From Zasmidium citrigriseum (Eukaryota; Ascomycota; Dothideomycetes; Mycosphaerellales; Mycosphaerellaceae), in assembly GCA_002786025.1 (NCBI GenBank), contig NHNW01000045.1, positions 186,001 through 250,000 on the forward strand: a stretch of DNA of 64,000 nucleotides, written 5' to 3'. Each line of letters begins with the position of its first letter. Positions within the stretch are counted from its first letter, which is position 1. This document shows positions 1 through 64,000 of the stretch, piece by piece. The position numbers and the translations under genes were made by a program. The notes under the pieces were generated by a model that had not been told where the DNA came from, made no database searches, and was given only the letters and a program-made list of their open reading frames with translations.

Positions 1-398
1 AGCGTATGTTGACCTTTCTTTCCCCTCTGCGTAATACAATGTCGTCTAGTCCGAAAATGCGTTGACCAGGAACGGGAGATTGTCTTCATCGCCTCATGGA
101 TTCCGGCCAAAACATTCATGTCGTGTTATCGTCGCTCTGCAATGCATTGTGCCTGAAACGCCCGATATGTTCATGTTTCGTACTGGTAACCAGATTCCGG
201 AGCCTGCGCCAGAAGAAAAGAGTAGGATATTCGTTGACTTGATGAAGGAAAGGAGGAAGGACTGGGAGACGTGCTTGACTTTGGCTCGCCCAAAAATGGC
301 CCAAGCTCGAAGTGGAGATCTCCAACTCAATCGCTCCTTCGCGACTTCATCTTCGAACTGCACTGCTCTACACTGCAAAGAGTCTCCAACAGTCCAAC
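1..398. other. Left-edge intergenic region
   Basis: No convincing gene is visible. Open frames here are short, overlap on both strands and lack domain-like composition. The last 100 bases or so are probably the promoter and 5' leader of the small membrane protein that starts at 399. Confidence 0.4.
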
Positions 399-860
399 AT
401 GATATCAAGAAGCAGAACACTCGCATCGCGTTGGCTCAAAACGAAACCTCTAAACCCTCAACGCGTCCGCAACTCCTCGACCGAAACGACACCCTCCCAA
501 TCCACAACGCCCTCCGCCACCACCACACCACCAAAACCCTCCGCCGCAGACCAACATAAAGCCCTCATCGCCGCCCGAATCCAAGCACGCGAAGCCGCAG
601 CCGCCGAAGCCCTCGCAGCCTCCCGTGCAGACGCAGCCCGGCAACACGCAGCCCTAGTCGAACGGACGCGCAAACTGAACACCGACAGCGGCTCGGATCG
701 ATACATCTACATTACAGCGATTGTGGGACTGTTGCTGACGCCACCGATTATCTATTTCTGGTGGCAGCATCGGGCGAAACATATGGGGAAGAAGAAGGAG
801 GAGATGTTGGCGGAGTTGGCGGTTAGGAGGAGGGAGTTTCAGGAGAGTAGGGGGAAGTGA
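399..860 (+). CDS. Small single-pass membrane protein, probably mitochondrial
   Basis: A 153-aa protein of unknown function. The N-terminus is rich in Arg, Ser and Lys without acidic residues (MISRSRTLASRWLK), as in a mitochondrial presequence. A Thr/Pro-rich stretch and an Ala-rich, probably helical segment (about 50-90) follow. One hydrophobic segment lies near residues 105-125 (YIYITAIVGLLLTPPIIYFWW), followed by a charged Lys/Glu tail. I chose the ATG at 399 because it opens this presequence-like segment; the frame runs upstream to an ATG at 312 that would add 29 unremarkable residues. The layout resembles small inner-membrane assembly proteins, but no family is recognised, and the mitochondrial location is inference. 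No intron is needed. Confidence 0.6.
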   Translation: MISRSRTLASRWLKTKPLNPQRVRNSSTETTPSQSTTPSATTTPPKPSAADQHKALIAARIQAREAAAAEALAASRADAARQHAALVERTRKLNTDSGSDRYIYITAIVGLLLTPPIIYFWWQHRAKHMGKKKEEMLAELAVRRREFQESRGK

Positions 861-1312
861 GACGAGAGTGGGTTGAGGACTTAAATCCAAGGCAAGATAG
901 AATGGCTACAAACTCGGGAGGGTGCAGGAGATACCAGATGGAACGCCTATATGAGACGGCGAGTCGAGGCAACGTTCTCGGAGGCTGCAAAATACGACAG
1001 AAAGGGCATCGGCTCACACACGAGAAGATGGCTACAAATTCCTACAAATTCCTAGCGCTCAAAGCACCCGGATTGTTCAGAGCCTTCTGCTGCCGATGAC
1101 GCTGGCCACTGCTGAGAATCGATGGGTCTGCAGGGGTGGAACGTGGACGCGAGGCAGAACGCCTCTGAAGATGGGAGCAGCATGACGTCCTGGGCATATA
1201 TCTGAAGATATGAGAGCAGATTGGGTGGTGGCGATGGCGGAGTCCGATCCCCCAAAATCCACAGAAAAGCAGGCGACTGAGATCGAGATTAATGGCACAG
1301 TCTGCCCTTCTT
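861..1312. other. Intergenic region between convergent genes
   Basis: It lies between the 3' ends of the small membrane protein (plus) and the F-box gene (minus). Only short overlapping frames are present; nothing further is seen. Confidence 0.4.
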
Positions 1313-2834
1313 TTAAGTCGATTCAAATTCGCCGAAGTTCCACTCGCCCTTTTTCAGCACTACGCCGAGCTCAGTCGCCAAATTCTCGAGGCGAGATCGA
1401 TGCATCCAGTTGTCTTTGCTGATGAGATAACTCTCACACTCTGGTCCCGCCTGATGCGATTCGCTTCCACAAGAACACCCGGCCCGATGCTCATCTCTCC
1501 GATACACGCGCATCTCTAGAACCTGGAGGAAGTCCATTTCGTCGCGGATGTATGTCAACGATGATTGAATTGACCGAGGCACGTTCTGATCTCCATTGCA
1601 CTCTATCAGGAGCAAGCCATCGAGAAGCACGTTGCTCAGGGTTTGCTTGTGGCGGAGGAGGAAAGCATGGAGGAGTGGTATCTTGACAATACCAGGCCTG
1701 GTGCGTGGGCCGGTGATCTTTAACTCTTTCAACCTCGGAAATCGCCCCAAACAGAGCAACTCGTCAACGACCTGCAACAGCGTTAGCGATGATAGACTCT
1801 CGATGCTCTATCCGGCCTCTACTCACGCGCCTTCCATACTCTTGTCGACGCCATCTCAGCTCTGGCCGGTGCGCCAGCTGGATGGTAAGCGTCTCGATGG
1901 TCTTGACGGCACTAGCCATGTGTGCCCAGATCGGGCCATGATGGAAGCCTTGGGTTGACAAGCCGGAATCCTTGCAGCTCACGGTCAAGGACTTGAGGAC
2001 TGGCAACGCGAAAGCCTCCTCAGCCATCATGTTAGAAACGACTTCCGCCCAGGGCTGTGTGCTCGACAGGTGGAAGTCGAGTTGGCCCTTGGTCTGATCT
2101 CCGAGTTGAAGTTCTTTGATCTGGCTGTTGTGAAGTCGGTGGAGGAAATGGGGTATCCAGGGACTCGCAAGCGTCCGACCGTCGTGGGCGAGGGCGAGCG
2201 CTTTGTCATGGTTCTGTTCGATAAATGTCATGGCCACGGATGGCGAAGGCGCGTGCCGCTGGCGCGACCAATTTGCCGTCCACGAAGTCGACTTATTGAT
2301 ACCCGGCTTGTTGCGGTGAAGAGACGCAGAAATCGTCACCCTCTGTAGCTTGGGCAGACAGTCAATAGAAATCTGCCGAATAACTTTTTCGACACTCATG
2401 TCACCGTTCGTCGCAAAGCATTCGTCAATCAATTCCAGATATTTCGCATAGCTCTTCGCCGCCAACGCCCCGTGCTCGTCGTTCTCCTCAGAACTCATCG
2501 ACCCGCGCTGCGTGTAGAACCATTTCGCAAATTGCCATGGTGAAGCCGTTTTCGAAAGCGGCGTTTGAAAGAGCGTATCCAACACAAATACCACTTCCCT
2601 CACGTTGCGTTGGTAGAACTCTGATTGGCAAATGTTGAGGAATCGATGCAGTGAGCCCATTGTAGCGAACAAATACAGGCGGTGAAATTTATCCCCAAAC
2701 AGATCCAGCGTGAACTTTTCATGGCTCTTCGGGAGAACCACTCGCAATTTCAAACGCTCGTTTTCGGGCAGATAGAGCGCTATGTGAGCGAGCAGCTCGT
2801 TTGGCAGGCTGAGAAGGCATGACGGTTCGTCCAT
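1313..2834 (-). CDS. F-box domain protein
   Basis: A 488-aa protein encoded by exons 2834-1827 and 1771-1313. The 55-nt intron (1826-1772) has a GTGAGT donor and a TTGCAG acceptor and joins in phase 0. The N-terminus (about residues 5-40) has an F-box pattern, SLPNELLAHIALYLP, which in such proteins binds Skp1 in SCF ubiquitin ligases. The rest contains scattered leucine-rich segments (LPKLQRVTIS, LPVLKSLTVS, FPRLKELKIT), as in the degenerate leucine-rich C-termini of fungal F-box proteins. I chose the ATG at 2834 because the F-box follows at once; an in-frame upstream ATG at 3038 would add 68 residues without recognisable features. Substrate unknown. Confidence 0.75.
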
Positions 2835-3132
2835 GGCGGAGCAATCCCCAGGTTTGTGGCTTAGGGTTGAGAGTGCAACGAGCTCTTCAATGGCGTGGAC
2901 GTATATGTTGGTGCGGAGAGAGTTGATTTTCCAGTCTGAGTTACAGAAGGAGGGAGCGTGTCGCGTGTGCACGGGCCTCATCTCGACCCCTGGTGGTGAA
3001 CGGAGACCTACAGCTACATGTGCTGGAGGAACGATCATTCAGGTCTTTCAATTGAGCTATAATTCATGCAGTAATGATGCTCTGAGCCTGCTACTCAAAT
3101 GCTACCTAACGCTTCTCAATCAATCATGAACC

Positions 3133-4797
3133 TCATAACGCGTCACGTCCGTCAACCTGAAAGACGGCGCTGCCACTGCCCGGCTTCGACACAACAATCG
3201 CCTCCTGCAGCTTCTCCTCCGTGATATCCGGGAACTTCTTCTTGTAGTACTCCTTGATCCACTTCTGCTTCACGCTCTCCACCTTATCCTCCGGCACGAG
3301 GTGAACAGAGCAGCCTCCCCATCCGGCACCAGTCAATCTGCTACCATACGCACCAGCGGATCGAGCAAGATCACAGAGCTCGTCGAGCTCAGGACAGCTG
3401 TTCTCATAGATCTCTCTGCAAGACTCTTGGGTATCGTTGAGGAGCTCGCCGAGGGATTTGAGGAGTTCGGTGTTCTCCTTTTCAGTCTGCGGGGGCGGCG
3501 AGTTCAGGAGGTCCATGAACTTCAGGACGCGGATGGCTTCGCCGAAGACGTGCATAGCTCTCTGTCGGATCTTGAAGCGTTCGGCTCGTATGGGGAATTT
3601 GCTCATGTATTTCTTCTCCATCTCTTCGATGCTCATGCCGAGGATTTCGGAGAGTTGTTGGCGAGTGTAGCCTTCATCCTGGGTGAGATAGTCATCGACT
3701 TTCTTGACGAGGCTTTGTAGTTGCTGCTGAAACTCGGCTTTCGATACGGCGTGGTTGTTCTTGATGCCTTCCTTTTCTTGGAAGTATGTGTCGTGGAAGC
3801 CTCGCAAGCTGACGCCCAGGGGACCTGCGTCTTCTGGTAGACCACTGAGACCGAAGATCTTTGCGAGAACCACTGCTGCGAGAGTAACTTCGGCGACCCG
3901 CAGATTGTAGCAGACTGGTGCTGTGACGTGCTTGTCCGCGGCGACGAACGATTGTGCAATGACGAAGGTAAGTGGCGACTTGAGCTCTGGGAAGGCGATG
4001 TTCTTCGCCGACAGCTCTGGAACGAACGATACGTATAGTGCTGAGCCTTGCAATGGGAACACTGACGCGGACTGATCCATACCGCCAGAGAAGACTCCCA
4101 CAGCTCGTTCTGACACAATAGCCAACTCGACAAGCTCCTTCTTGTCGACCTTGTCAATGCCATTCGCCTTCATCACCGCCAGAGCACTGGCACAGACAAA
4201 AGCTGCACTGCTCGAGAGGCCACCTCCAGAAGGCACCGTCCCATCGGCTAGGATGTCCATGCCTATGCTGCATTTGAAGTCTTTGCTCTTCTTCCGGAGA
4301 AGTCCTGTTGCTCCCACGAGGCCAGATTTGAAGTAGTTCGTCCATTCCAAAGTCGAAGAATCGATGTGTACGTCGCCAGTATCTGGGATCTGAAACTCTC
4401 GCGACTCGAATTTTGTGGGATGGATGTTCGTGAGGCGCATAGTACTCGGTCCGGACTCTTTCTTGTGGACTGCTACCGCGAGGAGCACGTCGGCTGTGAC
4501 GGCCATGGGGATGACTTCGTAGAGTGAGTAGTCGATGTGCTAGAGTCGCGTCAGTCTCTTGCCCGAATTTCTCAACTCTGATCCTCTCTTTGCTCCCTCA
4601 TATACTCGAGAGTGAGGCACGCAACCACTCACCTCTCCAATGATGTTTACTCTGCCCGGGCTTCTCGACACGAAATCTGGAGCCTTGCCATATCGCTCCT
4701 TGAACGTCTTCAACAAAGTATTCCACCTCGTCGTCTGGCTCTTCAACGCATCTTCAGGGTAGATGTCCGCGAGGGACTTCGTCGTCGGTACTTCCAT
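3133..4797 (-). CDS. GAL1: Galactokinase
   Basis: This enzyme phosphorylates galactose to galactose-1-phosphate, the first committed step of the Leloir pathway, in the cytosol. It has 523 aa, normal for fungal galactokinases, encoded by exons 4797-4633 and 4539-3133. The 93-nt intron (4632-4540) splits the galactokinase signature exactly: exon 1 ends GRVNIIGE and exon 2 starts HIDY. The GHMP-kinase ATP-binding motif GGGLSSSAA lies near residues 160-168, and the C-terminal GHMP motif (GSRLTGAGWGGC) lies in the last fifth. All three hallmark blocks look intact. In some yeasts paralogues act as regulators (Gal3), but the complete motifs favour an enzyme. A secreted alpha-galactosidase that could supply its substrate lies 26 kb away. 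Confidence 0.95.
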
Positions 4798-6043
4798 GGT
4801 TTCAAACTCCCAGTGTCAGGGCAAGCTGTGTAGGGAGTCGGTCGTTTCGTCGTCGCTACGTTCATGCGTGGAAGTCGAAGAAAGGTCGAGGGTTTCAGGA
4901 GAGAGGTCGTGTGACGAGGAATCCTTTGTAGCCGTCGAACGCCGAGTATTTGAGCGACTTGGTTGTGCTTGGGTTACGATGCTGCCCACATTGCGTCGCG
5001 ACCCCACCATTTGATGTCCACATCGGAAAGCTCTCGAGGCGTTGTGAAACTAGACTTGAAGGAGAAGAATTTGTCCGCGAAGCCGTCGGTTGAAGCCTCC
5101 ACTTCCCTCGATCGTTGAAACATTCACTTCACTTTTCGCTATCACGTGTGAAAAAGTCGGTCCGATGGATGGTTTGATTTGACATTGTGGTTGCATGATT
5201 TGGATGGCGGATTTCAATGGACTCACAGTTATGACTAGAATTTCTGATTATTTTTCGTGCACAAGAAGTCAGACCCCTAGTCCTGACACCATTGAAAACA
5301 TGACGATTGCATTCAGATATGTAAATTGGAGATTTCTACTTGGAAGACGAGTAACGCTGTAGATAAGATCCAAGATATGCTAAGGGCAAAATGTGCACGA
5401 CGGCACCAAAGCCAGCCATCAACCAGAAATTCTCAAACACAACGACACTTTAGTCTTCAGCCAGACTCTTGTACGAGTCGACCGCCTCAGATCCTCAAAA
5501 CATGGTCACCACAACCTCGCGCGTTGTCTGTCTATAGTGTACGGTCTGTTGATTCTTGAAGTTGTCAAAGTTGTTCGATTGCGAAAGTCCCTATCCGCGT
5601 GGTCACCAGAGCTCTTCTTTTGGCGTATTGTCCTTCACCGAACAGGATAGATTTGAGTGACCGCATCGATGTACAACGTATCTTTGAATGATATTCGACC
5701 ACTCAAAGTACTTTGACCAAGCTCTTGCTGCTGGAAGGTGGAAGGCTTCATGCGATTCAGGAAGTTGACCTAAGATGTCGGCTGGATCGATTCAGCTCCT
5801 GCTACGTGCCTTCGTCAGGCTGAACAAGACCTTGTAGCCCCCTTGTTGGTGGCTGTATGTTGGTGGCTTGACTGCGGGCTGCGCTACTGAAGTGACAACA
5901 GAGCTCGTCGGAAAGGAGGTTGGGAGGACAATGATGATGGACATCAGATCTACCTGAAGCAGTCTCCACTAGATGTTGTACGCATGTATCTACTCTTTCG
6001 TTCTTTGCAGCACAGCTCCTCAACAATCTGAATCCGCCAGATC
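4798..6043. other. Galactokinase upstream region, no gene seen
   Basis: This 1.25 kb lies between the galactokinase start and the 3' end of the small Cys-rich candidate gene. It presumably contains the GAL1 promoter. Only short, overlapping frames without recognisable domains are present. Confidence 0.4.
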
Positions 6044-6394
6044 TTAGTATTCCGCCTCTTGAATCTCGCTGATTCCCGCTTCAACTCGTTATTGCAGTTG
6101 CAAAGCTTGACGCTTGCTGTATTGCCTCATGTCATTCGTGACTTACCTCCAGCTCAAGAACCGCAGTTTGTTCTCGGGCTCGGGCGGACTGGTGAGGGCA
6201 GGAGGAGCTGGCTTCGGTGGTGGAGGAGGAGGTGGTGGAGGCTCGAGACAGCCACAAGTGCCGTCGACGATCTTGGTGATGATGAGCTCGCAGGTCGCTG
6301 GAGTGTTAGCTGTGCACTCTCTACACACGTCGATTCCGTAGATGATGATGGTGCTGCCGCAGTCCTCGCAGAGAAGCTCCTTGAGGTAGCACAT
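6044..6394 (-). CDS. Small Cys-rich, proline-tract protein (candidate)
   Basis: A candidate 90-aa protein. Exon 1 (6394-6147) starts MCYLKELLCEDCG and contains eight cysteines in its first 50 residues, including two CxxC pairs spaced like a zinc ribbon, then a run of nine prolines and a Pro-rich tail. Exon 1 ends at a good AG|GTAAGT donor. The best in-frame acceptor (AATCAG, 6071-6069) gives a 78-nt intron and a short final exon, 6068-6044, ending EIQEAEY. The Cys spacing suggests metal binding, but no family is recognised. An in-frame ATG at 6430 would add 12 residues. The 3' exon is uncertain. Confidence 0.4.
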
Positions 6395-7114
6395 GTTGTT
6401 GGTCTGGTCTGGAGGGCTGCTTGTGATCATGTGGCGCGACTTCCTTCAGTGGTCGTTTCCTCAAGGGTCTGCTGGTTCGAGCGGCAGGAGGTACCCAATA
6501 GACTGGCTTGGGGGGAGAAGGTGAGAGGCAGATCCAGTTCCAACTTCGTGGCATTTATTCCTCGAACACGTGCGTTACATGTGTCGACCGTCACAAGACA
6601 ACACCTTCAGCGAGTGAATACTCGGCTTCACAATCGCGTTGTTGCCGCACGTGCTCAGACCCTTGACGTCCACTTTCTTTCTGCCGTCTTCTAAGCCATT
6701 GACCACGCTCTTTGTGCAACCCGCCGGCGACATTCAACAACACCACACTTTCTTTGACGGCACAATCTCATTCAACCGACTGCAGCCTCTTTCAAAGCTC
6801 GAGGGCAGCGCATAAAGCGCCCGCCAACAAGGGCTTTGTGCGACAACACCACAGCCTCGAGCATTTACGCCAGCGACCGACCACGGTTGTTGGCTCTCCA
6901 GTCCACCACACTCTTTCCGACCTCCACACCACACTGACATCGCCTTGACTGGCTCAAGCGACTTCAGCAACACCAGACACTCCACCTCGAAGACCGCCTT
7001 CAACACCTTCGTGCAATCACCCGCCAACACCACCTCGACAACACGTCGAGCACCAACCCCGACAACCTGACAACCACCAACCAACCGACCGCCATCTCCT
7101 CTCCGGCAGCAGAT
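6395..7114. other. Glycosyltransferase promoter and CA-rich leader
   Basis: It lies upstream of the glycosyltransferase at 7115. From about 6720 to 7110 it is strongly C/A-rich on the plus strand, with many CAACACC and CCACC units and few G residues. This looks like a long unstructured 5' leader, common for highly expressed fungal genes. No gene is seen on the plus strand. Confidence 0.4.
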
Positions 7115-8571
7115 ATGGCTTCCGTTTGGCCAATCGTCGGCCTCGTCCTCTTCGTCGCCTTTTTCGTCTTTCGCTACTTCCGCACGGTCGTTAGCATCTT
7201 CACCTTCCGCTACTATAAGCCCAAGCCGGTGCTCGACAAGCCGACCTACACCGGCGACGACGTGTCCGTCATCATCCCCACGACCTTCAAGACCCCGAAC
7301 GAGCTCGTCACCTGCGTTCGAGGCATCCTTGCCAATGAGCCGAACCACATCTACATCGTCACCGCCAATGCCAACGTGGCCCACGTCCAGGAGATCATGG
7401 CCTGTCGCGTCTCTGCCAGCAACATCACCACCCTTGGTGTTGACAAGCTGAACAAGCGCACCCAGATCCTGACGGCCGTCCCGCACATCGACACCGACAT
7501 CACGGTCCTCGCCGATGACGATGTCTTTTGGCCCAACAACTACCTGATGTACTTGCTCGCCATCTTCGAAGACCCGAAGGTCGGAGCTGGAGGTACCCGC
7601 CAGCGAGTCAAGCGCAACGACAAGCCTGATTTCTGGAACTTCTTGGGCATTGCCTATCTCGAGCGCCGCGTATGGAACAACTGCGCAACCAACGCCATCG
7701 ACGGCTCCTTGTCCACGTTGTCCGGTAGAACCGCCGCATACCGTTCGAAGATCATCAACTCCGATGAGTTCCACCACTACTTCACGAACGACACCTGGCG
7801 CGGCAAGCCCCTGAACTCCGATGACGACAAGTGCCTGACGCGTTACGTCTACTCTCGTGGCTGGAACATCGCTCTGCAATTCGACCCACGCTCCGTCCTC
7901 GAGACCACTGTCGAGGGCGACATCAAGTACCTCTCTCAGTGCATGCGTTGGGCTCGTGCTCATTGGCGTGGCAACTTCACCGTCATGGAGAATGAGGGCT
8001 ATGCCTTTTCTTGGAGATATTGGTGGGGTGCCTACTACATCTACCTTGGCCAGTTCCAGACTCCAGCACTCCTTTGGGATGGCGCACTCTTCGGTTTCCT
8101 CACCATGGCTCTCTCGGAGAAGTCTGCTTCCACGGCTCGCTCTGCGTACCTCGCCTTCGCTGCCTGGATCTTCTTCACCAAGATCGTCAAGCTCATCCCT
8201 CACTTCTGGCGCCATCCATCCGACATGAAGTTCATCCCGGTCTCGATCCTCTTCAGCTACTTCCACGGCGCTCTGAATGTCTATGCTCTTTGCACGATGA
8301 CAACCACGCATTGGGGCAGCCAGAACTTGAACACCCTCGAGCAATCCAGAGTCGGAACCGGAGTCGGAGAGATCTTGCCGTTGCTGGCAGAGCCCAATGA
8401 TGTGAGTACTGATAAGTCCAAGTGAGGGCCAGTTCCACGACTAACATCCATTCGCAGCCAACTCCAGGTCATGAGATGATCGGCGACGATTATTTCACGG
8501 CCGAGCGTATGGAGGAGGGTCGGGCGTACGGCACGCTGTGCTTCACCGGCTCTGTCAGAGTGTCCGAGTGA
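7115..8571 (+). CDS. GT2: Family 2 processive-type glycosyltransferase, ZtGT2-like
   Basis: A 466-aa integral-membrane glycosyltransferase of the GT2/hyaluronan-synthase-like type. Exons are 7115-8401 and 8458-8571; the 56-nt intron has GTGAGT and CGCAG and joins in phase 0, giving a C-terminus ending GSVRVSE. An N-terminal transmembrane segment (about 5-25) precedes the catalytic domain. GT2 motifs are DDD (about 134-136), SDDD (about 235-238) and QCMRW (275-279, the QxxRW motif of processive enzymes). Two or three C-terminal hydrophobic segments follow. The family matches the conserved fungal GT2 reported as needed for hyphal growth on solid surfaces and plant infection in Zymoseptoria tritici. 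I recognise this from family features, and the polymer it makes is not known to me. A 536-aa open frame on the opposite strand is a shadow. Confidence 0.88.
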
Positions 8572-9735
8572 ACGACATCACTCTCTGCTTTCTGTTCTTT
8601 GCATAGCGACGGGCGCTACCTGGGCGGCTTTCCGCATCGCCTTCGACCGGTCGCATGTTGCTTCTCTCGGCGCTGGGGTTTAGAAAGAGACTGCTGTTCC
8701 TTCGACGGCGTTCTCATTCGCATCGCCTGGCGCCACATTCTGGCGACTTGCTTTTGCTTTGCTTTTGCTTTTTCTTTTTATGATGCGAACGACTCACGGA
8801 TGACGAGCCCAGGAGACGGAACATGGGCGGGATACGATTGCTTTGCTTTGTACAATTAGAAGGGCCCGTAAGACCATCAGCGTGATGGCAGGGTAGAAAG
8901 TGTGCTGTAACAGTAGAAGAAAACGACTGGTTCGTCTTTCAAAAGACTTTTCCCATTTCCTTTCCACAGTATAGATGTTCAAGAGATGAAGACGTAAAGT
9001 CAACAATTGTGAAACGTAATCTTTGCCAAGTGAATCCTGAATCCTGAATGCACGGGCCTCTCTTCAGCTAGCCTCGGATAACGTTGAGGATTTTCCGTCG
9101 CGTCGACAACAACAACTCCATCCATCAATCAATGCCGCTCACCGCCGCCATTGTGCCACCCAGCCGGCACGCGTCTGCCATGTCGTGATACAACCTCCAG
9201 AGCCGCACAGCTGTCGTGCCGCCAAGGCGAACCACCACTGCTGTGCGCGGTCGAGAACGTGGCGGCCTCCATAGCCACCGATACGTCACCCTCTTCGTTC
9301 AGCTCGCAGGGCTCGAAAAGCTAGACGCCTGTCATTTTGAGTCACCGCCTGAAATGACCGGTGTCAGACAAGCAGAAAGACGTATGTCTAGCTGTCGTGG
9401 TCTGGCCATTGTCGCCCCTTCGTCATAGGCGAGTTTCGCTGCCGGCGCGTCCTTTATGACTCTAAGACACCGCCGCCTGTCAGGGTTTGGGTGCTCGTTT
9501 GGTCGTAACTTACATGTCTTAGCCTGATCTAGTCATGGTGATGGCCTATCATTGAGTGCTGCATTGCCTTATACTGGTGTTTTTCGCAGTTGAGACATAC
9601 ATACTAAAGAGCTCGGAGCTCGCTTGTTGTACTCGTTGCCTTGCATATTTATATCTATTTTTCGTTGCCTTGGCTCTGGGCAGGTAGCCTTCTTCATACC
9701 ACTGACAAGAACAACATAGAGAACAGGAGCGCACG
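8572..9735. other. Intergenic region with TTTGC-type pyrimidine repeat
   Basis: It holds the glycosyltransferase 3' region and the ABC-transporter promoter. A short imperfect (C/T)TTTTGC repeat at about 8747-8780 ends in a T-rich run, probably in the 3' UTR. Frames elsewhere are short and unsupported. Confidence 0.4.
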
Positions 9736-12351
9736 ATGGTCACGACACAAACGAGCACGGCCCTCGCGGCGCTACACTATGCAACCCCGATTGCGACCAT
9801 CGTCTACTTCCTCGCGGCTAAGACGACGGCGGCATGTCTCCTTCAACAGCCTTCGAAACATTCTGGAGCAAGATGGCGAAGATACCCTGCAATCTTACTG
9901 GCATTGGCTGTTGCTGTGACGGTCGTTGCTGAGGGTGTCACGACAATATCACAAGCATTTCAACAACCAGAGAATTCGCAATCGCAAGACTACATTACCT
10001 ACCTATTGCTACTCTTTGCTACCCACATCGGCTTGGCCTTAGGACTTATCGAAAATGACACTCCTATCTGGCATCAGTACCTCGGGGCTTGGTTTGTTGG
10101 TCTCTGCTTTGAGATCCCCATCATTGCGCTTCAAGGAGTGAGGATACCAACGAATGACTTTGCCAAAAGCCGGATGGCTTTCTGTGTTCTGAGGGCTTTC
10201 TTACTACTGGTGCTCAGCATCTTCACGGCCGTCTTCATGCTCAGCGATCGACATCGAAGTGTCAAGCTAGATGATGAGAGTGAGGCATTGCTGGCAGCAG
10301 AATCGAATGGGAACAACACCAACGGTCACATCAACGGACACGCGTCCAAGCCTGCTCCATCTCCTAACGACTCTCTCTTCATGGACGACGATTCGGAAAG
10401 CAGCAGCGACGAAGATGACGACGATGCCTTTGGGTTCGACTCGGACACTGAAGAGCCAGAACAGGACAAGAAACTCCGAGCACAGCAGAAGAAGCGACTA
10501 CAAGAAGCTGGCAGCTGGATCAGCTACCTTTCCGAATTCAAGATCTTCATACCAATGGTCTGGCCAAGTAAGCAACGCAGAGTGCAGGCTTGCATCTGTC
10601 TCGTCGGCATCTGCATTGTCGCAGAACGAATCCTGAACATTCTTGTTCCCCGACAACTTGGTTTCCTGACGGAAGATCTCACGACATTTGCCGGCACCGG
10701 AGTTGTGCCATGGCGCACGCTGGGATTCTGGGCGCTGTATGCAGCTCTGGGATCTCGGGCTGGTGTGCCGCTCATTCAGGAGCTGGCTCAGCTGCCCGTG
10801 CAGCAGTACGGCTACAAGGCTATTGCGACAATCTCTTTCCGTCACGTCATGACGCTATCAATGGACTTTCACAATGAGAAGAATTCTGGCGAACTGATGC
10901 GAGCTATCGAACAAGGTACGAATCTCCAGGATCTCGTTGGCTTCATGTTCTTCGAAGTCATGCCCATGTTCTTCGATCTGGTGGCGGCATTTGTCTACAT
11001 GTCGATTCTCTTCGATATCTACATGGCTATGATCCTTGTTGCTGTCGGCGTCGCGTACGTCTGGATTGGAGCTAAAGTCACGAGCTGGAGCATCAAGCAA
11101 CGACGGGAATACAACACAACCATGCGGCTCGAATCGAAGGTGCAGAACGAAGCGATCAACAACTGGCAGACCGTCTCACATTTCAATCGCGGCAAATACG
11201 AATCAGACAGGTACAGCGATACTGTGGACGTCTTCAACCGAGCCGAATGGCGATACTACCTGGCCTACGATCTTGGAGGTGGCGCTCAGTCCCTGGTCAT
11301 GTTCATCGGGCGAGTTGCGGCCACCGTGCTGGCTGTCTATCGCGTCTCCCAAGGCATGGTTCCCGTGCGGAACTTCGTTACACTGATCACATACTGGAGT
11401 GCCATTGAGGATCCGCTTGGCTACGTTTCGTACTCTGTACGCAAGATCACGTCCATGTTGACTGACTCGGAGCGTCTGCTGCAGCTGCTCACGACGAAGC
11501 CGAGTATCACCGATGCACCTGATGCGAAGCAGCTCGAAGTCACAAAGGGAGAAGTTGTCTTTGATCATATCGACTTTGCGTATGATCCTCGACGACCGAC
11601 TCTCAAAGACGTCGACTTCACCGTCAAACCAGGCCAGACAGTGGCCCTAGTAGGCGAGACAGGCGGTGGCAAGTCAACCATCTTGAAGCTGCTCTACCGA
11701 TACTACGACGTGAACTCTGGCGCCATTCGCATCGACGGCCAAGATATCCGCCAAGTCACTCTCGACAGCCTCCGAGACTCCTTCGGCATGGTCCCTCAGG
11801 ACCCCTCCCTCTTCAACTTCTCCATCATGGACAACATCCGCTACGCCCGTCTCGACGCCACGGACGAAGAAGTCCAAGACGCCTGCCGCGCAGCCGCGAT
11901 CCACGACAAAATCCTCTCCTTCCCCGACGGCTACGCCGCCAAAGTCGGCGAGCGCGGCGTGAAACTCTCAGGCGGCGAACTCCAACGCATCGCCATCGCG
12001 CGAGCCATCGTCCGTCGACCGAAAATCGTCCTCCTCGACGAAGCGACGAGTATGATCGATGCCGAGACTGAGGCCGTGATCCAGGGGGCTTTCAAGAGAC
12101 TTACCGCGGACCGAACGACTTTTATTGTCGCGCATCGGTTGAGTACGATTCAGCATGCGGATTTGATTTTGGTGGTGCAGGATGGGGTTGTTGTTGAGAG
12201 GGGGACGCATGAGGAGTTGTTTAGGAGGAAGGAAGGGAAGTATTTTGCGCTTTGGTCGAAGCAGTTGAGTAAGGATACTGCTGGTGGGGAGGGGGATTTG
12301 ATTGGAGGGGTTGGGGATGAGGAGAGTACGAGTAGTGATGATGAGGAGTAG
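9736..12351 (+). CDS. HMT1: ABC half-transporter, HMT1/ABCB6 type
   Basis: An 871-aa ABC-B half transporter in one uninterrupted frame. The N-terminus has about five predicted membrane segments (residues 10-170), the extra domain typical of fission-yeast Hmt1 and ABCB6. An acidic Ser/Asp/Glu linker (about 215-240) and a six-helix exporter domain (about 270-560) follow. The nucleotide-binding domain has Walker A GETGGGKST (640-648), signature LSGGE, Walker B IVLLDEAT (about 764-771) and an H-loop in IVAHRLST. Hmt1 moves phytochelatins or glutathione conjugates into the vacuole and confers cadmium tolerance; that substrate is inferred from family only. The C-terminus is acidic and Ser-rich. Confidence 0.9.
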   Translation: MVTTQTSTALAALHYATPIATIVYFLAAKTTAACLLQQPSKHSGARWRRYPAILLALAVAVTVVAEGVTTISQAFQQPENSQSQDYITYLLLLFATHIGLALGLIENDTPIWHQYLGAWFVGLCFEIPIIALQGVRIPTNDFAKSRMAFCVLRAFLLLVLSIFTAVFMLSDRHRSVKLDDESEALLAAESNGNNTNGHINGHASKPAPSPNDSLFMDDDSESSSDEDDDDAFGFDSDTEEPEQDKKLRAQQKKRLQEAGSWISYLSEFKIFIPMVWPSKQRRVQACICLVGICIVAERILNILVPRQLGFLTEDLTTFAGTGVVPWRTLGFWALYAALGSRAGVPLIQELAQLPVQQYGYKAIATISFRHVMTLSMDFHNEKNSGELMRAIEQGTNLQDLVGFMFFEVMPMFFDLVAAFVYMSILFDIYMAMILVAVGVAYVWIGAKVTSWSIKQRREYNTTMRLESKVQNEAINNWQTVSHFNRGKYESDRYSDTVDVFNRAEWRYYLAYDLGGGAQSLVMFIGRVAATVLAVYRVSQGMVPVRNFVTLITYWSAIEDPLGYVSYSVRKITSMLTDSERLLQLLTTKPSITDAPDAKQLEVTKGEVVFDHIDFAYDPRRPTLKDVDFTVKPGQTVALVGETGGGKSTILKLLYRYYDVNSGAIRIDGQDIRQVTLDSLRDSFGMVPQDPSLFNFSIMDNIRYARLDATDEEVQDACRAAAIHDKILSFPDGYAAKVGERGVKLSGGELQRIAIARAIVRRPKIVLLDEATSMIDAETEAVIQGAFKRLTADRTTFIVAHRLSTIQHADLILVVQDGVVVERGTHEELFRRKEGKYFALWSKQLSKDTAGGEGDLIGGVGDEESTSSDDEE

Positions 12352-12794
12352 AGAGGAACGATGAGTTGGAACGGAGGCTTTCTGATGCATTTTGAAGGCA
12401 TGGCGAATGATATCCATGAGTTATGTGCGATAATGATGGGTGGCATGGGTGTGATCGTATTCTTTGACGTGATGAGCATGGATTGTGATTCAATGAAAGC
12501 TTGACTGTTGAACTCATCATAATCACAGTCTCTCATCATCCCACAACTCACGATTGGTGTCCATATCAATCCTTCTGACGAGGCTCAGGATCAATATGCC
12601 GCCAAGGGCTCCCGACTCGTGATGAGCTGATCAAAAGCTTGCCGAGGTTCTGCGTGGAGGAGTTGCCGGCCGGAAGATTGGAGCTTCCACGGCAACGACA
12701 TCTCACGGTCGATTCGTGGCCTTTGCTCTCTGCTCTTAATAGCAGACTAACTATCTCCATCCTCTTCACAGTAAGTTTGAACTGAGTATTCACC
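12352..12794. other. Intergenic region
   Basis: It lies between the ABC transporter stop and the MaoC hydratase start on the same strand. It holds the terminator and promoter by position; no gene is seen. Confidence 0.4.
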
Positions 12795-13796
12795 ATGCCC
12801 GAGCACAACCCAGGCGCCGGCCACGAGAGCCCAGCGAAGCCAGTGAGCTGGTTGAAGCGCGACGTGTTGCTCTTCGCTGCTAGCATTGGAGCCACTGCCG
12901 ATGAGCTGCATTATCTCTATGTAAGTTCCCGTCGTCGGCAAGATACAAGATCGTTAATATTGGGCTAATGAAATCTTTAGGAGCTTCACCCCAACTTCGC
13001 CGTCTTTCCAACCTACCCGATCATCCTCCCATTCAAAAACACCTCGCAAGAAGTCATCGACTTCTACGCCGCCCAGGATGCCGGCCGTCCTCAGATCCCA
13101 GGCATCCCTAAACTCGACAATAAGCGCGTGCTCGACGGCGAGCGCAAGATGATCTTCTACAAGCCCCTCCCTACGACGAGCGAGGGCCGCAAGTTCGAGT
13201 CAAGGAGCAAGGTCATTGGTGTTTACGACAAGGGCAAGCCAGGAACTGTCCTGGAGACACAGAACGATATCGTGGATGCAGAGACTGGAGAGGTGTATGC
13301 AAGAGCTATTGGAAGTGCTTTCTTCGTCGGCCAGGGCAACTGGGGCGGTCCCAAGGGCCCCAAGACGGAGTCTTTCCCTCCACCACAGGGCAAGAAACCC
13401 GATGCCGTCTACGAACAACCCACAAACGACGAGACCGCCGCTCTCTACCGTCTCAACGGCGACTACAACCCCCTCCACATCGACCCGGAACCGGGCAAGA
13501 AGATGGGCTTCGGCGGCGTGATCATCCACGGCTTGTACTCATGGAACACGACGTGTCACGCGCTGGTCAAGATGTTGGGCGGCGGTGACCCTGCGAGTAT
13601 TCGGGAGTATGCGTGTCGGTTTGCTAGCCCTGTTAAGCCGGGAGATACTACGGTGACGGAGATTTGGCGGACGGGGAATAAGGATGCTGAGGGCTGGGAG
13701 GAGATTAGGTTTCAAACGAGTGTTAAGGGTGGAAAGGTCTGTTTGAGCAATGGAAGGGCGAAGATGAAGGTTAAGAGTGGGAATAGCAAGTTGTAG
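12795..13796 (+). CDS. Peroxisomal MaoC-type enoyl-CoA hydratase
   Basis: A 313-aa hot-dog-fold hydratase related to the hydratase-2 domain of Fox2 (peroxisomal multifunctional enzyme). Exons are 12795-12920 and 12981-13796; the 60-nt intron has GTAAGT and TTTAG and joins in phase 0. The hydratase-2 signature lies near residues 198-220: a YRLNGDYNPLHIDP stretch with the catalytic Asp and His (about 203 and 208), then GFGGVIIHG. The protein ends in Ser-Lys-Leu, a perfect PTS1 signal, so it should act in the peroxisome on trans-2-enoyl-CoA to give (R)-3-hydroxyacyl-CoA. It lacks the dehydrogenase domains of Fox2. Physiological substrate unknown. Confidence 0.88.
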
Positions 13797-14139
13797 ATAT
13801 TACGACAGATCTATGGGTATTGATGAGTGAGGAAGCGATCTATTGCTTCATGAATGCTTCACGTGCTTTTCAGACCTTTGCTTCTCTACCTGGAGCATCC
13901 GAACACCGTGTCTCATTTCTCGCATGGCGTCAATTTCTATCAATCATAAGCCTGACGCATGTGACGCTGCTAGACTGTATTGGCCTCAGAGCAATAGACT
14001 TTCAGTCGCGGTTCCTTCCGCTGAATCCCTGTCGGCTGCTCTTCCCCTGCCTTGGAAACTGCTCTGGAATTTACTTCTCTCCTCCAAGTAAACACTTCAT
14101 CAACAATATCCAACCACAAGAAGTCGCCACGAAATCAAA
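13797..14139. other. Intergenic region
   Basis: It lies between the MaoC hydratase and the DEAD-box helicase on the same strand. A short open frame at 13843-14091 ends before the helicase start and shows no domain; it could hide an upstream helicase exon, but I see no good evidence for one. Confidence 0.35.
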
Positions 14140-16037
14140 ATGGCGGGCTCTGACAATATTGCGCCCGATGCGCAGAAGTGGGAGACGATGCAGGGCAAGC
14201 TGCACGACGGCCTTGTTCGAGGTGTCCGCGACGGCATGGGTTATGAGTGAGAGACTTGTCTGGAGACCGACCGGCTCCTTATTCAAATCGCTGACTTGAC
14301 CTCGTAGATTCATGACGCCTGTGCAGCAGAAGGTGCTGACTGAGCTACCTACCTTCGAGTCCGATTGCCTCGTTCAAGCCAAGACAGGCACGGGAAAGAC
14401 TCTAGCCTTTCTATTGCCTGCTCTTCACTCACTCCTCACGCGGCCTGCGCTACGCAAAGGCCAAGTCGCAATTCTGATCATGTCGCCGACACGCGAGCTT
14501 GCGCTTCAAATCGCCAAGGAGTGCAATTCGGTGACGGCTCGCCTCCAACAGAAGCTCGAATGCCACACTGGTACGTAAACTCAAGGGCAGAAGCCCACCC
14601 TGCGACATGTCCGAGACATATGCTGACCTTCTGCCCTTTACTTTTAGCATACGGTGGTACCTCGAAAGAGCGCGATCTGAAGCAATTCTTGAATGGCGAC
14701 CCCAAAATCGTTGTCGCTACTCCTGGCCGTTTGAATGACTACCTCTCGGACGAGTACGTAGCCGGCAAGTTCGATTCGATACGAACACTCATCCTGGACG
14801 AAGCCGATCAGATGCTCGAAGCAGGATTCCTGGTTGCCATCAACGAGATTCTTAGCCGCCTCCCACAAAAAGCACAAGCTGGATGGCAAGGCATGTGCTT
14901 CAGCGCTACTATGCCTCAGAAGATTTCGGGAGTCTTGCCGAAGGTCCTGAAAGCCGGATACACTCACCTGTCGACCATTGACCCAGACGAGACTCCGACG
15001 ATCGATCGCGTTCCGCAGCACTCGGTGGTTGTGCCCGGAGTCGCCGATGTGTATCCCACGTTGTGGGCTCTTCTTCAAACAGAGTACGAGGCATCGCCAA
15101 ACAATTTCAAGGCCATTGTCTTTGGTACCACAGCGAACGGCGTAGCACTGATGCACTCGCTGTTCTCGAGCCTTCTAACCGGTAGTAACATGCAGGTTTT
15201 CCAACTCCAGTCGCGTCTTTCACAAGCTGTGAGAACACGTACTACGAATGAATTCAAAGCAGCCCCGGCTGGTGTCATGTTTGCGAGTGACGTACGTTGA
15301 CACAACCTCTTCATTTGGATAAACCTAGCTGATGAAATGTCCAGGTCATCGGCCGCGGTATGGACTTCCCGAACGTATCACACGTATTCCAAGTCGGACT
15401 TCCGTCGAGCGGAGATCAGTACGTACACAGAGTGGGCCGCACAGCCCGCGCAGGTAACGAAGGCCGTGCGATCATCATCCTCACCGAACGTGAGCGTTTC
15501 TTCTTGAAAGTGAACAAGCGCCTTCCGATCACGCCATACCCGGTCGATCTCTCGGCCAAGACAGCATCATTCAACGAGAGCGTTCTCTCTGCCTTCTACC
15601 AATTAGACGAAGCGACCAAGGCGAAAGCCTACCAAGCTTGGCTAGGATTCAACAAATCCTTTACGAAGCAACTCCAGCTCACGAACGAAACTCTTGTCCA
15701 AGAGGCCAATCTCTACGCTTCCGCTATTGGCTGTCCCGAACCACCGATGATCGATAAGAAAGTTGTGGGCAAGATGGGACTGAAGGGTGTCAGAGGCCTG
15801 AACGTCGGACATGTTGAGCATGTTGGAGGAGGCGGCGGCGGTCGTGGAGGTCAGAGCTCCAGAGGCCAGGGACGTCAGGGCGGTCGTGGCCAACAGAACA
15901 ACGGCGAGGGTAGTAATGGCCGTTCGCAAAGCACTCAAGGCGGGCGTGTTGAGAAGAACAGAGGTGATGGGGCCAGACGTAATCGTGGTGGTCGTGGCCA
16001 GGGACGTCGCGGCAGGGGTGGACAACCCTCGACATGA
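14140..16037 (+). CDS. DEAD-box RNA helicase, MSS116-like, with Gly/Arg-rich tail
   Basis: A 568-aa ATP-dependent RNA helicase. Exons are 14140-14246, 14308-14570, 14648-15291 and 15345-16037, all with GT-AG junctions and continuous frame. Visible motifs are a Q-motif region (YEFMTPVQ, about 35-42), motif I AKTGTGKT (60-67), Ia SPTRELALQ, II DEAD (174-177), III SAT, and VI HRVGRTARAG. The C-terminus has about 70 residues rich in RGG, GRG and GQ, typical of RNA-binding tails. The core resembles Mss116/CYT-19, mitochondrial group I/II intron chaperones. The chosen start (AAAATGGCGG context) gives no obvious mitochondrial presequence, so location is open; an extra 5' exon could exist. Confidence 0.88.
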
Positions 16038-16426
16038 AGTCCTGGCTACATCGGACCCATTTTCAGGAAGAGTTGTTGCGGTGAAGAAACCGAAAACGAA
16101 TAGACATAGACGCAGTAATGATGCTGCGATGATGCTGATACCCTCCAAGATAGTGTGGCACAAGGCCGAAAAACCTGACGACTCTTGTTCCAGACGATGC
16201 TGGTACTTCGACTGCCTTCAATAATGGAGACATCAAGCGACTGTACGATACTGCCAGATTCCAAGGCAACTTGTAAGTCTTGACGGCTTGCAGAGTATCT
16301 CACATGTAGCTACCTGTGCAGCTAAAGATCAAGCTATCCAATTCACCAAGCCTGCTAATCGATTCCAAGACTTCAACTATGCTAACCATACGGAAAAAAT
16401 TACCGACGAGGTCTCTCAGCGACGTC
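16038..16426. other. Intergenic region before the secreted-protein array
   Basis: It holds the helicase 3' region. Frames are short and overlap on both strands; no gene is seen. Confidence 0.35.
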
Positions 16427-16432
16427 TATAAA
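16427..16432 (+). promoter_or_regulatory. Putative TATA box of secreted-protein gene A
   Basis: TATAAA lies 78 bases before the ATG of array gene A. Comparable AT elements lie about 70 bases before the ATGs of array genes B and D, which suggests a shared promoter layout. Confidence 0.45.
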
Positions 16433-16504
16433 TTGAAGCAGGGGAGCAACACTCATGCAGGCAGCCGACGATCACAACAACCACGATCGACCACCAAAGC
16501 CACT

Positions 16505-16973
16505 ATGCAATTCCTCTTCGCCCTCCTTCCCTTCTTGATCCCCCTCACCCTGGCAGACCGCCCCTTAAATATTCCCAAACCCCACGAACAAAGCTGCATA
16601 GGCAATCAAGACGGCTCAATTCTGCACTATATTACCCTGATCGGCGAGCCCTACAACGACGTCCGGTGCGACGCAGCTCGTGACCAGGTCAAAGAGAGAG
16701 CGGATTTCACGGCCTGGTATTGCGCGTGGGCGCCGGACTATGAGACAACTCGTGAGTTGTGACGGCGTGGGAAGTATTGGGGCTTTAAGTGGCTGATGGC
16801 TTTTGCGGCTAGATACTATTATAAGGTTACATACGACCAAGTGGCACGCGGATGCGATTAATGAGATTTTTGGGTGGACTTGGCCTGAGGTTAATGGGTG
16901 TGAGTATCTTCTTGTGTGACTTTGAGGGAGGAATTGCTGATGTGGTTGTGTAGTCAATTGTCCGGACTTTTGA
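16505..16973 (+). CDS. Small secreted Cys protein, array gene A
   Basis: A 117-aa candidate secreted protein, first of four tandem paralogues. Exons are 16505-16751, 16813-16899 and 16954-16973 (introns 61 and 54 nt, both phase 1). The signal peptide is about residues 1-17 (MQFLFALLPFLIPLTLA). The mature protein has four cysteines, in SCIGN, RCDAA, WYCAW and the C-terminal FNCPDF. Shared family features are an ITLIGEPYN-like block before RCDAA and the end EVNGFNCPD. Four cysteines, a signal peptide and small size fit a fungal effector or defence protein, but no known family is recognised and function is unknown. Exon 3 has only 20 nt, and its place is confirmed by the identical arrangement in genes B and D. 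Confidence 0.75.
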
Positions 16974-17273
16974 ACTTGGTACGGTGATATTGAGGCTGCT
17001 TGATTGTGCTTTGAAGTTCGCAGTCTTCCAACTTGCTGCTTGTGTTCGAGGATCAGGGGTGTTCGGCGATTTTGACTCGCTCAGAATGATTTGATATCAA
17101 TGAGGAAAGTACGACGATGCCTGGAGCAATTTAGTGATTTGTGAGCGTAGGATCGGCACTAAGGTACTATCAAGAAACGAAGTTGCGTTTGTACTACCTT
17201 CGAAGCAAGAGCTGCCTCGAACACTGCAAGAGCCTTTTGAGCCATGGCAAGAACCATGTTTCCCTACCGTCGC
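16974..17273. other. Spacer between array genes A and B
   Basis: It contains the 3' region of gene A and the upstream region of gene B. No other gene is seen. Confidence 0.4.
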
Positions 17274-17279
17274 TATATA
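17274..17279 (+). promoter_or_regulatory. Putative TATA box of secreted-protein gene B
   Basis: TATATA lies 71 bases before the ATG of array gene B, nearly the same spacing as in genes A and D. Confidence 0.45.
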
Positions 17280-17344
17280 GTCCCCCTTACTCGCACAATC
17301 CTGCAAGCACCCGCGAACTCCAACCCCACAGCCTCGCAGCAAAC

Positions 17345-17736
17345 ATGCACCTCGCCCACCTCATCACGTTCCTCCCGTTCGCCCTCGCCACGCCCCTTAC
17401 CCGACGTCTGGCCCCCAACACCCAATCCTGCCACGTCCAAGGCGACTTCCACGTTCTCTGGTACATCATCGAAATCGGCGAGCCTTTCAACCAAGCACGC
17501 TGCGATGCGGCCCATGATGGGATTAAGGATACGATTGGGTTTGATATGTGGAATTGTATGGGGTATCATGGGCATACGCTGGTGAAGTTTCATACGGATG
17601 TCAGGGGCATGGGGGTGGCTGTGAATACGGTTTTGGGGGAGACGTGGCCGGAGGTTAATGGTTGTGAGTATTACTTGCTCTATTCGGAGTGTTGGATGAT
17701 ATTGACGAGATGGTAGTCAATTGTCCGGATTACTGA
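17345..17736 (+). CDS. Small secreted Cys protein, array gene B
   Basis: A 112-aa paralogue of gene A. Exons are 17345-17663 and 17717-17736; the 53-nt intron (GTGAGT, TAG, phase 1) matches the last intron of A and D. The signal peptide is MHLAHLITFLPFALA, followed by a possible dibasic processing site (TRR). Cysteines lie in QSCHV, RCDAA, WNCMG and FNCPDY, in register with gene A. The block WYIIEIGEPFN before RCDAA and ETWPEVNGFNCPD at the end closely follow gene A. The first intron of A and D is absent here, with the frame continuous across the site. The frame is also open upstream, but the ATG at 17345 is the only one giving a signal peptide. Confidence 0.75.
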
Positions 17737-17996
17737 GCTAGTGTGACTGGCGAGGTTGAGACTGGAGGTTGGATGTGATGTTGCACACGGCTGTACGGCT
17801 GCTACAAGGCTTTACAAATATCAGGTGTTACAACAGTGCCACGAGTGTGCGTAATTTGATTTGAATAAGATGAGCAGAGCAAACAATCGGTTTATACCAT
17901 GTACTTGAAGAAGCTCCATTCTTGTTTCATTGGAGCGAGGCCAGCTGTTGTACTCTCCCTCCCAGAAAGCAGCCAAAGCCGTCAAATGATACCAAG

Positions 17997-18420
17997 ATGC
18001 AACTCATCACCACACTACTCATCGTCTTGCAGACTGCCCTCGCCTTTGCCGCGTCAAATTCTACCGAGCCATGCACGTACAAACCCGTCTCACCCAACAC
18101 CCAAACCTGTACCGCCACAGCCGGCGCGAACAATACCCTCTGGTACATCATCAAGATCGGAGATTCCTCAGAAGGATGTCCCACGACAAGGTTCTTCTTC
18201 GAGGAGGGAGGCTTTGACATGCTCAATGGATTCCAGTGCGAGGGTGTCATGAACAGTGAGATTGTTCCTTGCTCGCAGAGAGACTCAGACTGATCGTGAT
18301 TTAGACACTCGGATCGTGTTCCAGACCACGCCTGGTAATGCGGAAGACATCAATTGGACGCTTAACTACACTTGGAGAGGGCTGGAGAGTGAGTTCGACT
18401 GTCCTGACTCAGCTCAGTGA
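17997..18420 (+). CDS. Small secreted Cys protein, array gene C
   Basis: A 124-aa, more diverged paralogue. Exons are 17997-18255 and 18305-18420; the 49-nt intron (GTGAGA, TTTAG, phase 1) sits where intron 1 of A and D lies. The signal peptide is about residues 1-19 (MQLITTLLIVLQTALAFAA). Cysteines lie in EPCTY, QTCTA, EGCPT, FQCEG and FDCPD; the block WYIIKIGD matches gene B. Several N-glycosylation sequons are present (NST, NNT, NWT, NYT). The last intron of A, B and D is absent. The frame reads through a GTGAGT-like sequence straight into FDCPDSAQ and stop, with one extra residue compared with the paralogues. Confidence 0.7.
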
Positions 18421-18727
18421 GGGAGTTCTAAGTAGCGATGATTGTACGATTAAGCATTTGGAGATTCGAGTGATTGTGGAAGTTGAAAGCGATTCAAGAA
18501 GTGTTAGAGCGATTATATCAGCACCAATGCTCCTTCAAAACGACTTCGACCTCGCCACTGATCTCCATATCGCTCTTTAGCAAGTCATGACCGGGGCCAG
18601 CTCACCAATAGCTGGGTCTAGATGGTCCAAGAGAATGACCGCAACCTCTACAGCCTGATTTCAAGCACCATCCCCTCCCTCGCAACGTCCCACTGCAACG
18701 ATGCAGCAAACACGCTCCCTACTAGCC
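18421..18727. other. Spacer between array genes C and D
   Basis: No gene is seen. It contains the gene C 3' region and the gene D upstream region. Confidence 0.4.
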
Positions 18728-18733
18728 ATAAAT
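18728..18733 (+). promoter_or_regulatory. Putative TATA-like element of gene D
   Basis: ATAAAT lies 69 bases before the ATG of gene D. It is weaker than the elements of A and B, but at a matching distance. Confidence 0.3.
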
Positions 18734-18796
18734 CAAATCCCATCCAACGAACTCCCCATCTCGATCTCGCCACCATCCACACACTCCCCACGCACA

Positions 18797-19278
18797 ATGA
18801 AACCCCAATCTCAAATCCCCTTCCTCCTAACCGTCCTTCCTTTTGCCCTCGCCCATTCACCCCTGGCAACGCGTGACCGCCCCTTCGAAAACAGCGTCGA
18901 AGACGGCGCACAATCCTGCGTCGGCAAAATGAAAGGCGAAGCAGTCCACTACCACACCCGCATAGGCATGGACTGGGACAGGGCGAAATGCGATGAAGCG
19001 TGGCATGCGATTGAAGAGGGGGCGTGGGATTTTGATTGTGAAGAGGATCATGATGGTCGTGAGTTATAATTCTGTGTTTTGTGTTTTGATTGGGGTTGGG
19101 GTTGCTGATTGGTGATAGACTTTTTGATAGACTTTTGGTTGAGGTGGTATAATGGGGATTGGTTGAATCAGCAGTTGGAGAGTGTGTTTACGGAGATCAA
19201 TGGCTGTGAGTATGAAAGTGATCTTGACCCGATGTTGGAGCTAACAGTCTTGTGTTAGTCAATTGCCCGGATTACTAG
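18797..19278 (+). CDS. Small secreted Cys protein, array gene D
   Basis: A 122-aa paralogue with the same three-exon plan as gene A: 18797-19058, 19119-19205 and 19259-19278. Exons 2 (87 nt) and 3 (20 nt) are the same lengths as in A. The signal peptide is within residues 1-20 (IPFLLTVLPFALAHS), followed by a possible processing region with TRDR. Cysteines lie in QSCVG, KCDEA, FDCEE and FNCPDY. Exon 2 has two possible acceptors 12 bases apart (ending 19118 and 19130), both TAG and both in frame, so two isoforms differing by four residues are possible. The first keeps the exon length seen in gene A. Function unknown. Confidence 0.75.
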
Positions 19279-19562
19279 GATCCTGGCGGCAAGATGGAAG
19301 GCGCTGCATGTGGACGGCCAGTGACGACCCACTGCTAGGAAAATGGGTGCACACGTGCGATCGTCGCTTTGAAAAAGTAGCAACCTTGTCAGAATGCCGT
19401 TGACTCTCTCATTTGAACAGCACTTACCACGTTGACCATGCCGCTGATCGTGACTCCGTCTGATGCAGAACAGAGGTTCGTCATGGCCCCTTTTCAGAAA
19501 CCATTGCTGCCACATCCTTCGATGTGTGGCAAGCGGAGGCTTTCATTGACCATTTTCCATCC

Positions 19563-21077
19563 TCAAGGAGCAATGAGATCCACGACGCCCTTCTGACCCA
19601 TGCTGACTTCGACCCATCCTCCTTGCTCAACTCTGACGATCTTACCGTCAACGCAAACTCGCCGCCAGCGTGCATCCTCTTCATGGAACTCGATTCTGAG
19701 CCCTTCAATTTCTTCGTATCCGACTCTCTCATCTTCAACATGCTGGCCATTCTGGTAGGCCTTCGTCATGATCCCCATGGCTTCATTGCCATCGACCGGT
19801 CCAAAATGTACCAGCCGTAGCTTTCCGTCCAGGGGTTTCGAGGACGGGCTGATCGTAAAGCCTTTCTCCAGCTGGCCGACGAGCGTTGCCAGAACGTAGC
19901 TGTGCTGACCTTGTCGTATCTCTTCCCAAGTATCTTGCACGGGCCGCCGTATTGTGACTCTTCCTTTGTAAATGTGTGGTGGCGATCCGTCGCTTGGAAA
20001 CAGCGCCTCTTTGGCAGCCATCTTGAAGCGTTCAACGCCGAATTTGCGATATTCGGCCGTATCACTGTCAGCTACTAAGCCAGCGTGTAGTCCCCATGAG
20101 CAGACCACAGCTCCATAAGCGGTCTGAACACCATTCGCGATGTGTAGTGGCCGCTCTTGCCGTGCTTCGTCGAAAAGGAACCTTGCACCAGGCGAGAACT
20201 TAGCTACGAACACCGGCAGCTCTCGAGGCTCTCCGCACATCCAAGATCTGATACCCAAGGTGTTGTCTGCGGCAATACCGGAACTATGTGCCAATGCGTT
20301 ACCCGTCCCAAGGGGCAGGACGGAAAGATGTGGTTTCTTGTAGTCTTTGCTTCGTTCGCCACAGAGCAGGACATTGATCGTGTCAACGACGCCTCCATCT
20401 CCGCTCATCAAGAACAAGGACTGTTTGACGCCCAAGTTCGCTCGTGGCAAAATCATGTCACGTACCAATTCAGTGATGCTCGATTCTGAAGTCGTGGTGT
20501 GGAGGACGTAGTCCTTACCCTCAACGATCTGGCATTGCTCGAACATCGGTTTCAAGGCCTGATCATATACCGCCCGTGCAAGACCCGTGCCAGAGCCAGT
20601 CGATAGGATGACGTAGAAGTTGGGCTGGATTGCATTGTGTGTCTGTCTGTACTCCCAACATGATCGGCCAGAAGGTAGGCTGTGATCATTGATGAGCAAA
20701 GAGGGAGGATTGGTCAGAACGTAGGACCTGAACAATATGGGTGAAGCAGTCGGATCCTGCTCGGCTGCTGGATTTGATTCGATGTACAGAAAGTCGTAGT
20801 CGTCTTGAGTGCCCTTTTTGCCAGCGATAACGAGGATGTTCTTGGCGGGTATCTTTTCCCAGTGTGAGGTGGGGTCTGATGAGCGAGGACGCGTGTCAGT
20901 TGGTACTTGCTTCAAGAGTCTGAAAGGCTTTAAAAGCCATAACGTACAGACTTTGTATCCTTCTGTCCACGCAAACCCAGTTTCTTCGTCACTGTCGCCT
21001 CGCTTGTAGTAGAAAGTGGCCGGTCGTCCATCGATCTTGCCCTCGGTGTGAGCTGGAGAGGAGAGGTCGGCGCCCAT
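19563..21077 (-). CDS. Diacylglycerol/sphingoid-base kinase domain protein
   Basis: A 480-aa lipid kinase of the DAGK catalytic superfamily, which includes sphingoid long-chain-base kinases (LCB4/5). Exons are 21077-20948 and 20875-19563. The intron (20947-20876, GTACGT donor, CTGAC branch-like site, CATCAG acceptor) is 72 nt and stop-free, so reading through it also stays open; the spliced form reads GYKVYPTSHWEK. Motifs are a glycine-rich LSTGSGTGLA (about 135), SGDGG (201-205) and PLGTGNALA (231-239), which form the nucleotide site. The C-terminal half is the usual beta-sandwich region. The lipid substrate cannot be told from sequence alone. The start at 21077 is preferred over an ATG at 21107, ten codons upstream. 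Confidence 0.82.
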   Translation of the reverse strand: MGADLSSPAHTEGKIDGRPATFYYKRGDSDEETGFAWTEGYKVCTLWLLKPFRLLKQVPTDTRPRSSDPTSHWEKIPAKNILVIAGKKGTQDDYDFLYIESNPAAEQDPTASPILFRSYVLTNPPSLLINDHSLPSGRSCWEYRQTHNAIQPNFYVILSTGSGTGLARAVYDQALKPMFEQCQIVEGKDYVLHTTTSESSITELVRDMILPRANLGVKQSLFLMSGDGGVVDTINVLLCGERSKDYKKPHLSVLPLGTGNALAHSSGIAADNTLGIRSWMCGEPRELPVFVAKFSPGARFLFDEARQERPLHIANGVQTAYGAVVCSWGLHAGLVADSDTAEYRKFGVERFKMAAKEALFPSDGSPPHIYKGRVTIRRPVQDTWEEIRQGQHSYVLATLVGQLEKGFTISPSSKPLDGKLRLVHFGPVDGNEAMGIMTKAYQNGQHVEDERVGYEEIEGLRIEFHEEDARWRRVCVDGKIVRVEQGGWVEVSMGQKGVVDLIAP

Positions 21078-21661
21078 TCTCACACTTTCTGCGCCGTAAG
21101 TCAGCAAGATTTGATGGCATCTTCCTCGACTCCTTCGCAGGTCTTTTCAGCATTTATAAGGCAGAGATCCCGGAGGTGAATCCGCTGGCAAGTGGCTGAT
21201 GTAACTGACCATCCCCGAGGGTCATAACTTCGGCCCCGACTCGATACCCAACACACCTTGTTTAGACTCTGAGATGCGAGCGAGAGCGAGACATTATTAC
21301 TCAAAAGACTCCGCCGTGTCCTCCGTGTTCGATTGTTGTTGAAGTCGAGTTCGAGATACGGTCGCTCCACCAATCAGCCGTTGCCAAGCGAGCTGCACGA
21401 GGTCTGGAAGGAGGAAGGCCCAGCCGGGTCCAAGGGTTCAAGGCAGGTTACGAGAGACGTCTTGCTGCTGCTGACTTATACTATCCTCGACCACGACATC
21501 GCCATTCCAAAAGGCCACCTCGTATTGAATCCCGAGAAGTGTTGAGAAGTAATACCAACGCTTCAGCACTCGAATCACGCCATCAATCGCGAGTCCGAGT
21601 ACGCCGAGCGGCGGGTCAGCTCCTGGGCAGCGTCCCGCTTGCATGAAGTAGTTGAGAAGAA
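21078..21661. other. Divergent promoter region
   Basis: It lies between the lipid kinase (minus) and the Gly-rich membrane protein (plus). Short frames overlap on both strands; a shared bidirectional promoter is the simplest reading. Confidence 0.4.
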
Positions 21662-22449
21662 ATGGAGGGCTGGGGCGTGTTCCTGATAATACTGGTCTTG
21701 CTGGTACTTCTAGGTGGCGGAGGATATGTCGCGTGAGCAGCGACCAAGCATATGCCAATGTTCCGAGCACTGATAATTTGCGCAGCTATGCACACTATCG
21801 AGCGCGCAAACTAGGCTTACCACCGCCGAATCTCAACCCTTTCGCGAAACGACGAGGCGACAATGCAACATACCGGGCGCCTGCGCCGGCACCTGGAGGC
21901 ATCAAGGGGTGGGTGACGGACAAGTGGAACTCTTTGCGCAATGGCAGAACGGCAGGGGGCGCATATGAGAGCACTGGCTACGGCGGGTCAACAAGATCTG
22001 GTGGCAGAAGGGGCTTTGGACCACTTGATCCAGACGAGGCGTGGGATGCAAGAGTCGACAACGAGGCGAGTGGATACTATGAAGAGCAAGAGCTTGGTCT
22101 CCAAGACCCAGGCCATGGCCCATACGGAGGCGGAGGATACGGTGACGTAGGAGTCGGCGGAATCGAACAAGGCCGAGGTCGAAGTCGATCAAGACAACGA
22201 GAACTCGACGAGCGATACGACGAACAAATGCACGGCGGACGCTCGAACCTGAACCCATTCGGCGAGAACGCGGAGCCCAGCAACATGAGCTTACGGAGTG
22301 TCTCGCCGCGACCGGATATGGACACTTCGTATCACGGCGGCAATCGAGGAGTGAGTGCGCACAAGAAGCAAAACAACAGCTTAGGCACGACTGGCAGCGC
22401 GGACAACAGTCCCACGGAACGGAGGAGTATGTTCACGGAAGACGTTTAG
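21662..22449 (+). CDS. Membrane-anchored Gly-rich fungal protein
   Basis: A 244-aa protein conserved in filamentous fungi, sometimes annotated acid phosphatase-like; I see no phosphatase motif. Exons are 21662-21732 and 21786-22449 (53-nt intron, GTGAGC and CGCAG, phase 2). The N-terminus MEGWGVFLIILVLLVLLGGGGYVA is a signal anchor, shown here in two parts: MEGWGVFLIILV, then LLVLLGGGGYVA. It is followed by AHYRARKLGLPPP and LNPF. A conserved block, GPLDPDEAWDARV, lies near residues 118-130. The C-terminal half is low complexity, rich in Gly, Arg, Ser and Asp, probably disordered and cytosolic. Function unknown. Confidence 0.75.
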
Positions 22450-22978
22450 ATGTGTTACGATGGGCTTTTGAAGAGACAGAGCACTGGCGTTTGGCGCATG
22501 CAAACTGGATACCGGGAGCTGTGTCTGTACAGATTGTTTGTATACCTACATCGTTCTGAAAGCGCCAACAATTGCCATACAAGGTGCAGACTGGTACAAC
22601 TGTTCTGTATGCCTGCTACTGCTGCCAATAAACGTGGCTTGGTTGGAGCTAAATTTGGCTCACGGCAAGTGGAACCGCGGCCAGCACCTTCTTTCCACCA
22701 CACGCCTCCTTTCTGTATCACTTCGCTTGCACATCGTTACCATCTATTTGCATACGCCAACCGCTTGGCCCCAAAATGGCTCTTTTCGCTGCATCCGCCC
22801 AGTGGGAGGACGACGAGGTTGCTCGTGCGTGTGCATGGAGGCCGCCGTGCGGCTGAGAGAGGCCCACACGCCCACCAGGGCCACCACCATTTAGCCGGCA
22901 TGCAAATCATTGTCGATAAGATGCCTCGAAGCGCCCAGCCTCAGACGTCTGGTTATTTGACCCTCGACGCTTTTCCAG
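22450..22978. other. Intergenic region before the NLR-like gene
   Basis: It holds the 3' region of the Gly-rich protein gene and the promoter of the NLR-like gene. A plus-strand frame runs through it but lacks any domain, and I do not call it. Confidence 0.35.
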
Positions 22979-25900
22979 ATGGCGTCGTCTGCGGTCGACA
23001 AACCGAACACCATGACTTCTTTCTCGGCGGAAGACGATCTCGAGAAAGTGTGGGATGAGGTAATCATCAAGTGCAACAAGATCACTAAATGGGACCTGAA
23101 CGAGAAGGGCAACGTCACCATCGACCAGATTCTCTCCAAAATCAATCAGCCGAAGAACCCAAAGCCCGAGGTCAAGGATAAGGCCAAAAAAGTCTTCAAC
23201 AATGCCCTGGTCTGCGTGCAGAGATTTGGATGTTTGATTGCACAGAGCGCCAACGTGGTTTTTGGACCGAGCCAGCAATGTTTCAATGCCATTTCCTTCG
23301 TCATCAACGCGGTCCAGGACTACGATGCGGTCTTCAATAATCTTACCGTACTCATGGAGAGGGTGTCGACTTTCCTCGAAAGACTAAGGGTGTTTCTGGA
23401 CGACACGGAGGCCGAGATCAAGCTGGACAAGCGACTTCGGCGGGCTGTCTACGACGTTCTGGATCACTTCATCACCATCATGGGTCTTGCTCATCGACTG
23501 ACTCGCGGATGGAAAGGAAAGTTGAAGCTTGCTGCAAAGATCGGCGCGTTTGGTGAAGATGATGGCGTGAGAGATGCCATGGCGAGACTGGAGACCCTGA
23601 TTTCGAACGAAACCGACATGGAGATCTCGGTCATTGCAAAGGACTTGAGCGAGGCCGCTAAGAACATTCGTGGAATGGACAAGAAACTGGACCAGATCGC
23701 AGATGCCCAGGAGAAGACCAACCGGGATGTTGGTCATCTTGTAACCGCTGAACAGCGCCGAGCTGCAGACGAAGAAGAGAAGAAACGTTTGGGCAAAATC
23801 CGAGAAGTTCTGAACATCGATGCCACCAAGCGACCCTGGGTTGATAGGCAAGATGAGCTCCAAGACAAGCACATTGAAGGCACTGGAGACTGGCTGTTGA
23901 AGTACCGTTCATTCTCGAGATGGTCGAACCCGAACGAGCTCAGCACCAAAGTCCTCACAATTAAGGCAAACGAGGGATATGGGAAGAGCCATCTTTGCAG
24001 CATCGTCATCAGCCATCTGCAAGAGAAGCATCGCGAGGATCCTCGCGTGGTCGTGGCATACTACTACTTTCAAAGAGACGTGCAGGACAAGAACCCCGTC
24101 AACAAGGCCATGAAAACTATTATCTATCAGCTGGTATCTGCGTCCACATCAGTCGCGCGGGAGTACGCCAAATTAGTGCACAAGGCATGCGAACGCAAAA
24201 CTGACTTTGGCAAGACGACATACCTTTGGGAGCGACTGATTGCGGATTTGTGCAAAAGTCTGGACGCGACTTTCTTCATTTTGCTCGATGGTGTCGATGA
24301 AGATGAGGTCGAGCCACTCGCTAACATTGTCAGCCAGGTGCTCTCAGCACAAGAAGATTCGCAACTCAAGATTCGCCTCTTCATGACCGGCCGGCCCAAC
24401 GGGCTCGACAGTCTAGCTCGCCATGTTTCTCACGAGGTGGGAAGCGAGATCCCGGAGATCACTATCGCTCGCGCACAGCCATCACTGAATCAAAGTGACA
24501 TCATGCTGTATGCGGAACAGCGACTGAACGACATGGACATCTTCAAATACGACGACAAAGAAAATGCCAATCTGGAGGGGCGCCGAACCAAAGTCGTTGA
24601 TTTGAAAGAGCGTGCAAGAAATGAGCTCGGCGAGGGCGTTCAAGGGGACTACTTTGCCCTCGACATGAAGCTGAATGAGCTCAGCCAAAGTCGCACGTTT
24701 CGTGATGTTGAGGAGACTCTGAGTCTCGCTCAGGAAGACAGGTCTCAGGCTATTGCTCGGGAGATCAACCAGCTCAACGAGAATTTGCGTGAAGACGAGA
24801 TACAAGAGGTCAATACCTTGCTCGCGTGGCAGAGTGTCTGCTATCAAAATTTCTCCGTGGACCAGTTTGAGGCAGTACTGAGACTAGAGGCAGACGACTG
24901 GTCCCTCGTGTCTTTGGCCAAACAGATCAGCGATCGCTACTCCTCACTGTTCGACGTCTCTGATGGGAAGAAGCCAGAAGAAAAGATCGTCACACTCAAG
25001 TCCTACGACATCAAAGAGTACTTGCGAGAAAAAGACGAAACGCCTTCCTCTCGATACAACGTCAGTCGTCGACCGGACACCGCACTTTCAGAAGGCGAGG
25101 TCACACTTGTGAAGAGGATCTTGAAGACGCACTTTCTCAACATCTTCGGTGCTGACGACATGTACGAAAAATTCGGGTTTGATGACTTCTTTGAATCGAA
25201 AGTAACTAATCAAGCCTCTCGCATCCGGTTGGTGGCAGATTTCGAAAACCATACCAGAGTCGCACAGGCTTGTTTGACAGTCACTTGTGACCACCCGGAC
25301 GAAGATGCCTATCGGAGCCTGCGTAGCTATTCTTTCGACTGGTTCGCCTTCCATCTGGGGTTCCTGCGTTTCTCTCTGGAAGACATAGACACGCCGACAA
25401 AGCAAGACATTGGCCGAAAGCTCGTTCGCATGCTACGCGACGAAAGACTCATCAGCACCTGGTGGACAGAGTCTTCGATGTTGATCCAACAATGGGCATA
25501 CGAAAAATGGTGCATCGATGTCGTGGGGTCGTGGCTGAGGGACCCTATCGTCCAAAAAAGTTGCTCCGATACGCCCTCCGAGCGTCAATGGGTTGCACAG
25601 ACAACGGGGACGACGGCAGATCTTGACTCTCCTATTAGGCTCTTGGAGACTGTGGCTCAGTACGTAGCACGGCAATGGTTTGCGCGAGAGCCTGGAAGAT
25701 GGTATGATGCCTTTGTCTTCCTTCGTGGATATCTCAGTCTCGTATGTGCGCCTTGATATTCACAATCCTGTTCTTCACTAACATTCATCTTAGCTAGAGC
25801 GCAAGGAACCGGACTACTGGACTGATCCGACCGCTGAGGATGCTGGTGTCGTCGAAGCATGGGCCCGGGAAGCTGTTCCGGGTGTTGAGGAAGTAGCTCG

Positions 25901-27869
25901 TCACCGTTGTCTGGCCGAGACCTTTTACGGGATTGATTGCTTCAAAGAGTCTATCGTTAGATTTCGGGAGGCCTTGCAAATCACACCCAAGGAACCGATA
26001 CCAGATCATTGGAGGATAGTATTTGGACTTGCACGAGCCCTTGGAATGAACAGAGAGCACAAGGAGGCAGTACAGACCCTCGAGAAGCTCATCGATGATA
26101 ATCCAGACCTTCATACAGAGGACCAGGAGTTTGAGGATGCTTATTGGGACCAGATGCTTGATCTGATCGGCGAATGGAACATCGAGTTGAACAAATTTGC
26201 TGCTGCGGAGCTAACATACCAGAAGATGCTCGACGAATGCAAGACTAAGCTAAGATTCGAATTCTTCGGGAAGAACGCAGCTCTGATGATGACAAAAGTG
26301 CTGAACCTGCAATCCAAGCACCAGGAAACGATTGACCTTTTGCTTGACCTGGAGAGTCGAGTAGACGCGGATAGAGGGAATCGGCTCTCTGCTTTACTCC
26401 ACTTCTACGCAGGCACCGATGAGCTACACCACCGCATCTTCACGGCCGCTCATAATGTCGACCAATGGCGAGACTTAACAGAGAAGTACCATGTCGTTGT
26501 AGACTCTCTTCGTTCAAACGACTTGGAGTTCGGTGCTTACATGCATTTGCGATACTGGCTGGGGTTGTTGCTGTGGGCCCAACCAACTCGTGAAGAGAAC
26601 GAGGCTGCCCTGGATATGTGGGAAGAGGACTTGAATGCAGAGGTGCCAGAAAGCGCGGATGACAGCAACCTGGTGAACTGGGCCCGAACCATGATGGCAC
26701 CAAGGCTCGCAGTTGCACTCCTTGATTCCGCGAAACACGTTGGGTTGAGCACACCCTTGAGTCCGGCTGCTGAGGAGTACGCCACTCGATTGGAGAAGTT
26801 GACGCATGGCGATCCGGACTACGTTCGCGGCACGTTCGACGATGTTCGCATCACACTTGCTCGGCTCCATCATCTTGCTGGCGATGATGGAGGGGCGAAA
26901 GATATCGTGCGTGATTTATTGCGAACCGGGATACAGATCTTTGAAGAGCAGGATTTTGAGGATTGTAAGGACGGGCTGTATCGAATCGCTGTCGTGCTGC
27001 AGGCGATGGATGACGATGTCAATGCGATTGCGGCCTGGCGATGCTTCAAACCGAAATCGCGGGATGGCAGCGATGATAGTAGCAGCAGTAGCAGCGAGGA
27101 TGGACGAAGTAGCGTAGGCAAAGTGGATAAAGAGACGGCCAGTGTGAGTGCTACTCAAAGTGTCGCAGACGAGAGGGAAGGGCAGGGAGATGAGCAGGCT
27201 GCAGCAGGCGCAGAGCGAGATGGCGACTCAGACTTTGTCGCAGATGACCTGAACCACAAGGAACAAGAAAGTGGCGGCCACGAAGGTCTGACAGACAGCG
27301 AGCAAGAGAAACCGCCAGAGACAGACCCCCAGGACTTAGATCAGGTTGAAAAGGAGGGCTCTAACCAAGAAACCCTTCCAGAAGACTTGAACGACGATCC
27401 AGCACAAGCAGATAAAAGCTCCATCCATACCCTCGACGACGACATTCCGGACGGTATCCTCGACAACCACTGCATCGGCATGTGCGGCACCACCTGGACC
27501 TACGTCGACAACCTCTACTCCTGCAAAGACTGCCTCGACTTCCAGTTTGAAGCGAACTGCTACGAAAAACTGCAGAACGGGACTCTCAACCCCACAATCT
27601 GCAACAAGAACCATACTTTCATTCACATTCCGCCTTTTGACAAGGAGAAGTGGCTTGCTTTGGCGGAGGATGAGATGTGGGTTGGTGAGGAGGTCGTGAA
27701 GATTAAGGATTGGCTTGAGGGGATCAAGAGGGAGTGGCAGTTGGATGAGGAGAGTTTGAGGGCGAGGGAGAAGAAGATGTCGGCGGCGAAGAAGATCCAG
27801 ATGGCTTGGAGAGTGTGGAAAGCGATGCGGCGAGACGGGACTGCTTCTTCAGCTGCTGCAGATGGATAG
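22979..27869 (+). CDS. NLR-like STAND NTPase: Goodbye, NTPase, TPR-like, ZZ finger, IQ
   Basis: A 1612-aa protein from exons 22979-25741 and 25794-27869 (52-nt intron, GTATGT and CTTAG, phase 0). Residues about 20-150 look like a fungal STAND N-terminal Goodbye domain; a helical, coiled-coil-prone linker runs to about 280. The NTPase domain has ANEGYGKS (about 330-337) as Walker A, lacking the usual first Gly, and FFILLDGVDE (Walker B Asp about 437). Residues about 930-1360 are helical with TPR-like repeats. An acidic Ser/Glu/Asp-rich stretch (about 1370-1470) is followed by a ZZ-like zinc finger from Cys1481 (C-x3-C, C-x2-C and further Cys/His) and an IQ-like motif KKIQMAWRVWKAMR near 1590. 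By family logic it is an intracellular sensor, as in fungal heterokaryon incompatibility. Its ligand is unknown. Confidence 0.85.
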
Positions 27870-27965
27870 CTGTGTTCCAGACTGCTGTTGCCCCGATTAA
27901 TCAAGCCCGACTGGCGACGCCATGATCGCTGATGACGGGCGAAGGAAGTCTTCATTAGACGATGG

Positions 27966-28175
27966 TCTCGCCTTTGAATAAGGCGAGAAGGGCTGTAATG
28001 CCGAAAGATGAGATGTGAGGAAGGGACGAGGTTGTGAAGTCAAAAACTGGATCGAAGGGTATGAGCAGGGGTTGCAGCGCGACGTGGAGGGTTTGAGGTC
28101 GAGGAAGCAGATGATGTCGACGGAGAAAGTTCAGATGGCTTGGAGCGTCTATAAGACGTTGTGGTTGGGGAGGAG
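27966..28175 (+). pseudogene. Decayed partial copy of the NLR-like gene 3' end
   Basis: About 210 bases align by eye with 27626-27835, the last coding part of the preceding gene: CCTTT(T)GA.AAGG, GATGAGATGTG, GAGGT(C/T)GTGAAG, a GAGGG(C)TTTGAGG block, and CAGATGGCTTGGAG in the IQ motif. In this copy GATGAGATGTGG has become GATGAGATGTGA, an in-frame stop, and small indels break the frame. It is untranslated as it stands, and probably a relic of a tandem duplication or of a lost paralogue. Confidence 0.75.
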
Positions 28176-28453
28176 TCAATGATTTTCGAGATTCTTGAGA
28201 ACACGATCCTTCAAGGTGGCAATGCAACAATTCTTGGGGGCTTCTGGAGAAACCGTGCCAACTTGGGGCTCGTACTTCAGCCTTTGCGGCCTTGAGACTG
28301 TTCTAGACCGCAGTATTCGCGGCGAATCACCTTTGGCTCTCGACGCCACGATCGACGCCGCAGAGCCGCCTACTCTGGCTTGTTGCTTTTCAGCCGTACC
28401 TCTGGAGACCGCATCAATCAACACAGTTAGCATATCTCTATCGCGGCTCGAAC

Positions 28454-30319
28454 ATGTGGCTCTTAAACGTCCGTACCCTCGCATTGGAGTACTTTAATGG
28501 ACCGGAGAACGTGAGATACGCCATCCTCTCTCACACTTGGGGGCAGGAAGAGGTCACCTTCCAGGAAATCAAAGACGGCTCGGGCCTTGATAAGAAGGGA
28601 TATCAGAAAATCGTCAAGACCTGCCAGCAAGCTCTCAAGGATGGCTTTGGTTTTGCCTGGATCGACACTTGTTGCATCAACAAGGAGAGCAGTGCCGAGC
28701 TCACAGAGTCTATCAATTCGATGTGGCAGTGGTATTGTTACGCAGAAGTCTGCTATGCTTACTTGTCAGACGTCGAGTCCATCTCTGGTGAGTTGAGCGA
28801 TGAGAATCATCCGGACTTTGCCCGTGACGGTGCAGTGATTGATGCGAACGGCCATGGTGGACTTTCTCAAAGCAGATGGTTCACTCGAGGGTGGACGCTG
28901 CAAGAGCTCATCGGTAAGGTCCCAACCCCCCAACAATGTCCAAGCTCGTCCTTTCCTCATCAGTGCTAATCTTCACTCGTAGCTCCATCGGACTTGATTT
29001 TCTTCGACGCAGCCTGGTGTCCACTAGGCAAGAAGGCAAAAATGTTACGAACGCTGTCGCAAATAACCAGGATCGACGCCCCAGTACTACAATCTCGAGG
29101 AAAGCTTTCGAACTATGTTATCGCCAGGAAGATGTCCTGGGCCGCTGAACGAACAACGACCAGGCTGGAAGACCGTGCTTACTCACTCTTCGGAATTTTC
29201 GGCGTGAACATGCCTCTTTTGTATGGAGAGGGCGCAAGGGCATTCATCAGGCTCCAGGAAGAGATCGTTAGGACGTCGACCGATCATAGCATATTCGCCT
29301 GGAGCAATTCCTTCTTTCGTTCGCGGGATTTCATGGGTAAAACAAGGGATCTGATATTCGCTTCATCTCCCCGTAACTTCGCCAACTGCGGAAGGATGGT
29401 TGGCTGGACGACCAACCTGTTTGATGAAGACTATCGCCTGACGAACCGTGGTATCGCGTTCGAGGGCCTCCTCTTCTTTGAGACGAAAGAAGATTCTTTC
29501 GCGTTCCTGAACTGTCGGTATGAAGATAACTTCAGGGGCGCAATTGCTCTGCGTCTAAGCAACAGAGACGAGGACACGACAACGATCGAGTCTCACCTCA
29601 AAAAAGTCCGCGGTAGAAACGATTTCTGGATCAAGAACTTGCGTGAGCGATTCATCGTCTATAGTCCAGATCGAGAGGCGCGGAAGTCAAGTCGAAAGTT
29701 CACACTCCTCAGGTATCGTCCACCCAGGCAGAATGGCGAGAGGTTCAAGCCAGAAATGTTCGGTTACGAGCTGCCAAAGTTTTGGCTGGTCATCTCGTCG
29801 TCAAGTTCGGAGAGATTCGAAATCGTGGACTCTTACCCGAAGGCCCTTTGGAATCATTCGACAGCGGTCATGTGCCCTCCCATCTCGCTGGAGGACGATC
29901 CCTCGGCTCGTTGGCGATCTGGCCTAGGAGACGTGTCGGTCCTGATTGAGACTACACGATCCAAGACCAGATTTTACCTCACGTTTGTGGCTGAAGAGCT
30001 AGCATCTAAAGGCAGAAGCTCAGTGATCTCTGCACATCCCCAACGAGACAATAGATTCGTGTGTGCCAAAGCCACTGGTGGGAAAGCATACATTGATACA
30101 GAAGCTCCTGTGCCTGGAGTATCGGCAACATGCGCGCCCCCGAAAGAAATTTATGGTGATGTAGTATGTGTGATCACGATAACAATAGGGGATGAAAGGG
30201 CCAACAGCAGCACAACAGATCGCAAGTCCACGAAAAGAGTCTCTGACCCCTTCAAGAGGCGCGGGGCAACGCGAGACGAAGTTCAGGATCTGAACCTACT
30301 GTTCGAAAGGACGGAGTAG
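28454..30319 (+). CDS. HET-domain (heterokaryon incompatibility) protein
   Basis: A 598-aa protein. Exons are 28454-28913 and 28983-30319 (69-nt intron, GTAAGG and CGTAG, phase 1). All three HET blocks are clear: YAILSHTWGQEEVTF (about 22-36), FAWIDTCCINK (about 72-82) with SINSMWQWY and CYAYLSDV, and SRWFTRGWTLQELIAP (about 141-156, split by the intron). RAYSLFGIFGVNMPLLYGEG, a typical downstream element, follows near 235. The C-terminal 340 residues are diverged and carry no domain I recognise. HET domains trigger programmed cell death on non-self recognition. It lies 0.58 kb downstream of the NLR-like gene on the same strand, which suggests, but does not prove, a sensor-executor relationship. 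Confidence 0.9.
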
Positions 30320-30601
30320 CTCCGTCAGCAATACGCATCCCTTCAAACAGCGACCTGCAGAGTGAATCGAAGTTCAGATCTAGCTCCAATGTTCGAAGGA
30401 GCATAGCAGGCCTGTCGGCCAGACTGACGACTGAAGACCGGAATGGTCGTGAAAGCCACAAATGATCTCTCTACACTGTTTCTTCAAGTCTTCGATCGAT
30501 TCAACAAGGCCACTCGCTACGCTCGGCTCAGGGGAAACACCAGGGCATTGCCCTCACCACACACCTTTGAGAGCACAGAATCCAAATACAGGAACTCATC
30601 C

Positions 30602-32424
30602 TCAAGAAACGACCGCAACTCGATCGAAATCCGGCGCATAAGTTGTACTCCCACCCAACGCACCAATCTTAATCGTATTCGTCCCCGTCGTACTAAACCC
30701 ACTCAACCTCACCAAGAAGCTCTTAAGCACATCCTTCTCCCAGTCATATCCCGTCAGCGGGAAAAGTACGCTCTGTCCAGGGCCTCCATTGACACTAATA
30801 CTCGCACCCCTCACATTGGGTCCATTGCTCTCGCCGCCGGGGTTGTAGAGATATCCGACCTCGCAGTTGATATAGTCGAATCGAACGTCCTGTGTGGCCT
30901 GGGAGGTGCGGATGCCGGAGAGCGTGAGGGATCCGCCGCTGGAGCTGATGTACCCGACTTTCGAGCCACCAGAGCAGCCGGAACAGGATTGGATGTTGGC
31001 TCCGCCGGAGAGGGTGCCGGATTCGGCTTCGATGTAGGTGAGTTTTGGAGTTGTAGATTTGACAGTCTTGATGTTGGAGAGGCGGAGAGGGAGAGAGCCG
31101 TGGGGGCTGACTTGGGCGGAGTAGGATTTGGCGTTGGCGGTTGTGCGTCCGGTCCAAAGATTTTTGATTGTAGCGCTAGAGATTCCGAGTTTGGTGAAGT
31201 CGAGGGAGAGGGTGCGGGTTTTGTTGGACTGGTCGAGGAGGAGGACTGCGCGGTCGCCGTTGGAGAGATTGCCGGCGAAGAGGTCGTAGTCGTTTGTGAA
31301 GCGTTGGATGAGTTTGACGGGTTGCCCGACGGGGTCTTGGTTGATGGCGATCAGATCTTTGTTCTTCAAGATCGTTGCTGTAGCGTCCGACATCGAAGGC
31401 ACAGCGGTCGAGACCATCAAAGCGCTCTTGAACATAGCCCAGATGGCGAAATGGCTGGCTTGTTCTGCGTTCGTCATGCCAGGGTTGCCGACTTCAAGCA
31501 TGTCCTGCGCAAATCGTGAGCTATTTCAGTCATGAAATTGGAATACTTGACTCACCATGTCAGAAAAGCGACCTGGACCGTTCCAGCCGTAAAGATTGAC
31601 GTGAATACCCTGATTCATGATTCTCATGACATTCGACCATCCCTGAGCAATGTCGTCCGACAAGCGGTAAGAGTTCGAGATGGGCGGCGTCCATTGAGCG
31701 GGACCTTGAAGGCCAGTCGGGCTTTGGTATGGAGTGCCCTAGATATCATATCAGCTGTAGTCCCCAGATGAACTCTTAGTGGCAAGTACTACTCACCCAC
31801 TGACAAACCACCATCCCCTTAATCCCCACAGCCAACTGCGCCCGACTCCAATTCCCAAACCTCTCCGGAAAGTCCGTCCTAGGATCCTTCGGCGCATTCT
31901 GATCCGGCGTGATATAGCAATTATCCACCTTCATATACGCCACATTCCACCCAGCAAACTGCAGCGCATCCTGCCTCTCATACCCCAGACTCCCCGTCCT
32001 CGTCGCCGGACTCTTCGTATCGCAAGAGTAAACCCCCTGATCGGTGTACATACTCCACTCGAAGCTCAAATCCCTGGCAAGTTTACTCAAAGGAGCGATG
32101 CCGTCCGGGAAGACAGTGGCGTCGTAAGTGATGCTGCCGTTGGATTGCCGGGAGTAGGCTTGCCAGCCGCAGTCGAGCTAAACATGTCAGTGATGTGGTG
32201 GTGAGGGTGTGAGGGTGGTGATGTACTTGGAAGTATTTGTAGCCTAGATCGGCGAAACCTTTTGCTGCGAAAGAACGCATTGTGGTTTCCATGTAGGTTT
32301 GATTGGGGCTGCAGCCGACGTCGTTATAGGTGTTGAAACCCATGACGGGTGTGCGGCCGAAGCCATTGTCGAGTGCCAGGGCAGGCACAGCCAGAAGTGT
32401 GGCTATTACAGTCTTCGAAGCCAT
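30602..32424 (-). CDS. Secreted alpha-galactosidase, GH27 with CBM35-like tail
   Basis: A 554-aa secreted enzyme that hydrolyses terminal alpha-1,6-galactose from galacto-oligosaccharides and galactomannan. Exons are 32424-32227, 32177-31797, 31738-31556 and 31504-30602; all three introns (49-58 nt) are phase 0. The signal peptide is MASKTVIATLLAVPALA. GH27 features are RTPVMGFNTYNDVGC, LDCGWQ, nucleophile Asp151 in YMKVDNCY, and the acid/base region RFSDMDMLEVGNPGM (about 250-264). After the beta-sandwich, residues about 425-554 form a carbohydrate-binding-module-like domain (YIEAESGTLSGGA start, DFDRVAVVS end) of the CBM35 type. A 358-aa frame opposite its last exon is a shadow. Galactokinase at 3.1-4.8 kb could use the product. 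Confidence 0.92.
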
Positions 32425-32912
32425 ACTTAAGGATTGAAGCCGCTCAGATTGGGAAGAGAGGAATCGTGAGGAGCAGATCCAGAACATTTATGTCTCACTT
32501 TGCCATGACGGGTAATGTGCGGTCCAGACGGACGGACGAGAACATCCGCTAGTTTACTCGAACTCTTTTGGGCGCTATATTGTCGTATCCATAGATGGGA
32601 TTGTGGGGAAACGTGGAGATGGAGGAGGTGTTTTGAGGACGAATTCTGGCGTCATTGGTGGAAAATCATGGCTCGAGGATCGTCATAGCACATGTTGCAT
32701 GGAATCGCATCTTGTCGTCAGCTTGGCAGGTCCTGGTCCCGATGAGGTGTTTCTGATCTCGTCAAAAGATGGGGTTGTTGAATCAAGTCGCAAGAAGACT
32801 CCCGAAGGAGGTCACAATCCAAACGCTCTCGCTCAATTTACAATCTCAGTCGCTAATACCATCAAATGCTTTTGTTTTCCACCGGCCGTCCCATTATCAT
32901 ACGATGCTTTTA
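32425..32912. other. Intergenic region upstream of alpha-galactosidase
   Basis: It lies between the alpha-galactosidase start and the 3' end of the bestrophin-like gene, both on the minus strand. No gene is seen; it presumably holds the alpha-galactosidase promoter. Confidence 0.4.
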
Positions 32913-34388
32913 TTACACACCAGTCGTCAAGTTCTCACTCTGGACAAACGTCTCCTTGCGGTCCCTCTTGACATCACGGCTCATAGCCTTGGCCTTCAGG
33001 GCCGCCCTGATGTCCTCGACCGAGTGGCTCTCCCAGGCAGGGAACTCCATGTTGCTCAGCGGCCACAGCGGCTTCGATCCGCGCTCGCGCATCCAGTCCT
33101 CATTGTTAAGGGGGGCGGGCATGCTCGTCAGCGCGTCGATGTCGTTTGCGAGTTCGTGGCAGAAGGAGTCGAGGGGCAGGTCGTTCACATCTTGTCCGAA
33201 TGGGTTCTCAAGTTCGCGGCCGATTTGTGCCAGGCCGAGAATGATGTAGCCCGCAAGCATGGTGGCTGGAATGGCCACCCATCCCAGGTAGGTGACCAGC
33301 TGAAAGGGAAGTGCAATCACGTAGGCCCAAGTGATCTGAGAGATGGAGATGGAGTATGCAACGGGCAGCGGAGTGTTGACGACGCGCTCCACGTTGGTTA
33401 GAAGGTCCGTCAAAGTGCCGAGGAAGACCATGGCTTGTGTTTGGTGTGCTGGGAGGGCGAGGGTCTTTGCCTGGAAGAGATTCTCAATGTACGCTGACAA
33501 GTACGTGAGAACTTCCAGTGGCGTGTTTCCCAGATTCTCCTTGGTCTTCTTGAGAATCTTGCGCGGATTCGATTCTGCCATGGGAATACCCAGGTACTGC
33601 CCAGCAGATTTGAAGGATGAGACCTTGCGTTCTCGGAGTTCACTCTGGTCGGCTTCTCCAGCCAAGGTCCGCAAGTTGACAAGCAGTGGCGCAAGGTCGG
33701 GGTACTCGGTCGAAGGCTCGAATCGCAGGCGATGCTTCAAAGACACGGCGAAAGCATTGATGAGTTGCAGAGCTGAAAGTTTGGCGAGGAGGTCCGCCTT
33801 TCCAAGTTCCTCGGATTCCTCGTGTCGTTCTTGGGCATGGACCCAGATGAGTCGGGCCAGGTTGCGGGAAGTCAACATGAGAATGGCCCAGTAACGTCTC
33901 CCTTCGCTGAAGCGCTCATATGCAGTCGTCGAGCGAAAAGAAAGTGACAGACCGACCACGAAACCTAAAAGCATGATCAGTCGGATCTTACAGGTGCGGA
34001 ATTCCAGGATCTACAACATACCAAGCACAGTGAGCAGAACCGAATGCACCTCCAGCGACTGTACCAGTTGCGAGATGCACACAATCAACGTCGCCCACCC
34101 GCCAACAAACGTCAGCGGCACGATCATCTTGGGCAGGACACTGCCATGCAGCCGCAAGAACTGTGGCCATTTCGAGTGGCGGTTGATGTCTCGTGGTCCA
34201 CGGAAGTAGTCCTCGATATCGACGCTGTGGTAGGTGGAAGCATGAAACATTGGAGTCGGAACGAAGTCATCGTGTTGTCCCTGAGCTGATGAGGTGCCCT
34301 TCGAGGAGCCGGGAATGCTGTTGGCCGCCGCACTCGGTGTAATCTTCTCGTTGGTGGCCATGTCAATGGCGGTCGTCGTGCCGGACAT
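32913..34388 (-). CDS. Bestrophin-like anion channel protein
   Basis: A 472-aa membrane protein of the bestrophin/UPF0187 family. Exons are 34388-34022 and 33964-32913 (57-nt intron, GTATGT and TTTAG, phase 1). After a Ser/Thr-rich cytosolic start, the region FHASTYHSVDIEDYFRGPRD leads into membrane segments near 88-125. The family block GLSLSFRSTTAYERFSEGRRYW spans the exon 2 start, and C-terminal hydrophobic segments (about 320-375) end in an IGRELENPFGQDVNDLPLD-like block, as in bacterial and fungal homologues. Such proteins conduct chloride or other anions; membrane location is unknown. The frame extends upstream to an ATG at 34688, but a CTATATAG element near 34608 and a weak Arg-rich leader make the 34388 start more likely. 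Confidence 0.82.
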
Positions 34389-35309
34389 GGCGATGGGTCG
34401 AATGAAGCTGTTGGATGAGGAGATGGGGATGTGAAGTCGCTCAAGTGAAGGTGATGTCGGAGTGAAAGGCGACCAACCTTGGTGGCCGCGTGATGCCGCT
34501 GCTGGCGAAGGAGTGAAGTCGAACAATGAAAAGGCCGCTGACGTTCTGGCCACAACTAGCGGAGTCCGCCTATTACGACGAACGCGAATGATGGGGCGTG
34601 ATGATCCTATATAGGACTGTGACTTACCTGAAGAAAACGCTGGCGCCCCTGGCCGCGTTTCAAGCGCGTGTGTGAGGAATGATGCCAAGTTCGTGATCAG
34701 ACGAATCTCCCAATCGATGTCTGATTTCCGGTACGCTAGAGATCCGGCCCGCTCTTAGCGAGCTCCTGCCGCTGAGCCGCCACGTTGACAGGTTGGGGAT
34801 TGGTCGTCTCCTGCAGCAAACATTCACCAACCTCTGCGAACAACTCAACCTCCGTCTCACCACGCCATGTGTCTGCCTGCCTCTCGCGTCTTCTCGCGCT
34901 GCATCGGTCTGACAGCTGTCCTGCATCAGCTCTTTGGGCAAGTGTGAGCGTCAGCACCAAGCCAATAACCTCGATGGTCGCCCGGGCCGCCAGACGCTGT
35001 GTTGCATCCCCGACCAATGCTCCACCCAGCGTTTCTCGTACAGTAAAACAGCAAAACCACCCGCTGCCGCCCCAATTTCTCACTGCTTTGCCGCTGCGGT
35101 CAACTTCCTTCTCACCAACTCCAATGCTCGGGAATCTGAACACCCGCACTGCCGCCGTGCAAGAACATGTCCTTGGCAGTCACCAGCATCGCGAAACGCT
35201 TAGGTAGGGGTGCAGGACACCGAAACGGCTAAAAGTCTCGGCACGACACGACACCAAAGGACTGGACCGGACCTCAGCACAGCCTCTGACTTATAGTACC
35301 CTGCCTGCT
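34389..35309. other. Bestrophin-like gene upstream region
   Basis: This 0.9 kb contains a palindromic CTATATAG near 34608 and a minus-strand GTAAGT that could be a 5' UTR intron donor. Overlapping frames of about 140 aa lie on both strands at 34.7-35.2 kb with no domain or intron support, so I do not call them. Confidence 0.35.
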
Positions 35310-35873
35310 TCACTCCTTTTTGCTGCGCGCGAAGTTGATCAATGGGTTGATGCTCATGCGACGCTTGGGACGACTGGACGAGCGTGATGGCTCGGAACTG
35401 GAGCCATCGCTCGATAATGCTCCGGATTCTGGACCATGCGTGGTTGATGGGATGTCCGGGTTATATGCTGATGGCGGGACCTCTTCCTCTTCAGCGATGT
35501 CTGTGTTCTCCTGTTGGGACCGCTCAATGTCTTGGTCGAAGAGCGGCAGCGAGACGGATGACTTGGATGCTACCGTGCTGCGGCGTCGAAAGATGCGCGA
35601 CATTCGTCCGGTCTCTTCTTGCGCTGGCGCTTCGAGCTGGTCGATGGCTGTCGTGAGGTTGCGTTCGATCTGGTCTTCGAGAAGTGCTTGCTGGAATTCG
35701 GCGCTGCGGTAGTACCTCCTCTCGTCTGTTCCTTCCTCATCCAGGAGAGGATTTAGAAACTGTCTCTCGCTCGAATCACGAGGCGCAGGATGTCTGTTGT
35801 GCATTCGGGCGAAGAAGTCGAAGTCGCGAGAGCTGGTCTTACTCGACCGACGGTTGTGGAAGAAGCTCAACAT
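35310..35873 (-). CDS. Hypothetical Ser/Glu-rich protein
   Basis: A 187-aa protein in one frame, start chosen at the MLSFFHNRRSSK methionine. It has a basic N-terminus, a central helical, Gln/Glu-rich segment (RSAEFQQALLEDQIERNLTTAIDQLEAPAQ, given only to show composition in two parts: RSAEFQQALLEDQ, then IERNLTTAIDQLEAPAQ), and a Ser/Pro/Glu-rich, probably disordered C-terminus ending in a basic cluster (RPKRRMS, RSKKE). No signal peptide, membrane segment or known domain is seen. The protein-like composition and the lack of a better frame on the other strand support it moderately. Confidence 0.5.
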   Translation of the reverse strand: MLSFFHNRRSSKTSSRDFDFFARMHNRHPAPRDSSERQFLNPLLDEEGTDERRYYRSAEFQQALLEDQIERNLTTAIDQLEAPAQEETGRMSRIFRRRSTVASKSSVSLPLFDQDIERSQQENTDIAEEEEVPPSAYNPDIPSTTHGPESGALSSDGSSSEPSRSSSRPKRRMSINPLINFARSKKE

Positions 35874-37261
35874 TTCGAACAAGCAGCGGATCTGCAATGG
35901 GTTCGAGCGATGCTGGTCTGAACTTCGAGTCCTGATAAAAGCAGTAGGTGATCAACAAAGCACAGAAAGTGTTTGCTACCTTTTGTAGTACCTGCACAGC
36001 CTGTGCCTTCAGGTCGTCCGGATGGTTCGGCCCACGTGGTCGCCAAGCCATATCAAAGTGTACGAAACAACTTCGGGAGTCGTCATCTGGCTCCGCCCGC
36101 TGACGAATGACAGCGAAAAAGTCGTGTTGCTTTCGCTCTCTGTGCGCGAGCATGAACGGAACAAGGGCTGTAGATCCTTGTTTACGGTTCGACGACGTGC
36201 CGTTCTCTGGTCCTTTCGACTTGTAGAGACGGATCAGAGGGCCGGAGATACCTTTTTTTCTTGACCTTCATTTCTCACATCGAGTTCTTTGAATGAAGTG
36301 TTCGACTTTTCGTATCCACCTTCTAGCCTCACGTCAGCACGTATGAGGCCTCCCTGTAGGAGTCGAAACTTGAGAGCCGCGACTCAGCTGATTGAGACTG
36401 AACGATAACATATGTACCACAGGAGATACAAAGGCAAGTGGTTCTTAGCTGACGCTCGGCTATTCGTGTAAGCAATGGCCAATCCAGGCTTCATAAAAGA
36501 CATCGGTCCGTTACGACTGAGGCCCCGAAGAATCTCAAGAGAACGGCGGACACAGGTCCGCCTAAGAACCTGCTCGTCCGTACACCTTTCGACTGGGCAA
36601 GATCGAACAGAACGTCCGCTCTGAAAGTGTTGCAGGAGCCCATGGATCCTAAGCCCATGATAAGAGACACGATCTGCTGATGTAGGAAAGCGTCCAGAAG
36701 TTCACCTGCCGAGAGTTCTTCGCCACCTATTCTCTCACATTGTCTCCGTATCTCCTCGAGTACGAACCTTTATGATGGTTTCTGCTGATGATGTTCGTCC
36801 CAGGCAGACGATTTCGCCACGATCTTCGGCGTGGTTCTCATGACCGAAGGACAAGGACAAGGACATGTCCATGTCGTGAAGATACGTCTCGCACCGCGCC
36901 TCTCAGTATGCGAACTCGATGAGATATGCCATGGACGAAAAGCTGCTGCCTCCTTCAGAACGGCATGTGGTCGAAAGTCGTTATCGGGATGTGGTCGTCG
37001 TTCGAGAAGAATCGTGCATCTGCTGGCCAGCACCGCCACAAAGACCCCTCCATCGATCATGGATTTGATGACGTAGGGTGGCGCTGCGCGACTTGTGCGT
37101 GGTGAGGTGTCAATTGGGAAAGCTTGTCCACAGCAAGGAAACACGCACAATCACCGCTCCTACCTTTAAAAGCCTGCGATCTTCCTATCACCAACCTGTA
37201 ACAAACACCAACCTCGAAACACCGACCAGATCCACGAATCTCAATTCCTTCAACCGACATC
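35874..37261. other. Divergent promoter region, no gene seen
   Basis: This 1.4 kb lies between the hypothetical gene (minus) and the RRM-metallothionein gene (plus). A minus-strand frame at 35839-36153 and another at 36770-37150 have no domain, and overlapping alternatives exist, so neither is called. Confidence 0.4.
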
Positions 37262-38255
37262 ATGACGACTGTTCACGTAAAGGGCATCAGCGGCCAGACC
37301 AGCGAGAAGGAGGTCCGAGATTTCTTCAGCTTTTGGTAAGCATCAACCACTCTTCAAGACGCATGTGAACCTGTACTGACTCTTTCCCAGCGGCAAGATC
37401 TCATCCCTCTCCGTCACTCCCGATTCAAACGACACGGGCGCCACGCAGTCAGCTGCCGTGACGTTCGAGAAAGAGACCGCCGCTAAGACCGCTCTTCTGC
37501 TCGACAACACCCAACTCGGCCCCGCCCAGGTCCATGTCTCCTCAGCCCAGAACCTCGACCAGATCGCCGGCGGTAAGACTGCCGGCTCTGCGGATGAGCC
37601 AGCCAAGGAGGACATTGCTCAAGAGGACAAGCCGCGTGCCCGTGTTGCAGCTGAGATGCTCGCACATGGCTACGTCCTGAGCGACCAGGCCATCCAGCGC
37701 GCACTCGCCCTCGACCAGCAGCACGGCATCAGCGGCCGTTTCCAGACTGCCCTCACCCAGTTCGACCAGAAGTTTAAGGTCACGGAGCGCGCCCAGCAAG
37801 CCGACAAGAGCTACGGTGTCTCAGCACGTGCCGATGCAGGCTGGAAGGGTCTGAACTCGTACTTCGAGAAGGCTCTCGGTACGCCCACCGGCCAGAAATT
37901 GCGTGCATTCTACGAGCAGGGTCAGAAGCAGGTTCTGGATGTACACAACGAGGCCAAGCACCTGGCTGCTCTCAAGCAGGGCAAGGATGGCAAGCCAGAG
38001 CCAGTCTCTGGTGGCTCTCGCACCCAGTGCAAGTGCCAGGCTGATGCTGGTGTTTGCCAGTGCGCTCCAGGTAACTGCGCGTGCTCGAGCTGCCCCAAGA
38101 ACCCCGATGAGAAGACTTCGACCGTGTCTGCCGAGGCCGCTGAACTCGAGAAAGTTGAGGGCGGAAAGACCAAGTGCAACTGTGGCGGCGTCGATTCGAA
38201 GTGCCCGTGCGCACCAGGCGAGTGCGCCTGTGCCAGCTGCCCAAAGGCTTCTTAG
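37262..38255 (+). CDS. VIP1-like RRM protein with metallothionein-like C-terminus
   Basis: A 312-aa protein. Exons are 37262-37335 and 37391-38255 (55-nt intron, GTAAGC and CCCAG, phase 2; the junction gives DFFSFCGKI). Residues 1-75 form an RRM: TVHVKGISG (RNP2-like) and SAAVTFEKE (RNP1-like). Residues about 105-230 form the conserved helical region of fungal Vip1-type proteins. Unusually, the C-terminus holds two Cys-rich repeats, from Cys238 and Cys287, each with the pattern C-x-C-x(5-6)-C-x-C-A-P-G-x-C-x-C-x-S-C-P-K. They are separated by about 25 Lys/Glu-rich residues. Such repeats resemble metallothioneins and would bind Cu(I) or Zn(II); this is inference. The stop follows directly after the second repeat. 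Confidence 0.85.
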
Positions 38256-38839
38256 ATGGGAAAGGAATCGGCGTTGAGGGAGGGGAGAAGAAAGATCAAA
38301 ATGATGCGATGCTTAATGATGCGATTGTATGAATAGTGCAAGCATGCGATTCGATGCGGTATGGAGAGAGACAGCAGCAGTGATGCGTTATGAGTTATGA
38401 GAATAGTCGAGAAAACAAATCAAGTTCGAGTTTTGAAGTAGTCACATTGCATAACTTGCTCACACCATGTCGGACTTGGACTGTGATGGTTCACGCCAAG
38501 AAGCCTCTTTGACCTCACTTCCTTAAAGCATGACCGGCAACATCATCCAGCGATTTCTTTACCATGCGCCTGACAAGTTCAGTAAAAAGAGGCTGCCTAG
38601 TTGTGGGTAGCACAATGTCAGCTCAAAGGCGTTTTTTCTCTCGTTCGTTTGGCGAATGCGATTGAAATCCGGCAGCCTAGAACACGGAGCTGAGCCCAAT
38701 ATGTGTATTGAGATGTCATTCTGCGAGAACTTTGAGAAATTGAGCTCTCCTTGTTTCAAGATTCTCTGCTTTTGTGGCTACAAAAGACTCCGTCTACCGG
38801 TTGATTTCCATGCAACAACAACCTCTCTTCACCAACATC
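38256..38839. other. Intergenic region
   Basis: It lies between the VIP1-like gene and the V-ATPase proteolipid gene on the same strand. No gene is seen. Confidence 0.4.
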
Positions 38840-39518
38840 ATGTCTTCAGGAGACTTCATCCCAAGTGATCTCTGGTTCGTCCAGTTCCTCATCCATCCCT
38901 TTCCACCACCCAAACTGACCTTCCTCACAGTCCCGCCTATGCAGTCCGTCCCCCCCTCCCTTCCCCCCCTCCCTTACTCACCCCCTCCAGCCCTTCTTCT
39001 CCGCCCTCGGCTGCATCTCAGCAATAACCCTCACCTCCCTCGGCGCCTCCTACGGCACGGCCAAATCCTCCCTCGGCGTCTTCGCCGCCCAAACCCTGCA
39101 CCCATCTCTCGGCGTCCGCGCTCTCCTTCCCTGCGTCTTCAGCGGGATTCTCGCAATCTATGGACTCGTCACGGCGGTTCTGCTTGCGAACCATATTCAA
39201 CTTGAGCTGCCGCTTTACGTTGCTCTGGTTAATCTGGGCAGTGGGTTGAGTGTCGGGCTTTGTGGCCTTGCGGCGGGCTTTGCGATTGGGATTGTGGGCG
39301 ATGTTGGGGTTAGGGGCGTTGCGGTGCAGCCGAAGTTGTTTGTTAGTATGGTGTTGATTTTGATTTTTGCGGAGGTTCTTGGTGAGTAGTTGATGGGTTT
39401 GAAGGCTGTGTTGAGGGCTGACTGGGATGCAGGGCTGTATGGATTGATCGTGGCTCTTATTACGGATACGAGGGCGAACTTGGTGAGCAGCGATGTCTGC
39501 AGAAGGGCGGTGTTGTAG
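38840..39518 (+). CDS. V-ATPase V0 proteolipid subunit (c or c')
   Basis: A 174-aa, four-helix proteolipid of the rotating ring that carries protons across vacuolar membranes. Exons are 38840-38874, 38931-38943, 38991-39381 and 39433-39518. The second exon has only 13 nt and is needed to give [15 protein letters not shown], the expected family start. Introns 1 and 2 have unusual donors (GTTCGT, GTCCGT) in very C-rich sequence. Family blocks are [41 protein letters not shown] and [18 protein letters not shown], whose Glu is the proton-carrying residue. Vma3 (c) and Vma11 (c') cannot be separated with certainty. The segment between helices 1 and 2 is more diverged than usual. Confidence 0.82.
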
Positions 39519-40038
39519 GAGGAGGCCCTTGGAGGGATGTTGTCGTGAGGTCTATTGGGGCTAGAGGTAATGTTAGAGGACGATTCGAGGGCTTCGTCGG
39601 CTCGGGAACGTCTCGTTTGAGGAAGTACTCGGGATATGGCAGCACAATATCCAGGTATTGACATGAGCTTCTTTTTCGGCACTATCTCCAGTACAAAACT
39701 GTCTCTTGCTTCTCTGCAGTCGACTTGAATGGCTGTCCCATGCTTTTGAAGCAATCATTTGCCACTGTTGCAAAGAGAGCGGAGAGCGTATCTTGAAATC
39801 CAGTCCCATCAACTCCACGCCATGTTCTTGAAAATGCTCTCAACCCATCAAACGCCGCGCTATGCCATCAAATCATGGGGGGTATATCGCCGATATCAAC
39901 TCGATGGCGGTGGTTGTTGCTGCTGCTTAGCGCCAGCCTCAGGACCTGGATTCGCTGCTTGCTGACTCTGACTCCTCAGTCTCTGTGCCTACAATATCCA
40001 CTCAATCAGCCAGTGCTCAACATACCCGCATCTTTCAT
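39519..40038. other. Intergenic region between convergent genes
   Basis: It lies between the 3' ends of the V-ATPase proteolipid (plus) and PAM16 (minus). Only short frames are present; no gene is seen. Confidence 0.4.
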
Positions 40039-40609
40039 TCAATCTCGATACAGCTTCGGCTTCCACCCCTCACGAAGCTCTCTTTCTCGCTCCGCAGCCA
40101 TCTCCGCTTCACGTACCTCCATCTCTATCCGTTCCCGTGCTCTTAGCACTTTGCTCTGTAGGTAAAAGGAGCCGCCCTTTTTAGGATCGTTCAGGTCGAA
40201 TAATCGCTTGAATTGGTCGTGGATCTTGTTGATATCGGCTTGACCAGCTTTTGGAGGGGAGACGTTCAGTATACGGCAGGCTTCGTCGAGGGTTAGGCCA
40301 GAGGAGGAGAGGGTATTCGCCGCTGTGCCGTTGCCGCCCATTTGCTGCGCATATTTCTGCGATACCTCGTCAGTGGATTCCTGGCAGGTTCGCGAGATCG
40401 GGTGGCATTACTTGTGATGCCGATGCCTGCTTATATCTGTCCTGATGGTCAGTCTGTCGGTTCTGCTTCTTTTGCGCCTCCATGAACTTACGCTTCTGCA
40501 AAGGCTCTCCCGAAGACTCGTGCGCCGGTCAGCTGCTTCCGTTAGTAGTGCTCATCGCGAGAGTAATGATGGTACATACGACGACTTGGCTAATAATCCG
40601 ATGCGCCAT
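40039..40609 (-). CDS. PAM16: Mitochondrial import motor subunit PAM16/TIM16
   Basis: A 137-aa J-like protein of the presequence-translocase motor at the matrix side of the inner membrane; it pairs with Pam18 to regulate mtHsp70. Four short exons are needed: 40609-40580, 40532-40492, 40436-40412 (25 nt) and 40356-40039. The introns are 47, 55 and 55 nt. The spliced start MAHRIISQVVLTGARVFG, then RAFAEAYKQASASQKYAQQ, is the standard TIM16 N-terminus. The J-like domain follows (TLDEACRILNV, KIHDQFKRLFDLNDPKKGGSFYLQSKV, here DPKKGG replacing HPD). The C-terminus is Arg/Glu-rich. Length and layout are normal for the family. Confidence 0.93.
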
Positions 40610-41084
40610 GCCGCGCTGTTGAAAATGAACGACGAGAGGATGAAGTTGAAGTTGGAGACAGACTCGAAAGATCCATCTCGGTTCGGACTTGATGCGCGCG
40701 GAATCTTCGCGCATCCGGGCCGATCCGTTAGCGCAGAGTCTCAAGCTGCCACTTCTTGCCGCGTCTTGCTGGGAGCCCGGGCGATCTTGGTCTTCTTTGC
40801 TTCATCACAACACCATGTTTGATAACTGGAATGGGCGATGATCACGAGCAGCTACTTCTCGAAAGCTCGAATGACTGCAGCCTACCTTCGATGAAATGGT
40901 ACGAAAGTCAATCCGAAGCCGCTTCAACGCGGAAGTAGAATGGCAAGGCCTTTACAATGGAAATACACAAATCATCTTGATGCCCAGTGGCTCGATTATG
41001 GAAGGTTCTACTTGGATGCTATCGGCCGTTCAGCTTTCAGAGCTGTCTTCTCATTACATGCCTGCCTGGTGTTCCCGGCTCTGA
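40610..41084. other. Intergenic region
   Basis: It holds the PAM16 promoter and the PTH11-like gene 3' region. No gene is seen. Confidence 0.4.
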
Positions 41085-42784
41085 TCACCGCAGAAGAGGC
41101 CATGGCGGACTGAACCTTTTGTCACTGGCAGCCTCGAACAGCCACACATTGTTGCTGTCGCTCCCGATTCTGGTCGCTATATCTACCAAAGCATGCTGGT
41201 CAGCACTTCGTATCAAAAAAGCCACTTCCACATGTTGAATTACTTACTTGGAAACTGCGGCCTCACACCTGGTGGCAGAGTAGCCACTCCACGATACTCT
41301 GCTGGACTCGGGGTTCTTGATATCCCGCCCTTCACATACGCACTCGACACTTCTGAGACAGATGGTCTCCAGTCCGCCCAGCTATCGATCGTTCCCGTTG
41401 GGGAGTGGGCATTACGTTCACTTTGCGGCGGCAATTGCGGCGGGTATCTTGAAACTTGCGGCTCTGGATCCGTCATACATCCATCGTCAGGACTTCGACA
41501 GCACCGGGGACAGAAGCCTCTCAACAAGACTCTGTACGTCTGGACTGAACCGCAAAGAATCGCGAGATGGACTTCGACCTGGTTCCAGATCGCGGCATCG
41601 ACAACGTCGTAGTAGACATCGCGGCTCAACCACAGTGTCCAGATGTAGTAAGTCTTGATGCAAGATGCTATGTCTGATGTGAGTATTTTGCTAGGCTCTT
41701 TTAGACTTTTCGCAGACCTACCGACAACAGGCAGAATTCCGAGAGCGAGCAAGGCTGTCACGCCCCATTTTTGCCGCTGAGATGGTCAGCTTCACGAAGA
41801 TATTCGCATCGACAGCCAACTCACCCAAGGCAACTGGAGTCCTCTCAAGATGAACAGAGGTGCGACATAGACAGCGATGGAAGTCACCGCCGACATCACG
41901 TCCGTGGCGTTCCAGAACGCCCTCGCCGTCATCGGATCGATCGGCAATTTTTCCATGTTGTTCGGCCAATCCACGAGCTTGGACGGTGGAATGTAGGACA
42001 GCGGCATCACCACCATGGTCGCGACGAATTGGCCCAAGATGACAATTATTAGGGTATATACGGTCCAGCGCATCGGTTTCCGGTCGTCGATTCGGCGGTA
42101 TAACATTAGAAATGCTGTCGACACGGAAGAAGTCAGCCCTTGCATTTGTTGCCCCGGAGGCAGAGCTTCTGCACTCACAGAATTTGACAAAGAGAGTCGC
42201 TGCAGCGTAAACGAAAGCGGATGCAAATATGAGCTGGGAGATGGTCAGTGTTGCGGATTTTGAGCCTTGACATCAGCGCAACTGACATCGTAAAGTAGTG
42301 TTGCGGTTGAAAGATTTCTTTGCCCATCGTCGGCTACACGCACAAAGTCAGTAAGGTGGAATTGTGACCACGAGGATAGTCGCGCCATACTTGGAGTTCC
42401 GAATCCATGGAAAGCACCTATTGCAGTAAGCATCCTGTCGACAAACTCCCGCGGATGGACTGACCTATTGTGAAGATTATGGAGAGTCCGAATGCGAAGA
42501 CCTGAAATAGAAACGTCAGCCCATGTACTGCATGGCAACGGGCGAAGGACTCCCTTACCGCTCCAATAACCATGAGCACTATCACCATATTAGCATGCTG
42601 CCTTACTAATTCGACCCTTCGAATACGTACCATCCTCCGCAAACATCTTCCTCAACACAAAGAACCGGGAGTACAACCTAAAGCTAATGCCAAAGGTCGT
42701 CACCACCATCAACAGCACCGACAGCACGATCAGCAACAGCTGCCTGCTGCCGTTGTCGACCTCTGGCGCCTGCGAGGCCGCCAT
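41085..42784 (-). CDS. PTH11-like seven-helix membrane protein (fungal rhodopsin-domain family)
   Basis: A 402-aa integral membrane protein of the fungal rhodopsin-domain/SAT4 family that includes Pth11-like receptors. Ten exons: 42784-42631, 42578-42559, 42501-42465, 42417-42391, 42333-42287, 42233-42179, 42114-41825, 41776-41722, 41673-41248 and 41182-41085. Introns are 47-65 nt and the frame is continuous throughout. Features are SFRLYSRFFVLRKMFAEDV after helix 1, GFGTPTDD, LYRRIDDRKPMRWTVY, and Ser-Arg-Asp-rich loops. After the last helix, EVHLAILCG and a cytosolic Ser/Pro-rich tail follow. The last intron is inferred: without it the protein would stop at 41240, with it a coherent tail ending SPPWPLLR appears. 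Ligand unknown; no extracellular CFEM domain is present. Confidence 0.75.
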
Positions 42785-44999
42785 GATCGGAAACGAACGA
42801 GCACAAGGGAGAAGAGAAGATGACAGGAAACGACACAAGGGGGATGTGACGAACTAGATGTGAGGCGACAGGTACCTCTACCTCTCCCCACGTGAACGGC
42901 CTTGCATCGCTGCACCGTGCATGTCAACACAAAGCAGGGATGCCCAAAAGTCTCAAATTGCGAACGAGCGCCATAGCTTAGGGCCTGCTATGCGACGCTG
43001 CTATACATCGGCCTCTGGAGGTGAAATGCAAGAGTGTCCATGCGAGTAGCTTGGTAAAAGGTCATGTTATACCAGGGTTCCTGCTCTACCACAAGCAATA
43101 GCACGCTCTGGCCTCCGGTTCCAGAGGCCGTGTCCGGTTCCAAAGGGGTCTTACCGGTATGGCGATTCAGGGAGCTGTTTCGGGAACGACTCGAGATCTT
43201 TGCGCCACTTTGTGGTTGGTCTGCAGGTTGGTAGATAAGCTCACTTCCGCTTTGCATATGCTGCTTTCATCCACTTGGCGTTGGGAGCTAGAGTGGGTGC
43301 ATGAGACGTGGTTGTTGAGGTGTTGATAGCTTGCTGATGTTGCAGGCAGGAGTCTTCGTTTCGACACACGATCTGACACCTCTCTCGGCCCGGGGCTTTA
43401 CTCGAAAGTCAAACACCGGGCCGGTTGTTTTGAACTCGGCGAGTCGTGGTCTCTGTCTGTGCGAGCGAGTTTGAACTTCGGATGGCACTCCTACTCAGCT
43501 TTGGTCAGATTGCATCAGAGATCTTTCTTGGACGATGTCATAATCGTCAGTTGAGATGAGAACAGGGAGGTTGTGGATCTTGTGAACGGTCTTGCATATC
43601 CACCTGCCGTATGTCAGCTCCTTGACTCGACAGGATGTGCCGGTGCCGTTAGCAACTATTGGAAACGGTAAGAGCCTCGAGTAAGGCGAGCTGTTTTGAG
43701 ATGCAGTCCATCACATGAGCTCAAGAGCAGGAGGGTGATGGGAAAGCGTTGAACGCATCGTGGGGGAAGTCTTGGACGGGCAACAGAGGACAACAGACTG
43801 CGTCAACATCCGCGAAGCCTCACTCGCAACAAAACCCACGACTCATTAGCCGGCCCCGAACTTTGCAATCACATCACCAATATCAAACACCCATATGCCC
43901 CAGCGGCGGCGGTGATGTGATCACCCGGGCCGTTGTGCGGTCTCGGTAGTCTCCCAAACAATGGGTTTGGAGTCGCATGCGCCATCTACGATTCCAACCA
44001 CAGCCTGACTCGTACCCTGCAGCCGCAACCACGAACTAGCATGAACTTTGACACGGGGTTCTGGGATGTTGCCGGATCACTGCTGTTGTTGTAGCAGGTG
44101 TTTTGTTTGATGTGTTTCGAAGGCAGTGGTATGGGGCGGCTTTCTGCTTTCGTCTTTTCCTCACAGACGATCGCTGCTGAGGACGATCTGTTGTCGTCAT
44201 GAGGTTCTTTCATGATAGGACTCTGGTACGTGCAAGTCCTTTGACTCTCGGTTCACAAGCAAGACGGAGTGATTGGGCAAAAGAATGACGCCTTCATGAA
44301 GAGGTGGTGCGTACATTGCTGTTTCCTCTGTCCACTGCCTCTCTAACTTCAACTTTGAGACGGTGTGGCCCTGCTGAAGGCCCCAGGAGCCCCAAGAGCC
44401 CCGTCAGCCCCGCGAGCTTCGAATCAGCCGTGGGAAGAAGACATTCTCTGTTACTAAATGCTATCTAATTCGACTTCGAAGAATCACCAAATGGGTCATT
44501 GTCTTGCACGTGAAAAGCGGGGCCGTGCGAGCAAAGCCAGTGAAGTCACTGCGCCCTTCAGCTCTCGTGCGTAAAGCTCAACATCGATCGCACTGCATCC
44601 TTCTAATTGCCTAGTCTCATCGCAACCACCAACGAGAACAAGCCTCTCAGACATCACTAATCACTTTGCCTATGTGCCACAATCAAGGACCAAAAGAAAG
44701 AATACACCGGAGAAACAATGAATTGGCCCGCTCGCACTCGTACAGCTTATAGCTGCGACCGCAAGCCACGGATTCCGGGAGCGGATCGTCTTCGCTTTCG
44801 TGGTCGCCTACTTCAGCTGCGACTCCCAAAGCTGGACATGAAGACTGCGGGGACAGCCTTGTGACGACGATGTCTCTAGGCGGGACTGTGGGACGTTAGG
44901 TGAAGAGGTGTGACGATGTTATAAGAAGAAGACGCCATAAAGCCGCTGGACATTTAGGCTCCCTATACCATCCGACAGACACGGACAAGGAGTACGAAG
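42785..44999. other. Gene-poor 2.2 kb region
   Basis: This is the longest stretch without a gene here. It lies between the divergently transcribed PTH11-like and P450 genes. Small features: two copies of TCCGGTTCCA (43114-43123, 43133-43142), the first within a small inverted repeat, and imperfect AGCCCC-type repeats near 44380-44418. All frames are under 80 codons and have no domain. No tRNA or transposon features are seen. Confidence 0.45.
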
Positions 45000-46692
45000 A
45001 TGTCGGCCTTCCTGTACGTCACGGCCTTCTCGATCGCAGCGGCGTATGTCGCTGCTCGCAATGCAGTACCCTACTCTGCGGGGATAGCCTTCGTCTTGCC
45101 GGCGAGCTACCTTCTGTACCTCGTCTTTATCTACCCGTTCTTCTTCAGCCCGTTCCGCAAATTCCCCGAGCCCAAGGTCAGTACCTCACCTCCTCCCACG
45201 CTATTTACTTTAGACTTACATTTCGACAGGGCGCCAAACTCCCCTGGGGCCATGCCGCAGACATTCTGCAAGATCGCAATGGACCTTCGTACCGAAGATG
45301 GATGACGGAAGTTCCAAACGAGGGAATCATCCGGTTGAGGGTGCTATTCAACCAAGAACGTCTAGTGGTGACCTCGCCAGAGGCATTGAAGGAGATTCTT
45401 GTGACGAAACCTTATGAGTTTGCGAAACCAGCACAAGCTGGATTTCTCTTCCGCACATTGCTTGGGAATGGGGTTCTAGTTGCAGAGGGCGCCGAGCATA
45501 AGGTAAGACGACGCAAGAGGGTATAACTGGAAACTTGATGCTGAGTCTAGAATCATAGGGCCAACGCAAAGCTTTGCTACCAGCCTTCTCATTCCGGCAC
45601 ATCAAGGAGTTATACCCGCTCTTCTGGAACAAGGCCCGCGAGTCAACAGAGGAGATTGCAAAAGCGTCAAAGACCTCTTCCAGTGCTGGATCAGAACCGC
45701 AAAAAGCATACGAATGGGCCAGTCGAACAACCCTCGACATCATCGGACAGTCCGGCATGGGCTACGACTTCAACGCGACCTCGAATCCCGACGGAGACAT
45801 CATCCAACTCTACCGCAAAATTTTTGACAATGAGCCCCCGAATTTCCAGTGGACTTTTACGGGCATGTGGGCACCTTTGGAGATGATGTACTATCTTGGC
45901 CTGCCACCATTGCATGAAGGGAAAAAAATCACCGCCTATTTGCGGAGCTTCCTGACCGAGAGAGTCCAAGAGAAGCGAGCCCTCCTCGAGAAAGACTCAG
46001 TTTCCCAAATCGACATCCTCTCCATCGCCATGAAATCGGGCCACTTCACCGACGCCGAAGCCGTCGACCAAATGATGACCTTCCTCGCCGCAGGCCACGA
46101 AACAACAGCCTCCGCACTCACCTGGGCCATCTACCAACTCTGCAACCACCCAAAAATCCAGGAGCGCCTCCGAGAGGAAGTCCTTACTTCCCTACCATCA
46201 ATCAAAGACCCCAACTCCACGATCACCGCCCAGCAGATTGAAAGTCTCCCCTACCTCAACGCAGTCTGCAGCGAAATCCTCCGCTTCATCCCCTCAGTCC
46301 CCTGCACGGTCCGCGACGCCCTCGTCGACACCACAATCCTCGGGCACTACATCCCCGCAGGCACCCGTCTCCTCATCTCTCCTTGGGCCATGAACACCTC
46401 ACCCGCCCTCTGGGGTCCCGATGCCATGGAGTTCAACCCTGATCGCTGGATCAATGCCAATTCAGGAGGTTGTAAGAATAATTTCGGCTTTTTGACGTTT
46501 TTGCATGGGCCTAGGAGTTGTATTGGGAAGGACTTTGCGAAGGCGGAGTTTATGTGTTTGCTTGCGGCTTGGATGAAGAGGTTTAGGGTTAGGTGGCCGG
46601 AGGGGGGAGCGTTGGGGATGGATTTGCATGGGTGGGTTACTGTTAGGCCGGGGCATAAGTTGCCGGTTGTTTTTGAGGAGGTTGAGGGATGA
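45000..46692 (+). CDS. Cytochrome P450 monooxygenase
   Basis: A 527-aa ER-anchored P450. Exons are 45000-45176, 45230-45502 and 45559-46692; the 53- and 56-nt introns are phase 0. The N-terminus is hydrophobic (about 1-50), ending in PFRKFPEPK. The I-helix AGHETT (about 328-333) provides the oxygen-activation Thr; ExxR is in SEILRF; the heme-binding FLHGPRSCIG has its ligand at Cys471. All expected motifs are intact. The family number and substrate cannot be assigned from sequence alone. The second P450 in the window (50.4-52.3 kb) is only distantly similar, so this is not a recent duplication. Confidence 0.92.
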
Positions 46693-47143
46693 TGGGAGTA
46701 GAAGGATAGTCAGCTGCATTGGAAGCAAGCGTCAATGTTCTATTGTCAAATCAAGTGAAGTTGGTACTTGCATTCCGTGCCGAAGAGCCGCTAACACTCG
46801 CCGTAGCCTACCATGTGTCGGAGACCGACGGCAGAGTGGTATGATTGATGATGGATTACGAATTCAATTTTCATCCTGAGAAGGCCGAGCCTCATGCTCA
46901 AGCCGCCCAACTTTCAAACAATAGACGCAACCGATACCACATAGGTATGAGCTAGGTAGTCAGCTCCTCCAACCACCTCGCACGAAGTGAAAGCATCCTC
47001 CGATTCGCCACACCATACCATCCCAATTCGGCAACTGCTGGATTCGCACAAACCTCACGTCCAAACATAAAATCAGACGCATCCAAGCCCAACAGCCAGC
47101 CTCCAAACCAGAGTCCATCACCTGAAGCACAGATCCCACAATC
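46693..47143. other. Intergenic region
   Basis: It lies between the P450 stop and the SnoaL-like gene start on the same strand. No gene is seen. Confidence 0.4.
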
Positions 47144-47653
47144 ATGGACCGCCTCATCGCCGAATCCTCCATCCGCAGCCTTCTGCACCGACTCGCCTAC
47201 GCCGAAGACGAACTCGACCGCCCAACCCTCCTAACCCTCTTCAGCCCAAACAAACCCCTCCTCCTCGACGTCTCCAACCACCTCTCAACTCTCCCACCCA
47301 GCGAAATAACCCCCGCCGAACTATGGGACTCAATCTACCTCCACCTAGCAGGTTTCACAGCGACGCAGCATATGCTCGGCAACATGATTATAAATTTTGA
47401 GGGGGAAGGGTGCACGAAGGCGAGTGTGAAAGCGCAGGTGCGGGCGTATCATTGTATCGAGAGGGAAGGGGGGAAGGTGGAGAGTGTTACAGCGCATGGG
47501 CTTTGGTTGATGGACGTTGAGGTTGAAGGGGGAAGGTGGGTTGTGAGCAAGATTGTGATTCGGAGGGATGTTCCGCTTGATAATCCGGAATTGTATGAAG
47601 TGGCGAAGGCGAGGGTGGAGAAGGGGGAGGGGAGAGCAGCGAAGAAGGAATAG
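47144..47653 (+). CDS. SnoaL-like (NTF2-fold) protein
   Basis: A 169-aa protein in a single frame. The pattern SIRSLLHRLAYAEDELDRPTL, shown in two parts (SIRSLLHRLAYAED, ELDRPTL), then LFSPNKPLLLDVS, HLAGFTATQHMLGN and a beta-rich C-terminal half (VRAYHCIERE, VTAHGLWLMDVE, GRWVVSKIVIRRD) fits the SnoaL-like/NTF2 fold. Such proteins include small cyclases and hydroxylases of secondary metabolism as well as many orphans; no catalytic role can be assigned. Its 3' end faces the SGNH hydrolase with only 60 bases between the stops. Confidence 0.75.
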   Translation: MDRLIAESSIRSLLHRLAYAEDELDRPTLLTLFSPNKPLLLDVSNHLSTLPPSEITPAELWDSIYLHLAGFTATQHMLGNMIINFEGEGCTKASVKAQVRAYHCIEREGGKVESVTAHGLWLMDVEVEGGRWVVSKIVIRRDVPLDNPELYEVAKARVEKGEGRAAKKE

Positions 47654-47713
47654 AAAGGTAACAGTGCCAAACTTTCTCAAGTTAGAAGATTATTATTCGT
47701 TTCTTTGCGACAT

Positions 47714-48853
47714 TCATCGCCTTCTGGCCGGAGGTGGCGGTGGTTTCATTAGTCCTGTGAAGTGGGAATCGTCTTTGTCGCAGACTTTGGGTGGGAGTTC
47801 GGTGGGGAGTTCGCCGGCTTCTTTGAACCATTCGAGGGGCGAGCCTTGGAGGGCTGCGAGCCAATTTTGGGCCATCTTTCGGTAGCCAGCTATAATCACC
47901 GTCAGTATGTTCGAGGTCATATGAGTACGACTTCTTGATGAACGAACCATCATTTGGATGCAGATCATCGGCCAACTCCAACGCCATCACATGCGACTGA
48001 TCCACCATCTTGACATGCGCACCCTTCGCCTTCCTCTCCGCAATAACACCCTCAATGGCCGCATTAAAGTTCTGCACTCGCTCCTGTGCCTTCGGCGGTC
48101 TCTGGCCAGTGATCTTCGCCACCAGAAGCAAAGTGTCCGGACATTCGCAAAGAATCGCATCCATCAACACTCCCAGACGATGAGGTGCCTCATCGACATT
48201 GTCCGGTACAGGAGGATCAGCTTCCTTCAAGTCATTCGTGCCAGCATGCAATAAGACGACGTTGGGATGCTGCCGTAGAGTCCCCGAAGCCAACACCTTC
48301 TCCAACACATGACTGATCCTCGCGCCACCCCAGCCTTCATGCTGGTTGTCGAGGTTTTCCTTTCCAGAACTCTGAGAGCCGATCATGTCGACGGATTTGC
48401 TTCCTGCGAGTGATATCAGTATGCATACGGGTGGGGGACAGAAGTTGAGATAAGCCTTGCAGGCATGCAAGGGAGTCCTCCAGGACAAGGCTCCCCGGCA
48501 GCAAGCAGGCCCCGAAGAAATTCCGCACAACATACCTCCTAATCTCAGAGCCTGGTGGAGATTCAGTCGGTAGGAGTTCCCATCGCTGCTGCCGTCGCCG
48601 TACGTGATTGAGTCGCCCAGTGGTAATATTCGCAGGCCCATTCCTTCGGCGACGGGTTTGGGAGGCTGACCGGGACCTCCGAGCGAGCCGGGTTCTGGTT
48701 CTGGGACTGTGACTTTGACTGTGGCTTTGTAAGTATTGAGAGATACGGTGGCGAATGGGTTCGAGACTGACAGAAGCGGAAGAGGAGGATGGCGCCGGAG
48801 ACACACGCAATGTAGATGAGCAGCCTCGAGGGGCGGCTCAGCGTGGCCGTCAT
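47714..48853 (-). CDS. Membrane-anchored SGNH/GDSL hydrolase
   Basis: A 298-aa esterase/lipase-type enzyme. Exons are 48853-48772, 48718-48536, 48403-47948 and 47889-47714; introns are 53, 132 and 58 nt, all phase 1. The N-terminal signal anchor is LLIYIACVSGAILLF, followed by a Pro-rich linker. Catalytic blocks are ILPLGDSITYG (block I Ser), GWGGARI (II), LLHAGTNDL (III) and DDLHPNDAGY (V, Asp and His). The C-terminal frame is recovered only after the last intron; the unspliced frame runs on to 47682 and lacks the block V glycine-tyrosine. The 132-nt intron is the longest in the window. An alternative acceptor for intron 1 lies 12 bases downstream, also in frame. Substrate unknown. Confidence 0.83.
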
Positions 48854-49533
48854 GGCGGCGACGGGCAAGAAGGAAGCAGCAAAGGAACGGACGACGCGGA
48901 CGAGCGCAGCAACGAGAAGATCACGACGTGTCGAGGGTGAAGATACGCATGGATATGGCGGGATGGTATAGATGGAAATGCAAATCGCGGAGAAGGTGCA
49001 GTGCAGCGCTGCGGAGGAGGAGCTGGTGGCGCACTCCACGCGTTGGCGGCGACAGAGCGAGGCGTTTTGCTGCAGGAACGCCAAGCAGCTGGATCGTTGC
49101 TCCGAATTCGAGAAGGAGAGTCGCTCTAGCCCCGAAGCTTCCGTGGAGTGTCAAGTTACCTCTCACTCCGCGATTGGCCACGACTGTCAGCGTTTCATCC
49201 ACCCGCGAGCCTGCTGTCGCTCTCCCGTCTTGGCTATGCCCGACGCATGCTGGTTGGTATAAACCCAGGGGTAGTACTGTGCCCCTCGATTGCATTAACA
49301 TCTTCAGGAGACCTGTTTCTAGACGGCTGTGCAATGAAAATCAGATGGTATTGCTTGCACATGCCAAGTATCAACACCTCGGAGCGAATCTCCAATGCGG
49401 AGAGTTCGACCGTTGGCGCCTCTAGTCCGCTCTCGATTACGGTATGACCCTTCTCTGCCGAGAACCTACCACGCTTCCACGGTATCCCGAGGCACAAAAC
49501 CAGCCGACCTCCAGACCTCACTTCACCTCATGA
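48854..49533. other. SGNH hydrolase promoter region
   Basis: It lies upstream of the SGNH hydrolase. Several overlapping frames of 95-165 aa run on both strands between 48.9 and 49.5 kb with basic, low-information translations; I regard them as chance frames in GC-rich sequence. Confidence 0.4.
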
Positions 49534-50148
49534 TCACAGCTCTCCAGGCATCCTTAATCTAGGCACATCCTCCACCCTCGCCAACGGCACCTCCCCCTCC
49601 TTCCTCACCCACTCCCCAAAAGTGACCAAATGCGCACAACAATCCTCCGAACTCAGCGTCTCCATCTTGGCGCCCATTTCTGAGAAAATCTCACTCTCAC
49701 ATACCCTCTCCAAATCCCTCTTATTATACCGATCATAATTCGCCCTGCGATCATACAAATAAAAATGTCTCAAAAACTCTCTATTCTCCGGCCCAATCAT
49801 CCTCAGCCATCTGATCGGTTTCTCGACCGTGCGGTTGCGAAGGCAGTAGCAGGCCCGGAAGACGTTTTCTTTGTAGAAGATGGGCAGGGCGAGGGAGCGG
49901 ATGAAGCGACAGGTTTGTGTGAGTTCTGGCTGCGAAGGTGGACGTGCGAAGCCGGATCTCCAGGCTTCTTCGTCGGCGTGCAGGCGGTCGTTGCGGTTGC
50001 GGTAGGAGCTGTTGCAGGGGCAGTTGAGGAGGAGGGGTGAGTCTGAGATTACTACGAGTTCGTAGATGGTGAGTTGGAGTTCGACGGGGATGGTGAAGAG
50101 GAGGCATTTGTTGGTGGGCGGTGTTTCTGTTGTGGTTTGTTCGGCCAT
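49534..50148 (-). CDS. F-box-like/2EXR-type hypothetical protein
   Basis: A 204-aa protein in one frame. The N-terminal pattern LLFTIPVELQLTIYELVV followed by QPELTQTCRFIRSLALPIFYKENVF, shown in two parts (QPELTQTCRFIRS, LALPIFYKENVF), is typical of a large family of short fungal proteins with an F-box-like or 2EXR domain. Function is unknown. I chose the MAEQTTTETPP start; the frame is open 29 codons further upstream to an ATG at 50235. No membrane segment or signal is seen. Confidence 0.68.
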   Translation of the reverse strand: MAEQTTTETPPTNKCLLFTIPVELQLTIYELVVISDSPLLLNCPCNSSYRNRNDRLHADEEAWRSGFARPPSQPELTQTCRFIRSLALPIFYKENVFRACYCLRNRTVEKPIRWLRMIGPENREFLRHFYLYDRRANYDRYNKRDLERVCESEIFSEMGAKMETLSSEDCCAHLVTFGEWVRKEGEVPLARVEDVPRLRMPGEL

Positions 50149-50351
50149 TCCGTGTGTCGACTGAAATCGTGCTGTGATACTGATGACTTGTGAGCTGTGA
50201 GTAGTGAGTAGCGAGTAGCGACAGTGTTGATGCACGAAACTTGGATGCTCAGCTCTGAAGCAGGCAGCAGCTCATCCTACGCCAAGGCTGCTAGGTATAC
50301 AAGTCGTACACAACCGGTGAAGACTTGCATGTACGCGAAGCTGCCTGCCGG

Positions 50352-52332
50352 TCAAAGCTGTCTCTCAACAACTTTAATCGGCAACTCCTTCAACAACTCC
50401 AAATTGATATTCGCCACAATATCATCGCCCAGACTCCGAATTGCATCATCCCTCGTACTCTCCCACGCAGCTTTCTCGTTACCGCCACAAACCCTCAACT
50501 TCTCCTCCGAAACGACAAGCTCAAGCGAATACCTGCTATACATAGTCGCAAGGACAGCCGTCATCTCAACCATGGCAAACCTCTCCCCAGGACACTGCCT
50601 CGGGCCCTGGCCAAAGGGGAAGAATCTGGGCACGTTCAATTTCTCATCGTGCATGAGGTTGGGATTGTGAAGCCAGCGGTCGGGGTCGAAGTCTAAAGCG
50701 AAGGAGTTGTTCAGACGAGATCTTTGCTCGGTGGGAATGTCTCGGGGGGACCAGCGACTTGGATTCCGCCAGGCGGCGCCGAAGTGGAATTGGATGAGCG
50801 TTCCTGTTGGGAGCTCGTGAGGGATGCCTTGGGAGTCGAGGACTGTCGTAGGGGCGATTGTCTTTCGGAAGATGTGCTGGACGACGTTGTAGAGACGCAT
50901 TGATTCTTTGATGACGGCCCACATGGGTCCTTGTTGTAGAGGTTGGTGGTCTTGTTCGAAACTCCATTGCGATCGGTCTCGTCCCTTGAATTGCTGATCG
51001 AGCTGTTGTTGTATTCGCTTCTGCCAATCGGGGTATACGGCGAGTAAGAAGACGACGAAGGTCAGCGTGTTCGCTGTGGTCTCGTGGCCTAAGAATAAGA
51101 TTCATGTCAGTGTCGTCGAAGCGGTAGCATGTGTTCCATTCTGACTGACCTGCCAGGAGAGTGAGAAAGATGTTGCCGAGCGCATGGTCCTCGGGCAATG
51201 CATCCTTGCCTTCGCCCGTCATACCCGCGACCACGATGCTTTCTGTCTCGGATCAGCAATATGCTCCGTCTTTTTCAAGGTAAGTAGTCTACACACCCAG
51301 CAAGCTCTTGTTGGATTTGTTCATCGTCTCGACCAAGCGATCCAAAATGGTCTGCCGAAGCTCTTTCATATACGCCGTCCATTCAAGGAAAGCAGCATAC
51401 GCTTCTTTTGTCTTCCCGAAAGGCAGCCATCGCAATTGGTCCTTGAGGGGAGCTATAATATTGAGATTCGCGATGGTCTTGTTCAAGGCCTCTTCGAAGC
51501 CCATGCGATGCCCCGCAGGTATCGTATCCGCTGACGTCCAAGTCAAATTCTTGTGGAAGAATGTTGAGGACACAACATGGATGGCAAGCCTTGACATCCA
51601 AGGTTTCAGAACTGGCACCACAGAGCCTTTTGATATCCAGTGCTCGATCAGAGTCTGAGCTTGTTCCGATGACTCTTCCCAGACCATGGCGTGCGTAGCG
51701 GGTGTGAAGCCGGCGTTGACGACTCTTCGATGCTGCTTCCATTCTTCTCCGTCTGTCGTGACTATGTTCTCGCCCCAGATAGCCAAGAGCCGCATGATCT
51801 TCTGGTCTTGATGAATTCTCTTGGATTGAGAGACGATCTGGTTCATCACGACCGGGTCGCAGGTTGTGAGCATGTTGACGGTTGGTGTGGCCATGATCAT
51901 GGTGTCGCTGCCGGCTTCTTCGAATTGTTTGTGGGAGAACTGCCAGAGCTTCCAGCGTTGGACTGACCTGGATATAGATCAGTCTACATGACTTCCGAGA
52001 GAAGGCTTTACACTTTACTTCAGCCATGGCTTTGTGAGTGCATCTGGTAGGAACTCTAGGATTGGCACGATGAACTCATGGAGTAGTAGCCACCACGTCT
52101 CATTCATGTAGACGCTATTTTTGATCAGAAGAGCCAACACCAAGACTTCAAGCAGACCTACGGCGAGTAGAAGACTTTGAAGCCCGATGTCTGTGCGATC
52201 TTTGCATTCTTTCCAATTGCAGCGGCCCTGAGAAAGATGCCCGCAACAACGAGGCAACAAAAGCCCAGAAGCAAAGTAGTAGCCATTCTGAAAGACTGCA
52301 GTCAGTCGAAAGAGAAGACTCTCCGCTGACAC
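50352..52332 (-). CDS. Cytochrome P450 monooxygenase
   Basis: A 604-aa P450. Exons are 52332-52019, 51967-51297, 51242-51150 and 51088-50352; introns are 51-61 nt. The membrane segment LLLAVGLLEVLVLALLI lies near residues 53-70, so the first 45 or so residues may be an over-extension or may hide another 5' intron; the start is uncertain. Features are WKQHRRVVNAGFTP (C-helix), the I-helix AGHETTAN (split by the last intron between Gly codon bases), KESMRLYN (ExxR) and FFPFGQGPRQCPGE with the heme ligand near Cys525. Substrate unknown. It is divergently oriented to the crotonase gene, so a shared promoter is possible. Confidence 0.88.
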
Positions 52333-53179
52333 TGAATGAGAGATATTCTATCGCCTGGACCATTGAGCCAGTCTCCGTCTTGCAAGGATACTATACCAAA
52401 TCGCGAAATCGCGAGCCTTGAAGGATTGGCTGAACAATCCTGCAGCACACAGTTGAAGGAGCCGCTTTGAGGGCAGGATCGAGGACTCCCGGCCATCAGC
52501 TAGTCTTCCATGCCACCAGTTACTGTCGCTCGTAGACACAATGCCCGAGAGAAGGTCGGGTCGAAGTGGCATGCTGCTGTCAGTACCATACATGCTGCTT
52601 GCGTTGATTATGCTCTATGTGAGCTTCTTCGTAGTTGCGTCTGCATCTCTCTGAAGACAGTGTAGCGGTTATGGACCAAGTCTTGCACATGTCCCTGTCA
52701 TGCTGACGCAGGCGCTGAGCTTGTCGCTCGTAATGTGGTCATCTTTCTAGCACTCCCGGACGAGAGTCGCATCGGGACTGCGCCTGGTAGACAGCTGACC
52801 AAGACTTGGGAGCAGAAGATGTGAGAGTGCGATGGGGAAGGATGGAACGACCATGAAGAAGGAACGACGTCGCCCCTCGGCCGAGTTCGGGCCGACCTTC
52901 CGACCTCACAATCTCCCAGCCTCCTTCTTTTGCGTCTTTCCAACTCCGACTTGAATGACCTTCGGCAAAACAACTTTCTACAAATGCTCAGCATGATCAA
53001 ATCGCCATCTGAAGAAAATCACGGCTCAGTCCGAGTTGTTCGAGGCTCCCGCTCAGATCTGTACACATGTCGCGACGCCGAATGCGAAGGCGAATGACAT
53101 CCGAGGTCGCGCACGCTGACCCTCTTTTCAACAAGAGCATCAGCAACATCCGTCAGCTGCGGACATCTTAACATCAGAG
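52333..53179. other. Divergent promoter region of P450 and crotonase
   Basis: An 847-base bidirectional region. A minus-strand frame upstream of the P450 (52348-52593) has no domain; it could contain an unseen 5' exon. Nothing else is seen. Confidence 0.35.
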
Positions 53180-54109
53180 ATGGACACAGAAGACTCGGTC
53201 AAAACCACCAGACCCGTCGATGGCATTACGGTCATCACGATTGACCGGCAGAAGCGGCGCAATGCAGTAGATGCAAGCACTGCCCGCAAGCTCTACGATG
53301 CCGTCTTGCAATTCGAAGAGGATGCTACGCAAAAGGTCTGTTACTATACTTTAATGCCCACTGGTTGCTCCTCGTGCGGTCAGACTGAGCACCAAGCAGG
53401 TGGCCATACTCAATGGCGCCAACGGCACTTTCTGCGCTGGCTATGATCTCCACACGGTTGGAAACTCCAAGCCAAACATCTCCACGAAGGCCGAAGTTGA
53501 CGACGAGAGGACTGAAGGCAGCATGGGACCGATGGGGCCGTCTAGACTACGAGTGAAGAAGCCTCTCATCTCTGCAGTTTCCGGCTATGCCGTCGCGGGA
53601 GGCCTGGAGCTCAGCTTGCTGGGCGACATGCGAGTCGTGGAGGAAGACGCCATCTTTGGTGTCTTTTGTCGACGATGGGGTGTATGAGAGTCTTCGTCAG
53701 GCCATGCATGACTTCCACTGATCTCATCTAGGTGCCTCTCATAGACGGCGGTACAATTCGACTACGAGCTATTATCGGATTGGGAAGAGCCCTCGACATG
53801 ATCCTCACTGGTCGTCCAGTTGGTGCACAAGAAGCACTGTCAATGGGGCTTGCCAATCGAGTCGTGCCGAAAGGCAAGGCTTTGGTCGAAGCCTTGAACA
53901 TCGCGAAGCAGTTGCTGGAGTTCCCACAGATTTGCATGAACTCCGATCGAGAGTCTTGCTACCATGCTTGCTATGATGCCCCTTCGATGAACGATGCATT
54001 GAAGTTTGAATCCGATGCTGGACGTAAAGCTCTGCAGGTCGAAGGCGCAGCTGGGGCGAAGAAGTTCAGCAAAGGGAGCGGAAGACATGGCGACTTCTCG
54101 AAGCTGTGA
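53180..54109 (+). CDS. Enoyl-CoA hydratase/isomerase (crotonase), peroxisomal
   Basis: A 271-aa crotonase-fold protein. Exons are 53180-53335, 53400-53681 and 53732-54109; introns of 64 and 50 nt are phase 0. Features are ITIDRQKRRNAVD, the oxyanion-hole block NGANGTFCAGYDL, SAVSGYAVAGGLELSLLGDMRV, shown in two parts (SAVSGYAVAGGLE, LSLLGDMRV), and FCRRWGVPLIDGGTIRL. It ends in Phe-Ser-Lys-Leu; the SKL is a PTS1 signal, so it should act in peroxisomes. It probably hydrates or isomerises an enoyl-CoA in fatty-acid or side-chain degradation. It is the second SKL-tailed acyl-CoA enzyme in the window. Confidence 0.9.
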
Positions 54110-54777
54110 TATGTGAGTCCAGACTTTCCAGACAGTGGTTTGCTGGCACGAGACGTCTTGAACACTCTGGTAGACCTACCACAGCCTATGATTTGATACT
54201 CTTTTACACACCATCAGCATGCCATTGGCCCAGATCCTCGGGTTCGGCCCAATTTGGAAGGAGCACATCCGGCTCGCATGTGCGGTTAAGACGGCAGAAT
54301 AATGCCAGAATTTGGACTGACATCGGCGGCGCTAGGTCCTGGCGGTTCAGCATGCGAGCTGTCAAAAAGAAAACAGACCGCTGCGAGGCGAAGATTCATA
54401 CTCATGACTGGCCAAAAGTCCTGCATGCGGTTCTGGAGGTGCTTCGGCGGGTCCTCTTCTGATTAACACACAGTTGGGTTTTGGAATAACCTTAACTCCA
54501 GCAGGAATTCGAAGGGTCGATCCAAAGCTTGGCTGACGATCGTCTCCGATGGCAACGATGTTCTGCATCAGATCCCCAGGTTTTGAGGCTACTTTGTGCA
54601 GTAGCCCAGCCGAAGAACGCCTTGGACGACGCCTCAACGATCATCCCGCAAAGTTTGGAACCGGTGACCTGTCAGAAGCAATGAATTTTCATGCCCATTA
54701 AGACCGGGCCTGCCTACTTTCCTTGTTTGGCTTGCTACACTCCAAGGACAACTCTGCAACGATAGCATACCGTCGAC
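54110..54777. other. Intergenic region
   Basis: It lies between the crotonase and the haloperoxidase. Only short overlapping frames are present; no gene is seen. Confidence 0.4.
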
Positions 54778-55882
54778 ATGAAGAGTGTCATCGGTATTCT
54801 AGCTGCTACGGCAGCCATTGTCAACGCTCAACTCGACATTCCTGCTTTGCTTGCCCAAGCTGTTCCGGCTCTTCCTACGGATCCTCGCTTCAAAGACTAC
54901 AGGCCACCGGGCAGAGGCGACGGTATGAACAAAAAGCTTGCGTGGCCTTGACCTTCTTTAAAAGTCTAATGACTGCAGTCCGCTCCCCTTGCCCTGGATT
55001 AAATTCCCTTGCCAACCATGGGTAATTCAATCGACCTAGAGCACATCGTCATCACTGACCTGTCGAAGTTTCCTCAACCGTAACGGCAAGAACATCACCA
55101 TTCCCCAACTCATTGTCGGCGGAGCCCAGGGCATCAACATCGGCCCCGATTTCATGACCGTCGTCGGCGCCGTCGGCCTCTTGTCGTCTCCAAACCCAGC
55201 CGGCGGTTCTTTCGACCTGAACAACCTGGACAGAGTAAGCTCAACACTGAATTCTGCACAGAGCCAAGGCTGATACTCCATAGCACAACTTCCCCATCGA
55301 ACACGATGTCAGCCTGTCTCGCCAGGACCACTACTTCGGAAACTGGTACGATTTCAACCAGCGGATCTGGACCGGGACGCTGTCGTATTTCAGAGGCCAG
55401 ACAAAGACTACCACGCCAACTGCTTCTAAGGCTCGATATGCCCGCGTTCAGGCGTGTGTGACCAAGAACCCAGAGTGCTTGTATGGCCCTATGCAGTTCC
55501 TCTTCAGCTCGGGCGAGACTGGCCTTTACGTTCAGATCCTGAGCAGTCCGTTGGTCAACAGTGCTCCGATCAGCTACGTGCGAAGCATGTTCGAGAAGCA
55601 GAAGCTGCCTTTCGATCTCGGATGGAGACCTTCTGCAGTCCCTATCACCTTTGCTTCTCTTGGAGAATACGTTGTCGAGCTCTTCGCTGTCAATCCTGAC
55701 AAGGCTGCCGAAGGCCAGGGTGAGTGATTTGCGACTCTCGGTTGATGAAGGTTGCTAATATGCTTTCAGCTGTGTTGCAAGACTCCTACGCCAATGCGTT
55801 TGTCTCTCTCGCTGGAGGAGCTTCCGCTCTGAGAAATTTGACGAACGGTATCTCGGACTATGTCAACATCCCAGGGCTTTGA
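54778..55882 (+). CDS. Secreted heme haloperoxidase/peroxygenase (peroxidase family 2)
   Basis: A 300-aa secreted heme-thiolate peroxidase of the chloroperoxidase/unspecific-peroxygenase family. Exons are 54778-54922, 54979-55021, 55069-55234, 55284-55719 and 55770-55882; introns are 47-56 nt. The signal peptide is MKSVIGILAATAAIVNA. The heme-ligand motif SPCPGLNSLANHGF lies near residues 50-63, interrupted by two introns, and the distal motif EHDVSLSRQD lies near 125-134. Both are needed for catalysis and look intact. Such enzymes halogenate or oxygenate diverse aromatics and fatty acids; the native substrate is unknown. The second exon has only 43 nt. Confidence 0.9.
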
Positions 55883-56475
55883 GATGGCAAAGTGCTTGCA
55901 TTGATATGTTGTAGTGGCAGAATGTGAGGTGTGGTTGTACAGACACATGCGCTGCTGATCTAGTACTCAGGAATTATGATTGAAGTGTCCTGCAGTCTCC
56001 GTTCAGCAGTGGGTTTCACATGCAAAGAAGCACAGAATCCTGCTTGACAATCTGAACCCTTGATCTCAAATCTCCTGCAAATGGGGCCAAACATGCCGCA
56101 ACTCAGCAGTCCTCGGAAAATGTCCTCGCAGCTATCGCCGACGCCGTTCAAGACTAGCTCCTTCCATCTGTCTGGATTCGACGAGTCTTTCCTAATTCGT
56201 TGCGTTCATGCACCCTAGTGTAAGGCGTTCCTTCTGGCTGCCACGTTGCCGTGCACCACCACGTTTTCGCGTGATGCACACCACTTCGTCCAATCCGAGA
56301 CACTCCTACCACCATCACCTCTGCGGTCCTTCTGTGTTACTAATATATTGCATTCTCTGTCATCTATCCTGAACACGTATTCGCATTCTCCTGGAGCATC
56401 CTACCAGATACTCGGCTGTGGTTTGCTGTACCGTGCTGCATCCTGCGGCAAACTCAGGTACGAAGACTTCGGAAC
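55883..56475. other. Intergenic region
   Basis: It holds the haloperoxidase 3' region and the GMC oxidoreductase promoter. A 5' exon encoding a signal peptide for the GMC protein could lie here, but none is evident. Confidence 0.35.
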
Positions 56476-58299
56476 ATGGCCGTGAGGAAAACGATATGTA
56501 CTGACTTGCCTACCAAAAGTACAGCCTCCCCAATTATCGGATCCACGTTTGACTGGACGCACACACTCCGGATTTCGATGTACATCTCCAGCCCAGCGGA
56601 GCTTTCCCTCAACTCCACCTACGACTATGTGATCGTTGGCGGTGGACCTGCCGGATTTGTACTCGCCGAGCAACTCTCCCAGATCCCGAGGGTCTCCGTC
56701 GTACTCCTGGAAGCAGGCTTGGATGCATCACAAAACGACAACATCACCATCCCAGGCTTCGCTGGCAACAACGAGTTCTCACCGCGAATATGGGATTACT
56801 ACACGACACCTCAGAAACAACTCAATGGCGCGACACCTCACTTGGCTCAGGGAAAGCTGTTCGGAGGTGGGACTTCGGTCAACTACATGAACTACAATCG
56901 TGGATCGAAGTCGGTCTTTGATGAGTGGGCTGAGATTTCCGGTATCCCTGGCCTGGCCTGGGATAATCTGATCAACGACTTCAAGGCTACAACAACCCTT
57001 GAGCCAAATCGTCGTATGTCGGACTTCAGCCAAGTGCTTAATCTTGAGGCTTATGGCGATGGACCTGTGACTTTAACTCATGCTCAAACATTGGACGGCT
57101 TTGACCCTTACTGGAACTACGCTCTCAAGGATACTCTGAACTTGCCCGAAGTTGACTTCAACGCTGGAGCTGGTGTTGGTGTCAGCTTTGGAGTGGAGTC
57201 GATCATCCCTGAGAACCGCACCCGTGAGAGCGCACACACTGCTTGGGGATATCGCATGGCCAATCGTCGGAACGTCAAGCTCTTGCACGGAGCGTATGTG
57301 AGCAAGATCAACTTTCAAGGCAAGAAGGCCAGATCGGTGACATACGTCGACACCAACGACCGAAACAAGACATACACCCTGAGCGCTAAGGAGATCATTG
57401 TCTCGGCCGGAGCAATTGCCTCTCCAAAGCTGCTGATGCTCTCTGGAGTCGGTCCCAAATCGCAGCTTGACAAGTTCAAAATTCCAGTCGTCCTTACGAA
57501 TGACGACATTGGAGCAAATCTTCAGGATCACAACTACGCCTCAATCGAGCTTCAGGTCCGCGACCCAGTCTACACCTTGTCTCAATGGCAAGACCCAGCA
57601 TACTTCAACCGGATCCTACGTTCCTTCAGACAAAACGCTGATGGACCACTCGCCAACGCACCTGCATCCTCCTTCTCCCTCGTCCGAGTCCCAGACTCAG
57701 CCTTGCCAAAGGGCAAAGCAGGCGACTTCCACCGCTCTCTCCCCGCCGACCGCGGCAACCTCCAAATGCAATACGCCAATGTGGCCCTTCTTGCGGGTAC
57801 CGCCTCGCCAACGACCAAAGTAATAACATTCTGGGTCGCCCTCGTCCAGCCCGAAGCAGCCGGGACCATTCGTCTCGCTTCCTCCAACTTCTGGGACTTT
57901 CCTCTCATCGACACCGCCTACTTCGGCTCTCAAGGCGATCGGGCCGCAGTTCTCTGGGGCTACAAAGCCCTTCGACGAGTTCTCGCCTCAAACTGGCTGA
58001 AACCTCTCATTGTGAAGGAAATCTATCCTGGTGCGAATGTGACCAGCGATGAAGGTCTCATGGAGGCAATCAGGGGAGGGGCGCAGAGTTACCATCATCC
58101 CATGGGAACTGTTGCGTTGGGCACGGTTCTGGACAAGCAGTTTCGAGTAAAGGGCCTGCAAGGGCTGAGGGTAGTCGATGCGAGTGTGTTCCCGCATCCG
58201 CCGAACTGCCATCCGCAGGCAGATGTTTATGCTGTGGCTCATCTTGCGGCGAGGTTGATTCGGAAGGCGGATGGGTGGGATCGAGTCGACAGCTCGTGA
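56476..58299 (+). CDS. GMC-family FAD oxidoreductase
   Basis: A 607-aa flavoprotein in one intronless frame, related to glucose oxidase, choline dehydrogenase and aryl-alcohol oxidase. The Rossmann FAD motif YDYVIVGGGPAG lies near residues 50-61, the GMC signature GKLFGGGTSVNYMNYNRG near 126-143, and the second signature GAIASPKLLMLSGVGP near 312-327. The active site has the base in SYHHPMGTVALG (His540/541 region) and PPNCHPQADVYAVAH, where the second conserved His is 579 and Asn precedes by two residues. No signal peptide is visible at the chosen start; the first 40 residues are unlike the family, so the true start may be further in or upstream. Substrate unknown. Confidence 0.88.
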   Translation: MAVRKTICTDLPTKSTASPIIGSTFDWTHTLRISMYISSPAELSLNSTYDYVIVGGGPAGFVLAEQLSQIPRVSVVLLEAGLDASQNDNITIPGFAGNNEFSPRIWDYYTTPQKQLNGATPHLAQGKLFGGGTSVNYMNYNRGSKSVFDEWAEISGIPGLAWDNLINDFKATTTLEPNRRMSDFSQVLNLEAYGDGPVTLTHAQTLDGFDPYWNYALKDTLNLPEVDFNAGAGVGVSFGVESIIPENRTRESAHTAWGYRMANRRNVKLLHGAYVSKINFQGKKARSVTYVDTNDRNKTYTLSAKEIIVSAGAIASPKLLMLSGVGPKSQLDKFKIPVVLTNDDIGANLQDHNYASIELQVRDPVYTLSQWQDPAYFNRILRSFRQNADGPLANAPASSFSLVRVPDSALPKGKAGDFHRSLPADRGNLQMQYANVALLAGTASPTTKVITFWVALVQPEAAGTIRLASSNFWDFPLIDTAYFGSQGDRAAVLWGYKALRRVLASNWLKPLIVKEIYPGANVTSDEGLMEAIRGGAQSYHHPMGTVALGTVLDKQFRVKGLQGLRVVDASVFPHPPNCHPQADVYAVAHLAARLIRKADGWDRVDSS

Positions 58300-59033
58300 A
58301 CGTGAATACGATCAGCCAGATGCTTTGGAATTCCATCAGCTTTCCACATGCACCTTACATACATCCGGCTATATCTTCACGGTCGAGAAACGACAACGGA
58401 CTGAAAAAACCTTGAACCCCCTGGACTGCCCCTGGCATAACTCTTTGTACTCCGATTCGAGCACTCGTTTGCGGTGCGAGGAGATCCGAATAAGCCACGA
58501 GAGCAATGAGCACAGGAGAAGGTCTTTTGTGTTGCCTTCAGGTGGTTTGTGGGATACTTGTAGTTTCCAATGCATGTGCGTCGGTAGGGAGGTATGACAG
58601 GATCGTCTTGGCCGCTCGGAGGTAGATTCCTAAAGGGGCAATATCAAGCGAGCTTGAGGTTCTTGGCCTTGGACGACATTGAATGTTTTGTCCTCGTTAC
58701 TCGCATTTCTCTGGTGGACAGAGGTCGTAGAAGGGGTTCGAGGGTATTTGGTCTTAGATCAGAGATGTCATATTGCGCCGTCAGCATCTGCTCATCTACA
58801 CTTCAACGTAAGCAGAGCCACGAGACAGTCTTCTATTGCCAAGCTAGACCCATTCTCTTGGCTGAGTATAAGTGGTGGGCGTCTTGACCAAGCCTCAAGC
58901 TCTCATGTAGGGCGATGACTTCGAGCGGGACCATGGCCAGGCATTGGACGTTTGATGTTCGAATGTTGAAGATAAGACCCTTCGACTTCCCAGCACAGGT
59001 CTTCTTTTCCAATCTCTTGCTTTGACTCGCTCC
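58300..59033. other. Intergenic region
   Basis: It lies between the GMC oxidoreductase and the acid phosphatase on the same strand. Only short frames are present; no gene is seen. Confidence 0.4.
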
Positions 59034-60631
59034 ATGGTCTCGTCAACAACTATGCTTGGAGTGTTGCCAATATTCGCTGCTATTGCAGCTGTGCCTGCTT
59101 ATGGGAGGACTGTGCACAGCGTACTGGTTTTCAGTCGCCATGGAGACAGTGGGTTGACTTGCTTCCCCCACCGGAACAACGCTGATCAGAAGTCAGGAAC
59201 ATCCAAGTTCTACCCGAACTACCAAATGACCAACCTCGGAGCAGTTCAATGCTTCGATTGCGGCACTTACTACCGTGATCGCTACATCGTAGAAGGAGCT
59301 CCAGACCAGATCGCAGGAATCTCACCCGAAGTAGTCGACCACAATCAGTTGTGGGTCAGCGCGCCTGATCAACCCGTAAGTCCTCGCCCCTTTGAGAAGA
59401 TCACATTACTCACATACTTGAGGTCTTGTTCCAAACAGCTTTGAACTTCGTCCAATGCCTCTATCCACCACTCGGCGACCTGAACGAAGATCTTGCGACT
59501 CAGGAGCTGGCCAACGGAACTTCAATCCAGAGCCCTCTCAATGGGTACCAGTACATCCACCTCCAGGGCGAGGCGGAGAATGCACCCGATACGATCTGGT
59601 TGAAAGGAGACGATGAGTGTCCTGCTTGGACCAACGCTTCCAAGGAGTACAAGGCTTCTGCAGAATACCAGCGAACGATGGACGGCAGCCAGGATTTTTA
59701 CTTGCAATTCGTAACGTTGCTGGGAGACATCATGGGTCCGGAGAACGTTTCGTATGTGCAGGCGTATAATGTGTTTGATCTTCTGAATACGGCTTCGGTG
59801 CAGAATGCTTCGGTGTCGGATCAGATTACCCGAGAGGATTTGGATCGGGCGAGGTATCTTGCTAATGAATGGGAGTGGAGTGAGTCTGATCCTTGGTGTT
59901 AGCCGAGCGGCCTGTTGACTCCATCCGCAGACATGAATTTCAACGCCTCCAACCAAGACCGCGCCATCGGAGGAATGTCACTCGCGGGAGGCATCCTTCG
60001 TCAGCTCGAAGCTGTGATCTCGGACAAGGCGAACACAAAGTTCAGTCTTATGACTGGCAGTTACGATACATTCCTCGCGTTCTTCGGTCTGATGGACTTA
60101 CCAACAGTTTCGGCAGACTTCATGGGGCTTCCGAACTACGCATCAACCATGGCATTCGAAGTGTTCTCTGAGGCAGACGGAGCTGGCTTTCCATCGAATA
60201 CCAACGACCTGAGGATTCGGTATCTCTTCCGTAATGGTACCGACAACACCGAGGAGCTCACTGCCTACCCATTGTTTGGTCAGTCTGAGGAAATAATGTC
60301 GTACGGTGTCTTCACGTCGGCTCTCCGAGAGCGAGCGATCACCAGCGTCGGAGAGTGGTGTGAGAGGTGTGGTGCAGAAGCAGACTTCTGTCTGACCGAA
60401 TCGCAAAATGCCGCATCAGCATCAGAAGCATTCTCCAGCGGCCGGGACTCGGATTCAACCCTCTCAAACGCTGCTGCCGGCGGAATTGGTACAGGCGTCA
60501 CGATCGCGGTCATTGCAGTGTTCGGGCTTGTTGGCTGGCTTGTGCTCACAAAGAGACGCAGACATGCCGCGAAGTTAGCGGTTGCCGAAAAGACAAGAAG
60601 TGATAGCGGCAGTGGAAGTGATGTCGTTTAA
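59034..60631 (+). CDS. Membrane-anchored histidine acid phosphatase
   Basis: A 483-aa histidine-phosphatase superfamily protein. Exons are 59034-59148, 59197-59375, 59423-59879 and 59931-60631. The first intron (59149-59196) has 48 nt and no stop; only its removal restores the catalytic motif as FSRHGDRTSKFYPNYQMTNLG, given here in two parts (FSRHGDR, TSKFYPNYQMTNLG). The signal peptide is about residues 1-22. Other family marks are GTYYRDRY, SAPDQPVLFQTALNFVQCLYPPL-like (SAPDQPV, LYPPL) and a C-terminal Cys pair. A type-I membrane segment (GVTIAVIAVFGLVGWLVL, about 445-462) is followed by a basic cytosolic tail. The usual C-terminal HD pair is not obvious, so activity is uncertain. Its stop faces the PhyH gene 51 bases away. 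Confidence 0.85.
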
Positions 60632-60682
60632 TGACAACGCTTGATCGACTATTATCTTCCGTCGACCTGTCAGCAGAGAACG

Positions 60683-61603
60683 TTAATCGTCTTGAGAATA
60701 GCCAGTATGCTTATGCTCCGCACCGAGCGCTAGAAGTCGTCCACGCATACCCTGCGCTCGTTCAGGCTTTGCCACATGTGACAGGTCAACGCCTTCGATC
60801 CAGCCCCGGCCGTGCTGGAGGACGTTTCGAGCACGAAGTGAGCCGCCGTCTACATGGCCAATGCTGCCGTGTAGAGTCATTCGTTCAATGTCTTTCTTGT
60901 ACGCTCCTCGGTGGAGGATGTTGTTGTTATAGAACACCATATCTCCCGGTTTCAGTTGAACGTAGAGCTGTGAGGGCATGTTGGGCTCCAGAGAGTCTGC
61001 TTTGCGCTCTTCATCACTCAGCGGTCGTCGGTGTGATTGTGGCACTACGATAAGAGAGGCATCGTCGTAGAGGGAGAAGTTCCACTGGGCGTGGAAAGCC
61101 GGCTTGCTCAGTCTTGCCATCTCCTCGTCTGGCGTGGCGGTAGGTGGTATCTGTGGGTACAATATGAGCATAGGAACTTGAATCCGTGTTGACCATCTTA
61201 CATCATCCCTGTGCCAGCGAAGTTCAAAATCGTTATCAGGCCGAACGAGTAAATTGTACAGCTCCATGACCAGCTCGTCCTCGCTGCAGCCGCCGAGAAG
61301 CTCTTGGACCGTAGCGATGGTACTGTCATTGAAGTAGCTCTGCGTGAAGAGCTCATGGCCTGGCAAATCTGGATGCATCAGATGCTGAACACCCCAGATG
61401 CCATTCGATGGGTCGCTTGGCCAAGGTGGAAATTGGCGAGGGAGCGTGCGGATGTGAGGCCATTTCCCTTCCCTCGCAAGCTTTGCAATGTTCTGGCCGG
61501 CTTTTCGAAGGTCTTCGAGTTGCTCATCGGTCAGTCCTGAGGGCACGACGACAAAGCCGTCTCGTTCGAAGTCTTCTTTGAGATTTCTGGTGGCGTGCGG
61601 CAT
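60683..61603 (-). CDS. PhyH-type 2-oxoglutarate/Fe(II) dioxygenase
   Basis: A 289-aa phytanoyl-CoA-dioxygenase-like protein. Exons are 61603-61202 and 61150-60683. The 51-nt intron (GTAAGA, CCACAG) has no stop and is a multiple of three, so the unspliced frame is open, but splicing restores the family sequence HRDDIPPTATPDEEM. That motif holds the iron-binding His and Asp (about 131-133). The distal iron ligand is probably in LHRGAY (about 230), with a 2-oxoglutarate-binding Arg downstream. DASLIVVPQSHRRPLS is the usual PhyH middle block. There is no PTS1 or PTS2 and no signal peptide. It probably hydroxylates a small molecule; substrate unknown. It is divergent from the IlvD-type dehydratase. 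Confidence 0.88.
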   Translation of the reverse strand: MPHATRNLKEDFERDGFVVVPSGLTDEQLEDLRKAGQNIAKLAREGKWPHIRTLPRQFPPWPSDPSNGIWGVQHLMHPDLPGHELFTQSYFNDSTIATVQELLGGCSEDELVMELYNLLVRPDNDFELRWHRDDVRWSTRIQVPMLILYPQIPPTATPDEEMARLSKPAFHAQWNFSLYDDASLIVVPQSHRRPLSDEERKADSLEPNMPSQLYVQLKPGDMVFYNNNILHRGAYKKDIERMTLHGSIGHVDGGSLRARNVLQHGRGWIEGVDLSHVAKPERAQGMRGRLLALGAEHKHTGYSQDD

Positions 61604-62417
61604 TTTGGTAGTGCTGTTACTGATGTTCGCCTTGGCTGCTGTCGTTGATGTCTTGATGTTTTATCCTTGTCATGCGCTTCTCGTCGGCTCTTTGTTGCTT
61701 CAAAGGAGGAACATGAAGCTCAAAGTGGTATTTTGAGGAGAAGGTTGCATAGTTGCGTTACTATCGCGTTGCAATTGCTCCACAGTAGATTGACAACGTC
61801 ACATCATACCTCTGCAGAGGATTGTATCAGTCTGGCTATCCATTGATCTTCAATGTGTCTGCATGTTGGATATTGAGGTGAATGAGCGTCGAAGGACCAT
61901 GTCCAGTTGTCCGTTTCAAGAATTGCACTCTGCAGTCATATAGACTATCGCACTGCACTTCGTCTGCCTGAGCGTAGTGGGACTTCAGGACAGATTTGGC
62001 GTTTTAAGGACATGTAGAATGCCCCGTAGATGCGAGGTCTGTGAGTGATGATGGAGTTGAGGATGAGAAGGAAGACGTGTCACAAAGTGGACAAGTCATC
62101 AAGCCAAGGCCCGTGCTCCCAGAGTCCGAGAAGGAAATGAAGGTGGCTGGGCAGTACTTTCCTTCTCTCTTTCTCTCAAGCACCATATCATATCCTCCAG
62201 GTCACACATTCTTGTATCAACGAAACCTGGAATCATGTCTCTGGACATGAAAATCCACCGGCTGAGATGTCCTCGCCAACATGCACGGAAAATGCTCAGG
62301 CGGATACATCTCCACCTCGGCGTCGGAGCGATGCCGAGCGAGCAAGTCGACCTTTACCAACAGGCGAGCTCTCACTGGCAGACAATCACCAAACTCTAAG
62401 ATCCTCCATTGAACAAC
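61604..62417. other. Divergent promoter region of PhyH and dehydratase genes
   Basis: An 814-base region between the PhyH gene (minus) and the dehydratase gene (plus). Short overlapping frames are present; no gene is seen. Confidence 0.4.
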
Positions 62418-64000
62418 ATGGCTGAACGGAACACCAATGGCATACCAGAAGAACTGAAGGACTATGACCTGGACTCCCCAATCCAAGGCGGCGGCCTCCG
62501 CAGCGGCCTGACCAGCTACGGCGACACGCACTTCTCCCTCTTTCTCCGCAAGGTCTTCATCAAAGCAGCCGGCTACGGCGAAGATGCTCTCTCAAGACCG
62601 ATCGTCGGCATCATCAATAGCGGAAGCGGGTTCAATCCTTGCCATGCCAATGTGCCGCAGCTTATCGATGCCGTTAAGCGAGGGATCCAGCAGAATGGCG
62701 GCCTGGCGATTGACTTCCCCACGATCAGTCTCCATGAGTCCTTTGCCTCGCCTACGAGTATGTTCCTCAGGAATTTGATGGCCATGGATACGGAGGAGAT
62801 GATCAAAGCCCAGCCATTGGATGCTTGTGTCATGATTGGAGGTTGTGACAAGACGATTCCGGCACAGCTTATGGGCAGTATCTCTGCGAACAAGCCAGTA
62901 ATATCTTTGGCGACTGGCCCGATGATGCCTGGATCGTTCAAAGGAGAAAGGCTCGGTGCTTGCACGGACTGTAGGAACAATTGGGCTGCTTACCGTCGCG
63001 GAGACCTGGATATGGAAGACATAGCCGGGATTAACAGCGAACTGGCTCCGACTGTAGGGACTTGTGGTGTGATGGGCACGGCCTCAACGATGGCTTGTGT
63101 CACTGCTGGGTTGGGGATGATGCCATTGACTGGAGCTTCTGCGCCGGCAGTGTCTTCAGCGAGACTTCGAGTGGCGGAGCAGACTGGCGCCATCGCCGTG
63201 TCTGTCGTGAGCAACCTGAACGAACGCCGGCCGCAGAAAGTCCTGTCGAAGGAGTCCTTCCTAAACGCTATCACGGTTCTTCAAGCCATTGGCGGGTCGA
63301 CCAACGCAGTTGTTCATCTGATGGCGATAATCAACAGACATCCTCATGTGGCTGGATCGATCACACTCGCTACTTTCGACGACGTAGGTCGAAAAACACC
63401 TTTATTGGTAGACCTTAAACCCAGCGGAGACAACTACATGAACGACTTCCACAACGCCGGTGGAATGACTGCCCTGTTGCACACTCTCCGGCCCCTACTT
63501 TACCTAAACGCCATGACAATCACCGGCAAAACCCTCGGTGAGACGCTGGACGCTACGCCTTTCAAGCCCTTTCCCTACTCCACCCAACTAATCCGCCCAC
63601 TGTCCAATCCCCTATATGCAGCATCAGCTCTCGTAGTACTACACGGGAACCTAGCTCCCAACGGAGCGATTCTCAAAGCCTCGGCATCAAAAGACCGCAG
63701 TCTTCTCGAATACAAAGGCAAAGCCGTCGTCTTCGAGAACACAGCGGATCTCGCTCAGCGAATCGACAGCGAAGACTTGGCCGTGACTAAGGATTCTGTA
63801 TTGGTGCTCAAAGGCATAGGGCTCATCGGGAATCCTGGGATGCCTGAGGCCGGAGTGATTCCCATACCGCGGAAATTGAAAGGAGTTACAGATATGTTGC
63901 GGCTCTCAGATGGACGGTAAGTTTACAGCATCCATTCTCGAAGCACGAACGCTCGTTGCTGATTGAACAATGCAGCATGTCTGGCACAGCAGGCGGCACC
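62418..64000 (+). CDS. IlvD/Edd-type dihydroxy-acid or sugar-acid dehydratase (partial)
   Basis: The gene runs off the right edge. Exon 1 (62418-63916, 499 codons plus 2 bases) and the start of exon 2 (63976) are seen; the 59-nt intron (GTAAGT, TGCAG) joins into DGRMSGTAGG, a conserved block of the family. Three cysteines suited to bind an iron-sulfur cluster are present: NPCHANVPQL (Cys75), GGCDKTIPAQLMG (Cys143) and GTCGVMGTA (Cys216). PEAGVIPIPRKL lies near the end of exon 1. The family includes Ilv3 (branched-chain amino acid synthesis) and pentonate/gluconate dehydratases. I cannot separate these; the lack of a mitochondrial presequence argues against Ilv3. Confidence 0.87.

What the first reader, a model, noticed from the sequence alone, without database searches (positions are those of the whole stretch)
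16505..19278. Tandem array of four small secreted Cys proteins ending in F-N/D-C-P-D
Four same-strand genes of 112-124 aa share a signal peptide, an I-x-IG block, an R/K-C-D-x-A block (absent in C), a Cys near the middle and a C-terminal FNCPD or FDCPD. Sequence identity is low apart from these blocks, so they have diverged quickly, as effector or defence families do. I recognise no named family. The shared phase-1 introns and exon lengths (87 and 20 nt in A and D) show common ancestry directly.
Basis: partly seen in the sequence, partly recalled or inferred. Interest (0 to 1): 0.85.

Follow-up and report, generated by a model that had tools for sequence, protein, structure and literature searches.

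The report
Four-cysteine secreted fungal protein family
A row of four small, probably secreted fungal proteins belongs to an unnamed protein family whose single building block also occurs, in the same genome, strung together two, six or eight times in long precursors that look as if they are cut apart before secretion.

Summary
Window 16505-19278 carries four same-strand gene models (117, 112, 124, 122 aa) with the stated C-termini and phase-1 introns. Leave-one-out profiles recognise each one, C included, above all of 500 shuffles that keep the cysteines in place. The signature is four invariant cysteines plus I-G and N, not only FNCPD.

The array is a part of the family. The same genome holds at least 12 loci with 25 copies of the domain: nine one-domain genes (four here) and three precursors with 2, 6 and 8 copies. 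Two relatives from unnamed public sequence, one with 7 domains, share it. Pfam, NCBIfam and PDB profiles give no credible match.

LxxR or KR/RR, the reported Kex2 motif, precedes 17 of 32 domains; shuffle mean 3.2. Best reading: disulfide-stabilised domains matured by kexin and acting outside the cell, as effectors or killer toxins do. A KP6-like fold is plausible but undecided.

No function is shown. New variant of a known kind.

The parts
16505..16751 (+). gene A exon 1 (N-terminal hydrophobic stretch, Cys1-Cys3)
   Evidence: splice search, the only model among 35 that ends in CPD; profile match E 3.5e-10
16550..16561 (+). gene A LADR, a possible LxxR site at the end of the signal-peptide region
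   Evidence: read from sequence; outside the stretch counted, where A counts as having no site
16752..16812 (+). gene A intron 1, phase 1
16813..16899 (+). gene A exon 2 (87 nt)
   Evidence: family-profile match in six-frame scan, E 2.8e-4
16900..16953 (+). gene A intron 2, phase 1
16954..16973 (+). gene A exon 3 (20 nt, FNCPDF stop)
   Evidence: inside a 27-nt DNA repeat shared with B and D
17345..17663 (+). gene B exon 1 (106 of 112 residues)
   Evidence: profile match E 1.6e-19
17396..17407 (+). gene B LTRR, possible kexin site, 7 residues between it and Cys1
17664..17716 (+). gene B intron, phase 1, same column as intron 2 of A and D
17717..17736 (+). gene B exon 2 (20 nt, FNCPDY stop)
   Evidence: shared DNA repeat
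17997..18255 (+). gene C exon 1
   Evidence: profile match E 1e-5
18256..18304 (+). gene C intron, phase 1, same column as intron 1 of A and D
18305..18420 (+). gene C exon 2 (ends FDCPDSAQ stop)
   Evidence: profile match E 1.8e-6
18797..19058 (+). gene D exon 1
   Evidence: profile match E 8.5e-11
18863..18874 (+). gene D LATR, possible kexin site, 14 residues between it and Cys1
19059..19118 (+). gene D intron 1, phase 1 (alternative acceptor before 19131)
19119..19205 (+). gene D exon 2 (87 nt)
   Evidence: profile match weak, E 0.024
19206..19258 (+). gene D intron 2, phase 1
19259..19278 (+). gene D exon 3 (20 nt, FNCPDY stop)
   Evidence: shared DNA repeat

Best explanation
The four genes are one-domain members of an unnamed fungal family of secreted four-cysteine domains, probably of a two-layer alpha/beta kind. 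Each protein is probably made with a signal peptide and a short propeptide, passes the Golgi where a kexin cuts after Arg at LxxR or a dibasic site, folds with two disulfides, and is released as a domain of some 80-100 residues that acts outside the cell. The target is most likely a competing microbe or a host, in the manner of fungal effectors and killer toxins. The same domain is also made as 2-, 6- and 8-domain precursors with the same kind of site in many linkers, so one transcript could yield several different mature domains. Shown from sequence: family, domain, architecture, shared intron columns of the predicted models, enrichment of the motif. Inferred: secretion, disulfides, cleavage, fold. 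Guessed from class: the role outside the cell.
For: Four Cys, I-G and N invariant in 8 of 8 one-domain proteins. In the 23 domains that I marked in four precursors the four Cys are spaced 23-33, 18-20 and 35-52 residues apart. A profile of these 23 finds 9 of 9 one-domain proteins above all of 200 shuffles each; hhalign of the one-domain alignment against six C94 domains gives 98.5% over 74 columns. LxxR or KR/RR with 5-16 residues between its Arg and Cys1 stands in 17 of 32 propeptides or linkers, shuffle mean 3.2, at most 9 in 5000 shuffles; the motif occurs 22 times in 819 linker residues and 7 times in 2991 domain residues. A kexin-type P domain is encoded in the genome. Kex2 removes effector propeptides in vitro, also at non-canonical sites, and LxxR is the expanded motif used to find them (PMC8528282, section 3 and passages). 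C94 and the 7-domain P0001 pair up in the same order by reciprocal best identity: d2-d3, d3-d5, d4-d6, d6-d7; the tree joins the first three pairs and leaves the fourth open.
Confidence: 0.5

Rival explanations
1. The long members work uncut, as multivalent extracellular binding proteins (for instance wall or glycan binders) whose domains act together; the one-domain genes are monovalent versions, and the Arg-bearing linkers are only flexible spacers.
For: Linkers between domains vary from 17 to 102 residues; 15 of 32 lack the strict motif, both C59 domains among them; domain order is kept between C94 and P0001, as in a working multi-domain protein.
Against: Placed enrichment of LxxR/KR just before Cys1 and its rarity inside the domains. 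One-domain members with the same motif ahead of the domain (B, D, C88 in the count; C68 by reading).
Confidence: 0.27
2. Ordinary secreted proteins of the fungus's own wall or development, with no role in interaction; moderate divergence is simply age.
For: The array lies between genes with ordinary domains (DEAD/helicase, DAGK_cat); copies lie on many contigs; relatives are of unknown lifestyle.
Against: Tandem duplication, 27-48% identity between neighbours and small size with four Cys are common in interaction proteins (general knowledge), but none is decisive.
Confidence: 0.2
3. Degenerate or spurious reading frames that look alike by chance.
For: No known family; C finds no relative by pairwise search.
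Against: Leave-one-out profiles and shuffles, shared intron columns, and P0002, a relative of the C88 member (55% identity) with the same C-terminus.
Confidence: 0.02

Closest known systems
Kex2-processed pro-domain (K2PP) effectors, e.g. SnTox3, ToxA, SIX1/4/6 (PMC8528282, section 3 and passages read)
   Same: Small secreted proteins with a short stretch ending in LxxR or a dibasic site ahead of the domain (B, D, C88 here)
   Different: No sequence relation tested; here the same kind of site also lies between several domains of one precursor; cleavage not shown
KP6-like fold proteins: KP6, Zt-KP6-1, AvrLm6-like, SIX5/SIX14, Ecp28 (PMC9632046 and PMC10942635, passages read)
   Same: Size, enough Cys for two disulfides, and in a low-confidence model two helices and four strands; KP6 itself comes as two subunits from one Kex2-cut precursor (recalled)
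   Different: No KP6-type chain among the rows shown; no credible PDB profile hit; no direct sequence comparison with KP6 proteins made
KEPs, Kex2-processed repeat proteins (PMC6339444, PMC7329392: search listing with start of abstract; PMC8528282 section 3)
   Same: Secreted precursor with repeats separated by Kex2-type sites
   Different: KEPs repeat identical or nearly identical motifs that give peptides; here the repeats are whole domains of about 80-100 residues, in C80 no pair above 53% identical
Two fused yeast killer toxin-like domains in rust fungi (PMC9816061, passages read)
   Same: More than one small secreted toxin-type domain in a protein
   Different: Two domains, in a cluster that includes Ecp2 (PF14856); here up to eight, with no PF14856 match

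Membership tests
K2PP effectors | N-terminal signal peptide on a small secreted protein | tested here: inconclusive
   Hydrophobic N-termini in A-D by hydropathy; no signal-peptide predictor available
K2PP effectors | KR, RR or LxxR between signal peptide and mature domain | tested here: inconclusive
   3 of 9 one-domain proteins by the strict rule, 5 of 9 by the broad rule; in the window B and D yes, A and C not counted
K2PP effectors | propeptide removed by Kex2 | not testable with these tools
   needs biochemistry
KP6-like fold | 2-4 disulfides | tested here: inconclusive
   four invariant Cys allow two; bonds not tested
KP6-like fold | two helices and 4-6 strands in a KP6 topology | tested here: inconclusive
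   model of P0002, pLDDT 57, pTM 0.45: E E H E E H after a signal helix; window B exon 1, pLDDT 48, same order
KP6-like fold | structural match to KP6 or Zt-KP6-1 | tested here: inconclusive
Ecp2/Hce2 (PF14856) | match to the Pfam profile | tested here: not met
   no match for 4 window proteins at E<=10 or for 10 relatives at E<=1 (C80 by its main exon, C94 and C59 short of one or two end residues)
KEPs | tandem identical or near-identical short repeats | tested here: not met
   repeats are domains of about 80-100 residues; within C80 the best pairs are 50 and 53% identical
KEPs | Kex2-type sites between repeats | tested here: inconclusive
   strict site before 5 of 6 domains in C94, 5 of 7 in P0001, 4 of 8 in C80, 0 of 2 in C59 (first domains included); cutting not tested

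The most novel reading that the evidence does not exclude
A fungal system of killer-toxin-like polyproteins: one precursor releases two to eight different folded four-cysteine domains through kexin sites, like a protein-sized version of the KEPs, while tandem one-domain genes such as A-D are the same domains set free as single genes. In C59 two domains flank a helical amphipathic stretch bracketed by two KR sites, an order that recalls the alpha-gamma-beta precursor of KP6 (recalled, not from a call).
Probability: 0.25. Interest if true: 0.75.

Novelty: new variant of a known kind. Interest (0 to 1): 0.5.

Why it matters
Most small secreted fungal proteins lack a known domain (over 95% by a passage of PMC10462633) and many stay single puzzles. 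Here a weak-looking four-gene array ties, by sequence alone, to multi-domain precursors whose regular four-cysteine spacing defines the domain. If the precursors are cut as the linkers suggest, one gene delivers up to eight different domains, which would link two processes that PMC8528282 treats as separate classes: propeptide removal from effectors and release of short peptides from repeat proteins. It also gives a profile for finding the family in other fungi; the long forms would be missed by pipelines that drop proteins over 300 residues, as that of PMC10462633 does (passage).

Tried and rejected
Named family: Pfam gave nothing for A, B and D and two sub-threshold rows for C (TIG, DUF3937) at E<=10, and only scattered sub-threshold rows for ten relatives at E<=1; NCBIfam gave none for three. 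Profiles of eight one-domain proteins and of six C94 domains found 0 and 3 PDB sequences at E<=10, the three all an actin-like ATPase at E 1.5.

Public relatives: gene B found none (no candidate sharing three words). The C94 and C88 proteins found one each, P0001 and P0002 (in one search only the 7998 best candidates were scored), from a source that gives no organism.

Tree of 32 domains, unrooted: A, B and C group (97/88), D does not join them with support; the label 'window' needs two changes, reached by 60 of 500 shuffles, so the array is not shown to be one clade. C and four others have long branches.

Position: no transposon search was made; only composition and local repeats; no conclusion.

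Print: searches listed no paper that, by title, start of abstract or the passages I read, describes this family. Only looked for the C-terminal letters: four papers, on unrelated subjects by title, not opened. The library holds open-licence papers only. Organism not identified; Goodbye/NPHP3_N and HET ORFs fit a filamentous ascomycete (recalled).

Not in the counts: the C68 gene was found late and is in no alignment, tree or motif count. P0001 has six cysteines beyond the 28 that I assigned to domains, C80 one in its signal region. The C59 stretch was picked by eye before its moment was tested, so its 7 of 5000 is not corrected for that choice.

Full report
What is in the window. The DNA at 16505-19278 holds four short gene models on the + strand, each with a hydrophobic N-terminus (hydropathy). 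A search over GT/AG combinations gives the models: A 117 aa (three exons), B 112 aa (two), C 124 aa (two), D 122 aa (three). They end FNCPDF, FNCPDY, FDCPDSAQ and FNCPDY. Every intron is phase 1 and 49-61 nt long. Placed on the domain alignment, the intron ahead of the T-x-I-x-F strand is shared by A, C and D, and the intron just ahead of FNCPD by A, B and D; B has lost, or never had, the first and C the second. The longer DNA repeats among the four genes fall in their coding blocks and reach into the splice sites.

Chance. Whole-genome searches with exon 1 of each gene link A with B (2.1e-10, 2.8e-10) and A with D (9.2e-7, 4.5e-7). B and D do not list each other at E<=1, and C lists only itself and one match of E 0.14. 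Profiles built without the tested protein recognise all nine one-domain proteins (window A-D, C116, C88, C122, C85, P0002) at 36.2 to 94.1 bits, while 500 shuffles each with cysteines held in place reach at most 16.3 bits; C and C122 are the weakest, at 36.2 and 36.7. A scan of 1879 stop-to-stop frames of the window with the whole-family profile, which includes these proteins, finds seven exon frames of A-D (E 1.6e-19 to 0.024), then nothing until E 2.2, so no fifth copy is seen here.

The family. The window lies on contig C89 of a 44.4-Mb genome. Searches with the window genes and with relatives found further loci. One-domain genes open without introns lie on C116 (120 aa), C88 (116), C85 (127), C122 (124) and C68 (134); C68 was found late and is not in the 32-domain alignment, tree or motif counts. 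Three loci encode long proteins: C94, 726 aa, six domains, one exon; C80, 943 aa after removal of three predicted introns, eight domains; C59, 321 aa, two domains. That is 12 loci and 25 domains, lower bounds because the search scores only its best candidates. In the public protein collection C94 (given without its Met) has one relative, P0001 (813 aa, seven domains, 36% identity), and the C88 protein has one, P0002 (132 aa, 55%), both from a source without organism names; gene B had none.

The domain. In the eight one-domain proteins first aligned, the invariant columns besides Met1 are Cys, Ile-Gly, Cys, Cys, Asn and Cys. In the 23 domains that I marked in the four precursors the cysteines are spaced 23-33, 18-20 and 35-52 residues apart (the cysteines of C94 and C59 are all used, C80 has one more in its signal region, P0001 six more). 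The alignment reads C ... Y-x-I-x-IG-x-PF ... C ... C ... T-x-I/L-x-F ... vN-x-aL ... yP ... C. hhalign of the one-domain alignment with six C94 domains gives 98.5% probability over 74 columns, and a profile made only of precursor domains scores each one-domain protein above all its 200 shuffles, C lowest at 21.1 bits against 7.4. In the unrooted tree the window genes, C116, C85, C88, P0002 and the last domain of C80 form one supported group (97/91); the domains of C94, P0001 and C59 with C122 form another (96/90). A, B and C group together (97/88); D's place is open. C94 and P0001 pair in the same order by reciprocal best identity (d2-d3 63%, d3-d5 62%, d4-d6 42%, d6-d7 38%); the tree joins the first three pairs (93/95, 100/99, 83/78) and leaves the last open; C94 d1 and d5 and P0001 d1, d2 and d4 have no such partner. 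I infer that a many-domain precursor existed before the two parted.

Maturation. LKAR stands in 4 of 5 inter-domain linkers of C94 (the fifth has LSTR) and in 3 of 6 of P0001 (the others have VKSR, EKR and LLSR). C80 has LSVR, LAAR, LAPR, PPAR and LAAR, each with exactly six residues between it and the next first cysteine. I counted sites with 5-16 residues between the Arg and the first cysteine, with signal-peptide ends set by eye: LxxR, KR or RR in 17 of 32, shuffle mean 3.2, at most 9 in 5000 shuffles; with L, I, V, A, P, M or F at P4, 22 of 32 against a mean of 9.3 and at most 19. The strict motif occurs 22 times in 819 residues of linkers and propeptides, 7 times in 2991 residues of domains. 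Sites are missing from 15 of 32 by the strict rule, among them window genes A and C and both C59 domains. A review states that Kex2 wants Arg at P1, prefers Lys at P2 but varies, and Leu or another aliphatic residue at P4, and that dibasic sites and LxxR were used to find effector propeptides; some were cut in vitro despite non-canonical motifs (PMC8528282, section 3 and passages). Ala at P2, as in LKAR, is not among its favoured residues. A kexin-type P domain is encoded on C61. I infer kexin processing; it is not shown.

C59 deserves a note. Between its two domains lie 102 residues with two KR sites, and from the first to the end of the second a 36-residue stretch with net charge +2 whose best 18-residue helical moment, 0.68, is reached by 7 of 5000 shuffles of itself (the stretch was picked by eye). 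A released helical peptide is possible.

Meaning. The most likely role is that of the class: secreted, disulfide-held domains acting on competitors or a host. Duplication in an array, dispersed copies and divergence agree with this, but would also fit other secreted proteins. The array sits between a DEAD-box helicase gene and a gene with a DAGK_cat domain. Nothing here shows expression, virulence or antimicrobial action.

Novelty. Ten literature searches in an open-licence library listed no paper that I could recognise as describing this family (listings and passages only). Nearest ideas in print are propeptide-bearing effectors, short-peptide repeat precursors (KEPs), and a two-domain killer-toxin-like fusion in rusts (PMC9816061, passages). 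Precursors of up to eight four-cysteine domains with kexin-type words in many linkers differ from each, hence 'new variant of a known kind'.

Noticed in passing
window 22961-27866 (+): Fungal STAND/NLR-like gene pieces: Goodbye (PF17109) and NPHP3_N (PF24883) in ORF 22961-25753, then a TPR ORF 25794-27866 that may belong to the same gene.
   Followed up: partly
window 28307-30319 (+): HET-domain ORF 28307-28966 (PF06985, E 4.5e-15), followed by ORF 28970-30319, next to the STAND gene: two gene types tied to fungal non-self recognition side by side (the tie is recalled).
   Followed up: no
L057:4142-5104 (own genome C59:32641-33603): Two-domain family member whose 102-residue linker holds an amphipathic 36-residue stretch ending in one KR and preceded by another.
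   Followed up: partly
L020:4743-7759 (own genome C80:233742-236758): Eight-domain member; its last domain groups with the window-type genes (97/91, on a long branch), ends FNCPGT, and its introns lie at other places than those of A-D, so one-domain and precursor forms may have exchanged.
   Followed up: partly
L062 (own genome C68:22293-22664): Further one-domain member ending FNCPTSIYNP with LEAR shortly before its first Cys; a weak sub-threshold Pfam match of its first 33 residues to the mating factor alpha precursor N-terminus (E 0.03).
   Followed up: no
window 9706-12348 (+): ABC transporter ORF (ABC_membrane plus ABC_tran, 881 aa); reads like a vacuolar heavy-metal tolerance type by recall.
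   Followed up: no
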